From Hyphomicrobiales bacterium (GTDB lineage Bacteria; Pseudomonadota; Alphaproteobacteria; Rhizobiales; Beijerinckiaceae), in contig JAQGKD010000120.1 of the NCBI GenBank assembly GCA_028290285.1, positions 1 to 64,000 of the forward strand: a stretch of DNA of 64,000 bases, read 5' to 3'. The notes under the pieces were generated by a model. It saw only the letters and a list, made by a program, of their open reading frames with translations. It did no database searches and was not told the DNA's origin. The translations under genes were made by a program, and so were the position numbers. Positions 1 to 64,000 of the stretch are shown piece by piece; the first letter of the stretch is position 1, and each line of letters begins with the position of its first letter.

Positions 1-1564
1 AGATCTCGAGCGTCGACGCGTGGCCGCGAATCTTCTTGTACATCAGCGGCTGCGTGAAGCCCGGCTCGTCGCCTTCGTTATGGCCGAAGCGGCGATAGCA
101 GAACATGTCGATGACGACAGGCTTGTGGAATTTCTGCCGGAACTCGATCGCGATCTTGGCGGCATAAACGACCGCTTCCGGATCGTCGCCGTTGACGTGG
201 AAGATCGGCGCTTCGATCATCTTCGCCACATCCGACGGATAGGGCGAGGAGCGAGAATAACGCGGATAGGTCGTGAAGCCGATCTGGTTGTTCACGATGA
301 AATGGATGGAACCGCCGGTGCGATGTCCCTTCAGGCCCGAAAGGCCGAAGCATTCCGCGATAACGCCCTGGCCCGCGAAGGCCGCGTCGCCGTGGATGAG
401 CAGCGGCAGCACCTGCGAACGCTCGACGACGTCGTTCAGCTGGTCCTGCTTGGCGCGCACCTTGCCGAGCACCACGGGATCGGCGATCTCGAGATGCGAG
501 GGATTGGCGGTGAGCGACAGATGCACCTTGTTGTTGTCGAACTCGCGGTCGGAGGAAGCACCCAGATGGTACTTCACGTCGCCCGAACCCTCGACTTCGT
601 CAGGGGTGAAGGAGCCGCCCTTGAACTCATGGAAGATGGCGCGATGGGGCTTGCCCATGACCTGCGCCAGCACGTTGAGACGGCCGCGATGGGCCATGCC
701 GAGCACGATCTCGCGCACGCCGAGCGCGCCGCCGCGCTTGATGATCTGTTCCAGCGCCGGGACCATGGCTTCGCCGCCATCGAGACCGAAGCGCTTGGTG
801 CCGCGGAAACGCAGGTCGCAGAACTTATCGAAGCCCTCGGCCTCGACGAGCTTGTTCAGGATCGCGCGCTTGCCTTCGCGGGTGAAGGTGATCTCCTTGT
901 CCGGACCTTCGATGCGCTCCTGCATCCAGGCCTTTTCGGCCGGATCGGACATGTGCATGAACTCGAAGCCGATCGTGTCGCAATAGGTGCGGCGCAGGAT
1001 GGCGAGCATTTCCGGGATCGTCGCAAAGTCGAGCCCGAGCACGTGGTCGATGAAGATCTTGCGGTCGTAATCGGCCTCGCTGAAGCCGTAGCTCGAAGGG
1101 TGCAACTCCTCGTGATCTTTCGGCGGCTCGAGGCCGAGCGGATCGAGATTGGCATGCAGATGGCCGCGCATGCGATAGGCCCGGATCATCATCAGGGCCC
1201 GGACGCTGTCGCGCGTCGCGCGCATCACGTCGGCCGGGGACACTTCCGTGCCCTTGCCCGCGGCCTTGGCCTGGATCTTGTCGCCGACCTTCTTTTCGAT
1301 CTCGCCCCAGTTTCCGTCGAGCGCGGAAACGAGTTCGCCATTTGCGTGAACGGGCCAGTTCGGCTTCGTCCAGGATGCACCGCGGGCGCTCTTCTCGACG
1401 GCGGCCGGATCGTCATTCAGGGCGGTGAAGAATGCCTGCCACTCGCCATCGACACTCGCCGGGTCCTTTTCGAACCGTGCGTAGAGATCCTCAATGTAGG
1501 CGGCATTGCCGCCATAGAGGAATGAGGTCGAGAGCAGAGCGTCGTTGATGTCCTGGCGTGCCAT
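1..1564 (-). CDS. sucA: 2-oxoglutarate dehydrogenase E1 component (partial, C-terminus outside window)
   Basis: Thiamine-diphosphate E1 subunit of the 2-oxoglutarate dehydrogenase complex, converting 2-oxoglutarate towards succinyl-CoA in the TCA cycle. The reading frame has no stop before the left edge, so only about the first 521 of roughly 980 expected residues are present. The start MARQDINDALL lies 6 nt after an AGGTGA ribosome site. The N-terminal FLYGGNAAYIEDLY segment (binding to other complex subunits), the FMHMSDPAEKAWMQERIEG block, MAHRGRLNVL and the ThDP-region GDAAFAGQGVIAE are readable. It is the last visible gene of mdh-sucC-sucD-sucA, 137 nt after sucD with a hairpin between. 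Identification is firm; the catalytic C-terminal half cannot be checked. Confidence 0.96.
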   Translation of the reverse strand, partial: MARQDINDALLSTSFLYGGNAAYIEDLYARFEKDPASVDGEWQAFFTALNDDPAAVEKSARGASWTKPNWPVHANGELVSALDGNWGEIEKKVGDKIQAKAAGKGTEVSPADVMRATRDSVRALMMIRAYRMRGHLHANLDPLGLEPPKDHEELHPSSYGFSEADYDRKIFIDHVLGLDFATIPEMLAILRRTYCDTIGFEFMHMSDPAEKAWMQERIEGPDKEITFTREGKRAILNKLVEAEGFDKFCDLRFRGTKRFGLDGGEAMVPALEQIIKRGGALGVREIVLGMAHRGRLNVLAQVMGKPHRAIFHEFKGGSFTPDEVEGSGDVKYHLGASSDREFDNNKVHLSLTANPSHLEIADPVVLGKVRAKQDQLNDVVERSQVLPLLIHGDAAFAGQGVIAECFGLSGLKGHRTGGSIHFIVNNQIGFTTYPRYSRSSPYPSDVAKMIEAPIFHVNGDDPEAVVYAAKIAIEFRQKFHKPVVIDMFCYRRFGHNEGDEPGFTQPLMYKKIRGHASTLEI

Positions 1565-1657
1565 GTCGAATCACCTGGTCAAAATATTTCGCCGAATCGT
1601 TCCCGAATTCGGGCGCCCCGTTTCCGCGCTGAGGCAGGCGGAATTGCGGCGTTGGAA

Positions 1658-1684
1658 ATCCCGCCGCGAGATACGCGGCGGGAT
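1658..1684 (-). other. Perfect 11-bp hairpin between sucD and sucA
   Basis: ATCCCGCCGCG pairs perfectly with CGCGGCGGGAT across a 5-nt loop. It lies 17 nt after the sucD stop and about 94 nt before sucA. In the direction of transcription it is followed only by TTTCC, so it is a weak intrinsic terminator at best; an attenuator, processing site or mRNA-stabilising hairpin is as likely. On the other strand it is followed by a T run, but no plus-strand gene ends here. Confidence 0.6.
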
Positions 1685-1701
1685 GTTTTTTCAGGAAGGC
1701 A

Positions 1702-2585
1702 TCAGCCCTTCAGCAGCTCGGCGAGCGTGCTTCCCAGACGTGCGGGCGAAGGAGACACGCGGATGCCAGCGGCTTCCATCGCTGCAATCTTGTCTTCTGC
1801 GCCACCCTTGCCACCCGAGATGATCGCGCCTGCATGACCCATGCGGCGGCCGGGAGGAGCCGTGCGGCCGGCGATGAAACCGACCATCGGCTTCCTGCGG
1901 CCCCGCTTGGCTTCGTCGATCAGGAACTGAGCGGCTTCTTCTTCGGCCGAGCCGCCGATTTCGCCGATCATGATGATCGAATGGGTCTTGTCGTCGGCGA
2001 GGAACATCTCGAGCACGTCGATGAACTCGGTGCCCTTGACGGGATCGCCGCCGATGCCGACAGCCGTCGTCTGGCCGAGGCCGACCTGGGTCGTCTGGAA
2101 CACGGCTTCATAGGTCAGCGTGCCGGAGCGCGAGACGATGCCGACGTTGCCGGGCTTGAAGATGTTGCCCGGCATGATGCCGATCTTGCATTCGCCGGCC
2201 GTCATCACGCCCGGGCAGTTCGGCCCGATCAGGCGCGACTTTGAACCCGAGAGCGAGCGCTTGACCTTGATCATGTCTTCCACCGGGATACCCTCGGTGA
2301 TGCAGACGATAAGGCCGATTTCAGCGGCGATGGCTTCGCAGATCGCGTCGGCCGCGCCTGGGGGCGGGACGTAGATCACGGAGGCGTCGGCGCCGGTGGC
2401 GTCACGCGCTTCGCCGACCGTGTCGAACACGGGCAGGCCGAGATGGATCGAGCCACCTTTGCCGGGCGAGGTGCCGCCGACCATCTTGGTGCCGTAGGCC
2501 ATCGCCTGCTCGGAATGGAACGTGCCATTCTTGCCGGTAAAGCCCTGGCAGATGACCTTGGTATTCGAATCGATAAGGACGGACA

Positions 2586-2586
<1 letters not shown>
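1702..2586 (-). CDS. sucD: Succinyl-CoA synthetase alpha subunit
   Basis: Alpha subunit of succinyl-CoA ligase, which makes ATP or GTP from succinyl-CoA in the TCA cycle. The 294 residues match the normal family length. An N-terminal CoA-binding Rossmann fold ([11 protein letters not shown], residues 14-24) and the active-site histidine in [13 protein letters not shown] (His251), which is phosphorylated during the reaction, are present. The start codon overlaps the sucC stop by one base (TAATG), so the two subunits are translationally coupled and made in equal amounts. Downstream comes a hairpin and then sucA. Confidence 0.98.
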
Positions 2587-3785
<1,199 letters not shown>

Positions 3786-3817
3786 TGATCGTGCTCGCAT
3801 CCCCTGAGAGGTGGAGT

Positions 3818-3840
3818 TGCCGGCGGGTAAACCGCCGGCA
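3818..3840 (-). other. Perfect 9-bp hairpin between mdh and sucC
   Basis: TGCCGGCGG and CCGCCGGCA form a perfect 9-bp stem around a 5-nt loop, 24 nt after the mdh stop. There is no following T run, so a Rho-independent terminator is unlikely. It belongs to a set of similar hairpins in the intercistronic gaps of the two TCA operons here and may set relative expression by protecting or cutting the transcript. Confidence 0.6.
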
Positions 3841-3863
3841 GGCGGAAGCCTTGAGTGCCAATG

Positions 3864-4865
<1,002 letters not shown>

Positions 4866-5076
4866 TCACAAGGAGAGCGCCGCTGCGGTGGACCGCGGCC
4901 TCTTTGACTCCGTCGCTTCCTCCTTTCAAGTCGGCCAGAAGACTAACTTTGGAACAGCGGCGTGGGCTTTACCATTGCCTGCTAGTCCCTTGGACAACAA
5001 AGCGGGAGTGACATCAATGACTTGGGGGATTTTCAACACGATGATTGCCGCCTCGCGAACGGGTCCGATAAAGGCA

Positions 5077-5105
5077 TGACAAATGACATATTTTGTCATC
5101 TGTCA
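5077..5105. promoter_or_regulatory. 29-bp near-perfect palindrome, candidate TetR operator upstream of mdh
   Basis: TGACAAATGACA and TGTCATCTGTCA are inverted repeats matching at 11 of 12 positions around the spacer TATTT; the inner ATGACA/TGTCAT is perfect. It lies 12 nt past the end of the TetR gene and 248 bp upstream of the mdh start. There is no T run on either side, so it does not look like a terminator. Dyads of this size are typical operators for TetR dimers, but the link to the adjacent regulator is inferred. A possible mdh promoter, TTGTCC-N17-TGGTAA, lies between it and mdh (minus strand, 4997 to 4969). The rest of 4830-5116 shows no gene. Confidence 0.5.
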
Positions 5106-5116
5106 GAGCGTTGCCG

Positions 5117-5725
5117 TTAGATGCGCCCACTGGAAAGGATTCGCAAAGTCAGCCTGACGCATCGTTCGCAACGCCCGTCCATCTGCGCTCGGGGGACCTC
5201 CCGGTCGAGCCGAATGGAGATTGGGCTCATGAATCGGTAAAGCGTATCGAACACCAGTGCCAGCGCACGCCTCTGGTCCGCGACGTCGAAGAGGTTCCCG
5301 GCCATGCCCTCTTCGAGCACCCTTTGCACGTCCGATTGCAGCCGGTTGCGATGTTTGCGCGCCGTGCTGCGCCCCTCCTCGACAGAGCGGCAGTAGAGAT
5401 CGAACAGATGCGGATCGGTTTCCAGCTTGTCGCGATAGGAGCGGTGCGCGGAGACGACGATGCGTTCGAGCTTGTCGAAGGCCGGGTCGGGAGCGTCGGC
5501 GATCATTCGCCATCCGGCCTCGATCGGCTTCAGCCATTGGTCGCTGATTGCGTCAAAAAGCGCTTCCTTGGACGGGAAGTAGCGGTAGACATTGCCATGG
5601 GACATGCCCGCCTCGCGCGCGACCGACACGATGGTGAGGCGCGACGCACCGAGCTGCCGGACCTGTTCGGCCGCGAGATCGAGGATGCGCAGGTCGGCAG
5701 GATCAGACGCGATCGAGGTTTTCAT
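5117..5725 (-). CDS. TetR/AcrR family transcriptional regulator
   Basis: One-component repressor or activator of 202 residues. The N-terminal helix-turn-helix is clear: LTIVSVAREAGMSHGNVYRYF then PSKEALFDAI (about residues 30-60). The C-terminal ligand and dimer domain is divergent and does not reveal the effector. It starts 8 nt after the zapE stop on the same strand, so it is probably co-transcribed with zapE. A large inverted repeat lies just beyond its 3' end, upstream of mdh, making autoregulation or control of mdh-sucCDA worth testing. The target is inferred, not shown. Confidence 0.9.
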   Translation of the reverse strand: MKTSIASDPADLRILDLAAEQVRQLGASRLTIVSVAREAGMSHGNVYRYFPSKEALFDAISDQWLKPIEAGWRMIADAPDPAFDKLERIVVSAHRSYRDKLETDPHLFDLYCRSVEEGRSTARKHRNRLQSDVQRVLEEGMAGNLFDVADQRRALALVFDTLYRFMSPISIRLDREVPRAQMDGRCERCVRLTLRILSSGRI

Positions 5726-5733
5726 GTTGGCGC

Positions 5734-6909
5734 TCAGGTTTCCACGAGGCCGCTCGTGTCACCCGAAGCTTCCGACGTCTGGGCCCCATGCGGCAAGGCC
5801 AGATATTCGCTCGACCGCATTTCGATGAGCCGCGACGCTGTGCGCTCAAACTCGAAGGCTTCGCGGCCCTCGCGCGCAAGGTAGAGACCCGTCGGCTCGG
5901 CTTCCGCCGAGGCGACGAGCTTCACGTGCTGGTCGTAGAGTGCATCGATCAGATTGATGAAGCGTTTCGCCTCGTTGCGCTTCTCTGCCCCCATCACAGG
6001 TATGCCGTCGATAACCAGCGTGTGGAACTCACGGGCAAGCGCGAGATAATCGGATGCGCCGAGGGGCTGCTCGCAAAGATCCGAGAACGCGAACCGGGCG
6101 ACCATTCCGGCCTGCTCCGGTACGGGCACATGCCGGCCGAGCACTCCGATCGAACCCGGCTTGCCATGCGCCACCCCTGTCAGTGCGGCGAACGTGCGCC
6201 CGAGCGCCATGGCGGCCGCCGCATCCGCCGGTACGTGATAGACCGGCTGGCCACTCAGCTTCTCCAGCCGAAAATCGGTGCGTGACTGCAACTCGACGAC
6301 GTCCATGCGCGCTTCGATCTGATGAATGAAGGGGACGAAAAGCGCGCGGTTGAGCCCGTTTTCGTAGAGGCGATCCGGGACGACGTTGGAAGTCGCAACC
6401 ACCACGACGCCATGCGCGAAAAGGGCCGTGAAGAGACGGCCCAGCATCATCGCGTCGGCAATATCGCTGACGGAAAATTCATCGAAGCACAGGAGCGATG
6501 CCTGACGCGCCAGATCGTCGGCGACCGGGGCGATCGGATCTTCGCCCCTGGCGGTGCCGGCCTTGAAACTCTGCCGCCAGGCATGGATGCGGGCATGGAC
6601 ATCCGCCATGAAGGCGTGGAAATGCACACGCCTTTTACGAGCCACCGGAGCGGCCTCGAAGAACAGGTCCATCAGCATGGTCTTGCCGCGCCCGACGGAG
6701 CCCCAGATGTAGAGCCCATGCACGCTTGGCCGGCGCCGACGCCCGAACAGCCGCGCCAGCGGATGCGGCTTGCCCGCAAGCCGGTAATTCCGCAATTCGT
6801 TCGCCAGCGTGTTGAGCCGAACGAGAACGGCCTCCTGAGCTGGATCGCGCTCGAGCGCACCTGCCGCGACACGGGCTTCGTAGAGATCGAGAACGGAGGG
6901 TTTGGTCAC
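5734..6909 (-). CDS. zapE: Cell division protein ZapE (AFG1-like ATPase)
   Basis: AAA+-type P-loop ATPase of the ZapE/AFG1 family, 391 residues with a GTG start. Walker A is GSVGRGKT (residues 70-77), followed by the family signature VHFHAFMADVHARIH; Walker B is LLCFDEF and the sensor region VVVVATSNVVPDRLYENGLNR. In Escherichia coli ZapE acts at the Z-ring, and the mitochondrial homologue AFG1 helps in quality control of membrane proteins; which role applies here is not known. The gene lies between the sdh operon terminator and tetR, near mdh, an arrangement common in Rhizobiales. Confidence 0.93.
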   Translation of the reverse strand: MTKPSVLDLYEARVAAGALERDPAQEAVLVRLNTLANELRNYRLAGKPHPLARLFGRRRRPSVHGLYIWGSVGRGKTMLMDLFFEAAPVARKRRVHFHAFMADVHARIHAWRQSFKAGTARGEDPIAPVADDLARQASLLCFDEFSVSDIADAMMLGRLFTALFAHGVVVVATSNVVPDRLYENGLNRALFVPFIHQIEARMDVVELQSRTDFRLEKLSGQPVYHVPADAAAAMALGRTFAALTGVAHGKPGSIGVLGRHVPVPEQAGMVARFAFSDLCEQPLGASDYLALAREFHTLVIDGIPVMGAEKRNEAKRFINLIDALYDQHVKLVASAEAEPTGLYLAREGREAFEFERTASRLIEMRSSEYLALPHGAQTSEASGDTSGLVET

Positions 6910-6953
6910 GCGTGGGATCCCGTAGTCAGCCGGACGGACCCGGCGAAAAAGAA

Positions 6954-6983
6954 AAGCCGGCGAACCCTTCGGGCCGCCGGCTT
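6954..6983 (-). terminator. Intrinsic terminator of the sdhCDAB operon
   Basis: On the minus strand AAGCCGGCG and CGCCGGCTT form a 9-bp stem enclosing an inner GCCC-GAA-GGGTT hairpin, followed by TTCTTTTTC. It lies 31 nt after the sdhB stop and before zapE, the expected place and form for a Rho-independent terminator. Confidence 0.85.
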
Positions 6984-7013
6984 CTCGAAACGGTCACGAG
7001 CTCGAGACGCCGC

Positions 7014-7793
7014 TCAGGCCTGGCGCGCCACCATCATGTTCTTGATTTCGGCGATCGCCTTGGCAGGATTGAGGCCCTTCGGGCATGCCTTGGCGCAGTT
7101 CATGATCGTATGGCAGCGATAGAGCCGGAAGGGATCTTCGAGATTGTCGAGCCGCGCGCCGGTCGCTTCGTCACGCGAGTCGATCAGCCACCGATAGGCC
7201 TGAAGCAGGGCTGCCGGGCCTAGATAGCGATCGCCGTTCCACCAATAGCTCGGGCAGGACGTCGAGCAGCAGGCGCACAGGATGCACTCGTAGAGCCCGT
7301 CGAGCTTGAAGCGGTCTTCCGGCGACTGCTTCCACTCGGCTTCCGGCTGCGGCGTGTCCGTCTGCAACCAGGGCTCGATGGACGCATGCTGCGCGTAGAA
7401 GCGTGTCAGGTCGGGAACGAGATCCTTCACGACCGGCATGTGCGGCAGCGGGTAGATCTTGATCGCGCCCTTGATGGCGCTCATATCCATCGTGCAGGCC
7501 AGCGTGTTCGTGCCGTCGATGTTCATCGCGCAGGAACCGCAGATGCCTTCGCGGCACGAGCGCCGGAAGGTCAGCGTCGGATCGACTTTGTTCTTGATCC
7601 ACAGGATGGCGTCCAGCACCATTGGCCCGCAATCGTTCATGTCGACGAAATAGGTGTCGATCCGCGGATTGGCGCCATCGTCCGGATTCCAGCGATAGAC
7701 GCGGAATTCGCGCAGATTGGTCGTGCCCTGAGGCTTCGGCCAGGTCTTTCCGGCGGTAGGCCGTGAATTTTTCGGAAGAGCCAGTTCAACCAT
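7014..7793 (-). CDS. sdhB: Succinate dehydrogenase iron-sulfur subunit
   Basis: Iron-sulfur subunit of complex II, passing electrons from the SdhA flavin to ubiquinone at the inner membrane; 259 residues. It carries the 2Fe-2S cysteines in [13 protein letters not shown], the 4Fe-4S motif [12 protein letters not shown] and the 3Fe-4S motif [17 protein letters not shown]. The start [10 protein letters not shown] fits the family; a longer in-frame version (16 residues more) runs into the intercistronic hairpin and is unlikely. It is the last gene of sdhC-sdhD-sdhA-sdhB and is followed by a strong terminator. Confidence 0.98.
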
Positions 7794-7815
7794 TGATTCT
7801 CTCTCGACCCTGGTT

Positions 7816-7838
7816 CGGAGGAAGCGACGCTTCCTCCG
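7816..7838 (-). other. Perfect hairpin between sdhA and sdhB
   Basis: CGGAGGAAGCG and CGCTTCCTCCG are perfect inverted repeats separated by one base, so an RNA hairpin with a 9-10 bp stem and a small CGACG-type loop can form. It lies between the sdhA stop and the sdhB ribosome site. No T run follows. It may alter mRNA stability or the ratio of the two subunits; function is inferred. Confidence 0.6.
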
Positions 7839-7875
7839 CAATCATGTCACCTGTTTGCATACGACCTGGCGGCGC

Positions 7876-9690
7876 TCAGTAAACGCGCGCCTTGGGTTCG
7901 ATATATTGGATCTCATTCGTCATCGTGTAGGTGTGCACCGGACGGTAGTCGATGGACACCGTCTTCTTCTGGTCGTCGAGCCAGGCGAGCGTGTGCTTCA
8001 TCCACTGCTTGTCGTCACGATCCGGGAAGTCCTCACGCGCATGGGCGCCGCGGCTTTCCTGTCGGTTGAGAGCCGAGTCCATCGTCACGACAGCCTGGAT
8101 GAGCAGGTTGTCAAATTCCATGGTCTCGATCAGATCCGAATTCCAGATCATGGAACGGTCTGTGATGTTGATGTCGGGCAGCTCGCTCCACACGTCGTGG
8201 ATGAGCTTGGAGCCCTCTTCCAGAATCTCGCCGGTGCGGAAAACGGCGCAATTGCTCTGCATCGTGCGCTGCATGCGATCACGCAGCTGCGCGGTCGACG
8301 TGCTGCCCTTGGCGTGACGGAAGCGATCGAGTCGCGACAGCGACAGATCGGCTGAATCCTTCGGCAGGTCGGGCTGCTTCTCACCCGGCGTCACCAGTTC
8401 GGCAGCCCGCAGGCCGGCAGCGCGACCGAACACCACGAGATCGATCAGCGAGTTCGAACCGAGGCGATTGGCGCCATGGATCGAGACGCAGGCCGCTTCC
8501 CCCAGTGCCATCAGGCCAGGCACGATCGAATCCGGATCGCCGCCCACCTTGGTCAGCACTTCCCCGTGATAATTCGTGGGGATGCCGCCCATGTTGTAGT
8601 GGACGGTCGGCAGGACCGGGATCGGCTCCTTGGTCACGTCGACGCCCGCGAAGATACGCGCGCTTTCCGAAATGCCCGGCAGGCGCTCGTGCAGCATCTT
8701 GGGATCGAGATGATCCAGATGCAGGAAGATGTGATCCTTGTTCTTGCCGACGCCGCGTCCCTCGCGGATTTCGATGGTCATTGCGCGCGACACGACGTCA
8801 CGAGAGGCGAGATCCTTGGCTGACGGCGCGTATCGCTCCATGAAGCGCTCGCCGGCGCCGTTGGTCACATAGCCGCCTTCGCCGCGTGCGCCCTCGGTGA
8901 TCAGGCAACCCGAACCGTAGATGCCCGTGGGATGGAACTGGATGAATTCCATGTCCTGAAGCGGCAGGCCGGCGCGCAGCACCATGGCGTTGCCGTCGCC
9001 CGTGCAGGTATGAGCCGACGTCGCCGAGAAGTAGGCGCGGCCATAGCCGCCCGTTGCGAGAATGACGAGGTTGCCGCGGAAGCGGTGGATCGAACCGTCA
9101 TCCATCTTGATGCAGACCACGCCACGGCAGCGGCCGGCGCTGTCCATGATGAGGTCGATGGCAAAATATTCGATGAAGAACTCGGTCTTGTTGCGCAGCG
9201 CCTGACCGTAGAGCGTGTGCAGGATGGCGTGGCCGGTACGATCCGCCGCAGCGCAGGTGCGCAGCGCCTGTCCCTGGCCGTAATTCGTCGTCATGCCGCC
9301 GAAGGGGCGCTGGTAGATCTTGCCCTCTTCTGTGCGCGAGAAGGGCACGCCCCAATGCTCGAGCTCGTAGACGGCGGCCGGCGCGTTGCGGCAAAGATAT
9401 TCGATCGCGTCCTGGTCGCCGAGCCAGTCGGAGCCCTTGACGGTGTCGTACATGTGCCAGCGCCAATCGTCAGCGCCCATGTTGCCAAGCGCCGCCGAAA
9501 TGCCGCCCTGCGCCGCGACCGTGTGCGAGCGGGTGGGGAACACCTTGGAGATACATGCAGTGCGCAGGCCGGCCTGGGAACAGCCGACGGTCGCGCGAAG
9601 GCCCGCGCCGCCAGCGCCGACGACGATGACGTCGAAGGTGTGGTCGGTGATCGGATAGGCCGCGCCCGCGTTGCCCTGAGTAGTCGCCAT
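7876..9690 (-). CDS. sdhA: Succinate dehydrogenase flavoprotein subunit
   Basis: Catalytic flavoprotein of complex II, oxidising succinate to fumarate with covalently bound FAD; 604 residues. The FAD-binding [13 protein letters not shown] near the N-terminus, the flavinylated histidine in [20 protein letters not shown], the substrate-site [12 protein letters not shown] and [21 protein letters not shown] are all present. The start is set at MATTQGNAG, which follows AAAGGTC; a version 17 residues longer would overlap the hairpin before the gene. It lies between sdhD and sdhB in the normal order. Confidence 0.98.
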
Positions 9691-9714
9691 CTTGAATGAC
9701 CTTTCGACGATGCG

Positions 9715-9731
9715 CGGGCCTCGAAGGCCCG
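9715..9731 (-). other. Perfect 7-bp hairpin between sdhD and sdhA
   Basis: CGGGCCT-CGA-AGGCCCG lies a few bases after the sdhD stop and just before the sdhA ribosome site. It is too short on its own and lacks a T run, so it is probably not a terminator. It is listed because every gap longer than 40 nt in the mdh-suc and sdh operons contains such a perfect hairpin. Confidence 0.45.
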
Positions 9732-9737
9732 AAGAAG

Positions 9738-10130
9738 TCAAGTGAAGCTGAGACGCAGCACCGCGTATACGCAGGCGAGCCCGATGCAGATCGAGAAGAA
9801 CGTGTTGGCCATAAGGCAGACGGTCTTGGCGACCTCCGTATGGATGTAATCCTCGATGATCGTCTGCATGCCGAGCATCATGTGGTAGATGCCGGCCAGC
9901 ACGAACAGCAGCATGATGATCGCAATGCCAGGCGAGCCGAGAGCCAGCCGCACGGCGTTATAGTCCTTCCCGACCAGCGTCAGCATCACCCAGACGAAGG
10001 CGATGGTGAGCGGCAGCAGGGCGAAGGAAGTCAGGCGCATGTGCCAGACGTGATGTGTGCCCGCCTTGGCCGAGCCGAGATAACGGACCTGGCGGATCGA
10101 CGTGCGCATGGAATTGGGGTCGTTCGACAT
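9738..10130 (-). CDS. sdhD: Succinate dehydrogenase membrane anchor subunit
   Basis: Cytoplasmic-membrane anchor of complex II, 130 residues with three hydrophobic segments (about residues 34-54, 63-85 and 100-125). The N-terminal [20 protein letters not shown] and the later [16 protein letters not shown] match SdhD of alphaproteobacteria; His residues in these segments are candidates for heme b ligation. GAGGAAG lies before the ATG. It follows sdhC by 24 nt and precedes sdhA. Confidence 0.95.
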
Positions 10131-10154
10131 GTGTCAGCTTCCTCGAAACGCGGT

Positions 10155-10568
10155 TCAGCGCACCGTATAGGCGATGAGCCAGACGATGACGGTGAGGACG
10201 ATGCCGCCGATCAGCGTCGCCTGGGCGAGATATTCACGCTCCGGATGATCCATTCCGCGGCCCGTGTCCCAGATGAAATGGCGGATGCCGCCGAGCATGT
10301 GGTGGAACAGGGCCCAGGTGAAACCGAACATCACCAGCCGTCCCGGAATCGACGTCATCACGCCCGAGACGGTCGCGAAGGCGCGCGCATCCGTCGCAGC
10401 CGCGATAAGCCACCAGGCCATCAGCAGCGTACCCGCATAGAGAGCCATCCCGGTGATGCGGTGCATGATGGACATCATCATCGTCAGCATCGGACGGTAG
10501 ATCTGCAGGTGGGGAGACAAGGGCCGCCGCGCCTCGGGAGAGACGGGGCGGGATTTGGCCTCGGCCAT
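10155..10568 (-). CDS. sdhC: Succinate dehydrogenase cytochrome b556 subunit
   Basis: Membrane cytochrome b subunit of complex II, 137 residues. The family signature RPLSPHLQIYRPMLTMMMSI and HRITGMALYAG precede the first membrane span; FHHMLGGIRHFIWDTG holds the conserved histidine expected to bind heme. Three membrane spans are seen. The start MAEAKSRPV follows GAGGGCAAATCC; longer in-frame readings lack family similarity. It is the first gene of the sdhCDAB operon, 85 nt from the end of tlpA, which is on the same strand. Confidence 0.96.
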   Translation of the reverse strand: MAEAKSRPVSPEARRPLSPHLQIYRPMLTMMMSIMHRITGMALYAGTLLMAWWLIAAATDARAFATVSGVMTSIPGRLVMFGFTWALFHHMLGGIRHFIWDTGRGMDHPEREYLAQATLIGGIVLTVIVWLIAYTVR

Positions 10569-10653
10569 GGATTTGCCCTCTTTCTTGGTTTCAGGCTGGT
10601 TCACTAATGGAAGAAGCAGAGCCGTGCAACGGTTCTGACCTGCGCGACCTTCG

Positions 10654-11343
10654 TCAGGACGCAGCTTTTCGCGCTGCGGCGACGAGGCGCAGCGCGTCGG
10701 GGGAGTCCCAGGCGGCGGCTCCGGCGAGTATGCCGAGTTCGCATCCGTCGGCATCGATAAGGATGCTGGTGGGCAATCCGACAACCTTGCCGCTCCTCTT
10801 GAGCACCTGAAAAACGTCGGCCGTCGAATCAGCATAGAATGACAGGGATTTGACACCTATGTCGCGCAGGAATTGCTGCCGGCGCTCAAGCCGCGCGGTG
10901 TCGATATTCAGGGCAACGACCTCGAAGTCCTTCCCGCCCGCCTTTTCCTGCAGCCGGTCGAGCGCGGGCATTTCCTCCCGGCACGGCACGCACCAGGTGG
11001 CCCAGAGGTTGAGCAGGATCACCCGGCCACGGAAGTCAGCGAGTCGGCGCTTCTGCCCGTCGGGGCCTTCAAAGGTGATATCGACCGCGGGCTTGGGCGT
11101 CTTGGCGACTGAAAAACCTGCGACTTCGCCATGCGCGAGGGGCGCCAGCTGCGCAGCGGCCGCAGTCGCGAGGGGACATGCCTTGGCACCTGCCCCGGCG
11201 CTTTCCTTGCCGGGCAGGCCAGTCATCCCGTATAGGACCGCGACGGAAACAGCCACGACGGCAAGAACGGCGAAAGCCAGGACGGCGCCGAAGGTCTGGA
11301 GGTTCGAGCGCGGAGGCCGCGGGTCGGCCGGATCTTGCGTCAT
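10654..11343 (-). CDS. tlpA: TlpA-like thiol:disulfide interchange protein
   Basis: Membrane-anchored periplasmic thioredoxin-like protein. One N-terminal membrane segment (AVLAFAVLAVVAVSVAVLYG) is followed by a TlpA/ResA-type domain with the redox motif WATWCVPCREEMP and the cis-proline loop GLPTSILID. In Bradyrhizobium TlpA reduces partners for cytochrome oxidase copper-site assembly; the same role is likely here. The start MTQDPADPRP is chosen because it gives a normal short N-terminus; an in-frame ATG 18 codons upstream is possible. It is divergent from argH, a conserved pairing in rhizobia. Confidence 0.92.
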   Translation of the reverse strand: MTQDPADPRPPRSNLQTFGAVLAFAVLAVVAVSVAVLYGMTGLPGKESAGAGAKACPLATAAAAQLAPLAHGEVAGFSVAKTPKPAVDITFEGPDGQKRRLADFRGRVILLNLWATWCVPCREEMPALDRLQEKAGGKDFEVVALNIDTARLERRQQFLRDIGVKSLSFYADSTADVFQVLKRSGKVVGLPTSILIDADGCELGILAGAAAWDSPDALRLVAAARKAAS

Positions 11344-11408
11344 GAGACGGTGGCCTGGGCAAAAGTCATGTGGGGCGTCATTTCCCGGCGTCGGCATTGG
11401 GGGCGTAG

Positions 11409-12806
11409 ATGAGCAACAAGATGTGGGGCGGCCGGTTCGTCAGCGGCCCCGACGCAATCATGGAGGAGATAAATGCCTCCATCGGTTTCGATTACAAGTT
11501 CGCCTCCCAGGACATCAGGGGCTCGCTCGCCCATGTCGCCATGCTCGCGGAGCGGGGCATCATCGAGCCCGAGGCCGCGAAAGCCATTGCTGAGGGTCTA
11601 GACCAGGTCCGCCGGGAAATCGAGGACGGCACCTTCACCTTTTCGCGCGCGCTGGAGGACATTCATATGAATGTCGAATCCCGGCTGGCCGAAATCGTCG
11701 GCCCGAACGCCGGCCGCCTGCACACCGCGCGCTCCCGCAACGACCAGGTGGCGCTCGATTTCCGCCTCTGGATTCGCGACACGATCGACACGCTCGACGA
11801 GCAATTGCGCGACCTCCAGATTGCCTTGGCCGAGCGCGCACTCGAACACGCAGCCTCCGTCATGCCTGGCTTTACCCACCTGCAGTCGGCGCAGCCGGTG
11901 ACCTTCGGCCATCACCTGATGGCCTATGTCGAGATGCTCGGCCGCGACCGGGGCCGCCTGAGCGACGCGCGCCGTCGCCTCAACGAATGCCCGCTCGGCG
12001 CGGCAGCGCTTGCCGGCACGTCCTTTCCCATCGATCGCGAGATGACCGCCCGGACGCTCGGCTTCGATTGCCCGACCGCCAACTCGCTCGATAGCGTCTC
12101 CGATCGCGACTTCGTGCTCGAAACGCTCTCGGCCGCGGCCATATGCGCCGTGCATCTGTCGCGTTTCGCGGAAGAGATCGTGCTCTGGGCGACGCCGCAG
12201 TTCGGCTTCGCGGGCCTGTCGGACAAGTTCACGACCGGTTCCTCGATCATGCCGCAAAAACGCAATCCCGATGCAGCCGAACTCGTGCGCGGCAAGTCCG
12301 GCCGCGTCATCGGCGCGCTGACTGGCCTGCTTGTTGTGATGAAAGGCCTGCCGCTCGCCTATTCCAAGGACATGCAGGAGGACAAGGAGGGCACGTTCGA
12401 TGCTCTCCAGGCACTTTCGCTCTGCCTCGCCGCCATGACCGGCATGGTGCGGGACCTCACACCTGACGTGCGTCGCATGAAGAGCGCCGCCGGTAGCGGC
12501 TACGCGATTGCGACGGACCTGGCCGACTGGCTCGTCCGTGCGCTGAACATGCCGTTCCGCGAAGCCCATCACGCGACCGGACGTCTCGTCGGCATGGCCG
12601 CTGAACGCAAGATCCCTCTGGAGAAGCTGACTCTCGAAGAGATGCAATCGGTGGATCCGCGCATCACCGCCGAGGTTCATGCCGTGCTCGGCGTCGACAA
12701 ATCCGTTCGCAGCCGCGTCAGTTATGGCGGGACGGCCCCGGCGAATGTGCGTGCGCAGGCCAAGAAATGGCTGAAGAAGCTGGCGCCAAAGAGGCCAGGC
12801 GCATGA
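11409..12806 (+). CDS. argH: Argininosuccinate lyase
   Basis: Last enzyme of arginine synthesis, splitting argininosuccinate into arginine and fumarate; 465 residues, normal length. It begins [10 protein letters not shown] as in the family and shows [15 protein letters not shown], the [10 protein letters not shown] block carrying a catalytic His, and the fumarase-superfamily signature [12 protein letters not shown] with the catalytic serine. The short gap to divergent tlpA (66 bp) must hold both promoters. Downstream come a small lipoprotein gene and lysA, likely one transcription unit. Confidence 0.98.
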
Positions 12807-12919
12807 ATGGCGGAGGAGGCAGATGCGTCGAAATGTCGCGGGTTCTCGTGCCGCGCCAAGCCTCCGCTCGCCACATGCCCAGCTTCGGGTATAATCGTCG
12901 CGCCCTCAGGAGTCCGGTC

Positions 12920-13165
12920 GTGAATCGCGCAAAAACCATCAGAACGAGCTGTGCTCTCGGGATCCTCGTCATCGTGTCGCTGGCTCTGTCAGGATGCGGC
13001 CGTCGTGGCGACCTCGAAGCACCCTCCGGTTCCACGGCCCCTGTCGCTCAGCCGAAGGTCGACCCGCAGGCCGACTCGCGCACGCGTATCGATGCCGTGG
13101 CGCCGCCGACGCGCGCCAATGTCGTACCACCCCGGCAGCCGTTCGTTCTCGACTCGATCCTTTAA
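12920..13165 (+). CDS. lptM: Small LptM-like lipoprotein
   Basis: Predicted lipoprotein of 81 residues. I place the start at a GTG (12920) because AGGAG lies 7 nt before it and the product then begins with a classic signal peptide: MNRAKTIRT, a hydrophobic core, and the lipobox LSGC, followed by GRRGDLEAP, the hallmark of the YifL/LptM family. E. coli LptM helps the LptD-LptE lipopolysaccharide translocon mature; that function is assumed by homology. Longer in-frame starts (from 12767, overlapping argH) would bury the signal peptide. It sits between argH and lysA, as in many proteobacteria. Confidence 0.85.
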   Translation: MNRAKTIRTSCALGILVIVSLALSGCGRRGDLEAPSGSTAPVAQPKVDPQADSRTRIDAVAPPTRANVVPPRQPFVLDSIL

Positions 13166-13182
13166 AAGGTACTGGTCCGCAC

Positions 13183-14454
13183 ATGCGTCATTTCGAGTAC
13201 CGCGACGGCGTCTTCCACGCCGAAGACATCGACTTGCGCGAAATCGCTCGTGAAGTCGGCACGCCGTTCTATTGCTATTCGCGGGCCACGCTGACGCGCC
13301 ATTACGAGGTCTTCTCGAAGGCCTTTGCAGACATGGATGCGCTCGTCTGTTTCGCGATGAAAGCCAATTCGAACCAGGCTGTTCTGACGACCCTGGCGAA
13401 GTTGGGCGCTGGCATGGACGTCGTCTCCGAAGGCGAATTGCATCGAGCGCTGGCCGCCGGCGTTCCAGGCTCGCGAATCACCTTTTCCGGCGTCGGCAAG
13501 ACAGCGCGCGAAATCGGGCTGGGGCTCGACGCGGGCATTCTCTGCTTCAATGTGGAATCCGAGCCCGAGCTCCAGGCGATCTCCGCCATCGCAACAGCGC
13601 GTGGCGTGAACGCTTCCATCGCGCTGCGCGTCAATCCGGACGTCGATGCCCGCACCCATGCCAAGATTTCAACCGGCAAGTCGGAGAACAAGTTCGGCAT
13701 TCCGATTTCACGCGCCGGCGCCGTCTATACGGAAGCAGCCCGGCTGCCAGGCATCTCCGTCACCGGCGTGGACATGCACATCGGGTCGCAAATCACTGAC
13801 CTGCAGCCCTTCGACGATGCTTTCGCCTTGCTCGCCGAATTCGTGGGGACCTTGCGCGCCGATGGCCACCCGATCGATCATCTCGATCTCGGCGGCGGTC
13901 TCGGTATCCCCTATCGCGAGAACGAGGACCCCGACAGCTACCACCCGGAACGCTATGCAGAGATCGTGCGCCGTCACGTCGGAAAGCTCGGCTGCAAGCT
14001 TGTCTTCGAGCCGGGCCGGCTGCTTGTCGGCAATGCCGGCATCCTCGTTACACAGGTGATTTATGTGAAGGCTGGGGACGGCCGCACCTTCGTCATCGTC
14101 GACGCCGCGATGAACGACCTCATCCGCCCGACACTGTACGAAGCCCATCATGACGTGAAACCGGTCGTCCTCGGCCCGCCGGAGGCGCCTTCGATCATCG
14201 CCGACATCGTCGGGCCGGTCTGCGAGACCGGCGATTACCTGGCGCTAGGTCGCGAGATGGCCGAGCCCGCATCGGGCGATCTACTCGCCGTCATGACGGC
14301 CGGGGCCTACGGAGCCGTCCAGGCAGGCACATATAACTCGCGCCTGCTCGTCCCCGAAGTCCTGGTCGACGGTGCGCGCTGGGCGGTGGTCCGGCCGCGC
14401 ACGACTTACGAAGAATTGATCGGCCTCGACAGAATTCCGCCTTGGCTCGGCTGA
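13183..14454 (+). CDS. lysA: Diaminopimelate decarboxylase
   Basis: PLP enzyme converting meso-diaminopimelate to lysine; 423 residues. The fold III decarboxylase motifs are clear: the PLP lysine in CFAMKANSN (Lys60), HIGSQI, the glycine-rich GGGLGIPY, EPGRLLVGNAG and the C-terminal ETGDYLALGRE with the catalytic Cys in VGPVCETGD. The start MRHFEYRDGV is the family N-terminus, 17 nt after the lipoprotein stop; longer in-frame readings overlap that gene. It probably forms an operon with argH and lptM. Confidence 0.97.
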   Translation: MRHFEYRDGVFHAEDIDLREIAREVGTPFYCYSRATLTRHYEVFSKAFADMDALVCFAMKANSNQAVLTTLAKLGAGMDVVSEGELHRALAAGVPGSRITFSGVGKTAREIGLGLDAGILCFNVESEPELQAISAIATARGVNASIALRVNPDVDARTHAKISTGKSENKFGIPISRAGAVYTEAARLPGISVTGVDMHIGSQITDLQPFDDAFALLAEFVGTLRADGHPIDHLDLGGGLGIPYRENEDPDSYHPERYAEIVRRHVGKLGCKLVFEPGRLLVGNAGILVTQVIYVKAGDGRTFVIVDAAMNDLIRPTLYEAHHDVKPVVLGPPEAPSIIADIVGPVCETGDYLALGREMAEPASGDLLAVMTAGAYGAVQAGTYNSRLLVPEVLVDGARWAVVRPRTTYEELIGLDRIPPWLG

Positions 14455-14548
14455 ACAGTCGGACGCTTGTGATCGAGCGAAGCCGATGTGGCGCTGGCAA
14501 GTGGATGGGCTCGTGTTACGTTCGCCGTGACCCAGCAAGGAGAGCCGC

Positions 14549-17197
14549 GTGAAGGAACGAGGAGGCCCCGGCAGAAACGTCGTGTTCGAGCGCCTCGATC
14601 GTCTCGTTCAGCTGGCGCGCGTCAGTCTCTCCTGGGAGAGACTGTGGCCTCGGATCGTGCCCTTGCTGGCACTGGGCGCGATGTTTCTCGCGTTATCTTG
14701 GGCCGGCCTCTGGATCGTCTCGCCACGCTGGCTGCGGATCGCAGGTCTCGGTGTTTTCGCCCTTCTGTTCGGCTATTTCCTTTTTCATCTCGTCCGTGTC
14801 GCGTTCCCGAGCCGCGCCGACAGCCTGAAGCGGCTCGACCGAGATTCCGGCCTCCTCCACAGGCCAGCCTCGACGCTTGAGGACAGGCTGGCCAACGACA
14901 GCGGCGACCCCGCGACGCGCGCGCTCTGGGAGCTTCATCTCGAACGCGCGGAGCGGGCGCTTGGGGCACTGAAGGTCTCGCCGCCATCTCCGCGCGTGGT
15001 AGATCACGACCGCTACGCCTTGCGCGCCGCTGCGCTGGTCGCTCTCGTCGCCGCTGCTTTCATGGCGGGTCCCGAGAAATACGCGCGCGTACTCGCCGCG
15101 TTCGACTGGCGCTCCCCGTCAGCTCAGGCGCAGGCTTACCGGCTCGATGCCTGGATCGATCCGCCGGCGTACACGGGGCGGCCGCCCATTCTGCTCAATA
15201 CAGGAATCGAGGGCGCCAAGGGTGACTCCCGCCATGTTCAGGCGCCTGCGGGATCCAGCATCGTGGTGCGCGCTTCCGCCACGGCTGGCGTCACGCTCGA
15301 AGCTGAGGGCGGCCTCCAGCTTCCCAAGCCCGACGAGACCGCCGCCGGCAAGATCGCGACGCGCGCGGACGGTTCGGGGCCCCCGCCGACAACGTCCTCG
15401 GACGAAGAACACCGCTGGCTCCTGCGCAGCGACGGCCGGCTCGTTCTGCGCCGCTACGGCAGCACGATCGCCGCCTACGACATCACATCCGTGCCAGATC
15501 GTGCACCCGTCATTACATTGCGCGGCGAACCGAAATCCAATGCGCGGGGATCTCTGACCCTCGGCTACAAGGTCGAGGACGATTACGGGATCATCGGCGC
15601 CGAGGCCGGATTCGCAAAGCCGGTCATCCAGGGCAGTCCCGTGACCGGACGCTCGCTGGTCGAGCCGCCGAAACTGACGCTCGCGCTGCCCGCCGCACCT
15701 GGCGGACTGGGTGAGGGCGAGACGACGGGCGACCTTTCAGAGCATCCGTGGGCCGGTGCGCGCGTCACGATGACGCTGCTCGCGCGCGACGAAGGCGGCA
15801 ACGAAGGGCTCAGCGACCCCGTCGAAATGACGCTCCCCCAGCGCACATTCGTGAAGCCGCTGGCGCGCGCTATCATCGAGCAACGGCGCAATCTCATCCT
15901 CGCGCCTGACGACCGGCGGCGCGTACAGACGGCGATGGACGCACTTGGCTTCGCTCCCGAACGTTTCGGCATCGCCAGCGGCGTCTATCTTGGGCTGCGC
16001 ACGATCTCGCAACGGCTGCGCAGCGCGCGGACCGACTCGCAATTGCTCGGCGTTGTCGACCTGATGTGGGAAATGGCTCTTCGCCTCGAGGACGGCGATC
16101 TGTCGCAGGCGGAGCGAGATCTGCGCGCGGCCCAGCAGCAATTGCGCGAAGCACTCGAGCGCGGAGCCTCGCCCGAGGAACTCAAGCGCCTGATGGATCA
16201 ATTGCGCGCCGCGCTCGACAAGTTCGTTCAGGAATTCGCCGAACAGCAGATGCGCGACCAGCAGAACCAGGGCCAGCAGGCCGAGCAGAACCAGCCCTCG
16301 ATGACCATTACGCCGCGCGACCTGCAGGCGATGCTCGATCGCATGGAAGACATGGCCCGCAATGGCAACACGGCGGACGCACAGCGCATGCTCGACCAGT
16401 TACAGCGCATGATGGAGAATCTGCAGAGCGCGCGCCGCCGCAGCCCGCAGAACGATGCAGCCCGCGAGATGAACCGTTCGCTGAATGAACTCGACAAATT
16501 GACGCGCGAGCAACAGCAGCTCCGGGATCAGACGTTCCAGGACAAGCAGCGATCGCAGCGCCAGAGCCATCGCAATCCGAACGGCGAGCAGCGTCGGGGC
16601 CAGCAGCAAGGCCAGCCCAATCAGCAGGACGAGGCCGACGATGGCGACGACCGATCGGCGCAGGACGGCCCGAAGTCAGGGAGCGAAGACCTCCAGCGTC
16701 GTCAGGAAGCCCTGCGCCAGCGGCTGGAGAGCCTGCAGAAGCGCATGAAGCAGCTCGGCATGAACGGCGAGGAAGGCTTCGATGAGGCCGAGGAAGCCAT
16801 GAAGGAAGCAGAGCAGGGGCTCGGCGAAGGCGGGCAGGGTCAGGACAAGGCCGTCGACGCGCAAGGCCGCGCGCTGGAAGGCTTGCGCAAGGGCGCGCAA
16901 TCTCTCGCCCAGCAGATGCAGCATGGCAACGAGCCCGGTCAGGGGCAGGCCGATGGACAGGGAGAGGGCGATCCGAATGGCCCCATGCGCCAGGGGCGCA
17001 ACGCTCCCAATCCCGATCCGCTCGGCCGTGAATCGCGCGATCGTACCTACAATCCGCAGAGCCGCTACGATCCCCTGGGCGTTCCCGCCGCCGAGCGCGC
17101 ACAGCGTGTGCTCGAGGAATTGCGCCGTCGCCTGAGCGATCCCTCGCGTCCCCGCGAGGAGCTGGACTATCTGGAACGGCTCCTGCGGCGTTATTGA
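14549..17197 (+). CDS. DUF4175 (TIGR02302) family membrane protein
   Basis: Large 882-residue protein of unknown function, with a GTG start after AAGGAG. Two hydrophobic segments near residues 31-52 and 59-80 and a third near 155-175 anchor it. A soluble region with beta-rich segments follows, then from about residue 510 a long, highly charged and glutamine-rich helical region (repeated QQQLREAL, EQQMRDQQNQGQQAEQNQ, GQQQGQPNQQDEADD) typical of coiled coil and disorder. The C-terminus YDPLGVPAAERAQRVLEELRRRLSDPSRP is the conserved end of the family. It lies after lysA, as in many Rhizobiales. An envelope role is a guess. Confidence 0.85.
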   Translation: MKERGGPGRNVVFERLDRLVQLARVSLSWERLWPRIVPLLALGAMFLALSWAGLWIVSPRWLRIAGLGVFALLFGYFLFHLVRVAFPSRADSLKRLDRDSGLLHRPASTLEDRLANDSGDPATRALWELHLERAERALGALKVSPPSPRVVDHDRYALRAAALVALVAAAFMAGPEKYARVLAAFDWRSPSAQAQAYRLDAWIDPPAYTGRPPILLNTGIEGAKGDSRHVQAPAGSSIVVRASATAGVTLEAEGGLQLPKPDETAAGKIATRADGSGPPPTTSSDEEHRWLLRSDGRLVLRRYGSTIAAYDITSVPDRAPVITLRGEPKSNARGSLTLGYKVEDDYGIIGAEAGFAKPVIQGSPVTGRSLVEPPKLTLALPAAPGGLGEGETTGDLSEHPWAGARVTMTLLARDEGGNEGLSDPVEMTLPQRTFVKPLARAIIEQRRNLILAPDDRRRVQTAMDALGFAPERFGIASGVYLGLRTISQRLRSARTDSQLLGVVDLMWEMALRLEDGDLSQAERDLRAAQQQLREALERGASPEELKRLMDQLRAALDKFVQEFAEQQMRDQQNQGQQAEQNQPSMTITPRDLQAMLDRMEDMARNGNTADAQRMLDQLQRMMENLQSARRRSPQNDAAREMNRSLNELDKLTREQQQLRDQTFQDKQRSQRQSHRNPNGEQRRGQQQGQPNQQDEADDGDDRSAQDGPKSGSEDLQRRQEALRQRLESLQKRMKQLGMNGEEGFDEAEEAMKEAEQGLGEGGQGQDKAVDAQGRALEGLRKGAQSLAQQMQHGNEPGQGQADGQGEGDPNGPMRQGRNAPNPDPLGRESRDRTYNPQSRYDPLGVPAAERAQRVLEELRRRLSDPSRPREELDYLERLLRRY

Positions 17198-17301
17198 CTG
17201 CGACAAAGGTACAGCTCACCCTTGCCGGATCAACCTGACGGTTCTACCTCCGTAAGCCCCAGCGTGAATTTCCGGGTAGCCGGACACAGAAACGGGCCCA
17301 G

Positions 17302-17493
17302 ATGTCGACATCCACCTCAAATCTCATTGTCGCCGGCGCGATCGGCGCCGTCGCGCTCGTTCTGTTCCTTGGCCTCGTGAACATGATGCGCGGCGGCAGC
17401 CCCAACAGGTCGCAAACCCTCATGCGGTGGCGCGTCGGGCTTCAATTTTTCGCCATTCTCGTCATCATGGGCGTGCTCTGGCTGCGCGGCTGA
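17302..17493 (+). CDS. Twin-transmembrane HIG1-like small protein
   Basis: 63-residue membrane protein with two hydrophobic helices (about residues 8-28 and 47-61) joined by a basic loop containing MMRGGSPNRSQTLMRWRV. This layout and the RGGxxNxSQxLMRxRV loop fit the bacterial members of the hypoxia-induced gene 1 (HIG1) domain family. In mitochondria HIG1 proteins associate with respiratory supercomplexes; a respiratory link here is inference. It is followed 22 nt later by the cobalamin adenosyltransferase gene, a conserved pairing in rhizobia. Confidence 0.75.
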   Translation: MSTSTSNLIVAGAIGAVALVLFLGLVNMMRGGSPNRSQTLMRWRVGLQFFAILVIMGVLWLRG

Positions 17494-17515
17494 AACTGCA
17501 GAAAGCTTTTTGAAA

Positions 17516-18097
17516 ATGGTTGTTCTCAATCGCATCTACACGCGGACCGGCGATGACGGGACGACAGCGCTCGGCACCGGCGAACGGCGAGCCAAATATG
17601 ATCTGCGGATCGAAGCCTATGGAACGGTCGATGAGACGAACGCGACACTTGGTCTCGCCCGTCTCGCGACAGCGACTGAGGATCCCGCGCTCGATGAAAT
17701 GCTTGGACGCATCCAGAATGATCTGTTCGACCTGGGCGCGGACCTTTGCACGCCTGAAGGTGAGGTCAAGCCCGAATGGGAACCGCTACGGATGCTGCAA
17801 TCGCAGGTGGAACGCATCGAACGCGAGATTGATCAGCTGAATGCGGAACTGCAGCCGTTGCGGTCCTTCGTCCTGCCGGGTGGAACGCCTGCGGCGGCAG
17901 CCCTGCACCTCTCGCGCACGATCAGCCGCCGTGCCGAAAGGTTGATCGTGCAGCTCGCAGCTGAGCCCAATGAGATCGTCGGCGCCCCTGCCCTGAAATA
18001 CATGAACCGCCTGTCCGATTTTCTGTTCGTGGCCTCGCGCTACGTCAATCGGCGCGGCGCGGGCGACGTGCTCTGGGTGCCCGGGCAGAACCGCTGA
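17516..18097 (+). CDS. Cob(I)alamin adenosyltransferase, PduO type
   Basis: Transfers the adenosyl group of ATP to cob(I)alamin, making adenosylcobalamin. The 193-residue protein has the N-terminal ATP site RIYTRTGDDGTT-LGTGER, the DETNATLGLAR helix, and the C-terminal RRAERLIVQL and NRLSDFLFVASRYVN motifs of PduO/MMAB enzymes. ATG 17516 is used; a TTG two codons earlier is less likely. AdoCbl is the cofactor of ethylmalonyl-CoA mutase encoded at 39.3-41.2 kb, so this enzyme probably feeds that step. It lies in a row with the HIG1 protein and rhomboid genes. Confidence 0.94.
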   Translation: MVVLNRIYTRTGDDGTTALGTGERRAKYDLRIEAYGTVDETNATLGLARLATATEDPALDEMLGRIQNDLFDLGADLCTPEGEVKPEWEPLRMLQSQVERIEREIDQLNAELQPLRSFVLPGGTPAAAALHLSRTISRRAERLIVQLAAEPNEIVGAPALKYMNRLSDFLFVASRYVNRRGAGDVLWVPGQNR

Positions 18098-18119
18098 CGC
18101 AAAGCCGGCGGAGTTCGCG

Positions 18120-18809
18120 ATGTTCATCCCCATTCACGACGGTGTTGCGCTGCGCTACATGCGCTTCGCCGTGACCACGAAAGCTGTGCTGGGCGTCAAC
18201 ATAGCGCTCTATCTTGCGGCGCTCGCGGGCTGGCTGGGCGACACGGGCCACGTCGATCTCGAATTTGGATTTATCCCCGCCGTGCTCTTCGGTTCGGCAA
18301 CGCTAGCAACAGATCTCAGCTTCGTGCCGTCAGGCGCGACGCTGGTCACGAGCCTTTTTCTGCACGCCGGCTTTGCGCATCTCGCCGGGAACATGCTGTT
18401 CCTCTGGGTGTTCGGAGATAACGTCGAGGATGCGATGGGCTCGCTTCGCTTCCTCGCCTTCTATCTCCTCTGTGGCGTGGCCGCATCGCTCACCTATGCG
18501 CTGATGGCGCCCGGTTCACAGGCGCCCCTGATTGGCGCGTCCGGCGCGGTGTCGGGGGTAGTCGTGGCCTATCTCATGCTCTATCCGCGTGTGAACGTGC
18601 TAGGCCTGATCTTCGCGTGGTTGCCGTTGCGGCTTCGCGCGAGCTGGCTCATCGGAGCCTGGATCCTGTTTCAGCTGGGATCGGCCGTCTTCAGTGCGGA
18701 TGCCGGCGTCGGCTGGTGGGCGCATGTCGGCGGAATGCTGGCCGGCGCCATCCTGACGCCCTTGCTGAAACGGAGTGACGTTCCGCTTTTCGGCACGCGT
18801 ATCGCCTAA
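18120..18809 (+). CDS. Rhomboid-family intramembrane serine protease
   Basis: 229-residue polytopic membrane protein with six predicted membrane segments. The catalytic serine is in GASGAVSG (Ser141) and the catalytic histidine in [10 protein letters not shown] (His202); [18 protein letters not shown] supplies the conserved HxxxN region (residues 87-104). The dyad is intact, so an active protease is expected. The substrate is unknown. It starts 22 nt after the cobalamin adenosyltransferase stop and is 172 nt before etfB. Confidence 0.93.
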
Positions 18810-18981
18810 GTCGTTCTGCCACCCGTCGTCTCGACGTGCGTCTGCGTTGACTTGGGTCGGAGCGACGATTACCAAAACCAAGCTCGTCCGTGAGCGCGCC
18901 GGCGCCACTTCGGGATCGATCCGGTTTCAGGCTCGCAGATATATGAGCCCGCACACGTTCAGGCCTCAGGGGAGTTCCGAC

Positions 18982-19731
18982 ATGAAAGTTCTGGTCCCGG
19001 TCAAACGGGTGGTCGACTACAACGTCAAGATCCGCGTCAAATCCGATGGATCGGGCGTCGAACTCGCCAATGTCAAAATGTCGATGAACCCCTTCGACGA
19101 GATCGCGGTCGAAGAAGCCCTGCGCCTCCGTGAAGCCGGCAAGGCGACGGAAGTCGTCATCGTGTCCATCGGCCCGGCCCAGGCAGCGGAGACCATCCGC
19201 ACCGGTCTCGCGATGGGCGCCGACCGGGGCATCCTGGTAAAAGCAGATGGACCCGTGGAGCCGCTCGCCGTGGCCAAATTGCTCAAGGCGATCGTCGAGG
19301 CTGAACAGCCCGGGCTCGTCATCATGGGCAAGCAGGCCATCGACGACGACTGCAACCAGACGGGCCAGATGCTCGCCGCATTGCTCGGCTGGGGCCAGGG
19401 AACCTTCGCCTCGAAGGTCGAACTGGCCGACGGCACGGTCGATGTAACGCGCGAAGTCGACGGCGGTCTCCAGACGGTCAGCCTCAAACTGCCCGCGATC
19501 GTGACCACCGATCTGCGTCTCAACGAACCGCGCTATGCCTCTTTGCCTAACATCATGAAGGCGAAGAAGAAGCCGGTCGAGGACAAGACCGCAGCCGATT
19601 ACGGCATCGACATCGCCCCGCGCCTCTCCGTGCTGAAGACGTCCGAGCCGCCCGGGCGCAAAGCCGGTGTGAAGGTCGCCGATGTCGCGGAACTCGTTTC
19701 GAAACTGAAGAACGAAGCAGGAGTGCTGTGA
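18982..19731 (+). CDS. etfB: Electron transfer flavoprotein beta subunit
   Basis: Beta subunit of ETF, an FAD/AMP heterodimer accepting electrons from acyl-CoA dehydrogenases; 249 residues. The start [20 protein letters not shown] and the [14 protein letters not shown] motif are typical, as is [21 protein letters not shown], the conserved AMP/FAD-side loop. GGGGAG lies upstream. Its TGA overlaps the etfA ATG (TGATG), giving coupled translation. Methylsuccinyl-CoA dehydrogenase at 44.7-46.4 kb is one likely electron donor. Confidence 0.97.
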
Positions 19732-20672
19732 TGGCGACGCTTCTCTTAGCCGACATCAACAAGGGCCAGCTCGGCGATGCCACGGCCAAGGTGCTGACAG
19801 CAGCGCGCGCGCTCGGTGGGCCCGTGCACATTCTGATCGCGGGTCACGATATCGGCGCAGCCGCGCAGGCAGCCTCCCGCCTGGAGGGTGTCGACAAGGT
19901 TCTCGCAGCCGATGCCGCATCCTATGCGCATGCACTGGCAGAGCCGCTTGCAGACCTGATTGTTTCACTCAGCGGCGCTTACGACGCGCTCGTTGGCAGC
20001 GCAACCTCGACCGCCAAGAACGTGATGCCGCGTGTCGCCGCCTTGCTCGACGTGATGCAGATCTCGGAAATCATCAAGGTGATCGCGCCGGACACTTTCG
20101 AGCGGCCGATCTATGCTGGCAACGCCATCCAGACGGTGCAGTCGAAGGACGCAAAAAAGGTCATCACGGTTCGCACCGCGGCGTTCCAGGCGACGGGCGA
20201 GGGCGGCAATGCGCCGATCGAAGCGATATCCGCAGCATCGGACACCGGCGTTTCCACCTTCAAGGGAGAAGCGCTGGCGACGTCGGACCGGCCGGAACTG
20301 ACCTCTGCCAGGATCATCATCTCGGGCGGTCGGGCCATGCAGAACGCCGAGAATTTCAAGACATATATCGAGCCGGTCGCGGACAAGCTTGGGGCCGCCA
20401 TGGGTGCCTCGCGCGCTGCCGTCGATGCGGGATATGCGCCCAATGACTGGCAGGTCGGCCAGACCGGCAAGGTCGTCGCGCCCGATCTCTACATCGCGGT
20501 GGGCATTTCCGGCGCCATCCAGCATCTAGCCGGCATGAAGGATTCCAAGGTGATCGTCGCGATCAACAAGGATGAAGATGCGCCGATCTTCCAGGTCGCC
20601 GACTACGGGCTCGTCGCCGATCTCTTCACCGCCCTCCCCGCTCTCGCCTCCGAATTGGGCAAGGGCTCCTAA
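19731..20672 (+). CDS. etfA: Electron transfer flavoprotein alpha subunit
   Basis: Alpha subunit of ETF, 313 residues, holding the FAD. The C-terminal domain is fully conserved: [36 protein letters not shown] and [20 protein letters not shown]. The ATG at 19731 is preferred over the GTG one codon earlier because AGGAG is 7 nt before it. Electrons pass on to ETF-ubiquinone oxidoreductase, not encoded in this window. Followed 72 nt later by hbd, so the three genes may be one operon for acyl-CoA metabolism. Confidence 0.97.
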
Positions 20673-20744
20673 TGATCATCTGGACGGTTGGCGCGTATAG
20701 CCTATGATTGCGCGTCTTCCATCTGGGTCGAGTGACAGGATCTC

Positions 20745-21626
20745 ATGAGCATCGACATTCGCAAACTCGGCGTCATCGGCGCCGGCCAGATGGGCAGCGG
20801 AATCGCTCAGGTCTGTGCGCAAGCCGGTATTGAAGTGCTCCTTCACGACGTGTCGGAGGACCGGATCAACGCGGGCCTCGCCACGATCAACGGCAATATG
20901 GCAAAGCTTGTTGGCAAGGAGCAGATGACCGAGGCCGAGCGCAAGGCCGCGATGGCAATCATCCAGCCCGCGATCGACTACGCCGCGTTCCACGACTGCG
21001 ACATTGTCATCGAAGCGGCGTCCGAGAACGAGGACGTGAAGCGCAAGATCTTTTCGCGCCTCTGCACGGCCCTGAAGCCGGAGGCGCTTCTCGCCTCGAA
21101 CACCTCCTCGATCTCGATCACCCGTCTGGCGTCCGTCACCGACCGTCCGGAGCGCTTTATCGGCATTCACTTCATGAATCCCGTGCCTCGCATGCAGCTC
21201 GTCGAGCTGATTCGTGGCATTGCAACCGAGGACGACACGTTTGAATCCGCCCGCCGCCTGATCGCGAGGCTCGGCAAGACGGCGACTGTGTCAGAGGATT
21301 TCCCGGCTTTCATCGTCAATCGCATCCTGCTGCCGATGATCAACGAAGCCATCTACACGCTCTACGAGGGCGTCGGTTCGGTCGAGGCCATCGACACGGC
21401 CATGCGGCTCGGCGCCAATCATCCGATGGGTCCTCTGCAACTCGCCGACTTCATCGGCCTCGACACCTGCCTGTCTGTGATGCAGGTGCTGCACGAAGGC
21501 CTCGCGGATTCCAAATACCGCCCCTGCCCGCTGCTCGTGAAATATGTCGAGGCGGGCTGGCTCGGCCGCAAGACCCAGCGCGGTTTCTACGACTACCGCA
21601 GCGGCACGCCGGTTCCGACCCGCTAG
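20745..21626 (+). CDS. hbd: 3-hydroxybutyryl-CoA dehydrogenase
   Basis: NAD(P)-dependent dehydrogenase acting on 3-hydroxybutyryl-CoA/acetoacetyl-CoA, 293 residues. The Rossmann motif GVIGAGQMGSGIAQ (residues 9-22), SNTSSISIT, HFMNPVP with the catalytic histidine and the C-terminal GRKTQRGFYDY signature are present. It follows etfBA, consistent with a role in fatty acid, polyhydroxybutyrate or ethylmalonyl-CoA metabolism; which stereoisomer is used cannot be told here. paaH-type paralogues are an alternative name. Confidence 0.93.
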   Translation: MSIDIRKLGVIGAGQMGSGIAQVCAQAGIEVLLHDVSEDRINAGLATINGNMAKLVGKEQMTEAERKAAMAIIQPAIDYAAFHDCDIVIEAASENEDVKRKIFSRLCTALKPEALLASNTSSISITRLASVTDRPERFIGIHFMNPVPRMQLVELIRGIATEDDTFESARRLIARLGKTATVSEDFPAFIVNRILLPMINEAIYTLYEGVGSVEAIDTAMRLGANHPMGPLQLADFIGLDTCLSVMQVLHEGLADSKYRPCPLLVKYVEAGWLGRKTQRGFYDYRSGTPVPTR

Positions 21627-21784
21627 AGCCGGTCGCCCCGGGGCGAAGGGCACCCAGCCGGGCGCTGCGACGCTTGTTCGCGTCCAGCATGATGGTTTGA
21701 CCTTCACAAGCCTGTCATTCCGAAGATAGACTATCTGCGCTAGGATGATCTGGCCCGGGCTGACCGGGCCCAACCTGCGTAGGG

Positions 21785-22363
21785 GTGTCCGGTTTGACGG
21801 TTCACTTCCATTCCACGGTATCGCCCGACTCCTGTCCGGCGCTGGTGCTCAATGCGGATTTCAGGCCGCTGAGCTATTACCCCCTCTCGCTCTGGTCCTG
21901 GCAGGACGCCATCAAGGCTGTCGTCCTGGATCGCGTGAACATTGTCTCCCAATACGAGAAGGTAGTGCGCAGCCCGAATTTCGAGATGCGCCTGCCATCC
22001 GTGGTCTCGCTGAAAACTTATGTGAAGCCCTCGCGCCAGCCCGCCTTCACCCGTTTCAATGTCTTCCTTCGGGATCGTTTCACCTGCCAATATTGCGCGG
22101 CGCACGAAGATCTCACCTTCGATCACGTCATCCCACGCTCCAAGGGCGGCCTGACGACGTGGGAAAACGTTGTCGCCGCCTGCTCGCCCTGCAATCTGCG
22201 AAAGAGCGACCGCCTGCCAGCGGACGTCCGCATGTGGCCGGCGCGCATGCCCTTCCAGCCGAGCGTCAACGATCTCCACCAGAACGGACGGTTGTTCCCG
22301 CCCAATTACCTGCATGACAGCTGGGTGGACTATCTCTACTGGGATTCCGTTCTGGAGCCCTGA
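21785..22363 (+). CDS. HNH endonuclease family protein
   Basis: About 190 residues containing a zinc-finger HNH nuclease domain: FTCQYCAAHEDLTFDHVIPRSKGG with later ACSPCNLRK, so both CxxC pairs, the DH dyad and the Asn are intact. The N-terminal ALVLNADFRPLSYYPLSLWSWQDAI is the conserved start of a family common in the chromosomes of alphaproteobacteria and is not a sign of a phage or intron. The start could be GTG 21785 or TTG 21794; neither has a strong ribosome site. Cellular role unknown; no restriction methylase lies nearby. Confidence 0.85.
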   Translation: MSGLTVHFHSTVSPDSCPALVLNADFRPLSYYPLSLWSWQDAIKAVVLDRVNIVSQYEKVVRSPNFEMRLPSVVSLKTYVKPSRQPAFTRFNVFLRDRFTCQYCAAHEDLTFDHVIPRSKGGLTTWENVVAACSPCNLRKSDRLPADVRMWPARMPFQPSVNDLHQNGRLFPPNYLHDSWVDYLYWDSVLEP

Positions 22364-22419
22364 CCCTCGGCCGCACGCAGAGATTTGGTCGGTAGCTCGG
22401 CCCGGACTAGACTGTGCGC

Positions 22420-22935
22420 ATGTTTGCACGCACGTTCATCACGCTCATCGGCCTCGCCTGCGCCAGCGCGGCGGCCCTCATCTTTCTGCCGCTGGCAACC
22501 GTTCTGGACCCTTTCGTCCAGGCCGTGGCCGGGCATGTTCCCGCCGATCATTGGTTCGAGCTGTTGGCCGCGATCCTCAGCGACGCGGCGCCCGACGAGG
22601 CCATGGCGACCCTTTTTCATCTGATCTGGATGATCGCCATGCTTGTCTGCGTGCTGCCGGTCACGATCGTGGCGCTGGTCGGCGCCGTGGGCCGGGCACA
22701 CGCATATGTGTTTTACGCTGGCGTAACGGGCATTGTCGCCGCTGCCATGCCCTGGATCGTCAGAGCCGGACGGATGAACGAACGCAGCGCGAGCATCACA
22801 CCCGCAGAGGGGCATATTGCGCTGATCCTCTTCCTGACCGGCGTCGTGGCAGGCACCGTCTACTGGCTGATCGCGGGGCGCGGCGCTCAGGCTTCGCAGC
22901 GGCATGGTTGGAGGGATGCTCAGCCGAGAGGGTAG
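22420..22935 (+). CDS. Conserved membrane protein of unknown function
   Basis: About 171 residues with four hydrophobic stretches (starting near residues 5, 72, 95 and 130), suggesting a polytopic inner-membrane protein. No catalytic motif is seen. ATG 22420 (MFARTFITLIG) is chosen; a GTG two codons earlier is equally possible. Its end overlaps the end of the opposite-strand 2H phosphoesterase gene by 16 bp. Confidence 0.7.
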   Translation: MFARTFITLIGLACASAAALIFLPLATVLDPFVQAVAGHVPADHWFELLAAILSDAAPDEAMATLFHLIWMIAMLVCVLPVTIVALVGAVGRAHAYVFYAGVTGIVAAAMPWIVRAGRMNERSASITPAEGHIALILFLTGVVAGTVYWLIAGRGAQASQRHGWRDAQPRG

Positions 22936-23453
22936 GCCGCTTCAATCACATACGGCCCGCCGCCCACCGAATTGCGCGCAGAGTAGAGGACGAAGCGCCG
23001 GGCCACGAAGCGTCTGGCCACAAACAGGCCGCGCATGCCGAGATAATCCGCGACGGCCATGGGCCCGGTCGATCGTAGACGGGCCAAAGTGACATGCGGC
23101 GTGAATTTGCGGGGCTCGGGCGGCAATCCAAGGCGCCTCATCAGCCGTTCCTGTTCGCCCTGTAACTCGACCAGCTCGCTCGAGAGCTGGACTTTCGCAA
23201 CCAGCGCCCGTGGCTTGTCGCCTCCAAAACTCGACAATCCATCGACAGTGATCTCGCAGGACGGACGCCGGATGAGACCCAGCGACGCGTCGATGTCGCG
23301 CGCGGTCGCGTGATCGACGTCGCCGATAAAGCGCAGGGTGATGTGGTAGTTTTCAGCATCGATCCAGCGCGCGCCTGAAAGGCCGCCCCGCATCAACGAG
23401 AGTTCAAAACCGAGGTCGGATGGAATTTCGAAGCCCGTGAACAAGCGGGGCAT
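22920..23453 (-). CDS. thpR: RNA 2',3'-cyclic phosphodiesterase (2H family)
   Basis: LigT/ThpR-type 2H phosphoesterase, 177 residues, acting on 2',3'-cyclic RNA ends. Both catalytic HxT motifs are present: HITLRF (His37) and HVTLARL (His120), with the usual RLFTGFEIP start after a GGGAGG site. A 15-bp tandem duplication at 22990-23019 repeats FVARR twice near the C-terminus. The gene is convergent with the upstream-encoded membrane protein and overlaps its end. Confidence 0.9.
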   Translation of the reverse strand: MPRLFTGFEIPSDLGFELSLMRGGLSGARWIDAENYHITLRFIGDVDHATARDIDASLGLIRRPSCEITVDGLSSFGGDKPRALVAKVQLSSELVELQGEQERLMRRLGLPPEPRKFTPHVTLARLRSTGPMAVADYLGMRGLFVARRFVARRFVLYSARNSVGGGPYVIEAAYPLG

Positions 23454-23556
23454 GGATCCCTCCCGGGGAGACGCCGCACCGACGACGCATCCCATTTTCG
23501 CTTCTACAATATGCTTACAGACCGCAGGCCCGTGAACAAGGCATGCCGGCGTTGGG

Positions 23557-24237
23557 TCAGCTGGCTACGCTCGCGAGGAACGATTTCACGGCGGGCAGGA
23601 TTTCCTGCACGACCGTTTCAACGCCCTTTCGATTGGGATGCATGCCATCCTGCAGGTTCAGCATCGGATCGCCCGCAATTCCTTGCAGGAAAAATGGATA
23701 AAGCGGGACGCCGTGCTGCTTGGCCAGCGCCGGGTAAATCGCATCGAACTTATCCCCGAAGTCGCGGCCGAGCGAAGGCGTCGCGCGCATGCCGGCGATC
23801 ATGACCTTGATGCCGCGGGCCTGCAGGCGCGTAATGATCTTGTCCAGCGCGTCGCGTGTCTGTGCGGGATCTGTTCCCCGAAGCATGTCATTGGCGCCGA
23901 GTTCAACGATGACCGCCTGCGTGCCCTCCGGCACGGCCCAGTCGAGCCGTTCAAGCCCGCCGCGTGCCGTGTCCCCTGATACTCCGGCGTTGGTGATCTC
24001 GACATTCATGCCGGACGCACGCAGAGCCCCTTCGAGAACATTCGGGAAGGCCGCGTCTTGTGGCAGCAGATAGCCGGCGCTCAGACTATCGCCCAGCACG
24101 ACCACCTGGAGAGGCCCCGACGCAGCCAGCGCGGCTGCTCCTGATAGACCGACCGCCACGACAGCCGAGGCGAATAGACGCGACAGGCGAACCCGCGACT
24201 GACAGATCGCGGATCCGTGCCCATATAAGGCTGACAT
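23557..24237 (-). CDS. Periplasmic arylesterase / GDSL (SGNH) hydrolase
   Basis: 226-residue SGNH hydrolase like TesA. A signal peptide (hydrophobic core after RLSRLFAS, cleavage near ALAASG) directs it to the periplasm. Catalytic motifs: VVLGDSLSAGY (Ser), GVSGDTARGG, ELGANDMLRG (Asn) and DGMHPNRKG (Asp-x-x-His). ATG 24237 is used as the start; longer in-frame readings would overlap the divergent ABC gene. The arrangement arylesterase divergent from an ABC ATPase and permease equals the E. coli tesA-ybbA-ybbP layout. Confidence 0.92.
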   Translation of the reverse strand: MSALYGHGSAICQSRVRLSRLFASAVVAVGLSGAAALAASGPLQVVVLGDSLSAGYLLPQDAAFPNVLEGALRASGMNVEITNAGVSGDTARGGLERLDWAVPEGTQAVIVELGANDMLRGTDPAQTRDALDKIITRLQARGIKVMIAGMRATPSLGRDFGDKFDAIYPALAKQHGVPLYPFFLQGIAGDPMLNLQDGMHPNRKGVETVVQEILPAVKSFLASVAS

Positions 24238-24318
24238 TTTGCGGCTGAACGAACGAAGCCATGTGACCGGCCGTGCGACGAGCGATATGGCTGAATGGAC
24301 TGAAAAAGGGATCATGGG

Positions 24319-25032
24319 ATGACAGCACCGGCGATTGCGTTGCGAGACGTAGACCTGAGTCTGGGGCGCGGAGCGGCCCGCGTCCACATCCTGAAGGGAA
24401 TATCCCTTGATATTGCCAAGGGTGAGGCAGTCGGACTGGTAGGTCCCTCCGGTTCAGGCAAATCGACGCTGCTCATGATCATGGCTGGGCTGGAGCGGCC
24501 CGACAGCGGCTCGGTCGTGGTCGATGGCCAGGATCTCGGGACACTCAACGAGGATCGGCTGGCACAGTTTCGTGGCGCTCGCATCGGAATCGTCTTCCAG
24601 TCCTTCCACCTCATCCCCACCATGACCGCGCTGGAAAATGTGGCGATCCCGCTCGAACTGGCGGGCCTTTCAGATGCTTTCGGCAGGGCCGCTGCTGAAT
24701 TGCGCCTGGTCGGCCTCGGCGACCGTCTCGGCCACTATCCCGCGCAATTGTCCGGCGGCGAACAACAGCGCGTGGCGCTTGCCCGCGCCATTGCGCCGCA
24801 TCCTGCGATTCTGGTGGCAGACGAACCGACCGGCAATCTGGACGAAACGACCGGACAAAGTATCGTCGACCTCATGTTCGCGCTGAAACGCGAACGCGGT
24901 GCGACCCTCGTGCTCGTCACCCACGATGCGAGCCTCGCTGCCCGCTGCGACCGTCAGGTGCGCCTGCGTTCCGGCCTTATCGAAGACCAAACGGGACGAA
25001 AGCAGACCATAGCTCTTGAGGCAACGCGATGA
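24319..25032 (+). CDS. ABC transporter ATP-binding protein (YbbA-like)
   Basis: ATPase of a LolD/MacB-type ABC system, 237 residues. Walker A is GPSGSGKST (residues 42-50), Q-loop VFQSFHLIPT, signature LSGGEQQRVALARA, Walker B ILVADEPTGNLD and H-loop THD. Its stop overlaps the start of the permease gene by four bases (ATGA), so the two form one transporter. In E. coli the ybbAP genes neighbour tesA in the same way. The substrate is unknown; release of an acyl or envelope lipid product is only suggested by the esterase neighbour. Confidence 0.93.
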   Translation: MTAPAIALRDVDLSLGRGAARVHILKGISLDIAKGEAVGLVGPSGSGKSTLLMIMAGLERPDSGSVVVDGQDLGTLNEDRLAQFRGARIGIVFQSFHLIPTMTALENVAIPLELAGLSDAFGRAAAELRLVGLGDRLGHYPAQLSGGEQQRVALARAIAPHPAILVADEPTGNLDETTGQSIVDLMFALKRERGATLVLVTHDASLAARCDRQVRLRSGLIEDQTGRKQTIALEATR

Positions 25033-27629
25033 GCGCTGTCTCCGAAGGACGCGGCGCGGTCCGCACGCCCGTTTCGCGCGTTCCGCTGATGCTTCGGCTC
25101 GCCCTGCGCGATCTGCGCGGCGGGTTCGCGGGCTTCCGGATCTTTCTGGCCTGCATCGCGCTGGGAGTAGCGACGATCGTCGGCGTAGGCTCCGTATCCG
25201 ACGGGCTGTCGGACGGGCTTGCGAGGGAAGGACGCAAGATCCTCGGCGGCGACGTCTCTTTTTCGCTGACCCACCGCCAGCTTTCGGATCAGGAGCGTGC
25301 TTTCTTCTCGAGCCATGGTTCAGTCTCGACCGTCGCGAGCCTGCGCGCAATGGCGCGGCGCGATGATGGACAATCCGCCCTGATCGAAGCCAAAGCGGTC
25401 GATGCCACATATCCCTCGGCTGGCGACCTCGTGACCGAGCCTGCGCTGCCGGTCGCGGACGCCTTGGCGCAGAAGGACGGCGCCTTTGGTCTCGTGGCCG
25501 ACCCGGCACTGGCCGCGCGCCTCGACCTGAAGGTCGGCGACAAGCTTCTCGTCGGAGACCAGGCATTCGTCCTACGTGCACTCCTGCGCTCCGAGCCCGA
25601 CAAACTCGCCGGAGGCATCGGGTTCGGGCCGCGCGTCATCTTTTCCCAAAGCGCTCTGAGTGCCACGGGTCTGGTGCAGCCCGGATCTCTCGTGCGCTGG
25701 GTCAATCGCATCTCGCTGAGAGGTCCCTATCCGGGCGCGTCGGTGACGGACGCCGATGTAGATCAATTCATGAAGGCTGCGGAGAGTGCCTTCCCGGAAG
25801 CTGGCTGGCAGGTCCGCACGCGGGCCAATGTCTCTCCCCAATTCGAGAAGAATCTCGCACGCTTTACGCAATTCCTGACACTCGTGGGCCTGACGGCCCT
25901 GATCGTCGGCGGGGTCGGCGTCGCAAATGCGGTGCGCGCCTTCGTCGAGCGCAAGCGGCCCGATCTGGCGACACTGAAATCGCTCGGCGCCACCGGCGGT
26001 TATGTTTTCACAGCTACGCTGGTCCAGGTTCTCTGCGTCGCAATGATCGGCATAGCCATCGGTCTCGTTGTGGGCCTTTCGCTTCCTTACGTCATCGCTG
26101 GATTGTTTGGGTCGATCATTCCCTTTCCCTTTACGCCGACGCTCTCACTTGCGCAGGCCGGGGCTGGCATCCTCTACGGGCTTCTGACGGCGCTGGCCTT
26201 TTCGCTCGCTCCCATCGGACGCGCGCACGATGTGCCCGTCTCTGCACTCTTTCGCGACGTGGTCGAAAGCGGGGGTGCGTGGCCCCGCAAGCGTTACGTG
26301 TTCATGACGGCGGCGGCTGGACTGGCGCTCGTCGGCGCGGTGACGCTCTTTGCCACCGACCGGAAGCTTGCGCTGATCTACACAGCGGCGACGGCGATTG
26401 CCTTCCTGGTTCTTCGTGCCGTGGCGCTCGGCATCATGGCGCTCGCGCGTCATGCCCCGCGCCCACGACGCACGGAGTGGCGGCTCGCCATCGGCAACAT
26501 CCATCGTCCCGGCGCTTTGACGCCGGCCGTCGTTCTGTCGCTGGGCCTGGGCCTCGCACTTCTCGTGGCGCTGACCCTGATCGACGGCAACATCCGCGAC
26601 CAGTTGACGCGCGGACTTCCCGGCCGCACTCCGAGCTTCTTCTTTCTCGACGTGCAGAACTCACAACTGCCCGAGTTCGACGCCTTTTTGGCGGAAAATG
26701 CCAAGGGGGCACAGATCGAGCGCGTTCCCATGATGCGCGGGCGCGTCGTACGCCTCAACGGCCAATCTACAACGCAGGTTCGCGCTGCTGAAAATGCTCA
26801 ATGGGTCCTCGAAGGCGACCGTGGCATCAGCTATGCGACGAGCCTGCCGGAAGGATCGAGCCTCGCCGCAGGCGAATGGTGGCCCGCCGATTACAAGGGG
26901 CCGCCGCTCGTCTCGATCGAAGGTGAAATCGCAAAAGGCCTTGGCCTGAAGATCGGCGATTCCATCACGGTGAATGTCGCAGGCCGTAACATTTCCGCTG
27001 AAATCGCCAACCTGCGTACAGTGAACTGGCGCACCCTCGGCATCAACTTCGTCTTCGTTTTCTCACCCAACACGTTCGCGGGCGCGCCCCACACGTTTCT
27101 CGCCACGGCCACATTTCCGAAGGGCGACGATGAGAAACGTGAACTCGCCCTCCTGCGCGAGGTTGCGATGCGATTTCCGACCATCACGAGCCTGCGTGTC
27201 AAGGACGCGCTGGATGCGGTCAACACGGTCATGGAACAACTCGCCTTCGCAGTGCGCGGCGCTTCCGGCATCGCACTCGCGGCCTCCATCCTGGTCCTCG
27301 CCGGCGCCCTGGCGGCCGGTCAACGCAGCCGCATCTACGATGCTGTCGTGTTGAAGACATTGGGGGCAACCCGCAGACGGCTGCTCTCGGCGCTGGTCAT
27401 TGAATATGCGCTGCTCGGCACGGCGACCGCCATCTTCGGATTGCTGGCCGGCAGTCTTGCCGCCTATCTCATCCTGATACGCGTGATGGGGCTCGAGACC
27501 TTTCTTTGGCTCTGGGGACCGGCGATCGGCGCGGCGGCCATCGCACTGCTTGTGACGGTGGGCCTCGGCCTGCTCGGAACGTGGCAGGTCCTTGGCCAGA
27601 AGCCGGCCTCTTACCTCCGCAACTTGTGA
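25029..27629 (+). CDS. ABC transporter permease (YbbP/FtsX-like)
   Basis: 866-residue permease with two FtsX-type domains. An N-terminal membrane helix (about residues 36-58) is followed by a large periplasmic MacPCD-like domain, then membrane helices near 285-420 with VERKRPDLATLKSLGATGGY, a central hydrophobic block near 425-510, a second periplasmic region and C-terminal helices with YDAVVLKTLGATRRRLL. These repeated LKSLGAT/LKTLGAT coupling motifs mark the contact with the ATPase. Length and layout match YbbP. Followed by a 193-nt gap with a structured leader. Confidence 0.92.
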   Translation: MSAVSEGRGAVRTPVSRVPLMLRLALRDLRGGFAGFRIFLACIALGVATIVGVGSVSDGLSDGLAREGRKILGGDVSFSLTHRQLSDQERAFFSSHGSVSTVASLRAMARRDDGQSALIEAKAVDATYPSAGDLVTEPALPVADALAQKDGAFGLVADPALAARLDLKVGDKLLVGDQAFVLRALLRSEPDKLAGGIGFGPRVIFSQSALSATGLVQPGSLVRWVNRISLRGPYPGASVTDADVDQFMKAAESAFPEAGWQVRTRANVSPQFEKNLARFTQFLTLVGLTALIVGGVGVANAVRAFVERKRPDLATLKSLGATGGYVFTATLVQVLCVAMIGIAIGLVVGLSLPYVIAGLFGSIIPFPFTPTLSLAQAGAGILYGLLTALAFSLAPIGRAHDVPVSALFRDVVESGGAWPRKRYVFMTAAAGLALVGAVTLFATDRKLALIYTAATAIAFLVLRAVALGIMALARHAPRPRRTEWRLAIGNIHRPGALTPAVVLSLGLGLALLVALTLIDGNIRDQLTRGLPGRTPSFFFLDVQNSQLPEFDAFLAENAKGAQIERVPMMRGRVVRLNGQSTTQVRAAENAQWVLEGDRGISYATSLPEGSSLAAGEWWPADYKGPPLVSIEGEIAKGLGLKIGDSITVNVAGRNISAEIANLRTVNWRTLGINFVFVFSPNTFAGAPHTFLATATFPKGDDEKRELALLREVAMRFPTITSLRVKDALDAVNTVMEQLAFAVRGASGIALAASILVLAGALAAGQRSRIYDAVVLKTLGATRRRLLSALVIEYALLGTATAIFGLLAGSLAAYLILIRVMGLETFLWLWGPAIGAAAIALLVTVGLGLLGTWQVLGQKPASYLRNL

Positions 27630-27674
27630 CTTAGGATTTATTCACAAGTCGTGTGGATGATGTAGTGTCGTTTG

Positions 27675-27735
27675 GCGCCCCGCGCGACTGTGACTGGGCT
27701 TTCCCTCTTTCCAGAAGGGGGGTCTTGTGGGGCGC
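27675..27735 (+). ncRNA. Candidate ybhL-type leader RNA before the Bax-inhibitor gene
   Basis: The 193-nt gap before the Bax-inhibitor-1 gene holds a strong nested structure. Outer stem GCGCCCC (27675-27681) pairs with GGGGCGC (27729-27735). Inner stem CCCTCTT (27703-27709) pairs with AAGGGGG (27715-27721) with one G-U pair and loop TCCAG. A conserved leader called the ybhL motif has been described in alphaproteobacteria upstream of genes of exactly this family. Position, strand and nested hairpin form agree; I could not compare it with the motif model, so the assignment is inferred. Confidence 0.5.
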
Positions 27736-27822
27736 GCGAGCACGGTACATATTATCACAGGGCAGAGCTCCGAACCGGATCACGGCTGGACGCTGTTGCT
27801 CAGAAGGAATTGAGAGGAAACC

Positions 27823-28566
27823 ATGTCCGACTTCGACCGCAACGCTTCCCTTCGCTGGGGGACAGGCGTAGCCCGGGCCGGCACCGCCGAGTACGACCAG
27901 GGCCTCCGCTCTTACATGCTCGGCATCTACAACCACATGACGCTGGCCTTGGCGATCTCTGCGCTCGTCGCCGTGGGCATCTTCATGCTCGGACGTAGCA
28001 GCCCCGTGGTTCAGGCCCTTTACATGTCGCCCTTGCGCTATGTGGTAATGCTGGCGCCATTGGCTTTCATCTTCGTGATCTCGTTCCGCTTCGAGCGAAT
28101 GAGCTATTCAGCGCTGCTGATGACCTTCTGGGCCTTCTCTGCGACCATGGGTCTGTCGATGGGCTCCATCGGGCTCATCTTCAAGGTCGGGAGCATCGTC
28201 CAGGCGCTGTTCGCGACGACTGCCGCCTTCGGTGCCCTCAGCCTCTACGGCTACACGACGAAGCGCAGCCTCTCGGCCATGGGATCCTTCCTGGTCATGG
28301 GTCTGTTCGGGATCATCATCGCGAGCGTCCTGAACATCTTCGTCCAGTCGGGCACGCTCGGCTTCGCGATCTCTGCCGTCGGCGTTCTGATCTTCGCCGG
28401 CCTTACAGCCTGGGACACGCAGCGCCTCAAGGAAGAATATGACGTCGTTTCCAGCAATGCGGAGATGGCGGCAAAGGCCTCCGTTATGGGTGCGCTGACG
28501 CTCTACCTGAACTTCATCAACATGTTCCAGTTCATCCTGTCGCTGACGGGTTCACGGAACGACTGA
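27823..28566 (+). CDS. Bax inhibitor-1/YccA family membrane protein
   Basis: 247-residue inner-membrane protein with seven hydrophobic segments from about residue 40 onward. The BI-1 signatures YNHMTLALAISALVA near the first helix and the C-terminal AGLTAWDTQRLKEEYD, holding the paired acidic residues linked to pH-dependent calcium leak in homologues, are present. The E. coli relative YbhL has no firm physiological role. GAGAGGAAACC precedes the ATG. The gene has its own structured leader and ends at a strong terminator, so it is a single-gene unit. Confidence 0.94.
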   Translation: MSDFDRNASLRWGTGVARAGTAEYDQGLRSYMLGIYNHMTLALAISALVAVGIFMLGRSSPVVQALYMSPLRYVVMLAPLAFIFVISFRFERMSYSALLMTFWAFSATMGLSMGSIGLIFKVGSIVQALFATTAAFGALSLYGYTTKRSLSAMGSFLVMGLFGIIIASVLNIFVQSGTLGFAISAVGVLIFAGLTAWDTQRLKEEYDVVSSNAEMAAKASVMGALTLYLNFINMFQFILSLTGSRND

Positions 28567-28597
28567 TCCTGGGTCGCGAGACCTTACGACCTTGCGA

Positions 28598-28623
28598 AAG
28601 GCCCCGCATTGCGGGGCCTTTTT
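28598..28623. terminator. Intrinsic terminator after the Bax-inhibitor gene
   Basis: AAGGCCCCGC-ATT-GCGGGGCCTT followed by TTT: a perfect 10-bp stem with a short loop, 31 nt after the stop codon. The A-rich flank on the other side means it may also stop transcription from the convergent DUF2794 gene. Confidence 0.92.
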
Positions 28624-28642
28624 GCTATCTTCGGGAGGCACG

Positions 28643-29053
28643 TCAGCCGGTGACGAGCCGGAACGACTTGTCGAGAACGCCGAGAACCCTTGCGAGGTCG
28701 GATCCGCGTTTCAAAACCACGCCGCCAGCCGCGACCACAGCATAGGCGCCTTGCTTGCGCGCCAGGCGCGGATCCTTTTCGATCCTGTAGAGTGGCACTT
28801 CGGACGTTCGACGGAAGACCGAGAACACGGCTCGGTGCAGACCGAAGTCGATAGCGTAATCTCGCCACTCCCCGGCCGCGACCTTGCGGCCGTAAACGCC
28901 AAGGATCATCGTCAACTCACGACGGTCGAAAGACACGATGGGAGGGGCAGCGGGGGCAGCCGGCTTCTCCGAAGATGTAGAGAGCAACCTCAAATGGGAC
29001 CGGCGGCTGGCCTGTCCCGTCGGCGTTGCACCAGGATGATCCTCTTCGCTCAT
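28643..29053 (-). CDS. DUF2794 family protein
   Basis: 136-residue soluble protein of unknown function found in alphaproteobacteria. The start MSEEDHPG follows a near-ideal AAGGAGG site, which rules out the longer in-frame reading. A disordered N-terminus (to about residue 45, Ala/Pro-rich) is followed by a compact domain with FDRRELTMILGVYGRKVAAGEWRDYAIDF and a basic C-terminal part. It is convergent with the Bax-inhibitor gene and divergent from htpG. Confidence 0.85.
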   Translation of the reverse strand: MSEEDHPGATPTGQASRRSHLRLLSTSSEKPAAPAAPPIVSFDRRELTMILGVYGRKVAAGEWRDYAIDFGLHRAVFSVFRRTSEVPLYRIEKDPRLARKQGAYAVVAAGGVVLKRGSDLARVLGVLDKSFRLVTG

Positions 29054-29487
29054 GCGACCTCCTTGAGGCCACATCATCCCGCGATCGGGACGATCGTACA
29101 AGAGTCCATGACGAAGCGCCGCATAAAGAGACAAAGCATTGCAGCAGCATCGAATTCATGATTTCGCCCTGATCCGGTCGAACGTGCGCCGCGTTCGGGA
29201 ACGACCTTCTGGACGTTGCCTCGAAGGCCCGGTTTGTCCGGCTTCCTGGATTTCGTCAGCCCCCCAGCCCCCTGGGAGGTCCATGCGAACCGGGCCGACT
29301 TCGAAGACGGAGCGAGCAACACGGACCGCGCAGGAGTCACTCTCCGGCCGGTCCTTTTTTTTGCGCGTCGGCCGGAGTTTTCCCCGGCGGACACGATGGC
29401 GCTTGAACCTGGACGCGGCGACCGCGATATCTGCTCCGTCTCGTTCCGGTCCGGCGAATGGACCGCTCTGCCACTGGGGGAACTCTC
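29054..29487. other. 434-nt gene-free region between DUF2794 and htpG
   Basis: No convincing gene is found: open frames here have no ribosome site and no recognisable family. The right half holds the pair of alternative hairpins described separately (29323-29377). The remainder shows runs such as AGCCCCCCAGCCCCCTGGGAGG (29268-29279 core) but nothing I can name. It should contain the htpG promoter, possibly heat-shock controlled; I did not find a convincing RpoH site. Confidence 0.5.
29323..29377 (+). promoter_or_regulatory. Two mutually exclusive hairpins upstream of htpG, attenuator-like
   Basis: Hairpin A: GGACCG (29323-29328) pairs with CGGTCC (29349-29354), enclosing GGAG/CTCC (29333-29336 with 29342-29345), and is followed at once by eight T residues (29355-29362), like an intrinsic terminator. 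Hairpin B: CTCCGGCCG (29342-29350) pairs perfectly with CGGCCGGAG (29369-29377) across an 18-nt loop. The two share 29342-29350, so only one can form at a time. This is the layout of a terminator/antiterminator pair. It lies about 110 nt before the htpG start; the signal sensed is unknown. Confidence 0.45.
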
Positions 29488-31440
29488 TTGACCACCACAG
29501 ACAATGCCGGCGCGCCGCAGCCGCATGCCTTTCAAGCCGACGTTTCACGCCTGCTTCACCTGATGGTCCATTCGATTTATTCCGACCGGGACATCTTCGT
29601 CCGGGAGCTCATTTCGAACGCCGCCGACGCCTGCGAAAAGCTTCGCTATGAGGCCCTTTCCGAGTCTGGGCTGATCAAGGATGACGAAGGTTTTTCGATT
29701 CGGCTGACCGTCGATGCGGAGGCAGGTACGATCACCTTCGCCGATAACGGCATCGGCATGAGCCACGACGAACTCATCGGGGCCCTGGGGACGATTGCGA
29801 GTTCGGGCACACGGGCCTTCCTGGAAAAGCTGAACGGCAAGGGCGGCGCGGTCGAACCAGACGGCGAGACTGACCAGCCCGTGCAGGGCGCGGACCTGAT
29901 CGGCCAGTTCGGCATCGGATTCTATTCCGCCTTCATGGTCGCCGACCACGTCGAGGTACAGACGCACAAGGCCGGTACGCAGGAGGGCTGGTCCTGGGTT
30001 TCTGACGGTAAGGGCACGTTCACAGTCACGCCCCTCCCGCTCGAATCGGCGCCCACCCACGGCACGCGCGTCATCCTGCATCTTTCCACTAACGGTAAAG
30101 CCTATGCTGAGCCCGGTCGGCTTGAACGCATTGTGCGCGAACATTCCGGCGCCGTAGCCGTACCGATCGATCTTCTCGACAAGCCCGATGCCGAAGCTCG
30201 CCGGATTTCCGAGGGGATGGCGCTCTGGGCCCGCCCCAAGTCCGAGATTACACCGGACCTCTACGCGGAGTTTTATCGCGGACTCGCGGGGCAGTTCGAC
30301 AGCCCGGCTCTGACCGTGCACTGGCGCGCAGAAGGGCGTCACGAATATACCGTCCTGGCTTTCGTTCCCGGCTCCCGCCCTCTCGATCTCTTCGAACCCG
30401 CCCGCAAGAGCCGTGGCAAGCTCTATGTCCGCCGCGTGCTGATTACGCAGGACGCGGATCTCCTGCCGGGTTGGCTTCGCTTCGTCCGGATCGTCGTCGA
30501 TTCGAGCGACCTGCCGCTGAACGTCTCGCGCGAAATGATCCAGGACAGCCCGATCTTCGCGGCGATCCGCAAGGGCATTGTCAACCGCCTGCTTCAGGAA
30601 CTGACCAAACTCGCCGAGAACGATGCGGACGCCTATGCGAAAATCTGGCGCGACTTCGGCGCGGTATTGAAGGAAGGCCTCTACGAAGACCCCGAGCGCC
30701 GCGACCAGCTCTTCAAGCTCGCGCGTTTTGCGACGTCGACACAAGCCGAGCCCACCCGGACCCTTGCCGATTACGTCGGATCCCTGCGGGAGAACCAGAC
30801 TGCCATCTGGTACATCACGGGCGATGATCAGAAGCGCCTCGCAACCAGCCCACAACTCGAAGGATTTCGGGCGCGCGGCATCGAGGTGCTTCTTCTGTCC
30901 GATCCCGTCGACGCATTCTGGGTGGAAACCGCGCTCGGCTATGAAGGCAAGCCGTTCAAGTCGGTCACCCATGGCATGGCAGACATCAAGTCGGTTCCCG
31001 TCCTCGAAGGCGAGACCGCTGCATCCGACGTTCCGCCGGCGCCCGACGTGGCAAGGCTGCTTGCCTTCATGAAGGAAACGCTGGCCGGGTGCGTCGAAGA
31101 CGTGCGCGCGTCCGATCGCCTCGCAGCCAGTGCCGCCTGTCTTGTCGCGCCTGAACATGGCCGGGACCGGCGTCTGGAGCGATTGCTGGCCGAAACCGGT
31201 AACCTCGGAATGCTTTCCAAGCCGGTACTGGAGGTCAACCCGACTCATCCGCTGGTGACCGCGCTGGCGAGCCGTTTCGCAGCCGGCGGCGACGGGTCGC
31301 TGGTGGAAGACGCGGCCTGGCTCATCCACGACGAAGCACGGGTGGCCGACGGCGACGCACCGACGGACGCTTCGGCCTTCACCGCGCGCCTCACCCGTGT
31401 GCTGACGCGCGCGGCGCAAGCCCCCGTGGAGACGGCGTGA
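29488..31440 (+). CDS. htpG: Molecular chaperone HtpG (Hsp90)
   Basis: Cytoplasmic Hsp90 chaperone, about 650 residues. The GHKL ATPase domain shows FQADVSRLLHLMVHSIYSD, ELISNAADACEKLRY, DNGIGMS, GTIASSGT and GQFGIGFYSAFMVAD; the middle domain has LYVRRVLI and LPLNVSREMIQ, with the catalytic Arg. A TTG (29488) following GGGGGAAC is preferred because it gives the usual MTTT-type N-terminus; an in-frame ATG at 29458 lacks a ribosome site. prmC follows with a four-base GTGA overlap. Upstream hairpins may regulate it. Confidence 0.95.
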   Translation: MTTTDNAGAPQPHAFQADVSRLLHLMVHSIYSDRDIFVRELISNAADACEKLRYEALSESGLIKDDEGFSIRLTVDAEAGTITFADNGIGMSHDELIGALGTIASSGTRAFLEKLNGKGGAVEPDGETDQPVQGADLIGQFGIGFYSAFMVADHVEVQTHKAGTQEGWSWVSDGKGTFTVTPLPLESAPTHGTRVILHLSTNGKAYAEPGRLERIVREHSGAVAVPIDLLDKPDAEARRISEGMALWARPKSEITPDLYAEFYRGLAGQFDSPALTVHWRAEGRHEYTVLAFVPGSRPLDLFEPARKSRGKLYVRRVLITQDADLLPGWLRFVRIVVDSSDLPLNVSREMIQDSPIFAAIRKGIVNRLLQELTKLAENDADAYAKIWRDFGAVLKEGLYEDPERRDQLFKLARFATSTQAEPTRTLADYVGSLRENQTAIWYITGDDQKRLATSPQLEGFRARGIEVLLLSDPVDAFWVETALGYEGKPFKSVTHGMADIKSVPVLEGETAASDVPPAPDVARLLAFMKETLAGCVEDVRASDRLAASAACLVAPEHGRDRRLERLLAETGNLGMLSKPVLEVNPTHPLVTALASRFAAGGDGSLVEDAAWLIHDEARVADGDAPTDASAFTARLTRVLTRAAQAPVETA

Positions 31441-32312
31441 GCAGCCTGATGGGTCAGCGCATGGCAGCTGTCCTGCGCACTGTCACGAACGCACTAGGGG
31501 AGGCCGGGATTGAAAGACCCGGCCTCGAAGCTCGGATGCTGCTCTGCGCGGCTGCCGCGTGCGACCACGCTGCCCTGATCCGCGACCCCGATGCCCTTCT
31601 GCCACCCGACGCCGCAACGCGCCTCCAGGCTTTTGTCGCTCGCCGCCTCGTAGGCGAGCCGGCAACGAGGATCCTCGGGACACGAGCCTTCTGGACGCTT
31701 GACCTGATCGTCACGCCCGACGTGCTGGACCCGCGGCCGGATTCGGAATGCCTCATCGAAGCCGCGCTGGATCAACTCGGGTCCAGACGGAACCTGCCGC
31801 TCCGCATACTCGACCTCGGGACAGGCACGGGCGCGTTGCTTCTGGCATTGCTTTCCGAATGCCCGCACGCCCTCGGAATCGGAGTGGATCTTTCGCCCGC
31901 CGCCTGCGATGTCGCGCGCGAAAATGCCCAGCTCAACGAACTCGCGTCGAGAACGGAAATCCGGGAAGGCACCTGGATGGAGGGGCTTGCGGGCTCGTTC
32001 GATGTGATTCTGTCCAATCCGCCTTACATCGCATCCGCAACAATCGCCGACCTCGACGTCGGGGTACGCCAATACGATCCCCGTCTCGCGCTGGACGGCG
32101 GAGCAGACGGGCTGAGCGCGTATCGAGATATCATGGCAGCGCTCCCGGCGTTCCTTGACGGGGGCTTCGCCGTCCTCGAACTCGGGATCGGGCAGGCCCC
32201 GGACGTGGCACGCATTGCTGCGGCAGCGGGGCTCCAGACCCTGGCCCTCCGCAACGATCTTGGCGGCGTTCCCAGAGCCATCGTACTGCGGAAGCCCGAT
32301 GGCCAGGCTTAA
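31437..32312 (+). CDS. prmC: Peptide chain release factor N5-glutamine methyltransferase
   Basis: SAM-dependent methylase of the GGQ glutamine in release factors 1 and 2, 291 residues. A helical N-terminal domain (about residues 1-90) is followed by the Rossmann methylase with DLGTGTGALLLALL (motif I) and the substrate-binding NPPYIAS. The GTG start overlaps the htpG stop (GTGA) with GGAG just upstream. In many genomes prmC follows prfA; here it follows htpG and prfA is not nearby. A 410-nt gene-free gap follows. Confidence 0.95.
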   Translation: MSSLMGQRMAAVLRTVTNALGEAGIERPGLEARMLLCAAAACDHAALIRDPDALLPPDAATRLQAFVARRLVGEPATRILGTRAFWTLDLIVTPDVLDPRPDSECLIEAALDQLGSRRNLPLRILDLGTGTGALLLALLSECPHALGIGVDLSPAACDVARENAQLNELASRTEIREGTWMEGLAGSFDVILSNPPYIASATIADLDVGVRQYDPRLALDGGADGLSAYRDIMAALPAFLDGGFAVLELGIGQAPDVARIAAAAGLQTLALRNDLGGVPRAIVLRKPDGQA

Positions 32313-32722
32313 GCGAGGCTCAGGCATTTGGCCGTGTCCGGCAGATTTTCTTTTTTGCCCCTTGGCGGAGGAAGGAAAAGCGACTAAGTACGGAGATAGA
32401 AATCGCCTCGGCTCTGCATCCGCAGTGGCTTAAGGTCCGTTGAGAATGAGTGCTGACCTTCGCTTTGGTGAGCGATTCTAGCAATTCTCCGGTTCATTTG
32501 CCTGGCGTGCTTCCGGGTTGGACGAGGCGATCGTCTCCAAATTCTTGGGTCCGGCACTTTACGGGCTAGGAATAACAACCCCGGCACGTCCGGCGGTCGT
32601 GTCGTAGATTGGCCGGAGAGCCCATACCAATCCGTCATCTGTAGGCTTTTGTAGCGTTTCTTCCCGCCGGATTGATGTCTGCGGCATCGTCGGAGAGGCT
32701 GCGTAGCACTCAAGGATCATCG
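32313..32722. other. 410-nt gene-free region between prmC and DUF4167
   Basis: I see no gene with a ribosome site and no RNA structure or repeat that I can defend. A minus-strand open frame of 109 codons (32384-32713) has no start signal or known motif. The stretch is less GC-rich than its surroundings and probably contains the promoter of the DUF4167 gene. Confidence 0.4.
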
Positions 32723-33646
32723 ATGAGACCAGGTCAGAACAAGCGTATGCGCGGCCGGAATAGCCCCAACCGCAAGGGCCCCAATCCGCTCACCAGGGCT
32801 TTTGAATCCAACGGCCCTGACGTCAAGATCCGTGGCACAGCCCATCACGTCGCCGAGAAATATCTCCAGCTCGCCCGCGATGCCCAGTCTTCGGGCGATC
32901 CGGTGATGGCCGAGAGCTATCTCCAGCACGCGGAACATTATTTCCGGATCATCGCAGCAGCCCAGCAGGCCCAGCAGCAGGCGCAGGTCGGCTATGTGCG
33001 CCAGCCCGGCGAGGCCGATGTCGACGATGACGATGACGATGACGGCGGCTTGCCCGATCGCTTTGCTTCGCCGCCTGAGCGCACTCCCCCGGCCCCTCCG
33101 CCGCAACCCTATCAACAGCCCTTCGCGGGCAGCCAGCCGCAGCCTTATGCGCCCGGCGGGTTTAGCGGCGAACGCCAGGCCGAGCGGACGGGACAGCCGC
33201 AAGGCGAGCGCCAGGACCGTGGCCCGCGCCCTGATCGGCCCTATCAGGACCGCAGTCAGGATCGCAACCAGAACCGGCAGAACCAGAACCGTGGCCCTCG
33301 TGACGCGCGTCCGCCGCGCGAGTTCCGGAACGATCAGCAGCCTCAGCCTCAGATGCGCCAGGACCCACGGCCGGATCTGCGCGCTCCTGTTTCCAGTGGC
33401 GAACAGCCGGATACTGCGGCCTTGCCGGCCTTCATTACGGCGCCGGTTCGCATCCCGGTGAGCGAAAACGATATGCCGCAACCGGTCATGGGCGGCCACG
33501 CAGAAAGCCAGAGCGAGGCAGGCCCTGAAGGAGAAGGTGTCGGGTTCCACCTCCGCCCCCGTCGCCGCCGGCGCAGCCGCCCCGCAGGTGAGGGTGAAGC
33601 TGGCGAGGCGCCGACACATGGCGAACAGCCCGCCGCGCAGGATTGA
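32723..33646 (+). CDS. DUF4167 family protein
   Basis: 307 residues of unknown function, typical of alphaproteobacteria. The start MRPGQNKRMRGR follows AGGA. The conserved N-terminal part (residues 1-90) contains RGRNSPNRKGPNPLTRAFESNGPDVKIRGTA in pieces and a helical AEKYLQLARDAQSSGDPVMAESYLQHAEHY region. The rest is low complexity: a run of Asp near residue 100, then Pro/Gln/Arg-rich sequence with QDRNQNRQNQNRGPRD, ending in RPRRRRRSRP. The basic composition suggests nucleic-acid binding, which is inference. A strong terminator follows 14 nt after the stop. Confidence 0.88.
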   Translation: MRPGQNKRMRGRNSPNRKGPNPLTRAFESNGPDVKIRGTAHHVAEKYLQLARDAQSSGDPVMAESYLQHAEHYFRIIAAAQQAQQQAQVGYVRQPGEADVDDDDDDDGGLPDRFASPPERTPPAPPPQPYQQPFAGSQPQPYAPGGFSGERQAERTGQPQGERQDRGPRPDRPYQDRSQDRNQNRQNQNRGPRDARPPREFRNDQQPQPQMRQDPRPDLRAPVSSGEQPDTAALPAFITAPVRIPVSENDMPQPVMGGHAESQSEAGPEGEGVGFHLRPRRRRRSRPAGEGEAGEAPTHGEQPAAQD

Positions 33647-33660
33647 TCGGAAAGAGGATC

Positions 33661-33683
33661 AGGGGGCTTCGGCCCCCTTTTTC
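33661..33683. terminator. Intrinsic terminator with TTCG loop
   Basis: AGGGGGC-TTCG-GCCCCCT followed by TTTTT: a 7-bp stem capped by a stable UUCG tetraloop, 14 nt after the DUF4167 stop. It also lies between two convergent genes and may serve the MOSC gene from the other side. Confidence 0.92.
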
Positions 33684-33704
33684 ATGTTGTCTTTTCGGGT
33701 GCGC

Positions 33705-34466
33705 TCAGTCGAGAATACGAAGGGTGTCGCCGACAGCAATCTCCCCACCTGCGATCACCGAGGCGTAAATTCCACAATGCAGATGGCCGAAGGCGCTTTG
33801 CAGGGTCGCCATGATATCGAGATCGCGCTCCCCGGTGTGAGGCTCCACGTGAGTGGCAGGACAGCGATCGATGGGTTTGAGAACCTTCAATCGCACGTCG
33901 CCTATGGCCAAGCGGCGCCCGACCAGCCCCTCTTCCAACCAGGCATCCCAGCCCTCGACTGCGATGTTGGCGCGAAAGCGGAGCGGATTCACCGGTCGCC
34001 CCAGCCTCCTCTCCAGGTCCAGCACGCTCGCGAGGTTGAGCAAGGACACGAACCCCGCGCGGATGGAATCAGTGAAGCGAAAACCTTCCGGCGCACTCAG
34101 CAGGCGGAGGGGGCCGCGCATTTCGTCAGCGCAGAATTCCGCAACAGAACGCTCAACCTCAGCCCTCCCGGCCTCTGACCGCAGATCGCCCCGGACCATC
34201 TCCTCGCCCCTGTACGAAATCGAGAGAACATGAGTGGCCTCGTCATAGCGGGACGCGAGTTGCGCCAATCGGGCGTTCTTCATCAGCATAAGGAAACGGG
34301 TCTTCGGTTGGTAGGCGGGCGCGGCTTCATCGAAGGACGAGCGGCCATTCTCGATGGCAAACAGCCGATCGCACGGAAAGAACGCACCCGCCTGAAGCGT
34401 GACCCGGGAAAGCGGCTCCGGTGACAGACCCTTGACGGGATAGCGATGCAGCGCGGCGATTGTCAT
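33705..34466 (-). CDS. MOSC domain protein (YcbX/mARC type, no ferredoxin domain)
   Basis: 253-residue molybdenum-cofactor sulfurase C-terminal domain protein. It has the N-terminal beta-barrel ([19 protein letters not shown]) and the MOSC domain with FRANIAVEG and the conserved cysteine in [10 protein letters not shown], which ligates molybdenum in mARC/YcbX relatives. The 2Fe-2S domain of E. coli YcbX is absent. Members reduce N-hydroxylated compounds; the substrate here is unknown. It is convergent with DUF4167 and divergent from clpB. Confidence 0.88.
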
Positions 34467-34666
34467 TGGGTGGTCCCGAGTGTTGCTGGAGGCACAGGCT
34501 CATAAATGATCTGGATCAGGGTCAGCCAAGAAGGAATGCGCCCCTCTGTTGCAGCGGGCGTCCTCTCCCTACATCTCTCCTGAGGTCGCCGGAAGGGGCC
34601 CCGATTCGAACATCGACGCGGCCGTATCGCTACGGGATCGCTGCCGCGGTTGAGGAGAGACCCACC

Positions 34667-37333
34667 ATGAATATGGAAAAATATACGGAACGCGCCCGCG
34701 GCTTCATCCAGTCGGCGCAATCGCTCGCTCTGCGCGAGGGGCACCAGCAGTTTGCCCCCGAACATGTTCTGAAAGTTTTGCTCGATGACGAGGAAGGCTT
34801 GGCCTCGGGCCTGATCGACAAGGCTGGGGGACGCGCGCACGATGCGCGGACGCAGGTGGAACTGGCTCTCGCCAAGATCCCCAAGGTGCAGGGCTCTGGA
34901 GCAGGCCAGCTTTACCTGGCACCGACGACGGCCCGCATCTTCGACGCGGCCGAGAAACTCGCGCAGAAGGCGGGTGACTCGTTTGTCACGGTGGAGCGTC
35001 TGCTCCTTGCTGTCGCAGCCGAAAAATCCTCCGAAGCCGGCAAGATACTCGCAAATGCCGGGGTCACGCCGCAAACGCTCAATCACGCCATAGAAGATCT
35101 GCGCAAGGGCCGCACGGCCGATCACGCGACCGCCGAGAATGCCTATGACGCACTGAAGAAATATGCGCGCGATCTCACGGAGGCCGCACGCAACGGAAAG
35201 CTCGACCCAGTCATTGGTCGCGACGAGGAAATTCGCCGGACAATTCAGGTTCTGTCGCGGAGGACGAAGAACAACCCGGTCCTGATCGGCGAACCGGGCG
35301 TCGGCAAGACCGCCATCGTCGAAGGCCTCGCGTTGCGCATCGTCAACGGCGACGTGCCGGAAGGCCTTAAGGACAAGAAGCTGCTTGCCCTCGACATGGG
35401 ATCGCTGATCGCGGGCGCGAAGTTTCGCGGCGAGTTCGAGGAACGCCTCAAGGCAGTGCTGAACGAGGTCACTGCGGCGGAAGGTGGCATCATCCTCTTC
35501 ATCGACGAGATGCACACGCTCGTCGGCGCTGGCAAGGCAGACGGCGCGATGGATGCGTCCAACCTGCTCAAACCCGCTCTGGCACGCGGTGAATTGCATT
35601 GCGTCGGCGCGACGACGCTCGACGAATATCGCAAGCACGTCGAGAAGGATGCCGCGCTGGCGCGCCGTTTTCAGCCGGTTTTCGTCAGCGAGCCCACGGT
35701 CGAGGATACGATCTCGATCCTGCGCGGGTTAAAGGAAAAGTACGAGCTGCATCACGGCGTGCGGATCACGGACGCGGCGATCGTCGCGGCTGCGACCCTG
35801 TCCAATCGCTACATCGCGGATCGCTTTCTGCCGGACAAGGCGATCGATCTCGTCGACGAGGCTTCGTCACGGCTGCGCATGCAGGTCGATTCCAAGCCGG
35901 AGGAACTGGACGAACTCGATCGTCGTGTCATCCAGCTCAAGATCGAGCAGGAAGCGCTGCGTAAGGAAACCGACCGCGCCTCGCGCGAACGGCTGCTGAA
36001 GCTCGAAACGGAACTCGCCGACCTCGAGGAAAAATCAGCTGCCCTGACGACGCGCTGGAAGGCTGAGAAGGACAAGCTGGGTGAAGCGCAGAAGCTGAAG
36101 GAACAGCTTGAGGGAGCCCGCAACGAGCTCGCCCAGGCACAGCGCCGCGGCGAATATCAGCGCGCGGGCGAGCTGACCTATGGGGTCATTCCGGAGCTTG
36201 AGAAAAAGCTCGGCGAGACCGAAAACAAGGCCGGAACCGCGCTCGTCGAGGAAGAGGTGACGGCCGATCACGTCGCGCAGGTCGTGTCCCGCTGGACCGG
36301 CGTGCCCGTCGACAAAATGCTGGAAGGCGAGCGCGACAAACTTCTCAAGATGGAAGACAGCCTCGCAAAGCGGGTCGTTGGTCAGCGGGAGGCCGTGCAC
36401 GCGGTCTCCACCGCGGTGCGTCGCGCACGCGCCGGCTTGCAGGATCCCAACAGGCCCATCGGCTCGTTCATGTTCCTGGGGCCGACGGGCGTAGGCAAGA
36501 CCGAGCTGACCAAGGCGCTGGCAGCTTTCATGTTCGACGATGAGACGGCCATGGTCCGTCTCGACATGTCTGAATATATGGAGAAGCATTCCGTCTCACG
36601 TCTCATCGGGGCTCCCCCCGGCTACGTCGGCTACGAGGAGGGCGGTGCGCTGACGGAGGCGGTCCGCCGCCGCCCCTATCAGGTCGTTCTGTTCGATGAG
36701 ATCGAGAAAGCGCATCCCGACGTGTTCAACGTCCTGCTGCAGGTTCTCGACGACGGTCGTCTTACGGACGGACAGGGTCGCACCGTGGATTTCCGCAACG
36801 TCCTCGTGATCATGACGTCGAACCTGGGGGCGGAATACCTCGTCAGTCAGAGCGAAGGCGAGGATTCCTCGGCCGTCTACAACGAAGTCATGTCCGTCGT
36901 GCGCAGCCACTTCCGGCCGGAATTCCTCAACCGCGTCGATGAGATCGTTCTGTTCCATCGCCTGCAGCGCGAGGACATGGGAGCGATCGTGGACATCCAG
37001 ATGATGCGTCTCGGACGTCTGCTGGAAGACCGCAAGATCACGCTCGACCTCGACGCGAAGGCGCGGCAATGGCTTGCCGACAAGGGTTACGACCCCGCTT
37101 ATGGCGCGCGCCCGTTGAAGCGCGTCATTCAGAAGTCCGTGCAGGATCCTCTGGCCGAGAGCATCCTCGCCGGCGAGGTAAAGGACGGGGAAACCGTGAA
37201 GATCAGTGCCTCTAAGGAAGGGCTCACGATCGGCGGACATGTCGTGGCGACAGGCGACTCCGAAAGGGATCGCGGCAATGCCGGCCGCGTCGTCCGCTTC
37301 CCGAAAGGCTCCGGCCCAGTGTCGCTGCAGTAA
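34667..37333 (+). CDS. clpB: ATP-dependent disaggregase ClpB
   Basis: Hsp100 disaggregase working with DnaK to rescue aggregated protein; 888 residues. The start [13 protein letters not shown] follows GAGGAGAG. Order: N-domain (1-145), first AAA+ domain with GEPGVGKT and [13 protein letters not shown], the coiled-coil M domain (about 405-530, charged helices), second AAA+ domain with [12 protein letters not shown] and [15 protein letters not shown], and the GARPLKR sensor-2 motif. Both Walker pairs are intact. A 200-nt upstream region may hold a heat-shock promoter. It ends at a strong terminator. Confidence 0.97.
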
Positions 37334-37359
37334 TCCGCAGAGCCAAAGTTACGAGAGCG

Positions 37360-37389
37360 AGGGCGGGACCGATGTGTCCCGCCCTGTTT
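37360..37389. terminator. Intrinsic terminator after clpB
   Basis: AGGGCGGGAC and GTCCCGCCCT form a perfect 10-bp stem around CGATGT, followed by GTTTCT, 26 nt after the clpB stop. The end of the convergent hydratase operon is 7 nt further on, so it may act in both directions, although the reverse side has a poor T run. Confidence 0.8.
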
Positions 37390-37396
37390 CTATGAG

Positions 37397-38035
37397 CTAA
37401 TGCGCATGTGCTCTGACCAATGCGACGCCGATCATGGCATCGCGTGAAATCAAGTCCGCAAGGCCAGCCTCGTTGAGTCCTTCCGTCCCCTCGGGCCGCC
37501 GAGGCACGACTAGAAAACGCATATCCGCAGTGGAATCATGGACGCGCACTTCTGTCTCGTCGGAGAGCTGCGTCCCAAACTCAGCAAGCACGGCGCGGGG
37601 CTCGTGCACGATCCGCGCGCGATAGGCGCGACTCTTGTACCAACTCGGTGGCAGTCCAAGCAGCTCGCGCGGATAACACGAGCACAACGTGCAGACGACG
37701 ACGTTATGGACATCATCGGTATTTTCGACGGCGACGAGACGCGTCGTCGTCATGGGATAGCCGAGTTCGGCCACGGCGGCATTTGCATCGGCCAGCAGGC
37801 GCGCGCGATAGGCTGGATCGGTCCACGCCTTGGCGACCACAGCCGCGCCATGCGCAGGCGTGATCTGATCTCGTTTCTCGATTGCCGACCTCACCTCGTC
37901 GGCGGTCACGACGCCCTTTTCGACCAGCAACTCTTTCAGGGCGATCCCGAGGATCTGGTAATAGCTGTGCACCTTGTCGTCGGGCTGGGGCGCTGGATGA
38001 GCGGCGTGATCATGGTCGTGATGATCGTGCGGCAT
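37397..38035 (-). CDS. Cobalt-type nitrile hydratase alpha subunit / thiocyanate hydrolase gamma-like
   Basis: Metal-binding subunit of the nitrile hydratase superfamily, 212 residues. The claw motif VCTLCSC (Cys115, Cys118, Cys120) has Thr at the second position, the form found in cobalt (non-corrin) enzymes rather than the CSLC of iron enzymes; YPRELLGLPPSWYKSRAYRARIVHEPR follows in family order. The N-terminus is unusually rich in His and Asp (MPHDHHDHDHAAH), a likely metal-binding tail. It is the third gene of a tight three-gene operon, after two genes that together equal one beta subunit. Reaction, nitrile to amide or thiocyanate hydrolysis, cannot be decided from sequence. AGGA precedes the ATG. 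Confidence 0.9.
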   Translation of the reverse strand: MPHDHHDHDHAAHPAPQPDDKVHSYYQILGIALKELLVEKGVVTADEVRSAIEKRDQITPAHGAAVVAKAWTDPAYRARLLADANAAVAELGYPMTTTRLVAVENTDDVHNVVVCTLCSCYPRELLGLPPSWYKSRAYRARIVHEPRAVLAEFGTQLSDETEVRVHDSTADMRFLVVPRRPEGTEGLNEAGLADLISRDAMIGVALVRAHAH

Positions 38036-38044
38036 GACGGGTCC

Positions 38045-38338
38045 TCAAATCTTTTCGAGCCAGTTTTGGTAGAGATCGAGATCGACGCAATCGCGTTTCG
38101 ATCCGGCATAGTCGTCCCAGAGATCGCATTGCAGAAAACGGACCTCATAAAGATCCTCCGCCTGCCCTGACAGGCGGTAGGCGAGCAGCTCCGGATTTCC
38201 GAATGCGCCAAAATAGCGCGTCACGCGTCCGATCTTGCCACGAACATAGACCGGCGTTCGCACATGGCCGGGCGGATAGTCGTCTCGCACCCGAACCATA
38301 TCGCCGGGCATGAATGATGCCGTTTGCGTCCCGCTCAT
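38045..38338 (-). CDS. Nitrile hydratase beta subunit, C-terminal half (SH3-like), separate gene
   Basis: 97-residue protein equal to the C-terminal SH3-like domain of nitrile hydratase beta. The match runs FMPGDMVRVR, PPGHVRTPVYVRGKIGRV, YEVRFLQCDLWDD and DLDLYQNWLE. The Arg in GHVR aligns with the beta-subunit arginine that contacts the oxidised cysteines of the metal site. Its ATG overlaps the stop of the preceding gene (ATGA), and the alpha gene starts 9 nt after it. In thiocyanate hydrolase the alpha subunit (ScnA) has this same origin. It is not a pseudogene fragment: start, coupling and length look designed. Confidence 0.86.
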   Translation of the reverse strand: MSGTQTASFMPGDMVRVRDDYPPGHVRTPVYVRGKIGRVTRYFGAFGNPELLAYRLSGQAEDLYEVRFLQCDLWDDYAGSKRDCVDLDLYQNWLEKI

Positions 38339-38676
38339 GGTTTCACCACCTCGGTGCCAGGCGCAAGCTCACCGGTGGCGGCGAGGCGTTCACGAATTTC
38401 ACGCACGCGCGCATCGATCTCGGCCTGTGTAAGGAGCCCCTTCTCCACCATCTGGCGGGACAGCGCCGCGGTCCAGCGCTCGTAATAGGTCAGTGTCTGA
38501 TGGGCATCGTCGCCGAGAGCCTCGATATAGCGCCGGTTCTCGTGCGTCGTGACGATGCCTTTGGCGCCGATGACCGCGCGGATGCCGTCGATCTGCTTTT
38601 CCCAGAAGCCGAGTTCGTGCGTCTCGGGATCGATTGGTCCGTCGTCCAATCCTCCCACGTCATGTGGTCCTCGCAT
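38335..38676 (-). CDS. Nitrile hydratase beta subunit, N-terminal half, separate gene
   Basis: 113-residue protein equal to the N-terminal helical half of nitrile hydratase beta: MRGPHDVGGLDDGPI at the start, then WEKQIDGI (residues 25-32), HENRRYIEALG and YYERW, followed by VEKGLLTQAEID. Arg48 or Arg49 aligns with the second beta arginine near the metal centre. In thiocyanate hydrolase this piece is ScnB; some databases label it a nitrile hydratase accessory protein. It is the first gene of the operon, with a strong AGGAGG ribosome site, and is translationally coupled to the next gene. No activator (P14K-like), amidase or cobalt-uptake gene lies nearby. Confidence 0.84.
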   Translation of the reverse strand: MRGPHDVGGLDDGPIDPETHELGFWEKQIDGIRAVIGAKGIVTTHENRRYIEALGDDAHQTLTYYERWTAALSRQMVEKGLLTQAEIDARVREIRERLAATGELAPGTEVVKP

Positions 38677-38835
38677 CCATGCTCCTCCTGGACGTTGAAG
38701 CGGTCATTGTGGCATGTGGCGCGGCTGACGCAACCGCCTGACGGGTCAGACGTTGATGATAATCTTGCCGGGGAAATCTGCGCTTTTGCTCAGAACTCGA
38801 CCCTTGCAATTGATTACGCGCGACCTGGAGGTAAA

Positions 38836-39234
38836 ATGCGTAAGATTCTCATGAGTGGGCTCGCACTCTCGGCTCTCGGAATGTCCAGCATCGAACCCGC
38901 CACGGCGCAGGCCATGCGTATCGATCACAATGTCGGCGGGCTCGCAAAGGCCCAATCGTCGGTAACGGACGTGCAATATCGCCGGTACGGGGGATACCGT
39001 CGGGATCGTGGGTATAATAACGGCGCTGCCATCGGAGCTGGAATCGCCGGACTCGCGGCGGGAGCCATAGTTGGGGGAGCCATCGCAAACTCTCAGCAGC
39101 CGACCTATTACGAAGGCGGCCCTGCTCCTGTCGCGGACGACGAGGTCTCCTACTGCATGCAGCAGTTTCGCTCCTACGATCCGCGCAGCGGCACTTACAT
39201 GGGCTATGACGGAATGCGTCACGCCTGTCCTTGA
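38836..39234 (+). CDS. BA14K family secreted protein
   Basis: 132-residue exported protein. It has a signal peptide (MRKILMSGLALSALGM, cleavage near PATAQA), a Tyr/Arg/Gly-rich middle (YRRYGGYRRDRGYN), a glycine/alanine hydrophobic segment (about residues 70-88) and the C-terminal BA14K signature YCMQQFRSYDPRSGTYMGYDG with RHACP. The Brucella founder is an immunoreactive, lectin-like protein needed for normal lipopolysaccharide. GGAGG precedes the ATG. It is divergent from the hydratase operon across a 159-nt gap. Confidence 0.9.
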   Translation: MRKILMSGLALSALGMSSIEPATAQAMRIDHNVGGLAKAQSSVTDVQYRRYGGYRRDRGYNNGAAIGAGIAGLAAGAIVGGAIANSQQPTYYEGGPAPVADDEVSYCMQQFRSYDPRSGTYMGYDGMRHACP

Positions 39235-39271
39235 GCCACACCGTGAAGGGCCCGCCCGAATCCCCGAACCG

Positions 39272-41242
39272 TCAGGTGCGCTCGTCCACGATGCGGACGA
39301 TGTCCGCCATGATCGTGTTCAGCTCGAAATCCTTCGGCGTATAAACAGCAGCGACCCCCTCAGCGCGCATCCGGGCGGCATCTTCGGGCGGGATGATGCC
39401 GCCGACGACGAGCGGCACGTCCAGCCCCTCCGCCTTCATCCGGGCGATAACGTCGCGCACCAGCGGTACATGTGAGCCCGAAAGGATCGAAAGCCCGATG
39501 CAATGCACGTCGCCATCGCGGGCCGCACGGACGATTTCCTCGGGCGTGAAGCGGATGCCCTCGTAGACGACGTCCATCCCGGAATCGCGCGCACGCACGG
39601 CAATCTGCTCGGCACCATTGGAGTGACCGTCGAGACCCGGCTTGCCCATGAGAAAAGTGACACGCCGGCCGAGCTTGCGTGACACACGCTCGACTTCCGC
39701 CCTGACGGCGTCGAGATCACCCGCCTCCTGCCGAGCGGTTCTCCCCACCCCCGTCGGCGCGCGATACTCGCCGAAGGCTTCCCGTAGTACGCCACCCCAC
39801 TCACCGGTGGTGACGCCGGCTTTCGCGGCAACGATCGAGGGCTCCATGATGTTGCGCCCCTCGGCCGCGGCGGAACGCAGGCCAGCGAGCGCCGCGACGA
39901 CCGCGAACGGATCGCGCGCAGCGCGCCAGGCCTGAAGACGCGCGACCTGTTCGGCCTCGACATGTTCCGGCACAACCATGATGGCGCTGTCACCTGTGGT
40001 CAGGGGGGAGGGTTCACTCTCGAGAAAACGGTTCACGCCGATGACCGCCTGCTCCCCGCGCTCGATGCCTTCAAGGCGTCGCGTGTTGGATTCGACGAGC
40101 TTCGATTTCATGTAACCACTTTCGACCGCCGCGATCGCGCCTCCCATCAGCTCGATCTTCGAAAGCTCCGCGCGCGCCTCGGCCTTGAGTTGCTCCACCT
40201 TGCGCTCGATTTCGTGGCTGCCATCGAACAGGTCGCCGTATTCGAGAAGGTCGGTCTCATAGGCCATGATCTGCTGGATACGCAGGGACCATTGCTGGTC
40301 GAAGGGACGCGGCAGGCCGAGCGCTTCGTTCCAGGCCGGCAATTGCACGGCTCTTGCACGCGCGTTCTTCGACAGGACGACGGCCAGCATCTCGATCAGA
40401 ATGCGATAGACGTTGTTCTCCGGCTGCTGCTCGGTAAGGCCCAGCGAATTGACCTGCACGCCGTAGCGGAAGCGCCGGAATTTCTCGTCCTCGATTCCAT
40501 AGCGCTCACGCGTAATCTGGTCCCACAATTCAGTGAACGCCCGCATCTTGCAGAGCTCTGTGACGAAACGCATTCCCGCATTGACGAAGAACGAAATGCG
40601 TCCGACGACCTCGCCGAGGTCCTGGGCAGCGAGATCGCCTGAAGCGCGCACCGAATCGAGAACAGCGATCGCGGTCGCCAGAGCGAAACTCAATTCCTGG
40701 ACCGGCGTCGCGCCTGCCTCCTGCAGATGGTAGGAGCAGACATTCATCGGATTCCATTTGGGCATATGTTTCGTCGTGAAAAGGATCATGTCCTTGGTCA
40801 GGCGCATCGAAGGCGCGGGCGGAAACACATAGGTCCCGCGCGAAAGATATTCCTTGATGATGTCGTTCTGCGTCGTGCCCTGCAGCGCCTCCCGTGGCGC
40901 GCCCTGCACGTCAGCCGCGGCAATGTAGAGTGCCATCAACCAGGGCGCAGTCGCGTTGATCGTCATGGATGTGTTCATCGCGGCGATCGGGATGCCATCG
41001 AAGAGCGTTTGCATGTCACCGAGATGCGAGATCGGCACGCCGACCTTGCCGACTTCGCCGCGCGCGAGCAGATGATCCGAGTCGTAGCCCGTCTGCGTCG
41101 GCAGGTCGAAAGCCACCGAAAGCCCCGTCTGTCCCTTGGCGAGATTGCCCCGATAGAGCTTGTTGGACTCCGCCGCCGTCGAGTGACCTGCATAGGTGCG
41201 GAAGATCCACGGCTTATCAGGTTTGGGGGATGCGGCGCTCAT
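39272..41242 (-). CDS. ecm: Ethylmalonyl-CoA mutase (B12-dependent)
   Basis: Adenosylcobalamin enzyme rearranging (2R)-ethylmalonyl-CoA to methylsuccinyl-CoA; 656 residues. The substrate barrel has the family block SVAFDLPTQTGYDSDH, NTSMTINATAPWLMALY and GTTQNDIIKEYLSRGTYVFPP; the C-terminal cobalamin domain has GLDGHSNGAEQ with the DxHxxG cobalt-ligand histidine. The size and the absence of a small subunit fit MeaA/Ecm rather than methylmalonyl-CoA mutase, and divergent ccr supports this. The start MSAASPKPDKPWIFRTYAG follows GAGAGG. Its cofactor may come from the adenosyltransferase at 17.5 kb. Confidence 0.93.
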   Translation of the reverse strand: MSAASPKPDKPWIFRTYAGHSTAAESNKLYRGNLAKGQTGLSVAFDLPTQTGYDSDHLLARGEVGKVGVPISHLGDMQTLFDGIPIAAMNTSMTINATAPWLMALYIAAADVQGAPREALQGTTQNDIIKEYLSRGTYVFPPAPSMRLTKDMILFTTKHMPKWNPMNVCSYHLQEAGATPVQELSFALATAIAVLDSVRASGDLAAQDLGEVVGRISFFVNAGMRFVTELCKMRAFTELWDQITRERYGIEDEKFRRFRYGVQVNSLGLTEQQPENNVYRILIEMLAVVLSKNARARAVQLPAWNEALGLPRPFDQQWSLRIQQIMAYETDLLEYGDLFDGSHEIERKVEQLKAEARAELSKIELMGGAIAAVESGYMKSKLVESNTRRLEGIERGEQAVIGVNRFLESEPSPLTTGDSAIMVVPEHVEAEQVARLQAWRAARDPFAVVAALAGLRSAAAEGRNIMEPSIVAAKAGVTTGEWGGVLREAFGEYRAPTGVGRTARQEAGDLDAVRAEVERVSRKLGRRVTFLMGKPGLDGHSNGAEQIAVRARDSGMDVVYEGIRFTPEEIVRAARDGDVHCIGLSILSGSHVPLVRDVIARMKAEGLDVPLVVGGIIPPEDAARMRAEGVAAVYTPKDFELNTIMADIVRIVDERT

Positions 41243-41455
41243 TGCATGAAGCCTCTCGACCACGGATCGGATCAGATTATGATGACATGTTGCAGGGCAC
41301 AATAAGGCGGGGCGGGGTCGGAGAGCACTCTATCCCTTAGTCGCCGGTCTGAAGGTCGCATGATGGCTGCGGCGAAACATTAGTAGTATGGTGCATCGCA
41401 GCACGCGCGCTAACATGATGTTCTGGTCGCTCGACGATCGTTCAGGGAGAGCAAC
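41243..41455. promoter_or_regulatory. Divergent ecm/ccr promoter region
   Basis: The 213-nt gap between two divergent pathway genes must contain both promoters. I see no gene in it, and no operator that I can assign. A short GTGC-N6-GCAC dyad (41392-41405) is a weak candidate site. Co-regulation of the two genes is expected but not shown. Confidence 0.4.
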
Positions 41456-42760
41456 GTGGCGGGTTCGGATCTACATGAAGGACCGGCTTGGGCCGGCGCA
41501 GGACCAGGCACCAAGGATCTCTACGAGATCGGCGAGATTCCGCCGCTCGGACATGTGCCGTCCCAAATGTACGCCTGGGCAATCCGCAAGGACCGGCACG
41601 GGCCTCCCGATCAATCGATGCAGCTCGAAGTGGTCCCAACCTGGACATTGGACAGTCACGATGTGCTCGTTCTCGTGATGGCTGCGGGCGTCAATTACAA
41701 TGGCGTGTGGGCCGCGCTCGGCGAGCCGGTATCGCCGCTCGACGGGCACAAGAGCCCCTTCCACATCGCAGGATCCGACGCATCGGGTGTGGTCTGGGCC
41801 ATCGGCTCCAAGGTCAAGCGCTGGAAAGTCGGCGATGAAGTGGTCGTCCATTGCAACCAGGACGATGGCGATGACGAGGAATGCAACGGCGGCGATCCGA
41901 TGTTTTCGGCATCGCAGCGGATCTGGGGCTATGAGACCCCTGACGGATCCTTCGCGCAGTTCTGCCGCGTGCAGGACCGCCAGCTCATGGTGCGCCCAAA
42001 ACATTTGACGTGGGAGGAAAGCGCCTCTTACACGCTGACGCTCGCCACCGCCTACCGAATGCTTTTCGGGCATGAACCGCACCGCCTGAAGCCGGGCGAC
42101 AATGTGCTGGTCTGGGGTGCGTCGGGCGGACTGGGTGTCTTCGGCGTGCAGCTCTGCGCGGCAGCCGGCGCCAATGCGATCGGCGTGATTTCCGACGAGA
42201 CAAAGCGCGATTACGTGCTGTCTCTGGGCGCGCGCGGCGTCATAAATCGAAAAGATTTCAACTGCTGGGGCCAGCTTCCGAAGGTGAACTCCGAGGAATA
42301 CTCCGCCTATATGGCGGAGGCGCGAAAGTTCGGGAAAGCGATCTGGAACATCACTGGCCGAAAAGACGTCGACATCGTCTTCGAACATCCGGGCGAGCAG
42401 ACGTTTCCGACATCCTGCTTCGTCGTCAAACGCGGCGGCATGGTCGTGTTCTGCGCAGGCACGTCGGGCTTCAACCTTACCTTCGATGCGCGATTCGTCT
42501 GGATGCGGCAGAAGCGAATCCAAGGGTCGCATTTCGCCCACTTGAAACAGGCGGCAGCGGCCAATCAATTCGTGATCGACCGCCGCATCGACCCCTGCGT
42601 GTCAGAAGTCTTCCCATGGGACAAGATCCCGCTGGCTCACATGAAAATGTGGAAGAACCAGCATTCGCCCGGCAACATGGCCGTGCTCGTCAACGCCCAG
42701 CGAACAGGACTGAAGACCCTCGACGACGTGATCGAAGCGGCTGCGTCAGGAACCGGCTGA
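41456..42760 (+). CDS. ccr: Crotonyl-CoA carboxylase/reductase
   Basis: Key enzyme of the ethylmalonyl-CoA pathway: NADPH-dependent reductive carboxylation of crotonyl-CoA to (2S)-ethylmalonyl-CoA. The 434-residue zinc-free MDR protein shows MAAGVNYNGVWAALGEPVS, HIAGSDASGVVWAIGSKV, VVHCNQDDGDDEECNGGDPMFS, VWGASGGLGVFGVQL (NADPH) and IVFEHPGEQTFPTS, all specific to this family. The GTG start is supported by GGGAGA. It is divergent from ecm, overlaps the end of the YihY gene by 15 bp, and mcd lies 2 kb downstream. Confidence 0.97.
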   Translation: MAGSDLHEGPAWAGAGPGTKDLYEIGEIPPLGHVPSQMYAWAIRKDRHGPPDQSMQLEVVPTWTLDSHDVLVLVMAAGVNYNGVWAALGEPVSPLDGHKSPFHIAGSDASGVVWAIGSKVKRWKVGDEVVVHCNQDDGDDEECNGGDPMFSASQRIWGYETPDGSFAQFCRVQDRQLMVRPKHLTWEESASYTLTLATAYRMLFGHEPHRLKPGDNVLVWGASGGLGVFGVQLCAAAGANAIGVISDETKRDYVLSLGARGVINRKDFNCWGQLPKVNSEEYSAYMAEARKFGKAIWNITGRKDVDIVFEHPGEQTFPTSCFVVKRGGMVVFCAGTSGFNLTFDARFVWMRQKRIQGSHFAHLKQAAAANQFVIDRRIDPCVSEVFPWDKIPLAHMKMWKNQHSPGNMAVLVNAQRTGLKTLDDVIEAAASGTG

Positions 42761-43594
42761 GGGCCCCCGACGCCGCCGGTCACGGCAGATGGCGGCATTG
42801 AGCTCGCCGCCGAAAACGAAGATTGCGGCGAGCGAATATAGAAACACGAGCGCGATCATCACCGAAGCAATGCCAGCGTAGGTGGTCACATAATTTCGCG
42901 CAAACTGCGCGAGATAAGCCGCGAAGGCCACGGCGAAGACGATGGACAAAACGACGGTCAAACAGATACCGGGCAGGATTTGCCGGATGCCGTTTTTTTC
43001 CGCCGGAAGCCATTTGTGCGCGATGATCAAGGAGCCCGTCAGGAGCAGCGCCGTGATGATGTAGCGTGCGGTCGTGACCGCGACTGCCAGCGGAGCCAGA
43101 CCGGGAAAATTCGTGACGATCGTTTGCCAGATCAAGGGGCCGAGAACGACGAGAAAGGCGAGCGCTAGAAGCGCCAGCGCGCCCACGAGAACGTAGGCGA
43201 CCGATTCAAGCCGCAACAGCCACCATCCGCGCTGATCGCGCACGCCATAGGCACGATTGAGCCCAATGCGAATGGCTTCGACGCCGCTCGACGAGAAGTA
43301 AAGAGCGAGCACAGCGCCGACCGTCACCAGCCCCCCGCGGCTCTGAGTCAGGACATTGTGAATCTCGCTGGCTATGGGCCGAGCTACCTGCTCTGGCCAT
43401 GTCTCCAGAAGAATCCCCGCAGCCTGGTCGGCAAGATCCTTCGAGCCGAAAAACCCCGCCAGCGCGGTCAGGAAGATCAGGAAGGGGAACATGGACATGA
43501 GGGTCGTCAGCGCGATATGGCTGGCAATCGCCCACCCGTCGTCCTCGATAAAGCTGAGATAGGCGTCCACGAGGATCGACAGTCTTTTTCGCAT
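42746..43594 (-). CDS. YihY/BrkB family inner-membrane protein
   Basis: 282 residues of the YihY/virulence factor BrkB (UPF0761) family, with six membrane helices. The family start DDGWAIASHIALTTLMSMFPFLIFL and YFSSSGVEAIRIGLNRAYGV are clear, followed by FAVAFAAYLAQFARNYVTTYAGIASVMIALVFLY. Despite older annotation it is not a ribonuclease BN. The start MRKRLSILVDAYLSF is chosen; the long upstream in-frame extension has no similarity and runs into the divergent transporter gene. Its 3' end overlaps ccr. Confidence 0.9.
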   Translation of the reverse strand: MRKRLSILVDAYLSFIEDDGWAIASHIALTTLMSMFPFLIFLTALAGFFGSKDLADQAAGILLETWPEQVARPIASEIHNVLTQSRGGLVTVGAVLALYFSSSGVEAIRIGLNRAYGVRDQRGWWLLRLESVAYVLVGALALLALAFLVVLGPLIWQTIVTNFPGLAPLAVAVTTARYIITALLLTGSLIIAHKWLPAEKNGIRQILPGICLTVVLSIVFAVAFAAYLAQFARNYVTTYAGIASVMIALVFLYSLAAIFVFGGELNAAICRDRRRRGPSAGS

Positions 43595-43678
43595 GAGCCG
43601 TTGGCTTGAAGTCGGAGAGGGAAAAGGGCGCGTGGACCGGAAGCGAGATCCGTCCGGGGAAGAGGATAGCGCAGCAGC

Positions 43679-44578
43679 ATGAACAAGCGACCTCAGATCT
43701 TCGACAGGTCGCTGGAACGTGCGATTCCGATTGTTTTCGTGCTCTTGTGGTCGACCGGATGGATCGTCGCGCGCCTGGCGGCAGACGGCGCTGATCCCCT
43801 GACGTTCCTTCTCTTCAGATTCGCGGGCGCAGCCATGTGTCTGGTCGTCTATGCCGCCGTTGCGGGGGCTAGCTGGCCGCGCGCTGGAATGGATTGGGTC
43901 CACGCTCTCGCATCAGGTGTCTTGCTTCACGGACTATACTTGGGCGGCGTCTGGTGGGCGATCGGGCATGGCCTGCCCGCCTCAATTTCCGCCCTGCTGG
44001 CAGCCCTCCAGCCCATCCTGACGGCGTTCCTCGCACCGCGACTTGCGGCGGAATCGATCACGGCGCGCCAATGGACAGGCATTTTCCTAGGATTTGGCGG
44101 CCTTCTGCTTGTTCTCGAACCCAACCTTCTCAAAGTCGACTCGAGCCATCTCTGGACGGCCCTCCTGCCCTTGTTCGTCAATGCGCTCGGCATGTTGTCG
44201 CTCACCCTGGGGACCTTTTACCAAAAGCGCTTCATCCGGACGGGCGACCTGCGCACCGTGAGCGTCCTGCAGTTCGTCAGCGCTTTTCTGGTCACGTTGC
44301 CCCTTGCCTTTTTCCTTGAAGACATGCGCATCACCTGGACACACCAGACAATTGCCGCCCTGGTCTGGTCGATCCTTGCGGTCTCGGTCGTCTCGATAGC
44401 ACTGCTGTTGCACCTTCTACGTCGCGGCGAAGTCGCACGATCCGCTCAGCTGATTTATCTCGTGCCGCCGACAGCTGCCCTGCAGGTATTTCTCCTCTTC
44501 GGTGAAAGGCTGGAGCCCATTCAGCTCGCAGGCATGATCGTCACGACCGCGGGCGTTGCTCTGGCGGTGAAACGCTGA
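43679..44578 (+). CDS. DMT-superfamily (EamA) transporter
   Basis: 299-residue integral membrane protein with ten hydrophobic segments and the duplicated EamA fold. FVLLWSTGWIVARLAADGADPLTFLLFRF marks the first repeat and LGTFYQKRFIRTGDL begins the second. Such proteins export amino acids or other metabolites; the substrate is unknown. It is divergent from the YihY gene and lies 106 nt before mcd on the same strand, so a link with the ethylmalonyl-CoA pathway is possible but unproven. Confidence 0.9.
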   Translation: MNKRPQIFDRSLERAIPIVFVLLWSTGWIVARLAADGADPLTFLLFRFAGAAMCLVVYAAVAGASWPRAGMDWVHALASGVLLHGLYLGGVWWAIGHGLPASISALLAALQPILTAFLAPRLAAESITARQWTGIFLGFGGLLLVLEPNLLKVDSSHLWTALLPLFVNALGMLSLTLGTFYQKRFIRTGDLRTVSVLQFVSAFLVTLPLAFFLEDMRITWTHQTIAALVWSILAVSVVSIALLLHLLRRGEVARSAQLIYLVPPTAALQVFLLFGERLEPIQLAGMIVTTAGVALAVKR

Positions 44579-44684
44579 AGGGGAGGACGGCTCCAAAAGG
44601 AGGATTGTCGAAACCAGAAGTCGCGGGCATGCTGCGATGCACAAGGCTCACTTTGGACGCGAGCGGCCGGTTTTGGAGACGTGC

Positions 44685-46376
44685 ATGACCACGCAAACAC
44701 TTGCTGGAGCAGGGACGGCGAGGCCCGAGCCGGACGTGCTCGACCTCGGAGATCGGGCCCTCGCGTCGATTGAGCGCCTCTACGGCGACGCGCGATCCAG
44801 GCTTCGCAGCAAGATCGTCAGCAACGGGCGGATCGAGGCCGAGGCGCTGGAGCGGGAACAGCATGCTGCGCACGGAATGGCCTGGCTCGCGACCTATGTC
44901 GAATCCATTCGCGAAATGGTCGCCTTCGGACGGCGTATGCGGGAGGAAAGCCGCTTTGGTGAAGTCGAGGACCTGCTGACACGCATCGGGCTGGGTGAAT
45001 ATCTGGCCCAGATCTTCGGCGGCATTCCGATGAATCAGGGTGAGTTCATTCGTCCCGAGGATTTCGGGCTGAGCTTCGATTCCATCGCAGCCCTCCGAGA
45101 GGGTGCGGCAGCGCAGTTGATCGCAACGGGGAACACGGCCTCGAATCGCCACCGTCTGGTCGCCCTGATCGATGCTGCAGATTCCTCAGCGATGATCGGA
45201 GATCCCGGTCTCGACGAAACACTCGAATCCATTCGCGACGAGATCCGCAAATTTTCGCAGACCGAGGTGGCTCCGCACGCGCACGAATGGCATCTCGCCA
45301 ACGCCTATATCCCGATGGAGATCATCAAGGGGCTTTCGGGTCTCGGCGTGTTCGGCCTGACGATTCCAGAAGAATACGACGGGATGGGTCTGGGCAAAGT
45401 CGCCATGTGCGTCGTGACCGAAGAGCTGTCTCGCGCCTATATCGGCGTGGGCTCCCTGGGAACACGCTCGGAGATCGCAGCGGAGTTGATCCTCTGTGGC
45501 GGCACGGATGAGCAGAAGCGACACTTCCTGCCCAGGATTGCGTCGGGCGCCATTCTCCCCACGGCTGTCTTCACCGAGCCTAACACCGGCTCGGACCTCG
45601 CATCACTTCGCACCCGCGCGACGCGCTCGGGCGAGACTTATACGATGACCGGCAACAAGACCTGGATCACCCATCCTGTGCGCGCCGATCTCATGACCGT
45701 GCTCGCGCGCACGAATCCGGCGGAGCCCGGATACAAAGGACTCTCGATGCTGCTGGCCGAAAAGCCGCGCGGAACCGACGAAAACCCGTTCCCAGCCGAC
45801 GGAATGTCGGGTAGCGAAATTGAGGTTCTCGGGTATCGGGGGATGAAGGAATACGAGATCGCCTTCGATGGCTTCGAAGTTCCGGCTCAAAACCTTCTCG
45901 GCGGAGTGGAAGGACAGGGCTTCAAGCAATTGATGCAGACATTTGAATCCGCGCGAATCCAGACGGCAGCTCGCGCTGTGGGCGTCGCGCAGAACGCGAT
46001 GGAACTCGGCCTGCGCTACGCAAGGGAGCGCATTCAATTCGGCAAGCCGTTGCTGAGCTTCCCGCGCGTCGCCGACAAGATCGCACTGATGGCGATCGAA
46101 GTGCATATCGCTCGCCAGCTCACCTATTTCGCCGCGCGCGCGAAGGACGACGGGAAGCGCTGCGACGTCGAGGCAGGAATGGCCAAGCTCCTCGGCGCAC
46201 GCGTCGCGTGGAGTTCGGCTGACAACGCTCTCCAAATTCACGGCGGCAATGGTTTCGCGCTCGAATATCCGATTTCGCGCGTTCTGTGCGATGCGCGCAT
46301 TTTAAACATCTTTGAGGGTGCCGCCGAGATCCAGGCCCAGGTGATTGCCCGGCGACTGCTGGAGGAGGGGAACTGA
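44685..46376 (+). CDS. mcd: Methylsuccinyl-CoA dehydrogenase
   Basis: FAD acyl-CoA dehydrogenase converting methylsuccinyl-CoA to mesaconyl-CoA. The 563 residues carry a helical N-terminal extension of about 170 residues that ordinary acyl-CoA dehydrogenases lack and that is typical of Mcd. The catalytic core has LGVFGLTIPEEYDGMGLG, AVFTEPNTGSDLASLRT, GNKTWITH, YARERIQFGKPL and QIHGGNGFALEYP. GGAG precedes ATG 44685. With ccr and ecm in the same 7 kb the pathway assignment is firm. Electrons pass to ETF, encoded at 19-20.7 kb. A small attachment-type protein follows. Confidence 0.93.
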   Translation: MTTQTLAGAGTARPEPDVLDLGDRALASIERLYGDARSRLRSKIVSNGRIEAEALEREQHAAHGMAWLATYVESIREMVAFGRRMREESRFGEVEDLLTRIGLGEYLAQIFGGIPMNQGEFIRPEDFGLSFDSIAALREGAAAQLIATGNTASNRHRLVALIDAADSSAMIGDPGLDETLESIRDEIRKFSQTEVAPHAHEWHLANAYIPMEIIKGLSGLGVFGLTIPEEYDGMGLGKVAMCVVTEELSRAYIGVGSLGTRSEIAAELILCGGTDEQKRHFLPRIASGAILPTAVFTEPNTGSDLASLRTRATRSGETYTMTGNKTWITHPVRADLMTVLARTNPAEPGYKGLSMLLAEKPRGTDENPFPADGMSGSEIEVLGYRGMKEYEIAFDGFEVPAQNLLGGVEGQGFKQLMQTFESARIQTAARAVGVAQNAMELGLRYARERIQFGKPLLSFPRVADKIALMAIEVHIARQLTYFAARAKDDGKRCDVEAGMAKLLGARVAWSSADNALQIHGGNGFALEYPISRVLCDARILNIFEGAAEIQAQVIARRLLEEGN

Positions 46377-46449
46377 GCCGTGCTCAACTCGTTCCTTTTC
46401 CATGGAGGGGTCGACGCTGACGCCGTCCGTATGGAAAGAGGAGAATTCA

Positions 46450-46896
46450 ATGCGCGTTGGAACCGGCGACTGGATTTTGATTGGTGACGGCAAAAAAGCG
46501 TTGCTTCTCCACAACGAAGGCGACGCGACCCTCCTGAACCTCCGTCGTCTCTCGGTCAAGACGCAGGAGAACCCACCCTCGTCCGAGCAGGGGACTGACA
46601 AGCCCGGTCGGGCCTTTTCGAGCGTTGGACAGGGTCGGAGCAGCCACGAGCCAACTGACTGGCACGAGTTGGAAGAGGCGAGGTTCGCCTCGGAGATCGC
46701 AGCGGGAATCAATGCGTCAGCCCACAACCACGAATTCAAGCGCCTGATCGTGGTCGCCCCGCCGAAGATCCTCGGCGAATTGCGCCGTGAGTTCTCGCCG
46801 GAAGCACAGAAGAAGATCGGTGCCGAGATCAACAAGGATCTCACGAAACATTCGATTCCCGAGATCGAGAAGCTACTCGCCAGCTACGAGGCGTGA
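46450..46896 (+). CDS. Host attachment family protein
   Basis: 148-residue soluble protein of the family named after an Agrobacterium protein required for attachment to host cells (AtsE-like). The start MRVGTGDWILIGDGKKALLL follows AGAGGAG. The conserved C-terminal part reads FASEIAAGINASA, FKRLIVVAPPKILGELR, LTKHSIPEIEKLL. The fold resembles archaeal release-factor-like baeRF domains found in many bacteria, so a direct adhesion role is doubtful. It ends 13 bp inside the convergent PLP enzyme gene. Confidence 0.85.
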   Translation: MRVGTGDWILIGDGKKALLLHNEGDATLLNLRRLSVKTQENPPSSEQGTDKPGRAFSSVGQGRSSHEPTDWHELEEARFASEIAAGINASAHNHEFKRLIVVAPPKILGELRREFSPEAQKKIGAEINKDLTKHSIPEIEKLLASYEA

Positions 46897-48071
46897 GAGT
46901 GCATTTGGCTGTGGCGGAGCGCCTGCTCCAGATCGCTGAACAGATCCTCGACAGTTTCGATGCCGCAGGAGAGGCGCAGGAGATCGGGCGGGCACGGCGT
47001 GCCCACCCCCTCGATCGACGCGCGGTGCTCGATGAGGCTTTCGACGCCTCCCAGTGAGGTCGCGCGTTTCCAGAGGTGAACCTGTGCCGCCGTCGCAATC
47101 GCGGCGGCTTCGCCCCCATGAACCCTGATCGAGAGCATCCCACCAAATCCACCAACCATTTGGCGCGCCGCGAGTGCGTGATTCGCGTGGCTCGGGAGTC
47201 CCGGATAGAGGACCTCGGCGACTGCGGCGTGGCGTGAAAAACGACGCGCCAAATCGAGCGCTGTCGCGCAACTCGCCCGAACGCGAAGATGCAGTGTGCG
47301 AATGCCCCGTATGACAAGGAATGCCTCGAAGGGCCCGAGAAGCATGCCGTGGCTTGATCGGACGCGCGATATCTTCGCCCAGAGTTCGTCCTTCGAACGC
47401 GTCGCCAGCACACCGGCAATCACATCCGAGTGTCCGTTCAGATATTTGGAGGCCGAGTGCATCACGATGTCCGCGCCGAGCGCGAGCGGGCGCGTCAAAA
47501 CCGGGCTGGCGCAGGTCGAATCCACGATGAGCTTGGCGCAGGCGCTGTGCGCAATCTCAGCGACACCAGCGATATCGACGACGTTCCATAGGGGATTGGA
47601 CGGCGTCTCGATCCAGATGAGTTGGGTGGGACGAGCCGCGACAGCGGCCGATACTTTCGCAAGGTCGGCCATATCGACAAAATCGACCTGCAGTCCAAGG
47701 TTGCGGGCGTCGTCGGCGAGCCAGTTTCGCAACGCCCAATACATGACGGTCGGCGCCAACACGCGACTTCCCGGCGGCAGGGCCGCGAAGACTGCGACGG
47801 CCGCTGACATGCCCGACCCGAAAGCCATGGCAGACTCGGCGTCCTCCAACATGGCGAGAACCGCTTCCAACTCACGCACCGTTTCATTGTCTGCGCGCCC
47901 ATAGGAAAAGCCGCTTCGATATTGGTTGTCGGGATCGCGGATAAAGGTCGAGCTGAGATGGATCGGCCCCACGACTGCCCGCGTGCGTTCGTCGACACGG
48001 CCGAGGGCCTGCGCCGCTGCGGTTTCGCGGGAAGAGCGATAGTTGCGTGCAGAATCCTTATTGCTCATCAT
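46884..48071 (-). CDS. Cys/Met metabolism PLP-dependent enzyme (cystathionine beta-lyase/gamma-synthase family)
   Basis: 395-residue fold type I PLP enzyme. Seen: VGPIHLSSTFIRDPDNQY, FSYGRADNETVRELEAVLAMLE, FGSGMSAAVAVFAAL, IWIETPSNPLWNVVDI, VDSTCASPVL and the PLP lysine in MHSASKYLNGHSDV. Sequence features fit cystathionine beta-lyase (metC-like), but gamma-synthase or other thiol enzymes cannot be excluded. The double ATG at 48071/48068 follows AAGG; a 145-codon in-frame upstream extension overlaps the divergent tspO gene and is rejected. Confidence 0.88.
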   Translation of the reverse strand: MMSNKDSARNYRSSRETAAAQALGRVDERTRAVVGPIHLSSTFIRDPDNQYRSGFSYGRADNETVRELEAVLAMLEDAESAMAFGSGMSAAVAVFAALPPGSRVLAPTVMYWALRNWLADDARNLGLQVDFVDMADLAKVSAAVAARPTQLIWIETPSNPLWNVVDIAGVAEIAHSACAKLIVDSTCASPVLTRPLALGADIVMHSASKYLNGHSDVIAGVLATRSKDELWAKISRVRSSHGMLLGPFEAFLVIRGIRTLHLRVRASCATALDLARRFSRHAAVAEVLYPGLPSHANHALAARQMVGGFGGMLSIRVHGGEAAAIATAAQVHLWKRATSLGGVESLIEHRASIEGVGTPCPPDLLRLSCGIETVEDLFSDLEQALRHSQMHSHAS

Positions 48072-48176
48072 GACCTTCAAACTCGGCGCACGAACCGGCG
48101 CATGCGAACTGGATTGCTGACCGGAGCGTACGCCCCCTGAACGCCAATGCGGGCGACACGATCCGGAGATCCCGTC

Positions 48177-48677
48177 ATGAGTACCCTGGAAGACAGCACA
48201 ACCTTCTCGCGGCCGGTCAGCCTGGTCCTGGCTATAATTCCGGTCGTTGCCGCTGGCGTCCTTGGAAATCTTGCGACGATCCCGAATATTCCCACGTGGT
48301 ATGCGAGTCTCGTGAAACCGGCTTTCAATCCGCCGAATTGGATTTTCGGCCCGGTCTGGACGGCGCTCTACGTCCTGATGGCCTATGCTTTCTATCGCAT
48401 CTTGTGCCAAACGCCCGGGCATAAATGGCGACGAGCCGCCATCGTGGCCTTTCTGGTCCAGATTGCCCTGAACGCGGCATGGTCGTTCGCCTTCTTCGGC
48501 GCCCACAGCGCGGCACTGGGACTCGCCGTGATCCTACCGCTCTGGGTGGCCATTGCCGTCACTATGTGGCTGTTCTGGTTGCAGGATAGCGTTGCGGGCG
48601 GGTGCATTGCGCCGTACCTCGCCTGGGTGTCCTTCGCCGTCCTGCTCAATGTCGCGATCTGGCGATTGAACGGCTGA
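48177..48677 (+). CDS. tspO: TspO/MBR family protein
   Basis: 166-residue tryptophan-rich sensory protein with five membrane helices, homologous to the mitochondrial benzodiazepine receptor. It has WYASLVKPAFNPPNWIFGPVWTALYVLMAYA in pieces, AAIVAFLVQIALNAAWSFAFF and the late WVSFAVLLNVAIWRLN. It binds tetrapyrroles and tunes stress or photosynthesis gene expression in Rhodobacter; function here is unknown. GGAGAT precedes ATG 48177. It ends 3 nt from the convergent hpt gene. Confidence 0.93.
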   Translation: MSTLEDSTTFSRPVSLVLAIIPVVAAGVLGNLATIPNIPTWYASLVKPAFNPPNWIFGPVWTALYVLMAYAFYRILCQTPGHKWRRAAIVAFLVQIALNAAWSFAFFGAHSAALGLAVILPLWVAIAVTMWLFWLQDSVAGGCIAPYLAWVSFAVLLNVAIWRLNG

Positions 48678-48680
48678 GAA

Positions 48681-49211
48681 TTAGCTGACCACCCCGATGA
48701 ACGGGAGCTCGCGGTAGTTATGGGCGACGTCCATGCCGTAGCCGACGACAAAAACGTCAGGGCTCTTGAACCCGACAAAATCGGCATTGACCTGAACGGC
48801 ACGCTTACCGGGCTTTTCCAGCATGACGCCAATCAGCACGCGATGCGCACCGCGCGCCACGAGGAGGTCTTTCGCGAACGCTAGCGTGCGGCCTGATTCC
48901 AGAATGTCGTCCACCAGGAGCACGTCGCGACCGGAAACGTCAGACTCGATGTCCTTCAGAATTGTAATATGCCCCTGCGACACCGTGCCCTCGAGGTAGC
49001 TCGACAGATGCACGAATTCCACCTGTGGCTGCATGCCCTTGCGGTGAAGGGCGCGCAGGAGATCGGCCGCGAACATGAACGAGCCCTTCAGGACGGCCAC
49101 GACGAGCAGGTTGTGCAAGTCGGCTTTCTGGATCGCGTCCGCGATCGCTTCCACCCGCGCTGCAATCTCGGCCTCGCTGAACAGAACCTTGACCTCGCGA
49201 TGCGTGCTCAT
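48681..49211 (-). CDS. hpt: Hypoxanthine phosphoribosyltransferase
   Basis: Purine salvage enzyme joining hypoxanthine or guanine to PRPP; 176 residues. The PRPP-binding signature VLLVDDILESGRT, the VVAVLKGSFMFAADL N-terminal motif and the flexible-loop SSYLEG region are present, with the base-specificity KSPDVFVVGYGMD near the end. The start MSTHREVKVLF follows AGGGTC and overlaps the stop of the preceding DUF3426 gene by four bases (ATGA), so the two are coupled. Confidence 0.95.
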   Translation of the reverse strand: MSTHREVKVLFSEAEIAARVEAIADAIQKADLHNLLVVAVLKGSFMFAADLLRALHRKGMQPQVEFVHLSSYLEGTVSQGHITILKDIESDVSGRDVLLVDDILESGRTLAFAKDLLVARGAHRVLIGVMLEKPGKRAVQVNADFVGFKSPDVFVVGYGMDVAHNYRELPFIGVVS

Positions 49212-49798
49212 CTTGGACCCTTCAATCTGCCGGACGTGTCGGATGCCCCCGAGAACGTCACTTTGATCCTTTCGCTTGCAGCGGGGGGCGCAACGAGACG
49301 CGCCCGAAACAAAACGCTTTCCCCTGCAGCAAGCCTCGCCTTGGGCGACGGAACGGTCCAACTATAGAGTTCTTGCGACGCGCCCGCCATGATCACGAGC
49401 CGGAGATCGGGGACTGTCCTCGTTTGACCCTCGATATTGGCGACTGTGCCTTCGACGGCGAGGATGCAGATGTCGCCATCCTCGAGAAGTCGGGAGGTGA
49501 CGCTCTTGAATTCGAGGCCCGTCCGATTGACTGAGTATCCTGCAAGCGCAAACAGGCCGGCCGAAACCGGGATCCGCCTCACGATCTGGGGCGCGTGGGT
49601 GATCGCTGCATAAGCGCCGCCGGGCAAGCCAAGACAGAACAGGATCGTCGCAACACCGCGAATGGACCAGCGGCGGCTCTGGACCGGATTGGACCGTGGC
49701 GACGATCCAAGCATCTCCGTGCCCATTGTTCCGGTGCCCCGGGCGGGAACAATCCTGTATTCTGCGGCAGCTGATAGGTTGTGAGACGGGTCGGACAT
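49208..49798 (-). CDS. DUF3426-like single-pass membrane protein lacking a zinc ribbon
   Basis: 196-residue protein with a basic N-terminus, one membrane helix (about residues 49-66, VATILFCLGLPGGAYAAI) and a C-terminal extracytoplasmic domain resembling DUF3426: FKSVTSRLLEDGDICILAVEGTVANIEGQTRTVPDLRL and SWTVPSPKARLAAGESVLFRARL in pieces. In many relatives beside ftsE this domain follows an MJ0042-type zinc ribbon; no cysteine motif is present here or in the 99 nt upstream. It is divergent from ftsE and coupled to hpt. Function unknown. Confidence 0.7.
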   Translation of the reverse strand: MSDPSHNLSAAAEYRIVPARGTGTMGTEMLGSSPRSNPVQSRRWSIRGVATILFCLGLPGGAYAAITHAPQIVRRIPVSAGLFALAGYSVNRTGLEFKSVTSRLLEDGDICILAVEGTVANIEGQTRTVPDLRLVIMAGASQELYSWTVPSPKARLAAGESVLFRARLVAPPAASERIKVTFSGASDTSGRLKGPR

Positions 49799-49897
49799 GG
49801 CGATTCGGTTCGCGGGTGATTGGAACCGGATCGTCCGGGTTCAAGCTCGAGATTCGTCGCTTATGGTTAAGCCGACGTTAAGGCAGAGGTCCCGCGA

Positions 49898-50560
49898 TTG
49901 GTACGCTTCAATAATGTAGGCTTGAGATACGCGATGGGGGCCGAGATCCTTCGGGACCTCACATTCTCGATCGAGCCGCAATCCTTTCAGTTCCTGACAG
50001 GCCCATCCGGTGCGGGTAAAACGACCTTGCTTCGGCTGATGCTATTATCTTTGAAACCGACGCGTGGCTTCATTTCCCTTTTTGGACGCGACGCCGCGAC
50101 CCTCGACAAGGACGCTATGACCGGCCTGCGTCGCCGTATCGGAGTCGTATTCCAGGATTTCCGACTGCTGGATCACCTCACGACGTATGAAAACGTCGCG
50201 CTGCCGCTGCGGGTCCAGGGACGGGATGAAGCGACCTATCGCGCCGAGGTCGTGGAGCTGCTCGGCTGGGTCGGCTTGGGCGAGCGGATGCACGTCTTGC
50301 CACCCGTACTCTCGGGAGGTGAGAAACAACGAGCCGCCATCGCCCGCGCCCTGATCGTCAGGCCCGAACTCCTGCTGGCTGACGAACCCACCGGCAATGT
50401 CGATCCCAGTCTCGCCAGACGCCTGCTCCGCCTTTTTCTGGAGCTTCATAAATCGGGAACATCCGTCGTCATCGCAACCCACGATCTTGCCCTGATGGAC
50501 CAGTTCGACGGAGCCAGGCGGCTTGTTCTCGGAGACGGCCGGCTGCACATCTACGATTGA
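49898..50560 (+). CDS. ftsE: Cell division ATP-binding protein FtsE
   Basis: ATPase of the FtsEX complex, which ties the divisome to peptidoglycan hydrolases; 220 residues. It uses a TTG start with AGAGG upstream. Walker [10 protein letters not shown] (residues 35-43), [21 protein letters not shown], signature [15 protein letters not shown], Walker [14 protein letters not shown] and HDL are intact. Its stop overlaps the ftsX TTG start (TTGA). Divergent from the DUF3426 gene across 99 nt. Confidence 0.95.
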
Positions 50561-51531
50561 GGTTTTCCAACTTGCCGCAGACGCACCGAAGTCGCCGCAC
50601 GACAAAGATGCAGGCCCAGCCCAGCGCTCCCCTGCGTCGGGACATGCCTCTCGTTCCCTCCGACACGATTGCGTCGCGCGCGCTCGTGACAGTCATTGCG
50701 ATCATGACCTTTCTCGCCTCCCTGACAGCTGGCGGGGCCATTCTGGTGAGCGAAGTCTCCCACGAATGGCGTCAGAATGTGGCTCGGGAGATGACGATTC
50801 AGGTCAAGCCCGCGCCGGGTCGCAATCTCGATCAGGATGCGGGCAAGGCCGAGGCGCTCGCCCGCGTAACTGCCGGGGTGGCGGAGGTGAAGACGTTCTC
50901 GAAAGCTGAGTCGGAACGCCTTCTCGAGCCGTGGCTCGGCGCGGGCCTCGACCTCGGCGAACTACCCGTCCCGCGGATGATCATCGTCCGTATCGCGCCC
51001 GCTTCCACGATCGATCTCCCCGCGTTCCGTACGCGCCTGTCGCAAGCGGTTCCGGGCGCGGTACTGGATGATCACCGGCTTTGGGTCGAGCGCCTTGCAA
51101 CCATGGCCAGGACGATGGTCGCGGTGGCGGCACTGATCTTACTCCTGGTGCTCATTGCCATGGCCTTGGCCGTTGCCTTTGCGACCCGGGGCGCGATGGC
51201 CGGCAGCCGGGAAGTCATCAACGTTTTGCATTTCGTCGGCGCTGCGGACCGCTATATCGCGGCGCAATTTCAGAGACATTTTCTGTGGCTTGGCCTCAAA
51301 GGCGGGCTGATCGGCGGATGCGGCGCGGTCGCGGCTTTCATTCTGGCCGGGGCGCTATCAGCCTGGTGGGTTGCAAGTCCGGGTGGAGAACAGATCGAAG
51401 CGCTGTTCGGGACCTTTTCTCTCGGCCGGAAAGGCTATGCCGCCATCGTCGTGATCGCCGGCTTTGTCGCTGTGCTGACAGGTGTCATGTCGCGGTCAAT
51501 CGTGTTCCGGCACCTGCAAGCCCTAGATTGA
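50557..51531 (+). CDS. ftsX: Cell division permease FtsX
   Basis: Membrane subunit of FtsEX, 324 residues. A first membrane helix (about residues 43-66), a periplasmic loop that regulates amidase activators, then three helices near 185-210, 240-265 and 290-315, with the coupling segment SREVINVLHFVGAADRYIAAQF. The start could be TTG 50557 (overlapping ftsE), TTG 50572 or ATG 50608. Followed by ydcF-like and plsC genes, a conserved alphaproteobacterial order. Confidence 0.92.
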   Translation: MRFSNLPQTHRSRRTTKMQAQPSAPLRRDMPLVPSDTIASRALVTVIAIMTFLASLTAGGAILVSEVSHEWRQNVAREMTIQVKPAPGRNLDQDAGKAEALARVTAGVAEVKTFSKAESERLLEPWLGAGLDLGELPVPRMIIVRIAPASTIDLPAFRTRLSQAVPGAVLDDHRLWVERLATMARTMVAVAALILLLVLIAMALAVAFATRGAMAGSREVINVLHFVGAADRYIAAQFQRHFLWLGLKGGLIGGCGAVAAFILAGALSAWWVASPGGEQIEALFGTFSLGRKGYAAIVVIAGFVAVLTGVMSRSIVFRHLQALD

Positions 51532-51599
51532 GCGGGCGGCCTGCACCGTAACTTGATTCGCGCTATGAATTCGCCTTACGACACGTTGATACGGGAAAA

Positions 51600-52328
51600 T
51601 TGGTGGAAAACGACAAGAAGAACATGCCGGACCCTGTGCAGCCCAAATTGGAGAAAGCCCACCGCGCTTCGCTTTTCCAGCTGCGTCCGGTTCTGTTTTG
51701 CGCCGGGCTCCTCCTCGCCGTTTCGGCCCTGGCCTTGGCGATGGGCTTCGTCTTGTTCGCGTCAAGGGTCGAAAACGTGGAGCCACCCTTGTCGCGTCAC
51801 GCCGAAGGCATGATTGCGCTGACCGGAGGCGCCGATCGGATTACCGACGCCGTCGACCTGTTCGCGCGAGGGCACGCAGACCGGTTGCTCATCACCGGCG
51901 TGAATCAGAACATCACGCGTGCAGAGATCTCCAAGCTCAATCCGAAGTTCCGCGATCTCATCGATTGCTGTGTCGATCTGGGCTACGACGCGCTGAATAC
52001 GGCCGGCAATGCCCGGGAGGCGCGTCGCTGGGTAGACGAGCGGCACATAAGCAAGGCGCTCATTGTCGTCACCTCAAACTACCACATGCCCAGGGCCCTC
52101 GCGGAGATGAGCCATGCACTTCCCGATCACGAGCTGATTCCCTTCCCCGTCGTAACCGTTCGCATGCGAGACGGCGTCTGGTGGAAGAGCCCGCCTGTCG
52201 CGCGGATCGTCGCGACAGAATATGTAAAATTTCTCTTCGTGATGGCCCGGCTGAAGGTCGCATCTCTCTACGGTTGGACGGGGAAGCAGGCGAGCCCGGC
52301 CGGCTCTCCGAGGACCCGCTGGTCGTGA
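51600..52328 (+). CDS. YdcF family (DUF218) membrane protein
   Basis: 242-residue protein with one N-terminal membrane helix (about residues 30-53) and a DUF218 domain: IALTGGADRITDAVDLFARGHADRLLITGV, DLGYDALNTAGNAREARRWV and VVTSNYHMPRALAEM, in pieces. The GG...T, NT and SNYHMPRA motifs are the family signature. Relatives act in envelope biogenesis; SanA and ElyC are examples. Start TTG 51600 or GTG 51603. It lies 68 nt after ftsX and 43 nt before plsC. Confidence 0.9.
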   Translation: MVENDKKNMPDPVQPKLEKAHRASLFQLRPVLFCAGLLLAVSALALAMGFVLFASRVENVEPPLSRHAEGMIALTGGADRITDAVDLFARGHADRLLITGVNQNITRAEISKLNPKFRDLIDCCVDLGYDALNTAGNAREARRWVDERHISKALIVVTSNYHMPRALAEMSHALPDHELIPFPVVTVRMRDGVWWKSPPVARIVATEYVKFLFVMARLKVASLYGWTGKQASPAGSPRTRWS

Positions 52329-52371
52329 GACCCAGCTTCCCTTTCCGCTCCGCTTGGGGCATGGAGAACTG

Positions 52372-53133
52372 ATGCTGGTTATACGCTCGATCCTCTTCAG
52401 CTTTCTCTTTTACGCAAACATGATCGGCCTCGTCATACTTGGCCTGCCGACCCTGTTGATGTCGCGACATGCCGTGTTCGGATTGGCCCGAGTTTGGGGG
52501 CGCAGTTCACTTTGGCTGCTCCGGACGATCTGCGGCACGAAGGTCGAGTTTCGCGGCACTGAACGAATTCCTGCGGCGCCCTTCATCATTGCGCCAAAGC
52601 ACCAATCGATTTGGGAGACCTTCGCCCTCACGCTTCTGTTTGGCGATTTCTCCTTCATTCTCAAACGCGAACTGATGTTCATTCCGTTTTTCGGCTGGTA
52701 TTTGTGGAAAGCTGATCAGATTGCGATTGATCGCGGCAAGGGCGGAGCAGCACTCAGCCAGGCGGCTCTTCGAGCCCAGCGGATTTTCGCGCAAGGCCGT
52801 CCGCTTTTCATTTTTCCCGAGGGAACCCGCAGGCCGGCGGGCGCGCCGCCAAAATACAAATTCGGCGTTGCCCATCTCTATGACATGTCCGGCGTTCCCT
52901 GCCTGCCAGTCGCTCTGAACTCCGGTCTATTCTGGGCACGCCGAAGCTGGATCCGCCGCCCCGGAACCGTTCTGGTGGAGGTACTGGAACCGATTGCGCC
53001 CGGGCTCGACAAACAGGTCTTCTTTGAACGTCTACAGCAGCAACTCGAGACCGCCACGGACGCGCTGATCGCTGAAGCCGTGGGTCACGACCCCTCGCTG
53101 AAACGCCTCATTCAGAGAAACCGGAACGCTTGA
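52372..53133 (+). CDS. plsC: 1-acyl-sn-glycerol-3-phosphate acyltransferase
   Basis: Makes phosphatidate from lysophosphatidate at the inner membrane; 253 residues. An N-terminal membrane segment (about residues 5-27) is followed by the acyltransferase block KHQSIWETF, in which Glu replaces the Asp of the textbook HX4D motif as in many proteobacterial members, then GWYLWKADQIAIDRG and FPEGTRRPAGAPPKYKFG. GGAGAACTG precedes ATG 52372. Its 3' end overlaps the convergent chaC-like gene by 26 bp. Confidence 0.93.
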   Translation: MLVIRSILFSFLFYANMIGLVILGLPTLLMSRHAVFGLARVWGRSSLWLLRTICGTKVEFRGTERIPAAPFIIAPKHQSIWETFALTLLFGDFSFILKRELMFIPFFGWYLWKADQIAIDRGKGGAALSQAALRAQRIFAQGRPLFIFPEGTRRPAGAPPKYKFGVAHLYDMSGVPCLPVALNSGLFWARRSWIRRPGTVLVEVLEPIAPGLDKQVFFERLQQQLETATDALIAEAVGHDPSLKRLIQRNRNA

Positions 53134-53668
53134 CGCCAGGATCCGGAAGGTTTGCCACAATCCAGGCGAGGCACGTATCCTCTATGCCGGCAGCAGCCAG
53201 ATGATCGTGGGTCGCCCGCACATAGTCGCGATTGGCGCCGGATATACCGTGCCCCTGTGACACGAAGCGCAATACGTCCGCACGGTGCAGACGGCCCGCA
53301 TATTGCGGATGACCTGGATCGACGACATATGCGACCGAGGTCACGATCCGTTCGTCTTTAAGCCGCGTTCGGAGGTGGACCTCCTTGTAGACAGAGGTCA
53401 CCTGCTCCCGCTCTCGCAAATAGGCGATCGTCGTTTCGCGCTCTGATGGGGCAACCCGGAAGGCTACGCCGCGGCAGGCCCCGGCCCGATCGAGACCCAG
53501 AACAAGGCCAGGCGTCTCAGGACTACCGCGATGGACATGGGAGAAGATGCATAAGGATCTATGATATCCGCGAACCAGGGCCGGTTGCATTTCCTCGAAG
53601 GCGAAGCCTGGCCGCCACATCAACGATCCATAGCCGAACACCCAGAGACCGCCGTCTTCACTCATCAT
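53108..53668 (-). CDS. Gamma-glutamylcyclotransferase, ChaC type
   Basis: 186-residue ChaC-like enzyme that degrades glutathione to 5-oxoproline and Cys-Gly. The substrate-binding loop VFGYGSLMWRPGF is at the N-terminus, followed by RGYHRSLCIFSHVHRGSPETPGLVLGLDRAG in pieces, GVAFRV and the catalytic-Glu region YLREREQVTSVY. Start MMSEDGGLW is used. It is convergent with plsC and divergent from the DUF2125 gene. Confidence 0.92.
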   Translation of the reverse strand: MMSEDGGLWVFGYGSLMWRPGFAFEEMQPALVRGYHRSLCIFSHVHRGSPETPGLVLGLDRAGACRGVAFRVAPSERETTIAYLREREQVTSVYKEVHLRTRLKDERIVTSVAYVVDPGHPQYAGRLHRADVLRFVSQGHGISGANRDYVRATHDHLAAAGIEDTCLAWIVANLPDPGVKRSGFSE

Positions 53669-53743
53669 GCACCATGACTTCAACCTGACCTTCCCCGCGC
53701 CTGATGGGTGCGCCCCAGTTACTCGACATGCAGGGATCTACGG

Positions 53744-54808
53744 ATGAACACGCAATATGATTCGACGGATACGCCACCGCAACCCGTAAGTCGGCTCGGG
53801 CTCTACCTCCCGGTGGGCCTCCTGGTGGTTGCGGCTCTCCTCTGGTCCGGGTTCTGGTGGCTTGGATTGCAAACGGCCGCGTCTTCCATAGACCGCTGGC
53901 TGTCCGCTGAAGCCTCCGTCGGTCGTGAATGGAGCTGCAACGATCGCACCTTGGGGGGTTACCCTTTTCGCCTCGAGCTTCGCTGCTCGTCGGTAAGCCT
54001 GCAAGCAATTGTCGATGGCAAGCCGTCCGTCGCAAAACTCGGCGGCTTGACCATCGTTGCCCAGATTTACAATCCGAAGCTTGCTCTTGCCGACCTCGAG
54101 GCACCGCTCGCGATTGACGCGGGAGCAATACACGGGGTGGTCAAATGGGACTCGCTGAGGGTTAGCCTGCGAGTGGGCTTGAACCAACTTCAACGCGTGT
54201 CACTGGTCGCTGCCCAGCCGTCGGCTCAGTACACCGTGGAGAACGGCGAGAACTATGAGACGCGAGCGCAGGGAATGGAAATCCACTTGCGTTCGGATGG
54301 AGAAAGCCCGGCGCAGGGCAAAGGGGTCGATGTTTCATTGATGGCCACGGGCGCCGAAATTCCGCCGCTCGACGTTTTCGCCGGTACGACTGACAAGACG
54401 GATGTCTCGCTGACGGGTCTAGTGTCTCAGGTCACAGGCCTGCGCGCGGGCGGTTGGCGCAGTTCCCTTGAAACCTGGCGCAACCAGGGCGGGCATATCG
54501 ACGTGCAGTCGGCTCGGGTCACGAAGGGCACCATGCGAGCCGATATCAGCGGACTACTGGACCTCGATGCGGAGCATCGCGTCCAGGGAAAGCTCACCGC
54601 CTCCGCAATCGGAGCCGCCCCTCTGCTGGCCAAGCTCGGCATGTCGTCGGGAGGGCCGCTGAAGCAGGCCTTGGGCGGCCTGCTCGGCAAACGTGCCGAC
54701 GCATTCGTCGGCGCCGCGACATCCCTTCAATGGCCTGTGCGCTTTCAGGACGGGCGTGTCTTCGTAGGGCCCCTCAAGACACCAATGGAGCTACGGCCCC
54801 TCTACTAA
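53744..54808 (+). CDS. DUF2125 family membrane-anchored protein
   Basis: 354 residues of unknown function in a family restricted mostly to alphaproteobacteria. One membrane helix (about residues 20-42, LYLPVGLLVVAALLWSGFWWL) anchors a large extracytoplasmic domain; REWSCNDRTLGGYPFRLELRC is the family hallmark with two cysteines. The C-terminal half resembles AsmA-like lipid-transfer repeats only loosely. It ends 4 bp inside the convergent prephenate dehydrogenase gene. Confidence 0.87.
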   Translation: MNTQYDSTDTPPQPVSRLGLYLPVGLLVVAALLWSGFWWLGLQTAASSIDRWLSAEASVGREWSCNDRTLGGYPFRLELRCSSVSLQAIVDGKPSVAKLGGLTIVAQIYNPKLALADLEAPLAIDAGAIHGVVKWDSLRVSLRVGLNQLQRVSLVAAQPSAQYTVENGENYETRAQGMEIHLRSDGESPAQGKGVDVSLMATGAEIPPLDVFAGTTDKTDVSLTGLVSQVTGLRAGGWRSSLETWRNQGGHIDVQSARVTKGTMRADISGLLDLDAEHRVQGKLTASAIGAAPLLAKLGMSSGGPLKQALGGLLGKRADAFVGAATSLQWPVRFQDGRVFVGPLKTPMELRPLY

Positions 54809-55767
54809 TCGGGATCCTGCCCCCCGAGATCCCCATGACGACCAAAATCAGCGGCCTGCGTCTCCTGTCCCTGTGCAATGATGCTGCGGCGGATGGCGCG
54901 TGTCCTCGTGAACAGGTCATGCAGTCCCTGACCATCGCCCCACCGGATCATGCGCTGGAGGGCTGCGAGATCTTCGTTGAACCGCCCGAGCATCTCGAGC
55001 ACGGCCTCACGGTTATGCAGGAAAATATCGCGCCACATCGTGGGGTCCGAGGCGGCGATTCGCGTAAAATCGCGGAAACCGCCGGCTGAGAATTTGATGA
55101 CCTCGGATTGCGTAACCTCTTCGAGGTCGGCGGCGGTCCCCACGATGTTGTAGGCGATGAGATGCGGCACGTGGCTCGTGATCGCCAGAACGAGGTCGTG
55201 ATGAGCCGGCGTCATCACCTCGACGTTGGACCCCGCCCCAGCCCAAAACCTTCGCAGCGCTTCGATGGCTCCCGGATCGCTGCCTTCGGGTGGCGTCAGA
55301 ATGCACCAGCGATGCAGGAACAGGGTCGAAAACCCGGCATCGGGTCCGGAGTATTCCGTCCCCGCCACGGGATGCGCAGGAACGAAATGGACTGTTGACG
55401 GGACGTGTGGTTGCGCAGCCGCCACTACGGCGCCCTTCACCGACCCGACGTCCGAAATGATTGCGCCTGCTGAAAGATAAGGTGCGATCTCCGCGACGAC
55501 GGCGCCGATCGCACCGACCGGCGTGCAGATGATAATGAGATCCGCCCCCCCCACTGCCGCGGCGGGGTCCGCCATCACGTGGTCGGCGATGCCGAGCGCG
55601 CGCACGCGGGCGCAGACACTCTCCACGAGATCAACGGCGACGAGTTCGGCGGCAAGGTTCTGGTGACGGGCAACGCGCAGGATCGATGAGCCGATCAATC
55701 CCACTCCGACGACCACAAGTCGGTTGAAAAGCGGCTCGATCAAGGGCGCTCCCAGATGCTCAGGCAT
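54805..55767 (-). CDS. tyrC: Prephenate/arogenate dehydrogenase
   Basis: NAD(P)-dependent enzyme of tyrosine synthesis, 320 residues. The Rossmann motif [12 protein letters not shown] (residues 18-29), [36 protein letters not shown] with its catalytic His, and [10 protein letters not shown] are present. It has no fused chorismate mutase; that is a separate gene two places upstream. Its ATG overlaps the end of hisC by 8 bp, so the three genes chorismate mutase-hisC-tyrC form an operon for aromatic and histidine synthesis. Confidence 0.94.
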
Positions 55768-56881
55768 GCCGATCCGCCTCTGTGAACTCGCGCAGCGCCG
55801 CGATAACCAGCTGATTGGCTTCTTCGGTACCGACCGTCAATCGTAGCGCATGGGGAAGTCCATAAGCGCCCACGCTCCGCAGGACCAGTCCCTGCTGCGA
55901 GAGGAACGTCTCCGCTTCTGCCGCGCTCTTGCCGGGCGACTGCGGAAAATGGATCAGCAGAAAATTCGCGACACTCGGTGTGACCGACAGCCCGAGTTCG
56001 CTGATCGCAGTCGTAAGCCACGGCAACCACTTCTCATTGTGGTCAATGGCAGCCTGAACGTGTGCATTGTCTTCGAGCGCGGCAATGCCCGCTTCGAGGG
56101 CGGGACCGTTGACGTTGAAGGGTCCACGAATCCGATTGAGCGCATCGCAGATATCAGCTGGCGCGTAGCACCAGCCCAACCGCAAATTCGCGAGTCCGAA
56201 GATCTTCGAATAGGTTCGCGTCATGACCACGTTGTCATTCGTCGCAACGAGTTCGATGCCTTCCGAGTAATCGTTTTTACGCACATATTCCGCGTAGGCG
56301 GCGTCGAGCACGAGCAGCACGCGCTTCGGCAGCGCCGCATGCAGCCGCTTGACCTCTTCGAAGGGCAGATAGGTGCCGGTCGGATTGTTGGGGTTGGCAA
56401 GATAAACGATCCGCGTGCGATCGGTGACGCAGGCGAGAATCGCATCGACGTCGGCCGTCAGATTCGTCTCGGGCGCGACGATTGGGACACCACCTGCTGC
56501 GAGGATCGCGATCCGATAGACCAGAAACCCATGCGTCGTGAATATTCCCTCATCACCGGGGCCGACATAAGCCGCAGCGAGAAGGTGCAGGAGATCATCC
56601 GATCCATTGCCGCAGACGATCCGGCTGGCGTCGAGACCGAAGCGGCTCGCAATGGCCGCGCGCAGACGGCTGACCGAACCGTCCGGATACAGTTCGAGCT
56701 TTGTAGCGACCGAGGCAAAGGCCTCTATGGCGCGCGGTGACGGCCCGAGCGGCGTCTCGTTTGAGGAAAGCTTATGGACCTTTGCGAGCCCGGGCGCGCC
56801 GCTCTTTCCGGGCACATAGGGGTCGATAGCCAGGATGCCGGGACGAGGAACCGGACGGTCGGAGGAGAGCGACTGCAACAT
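55760..56881 (-). CDS. hisC: Histidinol-phosphate / aromatic aminotransferase
   Basis: PLP aminotransferase of 373 residues. Seen: [63 protein letters not shown], the PLP lysine in [17 protein letters not shown] and [14 protein letters not shown]. Its place between chorismate mutase and tyrC suggests it also serves phenylalanine and tyrosine synthesis, as HisC2-type enzymes do. Start [10 protein letters not shown] (56881) is used; a longer in-frame reading overlaps the chorismate mutase gene. Confidence 0.94.
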
Positions 56882-56924
56882 GAGATGATTCCGAAAAATT
56901 TCGAAGGGACCGAAGGCAGCGTGT

Positions 56925-57800
56925 TCAGGCACCCTCGAGGGGCCGTGCAGTCGTCTGAAACGCGAAGCGCGCGGCGTGGCTGCCAACTTCGCTGAGGCGC
57001 ACATGACCAGCCTGTGCATCCTTCATCGCCAGTTGGATGGCGGGCTCGTTAGCGGATGCTGGAGCGGCCAACAGGAGTGACAGCCCATATTCATCGGCGG
57101 CGTTCCCTATGATTTCGGCGCCGGCAGTTGCGAGAGCAGATGGCAATCCATCACGCCATCGCTCGAGTTGCGCGCAATAGAGGACGATGTCCCGTGCCGC
57201 AGCATCCGCGAGTGGCTTGGCGACGACGAAGACCGGCATTCCGGCCGGATGGTCCGGCCTCTCGACGAACGGAAGGCGCGCGATCACCTTGGGCGCATCG
57301 GCCCCGATAAGCCGCTTCCACCATGCTCCGGCGCTAATCCCGCCATCGATCCGAAACATGCCAAGGTCGCCTTGGGAGCGGGCAACCGCCTCGATGACAC
57401 CTGCTGCCCCGTGATGAGTGACGTAGGGCACGGTGAAGCCGAAGTGGAACCGCTCGGAGTCGCGCATGGACGCTTCGCCGCCAGCGATATCGGCGTGAAC
57501 GCTGTAGTTCGACTGAACGAAGGTGAATGTGGAAATAATGATGCGCCAGATACCCTCGATCGTATCGAGAGGCAAAAGGCCACGATGCCGCTCGGCGAGG
57601 CGCCGCATCATCTCGGCCTCGCGACCGGGACGAAAGGCAGACCCTCCGCCCTGGCGCGCTTTGACGCCGATTAGCCGATCGACGATCTCTCCCCGCGACA
57701 TGAGAAGGGCATGCATCTCGGCATCGATCCGGTCGATCTCGACCCGAAGCTCGCCGAGGATCTGCTGGGGATCCTTGTCTGCATCACGGACGGCAACCAC
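56925..57800 (-). CDS. Chorismate mutase with C-terminal PDT-like domain
   Basis: 291 residues, GTG start. The N-terminal 90 residues are an AroQ helical chorismate mutase: [48 protein letters not shown] and [10 protein letters not shown]. The rest has the layout of a prephenate-dehydratase-like domain ([29 protein letters not shown]), but I see no TRF triad of a working dehydratase, so prephenate is probably passed to the neighbouring TyrC and to a dehydratase elsewhere. First gene of the operon; divergent from metX. Confidence 0.9.
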
Positions 57801-57937
57801 GGAGGCACTTCTCGCATCTAAGGCTTATGATGCGCCTGTCTTAATGGCGCACGCTGTTCATTGCAAAGGAAACCGCCTCCAGGGTCCAGTGCTGCCAGCT
57901 TGACTTGGTCAGGGCCGACTCCTACATACCGAACGCA

Positions 57938-59173
57938 ATGTTCGAAAAACCGGACGGCCGGTACGGAGTCGGGTCTTTGACGGAGATCGATCCCTTGACG
58001 GTGGGGAATGCGGCATGGCGAGAGGCGGATAATCCGCACAGCCCCGTCCTGCAATTTCCGATTGACCGTCCTTTGGCGATGGATGCGGGCCTGTCCCTGG
58101 CCTCGCTCAGGATCGCCTACCAAACCTACGGCACCCTCAACGCGGACAACTCTAACGCCATTCTCGTCTGCCACGCGCTGACGGGTGACCAGCACGTAGC
58201 AAATGTGCATCCGCTGACCGGCAAGCCCGGATGGTGGGAAACGATGGTCGGCCCTGGGAGGCCTGTCGACACGGATCGCTACTTCGTGATCTGCTCGAAC
58301 GTGGTGGGTGGCTGCCTCGGCACGACCGGTCCCGCCACCACCAATCCTGAAACCGGCAAACCCTACGGCCTCGACATGCCCATGGTCACCATACGTGACA
58401 TGGTCCGGGCCCAGGCCATGCTGGTCGATCACTTCGGGATCGACCAATTATTCTGCGTCATCGGCGGCTCAATGGGCGGCATGCAAGTCCTGCAATGGGC
58501 AGCAAGCTACCCAGAGCGCGTCTTTGCGGCCATTCCCATCGCCACCGCCGCGCGCCACTCCTCGCAGAACATCGCCTTTCACGAGGTCGGCCGGCAGGCT
58601 GTCATGGCGGATCCCGAATGGGCTGGCGGACGGTATTTTGACAGTGGGCGGCATCCGACGAAGGGTTTGGCTGTTGCGCGCATGGCCGCTCACATCACCT
58701 ATCTTTCGGACGAGGCCTTGCACCGGAAGTTCGGTCGGAAATTTCAGAATCGGGCTGCGCCCACATTCTCGTTCGATGCCGACTTTCAGATTGAAAGCTA
58801 CCTGCGTCACCAGGGATCTACGTTCGTCGAGCGGTTCGATGCCAATTCCTACTTGTATCTCACGCGCGCGATGGACTATTTCGATCTCGCGGCAGACTAC
58901 GAAGGAAGCCTCGCCCGCGCATTCCACAACACGAAAACGCGGTTCTGCGTGGCCTCGTTCACGTCCGACTGGCTGTTTCCGACATCCGCTTCGCGCGCCG
59001 TTGTCCATGCGCTGAATGCCGGAGGCGCTTCCGTTTCATTTGTCGAGATCGAGACGGACAAGGGCCACGACGCTTTCCTTCTCGACCTTCCAGAACTTTT
59101 CGCGACCACGTCTGGTTTTCTGGAAGGCGCCGCGCGCGCACGCGGGCTCCACGAGGCGAGACGCCCCGAATGA
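57938..59173 (+). CDS. metX: Homoserine O-acetyltransferase
   Basis: Alpha/beta hydrolase acylating homoserine in methionine synthesis, about 411 residues. Motifs: [43 protein letters not shown], nucleophile [19 protein letters not shown] with the catalytic Asp and KGHDAFL with the catalytic His. ATG 57938 ([10 protein letters not shown]) is used; a TTG at 57905 would add 11 residues, and neither has a clear ribosome site. metW follows with a four-base ATGA overlap. No SAM-II riboswitch was found in the 105-137 nt leader. Confidence 0.95.
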
Positions 59174-59832
59174 GTGACATGCCGACAATTGCATCATCGT
59201 TAAGCAAGGCGCCCATTGCGCGCGACGCAGCCCGCGTCGATCTTCTTGTCGTGGCCGACATGGTTGCCCCGAAAACGCGTGTCCTCGACATTGGCTGCGG
59301 AGACGGAACGCTTCTGCGCCTGTTGAGCGAAGAACGCGGCGTTGATGCCCGCGGCATCGAGCTCTCACAGCGCGGCGTCAATGACTGTGTTGCGAAGGGG
59401 CTTTCTGTCATCCAAGGCGATGCAGACACGGATCTGGCCGATTATCCCGACGACGGTTTCGACTATGTGATTCTCTCGCAAACTCTTCAAGCGACGCGCA
59501 ATCCCAAGAAAGTGCTCGCAGACATGCTGCGCATCGGCCGGCGCGCGATCGTGTCGTTTCCGAACTTTGGACACTGGAAGATTCGCGGCCAGATCGTGCT
59601 GCGGGGTCGGATGCCGATCACGGAAAATCTGCCCTGCGCATGGTACGACACGCCCAACATACACTTCTGCACGATCCGGGACTTTGTCGCGCTGGTCGAT
59701 GAACTCGATGCCCGGATCGAGCGGGCAGTCGCTTTGGACCGTTTCGGGGCGCCCATGCGTGTGAGCGCCCCCTGGTGGGTCTGGAACATGTTCGGCGAAC
59801 AGGCAGTCTTCCTGCTGGAACGCAAGAACTGA
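59170..59832 (+). CDS. metW: Methionine biosynthesis protein MetW
   Basis: 220-residue SAM-methyltransferase-like protein always found next to metX. Motif I is [15 protein letters not shown], then [36 protein letters not shown], and [21 protein letters not shown] with the family-specific [12 protein letters not shown]-like segment ([12 protein letters not shown]). In recent work MetW is needed for MetX activity as a partner protein; I use that only as background. Overlaps metX by ATGA and ends 5 nt from the convergent ppa. Confidence 0.95.
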
Positions 59833-59837
59833 CCGAT

Positions 59838-60374
59838 TTACTTCGCAGCCGCCTCGGCGCGCTCGATGCCTTTTAGAATAAGCTCTCTGGCTTCGGCTGC
59901 ATCGCCCCAGCGAACGAGTTTGACCCATTTTCCGGGTTCAAGGTCTTTGTAGTGCTGGAAGAAGTGCTCGATCTGTTGGATCGTGATCTCAGGGAGGTCG
60001 GTATAATTCTCCACCTTTTCGTAACGGCGGGTCAGCTTGACCGAGGGCACTGCCACGATCTTCTCGTCGCCGCCAGCCTCATCTTCCATGAGGAGGACGC
60101 CGACAACTTTGCAGCTCATGATAGCGCCGGGGATGATTGCGCGCGTGTTGGCGACAATCACGTCGCACGGATCGCCATCATCGGAGAGCGTGTGCGGGAT
60201 GAAACCGTAGTTTCCCGGGTAGCGCATCGCGGTATAAAGGAAACGATCGACGACCAAAGCGCCCGCCGATTTGTCCATTTCATACTTGATGGGCTCCCCA
60301 CCAATCGGAACTTCGATCACGACATTGACGTCGTGGGGTGCGTTTTTGCCGATGGAAACTGCCTCGAGACGCAT
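59838..60374 (-). CDS. ppa: Inorganic pyrophosphatase
   Basis: Family I soluble pyrophosphatase, 178 residues, hydrolysing pyrophosphate and pulling biosynthetic reactions forward. Motifs: [40 protein letters not shown], the metal-binding DGDPCDVIV and GDEKIVAVP, with [16 protein letters not shown] near the end. Start [16 protein letters not shown] is preferred, with CCCGGAG upstream; a 25-codon in-frame extension has no similarity. Confidence 0.97.
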
Positions 60375-60451
60375 GAACTGCTCCGGGTTGAATAATGCGT
60401 GCCTGCTTAGGCGGTGCCCCATCGCAACGCAAGCCAGACTTTGTTGCAATA

Positions 60452-60958
60452 TCAGTCGAAACCGAACGCCACGCGCTTGCGATACTCGCCAGCGAACTTT
60501 TCCTGCGCCTCGCGGACGACCCGCCCACCGAGGCTCCCGTAGAAGCCGAGCGCTCTCTCATTATCCGCGAGTGCCCAAACAAGGACGGAGGCGTAGCCAT
60601 GCTCCGAAAGATCCGCCCGGGCGGCCTCGAACAGGCGCCGACCGAATCCGACGCCCTGGAACTCCGGCCTCAGATAAATCTCGTAGATTTCGCCCTGAAA
60701 CGGCAAGGTAGGAACGCGATTGGGTCCGTAGCTCGCATATCCCTCGATGGTCTCATCAAAGTCCAAGACCACGATTCGTGAGCCGCGGTTGATAGCTGAA
60801 TGCCACCACTTCGGCCCACGCCGCGCAATCATGCGCTCAAGCTCACGGCCAGGAATGACGCCACGGTAGGCGTCACGCCATGCTGCATCATGCACGTCTG
60901 CAATGTCAGCGGCATCCACCGCACGCGCATTCCGGATTGTGATGACTGTATCGACCAT
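60452..60958 (-). CDS. GNAT family N-acetyltransferase
   Basis: 168-residue acetyltransferase. The N-terminal [29 protein letters not shown] segment and the acetyl-CoA motif [25 protein letters not shown], with the (Q/R)GxGxG/A loop as QGVGFGR, are clear; motif [18 protein letters not shown] follows. The substrate is unknown. The gene lies 77 nt upstream of the ppa start on the same strand. Confidence 0.9.
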
Positions 60959-61200
60959 TTGGAGATGTTAGGACCGCTCGCCGGTCGTCGGCAAGCGCAT
61001 CCATCAGATTGAGAAACAAAGTTTTTTATCGATGAAATCCGATGCCCGTGGAGGCGATCCGGATAACAACCGGAATGGCTAAACGGCGTCAGTTGAACTG
61101 TCGAGTTCGGAGCTTTCGGAAATTGGCTTGGCAGTTCGAAGACGCCCCACTCACACCGCGGACGGATGCGAAAGATCGCATAGAATTTTCGAAAAAATTC
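60959..61200. other. Intergenic region between the GNAT gene and tRNA-Gly
   Basis: No gene or named element seen apart from the AT-rich hairpin at its right end. The left part should hold the promoter of the GNAT gene. Confidence 0.4.
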
Positions 61201-61201
61201 T
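61182..61201 (-). terminator. AT-rich hairpin directly after tRNA-Gly
   Basis: On the minus strand AGAATTTT-TTCG-AAAATTCT forms an 8-bp stem with a TTCG loop, starting at the last base of the tRNA CCA. It is weak (mostly A-T pairs) and may mark the 3' end or processing point of the tRNA precursor. Confidence 0.35.
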
Positions 61202-61275
61202 GGAGCGGGCGAAGGGATTCGAACCCTCGACCCCAACCTTGGCAAGGTTGTGCTCTACCACTGAGCTACACCCGC
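61201..61275 (-). tRNA. tRNA-Gly (anticodon GCC)
   Basis: A complete cloverleaf reads on the minus strand from GCGGGTGTAGCTCAGTGGTA (acceptor and D arm) through the anticodon loop CTTGCCAAG (anticodon GCC) to GGTTCGAATCCC (T arm) and 3' CGCCCGC-T-CCA. The acceptor stem pairs over all 7 positions with one G-U, and CCA is encoded in the genome. No attachment site or integrase is seen next to it. Confidence 0.98.
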
Positions 61276-61467
61276 ATCCGTCCGGCGTTGCCGGTGGCGG
61301 GTATATGCCGCATTCCAACTTGGATTGCAACCGCCCGGAACGAGGAAACTGCGAAAAGCGTAATCGCCCCTGCCACGTGGGCAGGATCTTTGCGCCGGCG
61401 AGTTGCGGGGGGCACGACTTTGCCCCATGTGAGAAGCACCATCGTCCATCAGAATGGGGATCAGGGA

Positions 61468-62373
61468 ATGCTCGGCCAGACCAGCGACGCTGCCACGTCG
61501 ATCACAGGCGACCTCGTGAAGGAAACCACGACGGCCGCCTTCAAGAATGACGTAATCGCCGACTCGATGCGGCAGCCCGTACTCGTCGATTTCTGGGCGC
61601 CCTGGTGCGGGCCCTGCCGCCAGATGACGCCCGTGATCGAGAAAGCGGTCGTGGCAGCTGCCGGAAAGGTGAAGCTCGTTAAAATGAATATCGACGAGCA
61701 TCCGCAAATCGCGGGGCAGCTCGGTGTGAAATCGATCCCTGCAGTTGTGGCCTTCCAGAACGGCCGCCCCGTCGATGGCTTTGTCGGCGCCCTTCCGGAA
61801 AGCCAGATCCGGAGCTTCATCGAGCGGCTCGTCGGCCCCGTCGAAGACGAGGCGGAAGCGATGCTGCTTGTTGCGGAAACGGCACTCGCCGAGGAGAGGC
61901 TCGACGAGGCCGGAGAGACCTTTTCCGCCATTCTCGCGACCCAGCCTGATAATACCAGCGCTCTGGCTGGCTTAGCACGAACCTTACTCGCCACCGGCAA
62001 TCTCGATGACGCGAAAGCCATCCTAGCCCTGATCCCGCCGGATGCCCCCACAGATGCAAAGATCCAGGCTGCAAGAGCAGCTCTGGATCTTGCCGTTCAG
62101 GCCGCCGATCTCGGCGACATCCCTGATCTCGAGACGCGTCTCCTCGCCGACGCAGGGGACCACCAGGCGCGTTTCGACCTTGCGCTTGCGCTGAATGCGC
62201 GGGGCCGCCGTCAGGACGCTGCCGATGCCCTCTTGCTGATCATCAAACATGATCGGAGCTGGGAGGACGACCGCGCCCGTCAGCAATTGCTTCAGTTTTT
62301 TGAGGCCTGGGGTCCGATGGACCCAGAAACGGCTCTGGCGAGACGAAAATTGTCGACGCTTCTCTTTTCCTGA
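61468..62373 (+). CDS. Thioredoxin with C-terminal TPR-like domain (YbbN/CnoX-like)
   Basis: 301 residues: a thioredoxin domain (about 18-125) with the active CxxC in DFWAPWCGPCRQMTP and the cis-proline loop GVKSIPAVVAFQNG, then a helical repeat region (130-300) including DEAGETFSAILATQPDNTSALAGLARTLL typical of TPRs. E. coli CnoX/YbbN lacks the second active cysteine, but here both are present (WCGPC), so true redox activity is expected. ATG 61468 follows AGGGA. A start within the tRNA-side frame is rejected. Followed 18 nt later by the LON-domain gene. Confidence 0.92.
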   Translation: MLGQTSDAATSITGDLVKETTTAAFKNDVIADSMRQPVLVDFWAPWCGPCRQMTPVIEKAVVAAAGKVKLVKMNIDEHPQIAGQLGVKSIPAVVAFQNGRPVDGFVGALPESQIRSFIERLVGPVEDEAEAMLLVAETALAEERLDEAGETFSAILATQPDNTSALAGLARTLLATGNLDDAKAILALIPPDAPTDAKIQAARAALDLAVQAADLGDIPDLETRLLADAGDHQARFDLALALNARGRRQDAADALLLIIKHDRSWEDDRARQQLLQFFEAWGPMDPETALARRKLSTLLFS

Positions 62374-62391
62374 ATGAAAGGTCGCTTAACC

Positions 62392-63057
62392 ATGGGCATC
62401 AACCATCCACCGGCAGGCGCGGACGCGGTTCCCTCGGTCATCCCTGTGTTTCCGCTCGTCTCCGCGCTGCTCCTTCCGCGAGGAGAATTGCCGCTCAACG
62501 TATTCGAAACGCGCTACCTCACGATGATTGACGACGCGCTGAAAGCTGATCGGATCATAGGCATGATTCAGCCGCGCGGTGACGCGGGCGATGATGAAAA
62601 TCCCATTCTTCACAGCGTCGGGTGCGCGGGCAGGATCACGCAGATCGCCGAGACGGGTGACGGCCGATACATGCTGACTTTGACCGGACTGGCCCGATTC
62701 AGGATTGTCGAAGAACTCGTGGCGATGACACCCTACCGTCAATGCGTCGTCAGCTATGACGAGTTTGCGACTGACTTCGACGTCCATACTGGCGAGTCGG
62801 AAGTCGATCGGGCGGGGGTCCTGCGCGCTTTACGTGAATTCGCGGATGCAAACCGTTTGAAAATTGACTGGAAGGGCATCGAGCAAACCCCGAACGAGGC
62901 TTTGGTTAACGCATTGGCGATGATGAGCCCGTTCGGGCCGGACGAGAAGCAGGCGCTTCTGGAAGCAAGTACGTTGAGAACAAGAGCTGAGGTGCTGGTC
63001 GCGATTACCGAAATCGAATTGGCGCGCGGCCACGGACCTATCTCGAGCCTCCAGTGA
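62392..63057 (+). CDS. LON peptidase substrate-binding domain protein
   Basis: About 221 residues made only of the N-terminal domain of Lon protease, without ATPase or peptidase parts. VIPVFPLVSALLLPRGELPLNVFETRYLTMIDDAL (in pieces) and IIGMIQP, HSVGCAGRITQ and YMLTLTGLARFRI match the family. The molecular role is unknown. ATG 62392 with AAGG upstream is preferred over ATG 62374. It lies between the thioredoxin-TPR and Trm112 genes on one probable transcript. Confidence 0.9.
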   Translation: MGINHPPAGADAVPSVIPVFPLVSALLLPRGELPLNVFETRYLTMIDDALKADRIIGMIQPRGDAGDDENPILHSVGCAGRITQIAETGDGRYMLTLTGLARFRIVEELVAMTPYRQCVVSYDEFATDFDVHTGESEVDRAGVLRALREFADANRLKIDWKGIEQTPNEALVNALAMMSPFGPDEKQALLEASTLRTRAEVLVAITEIELARGHGPISSLQ

Positions 63058-63063
63058 GGGCAC

Positions 63064-63297
63064 ATGACCGCTCGACAACCTGATAATGTGACCGACGACA
63101 ATCCGAACAGAGCTCCCGAGCCGTCCCGCATCGATCCACGCCTCCTGGAGGTGCTCGTGTGCCCCTTGAGCAAAACGACCTTGGAATATGACCGCGAGCG
63201 GCAGGAATTGGTTTCGCGAGTCGCTCGACTCGCTTATCCGATCCGGGATGGTATTCCCATCATGCTGCCCGACGAAGCCCGCGTTCTGGATGGCTGA
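63064..63297 (+). CDS. Trm112 family protein
   Basis: 77-residue protein of the Trm112/YcaR-like family: [40 protein letters not shown]. Only one cysteine of the usual zinc site is present (CP), so it is likely the bacterial zinc-free form. Eukaryotic Trm112 activates methyltransferases; the bacterial role is open. It starts 6 nt after the LON-domain gene and ends 4 nt from the convergent ubiH-like gene. Confidence 0.9.
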
Positions 63298-63301
63298 AGC
63301 G

Positions 63302-64000
63302 CTACGGCAGAAGCCCGCGCAGCAAAGATGGGACCGAGCCGCGAATTCCGGCAGCTTCCTTTGCCAGGCTCCTCTTTAGTCGCGGGGATCGATCGACAAT
63401 CCCCAGTCCGAGATCGCGCAGGAGCCGCAGCGGCGCAAGATCGTTGGCGAACAGCGCGTGCAGGCCGTCAGTCGCGGTGGCCATCGCGACCGAGTCAAAG
63501 AAACGGGCGCGTTGATAGTCTTCCAGCACGTCGGGCTGTCCGATATCGAGGCCGAGCCGCGCCTGTTTGACAATACTATCAACGAGCGCCCCAATATCGC
63601 GAAAGCCGAAATTGAGGCCTTGCCCAGCGAGCGGATGCATCACCCGGGCAGCATCGCCCACAAGCGCCACGCGGGGGCCGATGAAGCGGCGTGAAAGCCG
63701 GAGCCGGAGCGGAAACGCTTCCGGCCGCCCCTCGAGCGAAAAGGCCCCTAGCTCGTAGCCGAAGCGACGCTCGACCTCGGCGATAAACTCCTCGTCAGAC
63801 AAGGCAAGAATAGCCGCTGCGTCATCAGTGCGTTCAGGCCAGACGATTGATGATCTCCGGCCGACTAGCGGCAGCATTGCGAAAGGGCCGGCAGGAAGAA
63901 AATGCTGGAATGCACGACCTTCGTGGTCGATCGCATGGGATAGGGTGGCGACGATGGCCGAGCGGCCGTACTCGTGGTCAACCGTTGCGATCCCGGCTTC
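63302..64000 (-). CDS. UbiH/COQ6 family FAD-dependent ubiquinone hydroxylase (partial, N-terminus outside window)
   Basis: The last 232 residues of an FAD monooxygenase of ubiquinone synthesis; the frame is open to the right edge. ATVDHEYGRSAIVATLSHAIDHEGRAFQHFLPAGPFAMLPL (in pieces) and the second FAD motif VALVGDAARVMHPLAGQGLNFGFRD mark the UbiH/UbiF/VisC/COQ6 family. The position hydroxylated cannot be told. Length suggests a normal protein of about 400 residues. It is convergent with the Trm112 gene. Confidence 0.92.
   Translation of the reverse strand, partial: EAGIATVDHEYGRSAIVATLSHAIDHEGRAFQHFLPAGPFAMLPLVGRRSSIVWPERTDDAAAILALSDEEFIAEVERRFGYELGAFSLEGRPEAFPLRLRLSRRFIGPRVALVGDAARVMHPLAGQGLNFGFRDIGALVDSIVKQARLGLDIGQPDVLEDYQRARFFDSVAMATATDGLHALFANDLAPLRLLRDLGLGIVDRSPRLKRSLAKEAAGIRGSVPSLLRGLLP

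Follow-up and report, generated by a model that had tools for sequence, protein, structure and literature searches.

An intact split-beta, cobalt-type nitrile hydratase operon with a pocket arginine and no recognisable activator gene in a Hyphomicrobiales genome

We examined a window of 64,000 nucleotides from a Hyphomicrobiales genome (contig JAQGKD010000120.1) and found that it carries an operon that probably encodes a three-subunit, self-maturing cobalt nitrile hydratase (NHase) of the AnhD-AnhE-AnhA kind, known from the Streptomyces enzyme ScNHase. The beta subunit is divided between two genes, here called beta-N and beta-C; the alpha subunit has a cobalt-type claw followed by the motif arginine Arg123, and the assembly contains no recognisable activator gene. 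By analogy with ScNHase, the subunits would form an (alpha beta-N beta-C)2 complex, in which the beta halves jointly act as a classical beta subunit and provide two arginines that hold the oxidised cysteines of the claw, while CTLCSC of alpha would bind Co(III). In the predicted reaction, a small polar nitrile is hydrated to the amide, in a pocket where Arg123 would take the place of the usual Trp. Maturation would proceed without a separate activator, beta-N probably doubling as a metal chaperone that swaps subunits, the role reported for AnhD.

Results

Operon structure

All three open reading frames are intact (Table 1). The beta-N and beta-C genes overlap by 4 nt (ATGA) in different frames, and a gap of 9 nt separates beta-C from alpha. 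A sequence-only reading had already described three tight minus-strand genes with this overlap and gap, and both the coordinates and the Pfam families agree with it. The Pfam scores of all three subunits lie far above cut-off and are thus not due to chance. The alpha subunit also passes TIGR01323, the alpha equivalog of the classical two-subunit cobalt NHase (262.8 bits; cut-off 249.85).

Table 1. Features of the split-beta nitrile hydratase operon in the window
Feature	Position	Strand	Description or evidence
Alpha subunit	37397..38035	-	212 aa, 23.3 kDa; NHase alpha with cobalt-type claw; Pfam NHase_alpha 268.8 bits
Beta C-half subunit (beta-C)	38045..38338	-	97 aa, 11.2 kDa; Pfam NHase_beta_C 77.2 bits, profile 7-98 of 98
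Beta N-half subunit (beta-N)	38335..38676	-	113 aa, 12.6 kDa; Pfam NHase_beta_N 77.7 bits, profile 1-101 of 115
AGGAGG, ribosome-binding-like, 5' of beta-N	38684..38689	-	read from sequence
Metal claw CTLCSC, alpha residues 115-120	37676..37693	-	sequence; invariant in 17/17 aligned genus alphas
Alpha Arg123 (CSCYP-R), equivalent of the ScnC Arg	37667..37669	-	72/72 Arg-type vs 0/38 fused rows, the rows being grouped by this very residue; the phylum sample is the independent test
Alpha His/Asp-rich N-terminus HDHHDHDHAAH, not type-specific	37997..38029	-	alignment
Beta-N Arg48, conserved beta arginine	38533..38535	-	66/66 Arg-type, 36/36 fused rows
Beta-N Arg67 (YYERW), common to ScnB	38476..38478	-	65/66 Arg-type, 6/36 fused rows; ScnB has Arg

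The earlier reading had also noted that the CTLCSC claw and both beta arginines are kept. These residues are indeed present, and the arginines are invariant in the aligned rows: Arg27 of beta-C occurs in 67/67 Arg-type and 37/37 fused rows, and Arg48 and Glu52 of beta-N are invariant in Arg-type and fused groups alike. We take the two arginines (beta-N Arg48 and beta-C Arg27) to act near the metal. Compared with the nearest row of the alpha tree (L041), dN/dS was about 0.11 for beta-N, 0.10 for beta-C, and 0.14 for alpha, and values against L039 and L034 ranged from 0.06 to 0.31, one not being computable; all are rough, as dS was mostly above 1 and synonymous sites were near saturation.

Association of the pocket arginine with a split beta subunit

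We sampled 398 genomes of the phylum, located alpha subunits in 58 of them with TIGR03887, and took all 61 loci with their flanks. Nine of the 61 alphas, that of the window included, read CSCYP-Arg (Arg-type), and all nine loci have a split beta in the order beta-N, beta-C, alpha. The other 52 alphas have Trp, Phe, or His (two are Fe-type), and 51 of these are accompanied by a fused beta, the enzymes with a fused beta having Trp, Phe, or His after CSCYP in place of Arg. The sole split locus among the 52 (G339) is Trp-type and re-split as alpha, beta-N, beta-C, with an activator. The window lacks the classical combination of a one-piece beta and an adjacent activator.

Two variants were seen outside this sample. 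Plasmid pUSP2 of Aminobacter sp. MSH1 (L185) carries a Trp-type enzyme with an independently split beta, in the order alpha, beta-N, beta-C, activator, and an amidase gene adjoins. In the relatives set, L266 is a split-type alpha with Lys replacing Arg.

Relationship to thiocyanate hydrolase

The sequence-only reading had compared the operon with thiocyanate hydrolase, whose subunits or genes are written alpha-beta-gamma or scnABC in two papers. The lengths it gave for ScnB, ScnA, and ScnC (157, 126, and 243 aa) are those of the PDB chains. We consider it unlikely that the operon encodes such an enzyme, converting thiocyanate to carbonyl sulfide and ammonia with the anion bound by Arg123, although several observations favor this possibility. 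ScnC reads CTLCSCYPR and so carries the identical CSCYP-Arg, and PDB entry 3vyg is its Arg-to-Trp mutant, with Trp at that position in the alignment. In a search with 31 residues, 3vyg scored 4.2 bits below ScnC, and 3vyh, a classical cobalt NHase alpha, scored 4.2 bits above the similar chains 1ugp and 1ire. An equal gain and loss would be expected of reciprocal swaps; these score differences suggest that 3vyh may be the reverse swap of 3vyg, made in a classical NHase. In addition, the best PDB match of beta-N is ScnB, and Arg-type beta-N rows have in common with ScnB Arg49 (58/66) and Arg97 (62/66) as well as Arg67. Other Arg-type-specific positions, among them His166 and Asp171 of alpha, differ from ScnC.

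Other features of the alpha subunit and the pocket argue against this assignment. The window alpha does not reach the cut-off of the ScnC (gamma) family (TIGR03887, 201.8 vs 291.45 bits), nor does any of the 398 phylum genomes. ScnC aligns over 216 residues compared with 205 in the window alpha, so extra residues of ScnC are missing from the window. Two pocket arginines, ScnB Arg90 and ScnC (gamma) Arg136, reportedly set thiocyanate selectivity in thiocyanate hydrolase. At the ScnB Arg90 position, 40 of the 66 Arg-type rows have Leu, 15 Asn, three Lys, and one Arg, and the window has Asn47. With Arg123 present and Asn47 at the other position, one of these two arginines is kept. The source genome also has no recognisable activator, and the ten neighbors scanned include no sulfur or thiocyanate genes, unlike the Scn loci described in PMC5328954.

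An unrooted tree of alpha and beta together (58 rows, 386 columns, with the Arg/Trp column left out) separated 36 split Arg-type rows, L051 included, from 21 classical rows (19 fused and two re-split) with support of 100/99.9. The alpha subunit does not group with the classical two-subunit enzymes, a comparison that the earlier reading had proposed as a check. ScnABC fell on the split side, on a very long branch beside plasmid loci of Streptomyces, Rhizobium, and Polymorphobacter (97/93). Constraining it to join the classical rows was 10.4 log-likelihood units worse and was not rejected (AU p = 0.124), so this placement lacks significance. With alpha alone, placing ScnC with the fused group even beat the likelihood of the quick search (AU p = 0.885). 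Of the proposed comparison with ScnC, the part based on alpha alone did not place it, and the part that includes beta put it on the split side at the significance given above. The family cut-off, the ScnB Arg90 position, and the neighbors do not support membership of the operon in thiocyanate hydrolase; thiocyanate may stand a fair chance of being a substrate.

Gene neighborhood and substrate

The ten neighbors scanned encode ClpB, a methylmalonyl-CoA-mutase-type protein with a B12 domain, a zinc-binding dehydrogenase, an acyl-CoA dehydrogenase, and MOSC, PrmC-like, Hsp90, BrkB, BA14K, and DUF4167 proteins, and no nitrile or thiocyanate pathway was recognised among them. On the opposite, plus strand, a small BA14K-like gene (38842-39234) lies close upstream. 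No conserved partner gene was found next to operons of the window type. A single amidase query matched neither the window nor the best 80 of at least 592 named loci, and CbtA/CbtB occurred in one of those 80 (L130); this neighbor search used few query proteins per family, so distant members would escape it. The surroundings of the operon varied among relatives. In Rhodobacteraceae, its neighbors resemble, by eye, core genes of the chromosome. The genus has several sites, at one of which a short-chain dehydrogenase, parts of a molybdenum hydroxylase, a glutathione S-transferase (GST), a dienelactone hydrolase, and ABC genes recur, and a neighborhood of ccr, operon, and clpB was seen in one relative only (L041 and L052 being the same contig).

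The four plasmid relatives checked all lie near CbtAB or HoxN; an aquaporin is also present at three of them, and DUF302 at three. On plasmids L182, L183, and L188, the aquaporin gene is directly 3' of the split NHase genes and is followed by cobalt transporter genes, with DUF302 in two of the three. The Planktothrix locus has no CbtAB, HoxN, aquaporin, or DUF302 within 4 kb. Cobalt transporters and an aquaporin beside the plasmid relatives fit the use of cobalt and a small neutral solute. This gene context and the example of ScNHase lean toward organic nitriles as the probable substrate class of the three-subunit hydratase.

Activator genes and maturation

In the phylum sample of 398 genomes, a TIGR03889 match lay within 5 kb of alpha at none of the nine Arg-type loci, compared with 49 of the 52 others (Fisher p = 1.3e-8, a value that serves only as a guide since the rows are related). 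The three exceptions among the 52 are the two Fe-types and G366, in which the activator occupies a different contig. G217 and G096, both Arg-type genomes, do have an activator, in each case beside their own classical copy, and the pattern holds in all seven genomes of the sample with an Arg-type enzyme only, the source genome included. The same was seen within the genus, where TIGR03889 exceeded its cut-off in three of 49 genomes, exactly the three with a fused-beta copy; weak matches below cut-off in G028 and G029 were both on beta-N itself. Among the best 80 of at least 592 named loci, activator matches were likewise found only on beta-N itself (five loci), and no match was found in G050, G051, G052, G057, or G078, which belong to other families and have a split-type locus only. 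An NHase_beta_N search of 18 chosen genomes returned, over cut-off, only the operon's beta-N in the 13 Arg-only genomes and more than that in the five with a classical copy. Together, these results indicate that Arg-type enzymes have no activator gene visible to TIGR03889 or NHase_beta_N. In the source genome, which contains one NHase alpha, there was no TIGR03889 match and the sole NHase_beta_N match over cut-off was the operon's own; as this genome consists of 145 contigs and is 93.85% complete (7.08% contaminated), an activator could be absent from the assembly.

Activators resemble beta N-termini, and beta-N of the window scores 20.9 bits with TIGR03889 (cut-off 46). Both facts would suit a reading in which beta-N is only an activator and the enzyme consists of alpha and beta-C, or of alpha alone, which we regard as quite improbable. 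Beta-N scores far higher with the structural beta model (63.5 bits), and it keeps Arg48 and Glu52, which are invariant in both groups. PMC7329996 speaks on both sides: it describes AnhD as a metal and subunit-swapping chaperone and cites ToyJ alpha as active and self-maturing by itself, but it reports zero activity for AnhA alone and about 4% for AnhEA. This favors a three-subunit hydratase in which beta-N may serve both as subunit and as chaperone.

A His-rich alpha tail was also considered as a substitute for the activator and was rejected: it does not set the Arg-type apart, since classical alphas are likewise rich in His. Five or more His precede the alpha core in 57/71 Arg-type and 24/42 other rows (means of 7.2 vs 5.3), the His-richness of the N-terminus being somewhat stronger in the Arg-type.

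Distribution of the split beta subunit

An NHase alpha was found in 33 of 49 genomes of the genus (one fragment, G016 contig 189, was not included in this survey), and all 33 have a CSCYP-Arg alpha. Separate beta halves lie within the fetched stretch in 28; in four, alpha lies at the end of a contig or close to it, with one or both halves out of view, and in G001 the halves are 4 kb away from alpha. Between them and alpha in G001 (L032 6714-11850) are solute-binding, [2Fe-2S], and molybdenum-hydroxylase-like large-subunit genes, all on one strand by eye. Three genomes (G003, G013, and G020) carry an additional classical alpha with a fused beta and Trp at the pocket position.

Named genomes yielded at least 592 confirmed relatives, of which the best 80 were kept, a choice biased toward the window type. 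Among the 79 used (L117 was dropped because it has the same record name as L116), a search for the halves recovered beta-C at 76 loci and beta-N at 74, and the beta halves were never fused together. The hosts of these best 80 are Rhodobacteraceae (for example Jannaschia, Yoonia, and Roseobacter CCS2), further Alphaproteobacteria, Beta- and Gammaproteobacteria MAGs, and a single deltaproteobacterial MAG. Plasmid records of Streptomyces, Planktothrix, Rhizobiaceae, and Polymorphobacter also have the split type. The gene order there is beta-N, beta-C, alpha, except in L183 and L186, which have beta-C, alpha, beta-N. Overlaps and gaps between the split genes vary from locus to locus.

Orthologous split operons occur elsewhere in the genus as well as across Alpha-, Beta-, and Gammaproteobacteria; together with the consistent split of the Arg-type phylum loci, they indicate that the split is not a sequencing frameshift. 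It is extremely improbable that the operon is a relic with a frameshift-broken beta gene or an inactive locus: the 4-nt overlap in different frames and the existence of a claw-less relative (L051) could be read in this way, but the same split at all nine Arg-type phylum loci, the beta halves and differing overlaps and gaps among the best 80 of at least 592 named loci, the intact claw, and a (rough) dN/dS of around 0.1 in the comparison with the nearest row largely refute it.

Some loci depart from the common arrangement. L051 (G078 contig 3, about 72422-72958) has a split beta-N, beta-C, and alpha in which the claw reads SSLGAS instead of CTLCSC with YPR kept; its alpha is likely a clawless pseudo-enzyme or a protein with a new function. 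Beta-N and alpha form single-protein fusions in L049 and L050 (G080) and in L270 (G051). L050 has a His/acidic linker, a lone beta-C lies on a different contig of G080, and in L270 a separate beta-C gene comes after the fusion. L114 and L122 are not fusions of this kind, their similar appearance coming from a weak match and a contig edge. L059 (2005-3221) has two tandem beta-N genes followed by beta-C and alpha. A phage or virus origin was rejected: tblastn matched none of 50,697 phage records, and viral_contigs yielded no relative that was confirmed.

Discussion

The Streptomyces precedent for this design is known; the present analysis adds its wide distribution, the missing helper gene, and the pocket Arg common to thiocyanate hydrolase. 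We found no open-licence paper describing the proteobacterial group or the link between the Arg and the split. In plasmid records, the three genes appear as "nitrile hydratase subunit alpha" and two "SH3-like domain-containing" proteins, so a common enzyme type is hidden. Recognising it opens to comparison many natural nitrile hydratases that lack an activator gene, and Arg/Lys versus Trp offers a testable residue parting two pockets.

Guo et al. are said to have noted a resemblance between ScNHase and eukaryotic NHase. Eukaryotic NHases are beta-alpha fusions, with a His-rich stretch between the two parts in opisthokonts (PMC2603476 and PMC3323583). Marron et al. state that the beta of Roseobacter CCS2, among the top Monosiga matches, "appeared truncated"; in our data the beta of this organism (L077) is split in two. 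We tentatively propose, with the odds somewhat against it, that the split-beta, Arg/Lys-pocket, activator-free enzymes are one deep branch of the superfamily apart from the classical cobalt and iron enzymes, that thiocyanate hydrolase is its specialised twig, and that the eukaryotic beta-His-alpha fusions derive from it. If so, the subunit inversion assumed by Foerstner et al. would no longer be needed, and the "truncated" beta of Marron et al. would be one half of the split beta of L077. The operon offers a bacterial arrangement with the same order as the eukaryotic enzymes.

Comparison with known systems

The classical two-subunit cobalt NHase has in common with the window the family, the claw, and the beta arginines, and it differs in its fused beta, its Trp, Phe, or His in place of Arg, and its adjoining activator gene. 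The eukaryotic beta-His-alpha enzymes resemble the operon in that beta precedes alpha (PMC3323583 and PMC2603476) and differ in being one fused protein, as compared from their descriptions.

ScnABC (PDB 2dd4) is similar in its split beta, CSCYP-Arg, His-rich N-terminus, and several beta-N arginines. It differs in its long divergent branch, its extra alpha residues, and Arg at ScnB position 90, and also in its thiocyanate gene neighborhood (PMC5328954) and its activator P15K, the latter known from a title in a reference list.

The toyocamycin hydratase ToyJKL is the other described three-subunit NHase besides ScNHase. Its three subunits of about 21, 10, and 11 kDa (PMC8574189 and PMC12648386) are like those of the window, and it differs in serving an antibiotic cluster, as compared by description. 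The sequence-only reading had likened the operon to ScnABC and ToyJKL and proposed a compact hydratase of cobalt type with three subunits. This agrees with the present results; the split is widely distributed, and alpha is separate from the classical enzymes.

The closest described enzyme, which that reading missed, is the ScNHase of Streptomyces canus CGMCC 13662. PMC7329996 gives the gene order anhD (beta-N), anhE (beta-C), anhA (alpha), a genome without an activator gene, a D2E2A2 complex, and subunits of 10.41, 11.35, and 21.33 kDa; the enzyme hydrates acetamiprid, thiacloprid, and BN (presumably benzonitrile), and indole-3-acetonitrile was not converted. ScNHase differs in being actinobacterial, and the likeness is set by its description. 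It extends to the order of beta-N, beta-C, and alpha, the lack of an activator gene, the subunit sizes, and the use of cobalt (PMC7329996). The window enzyme matches ScNHase in its subunits and their order, likewise has no recognisable activator, and would be of a kind already known.
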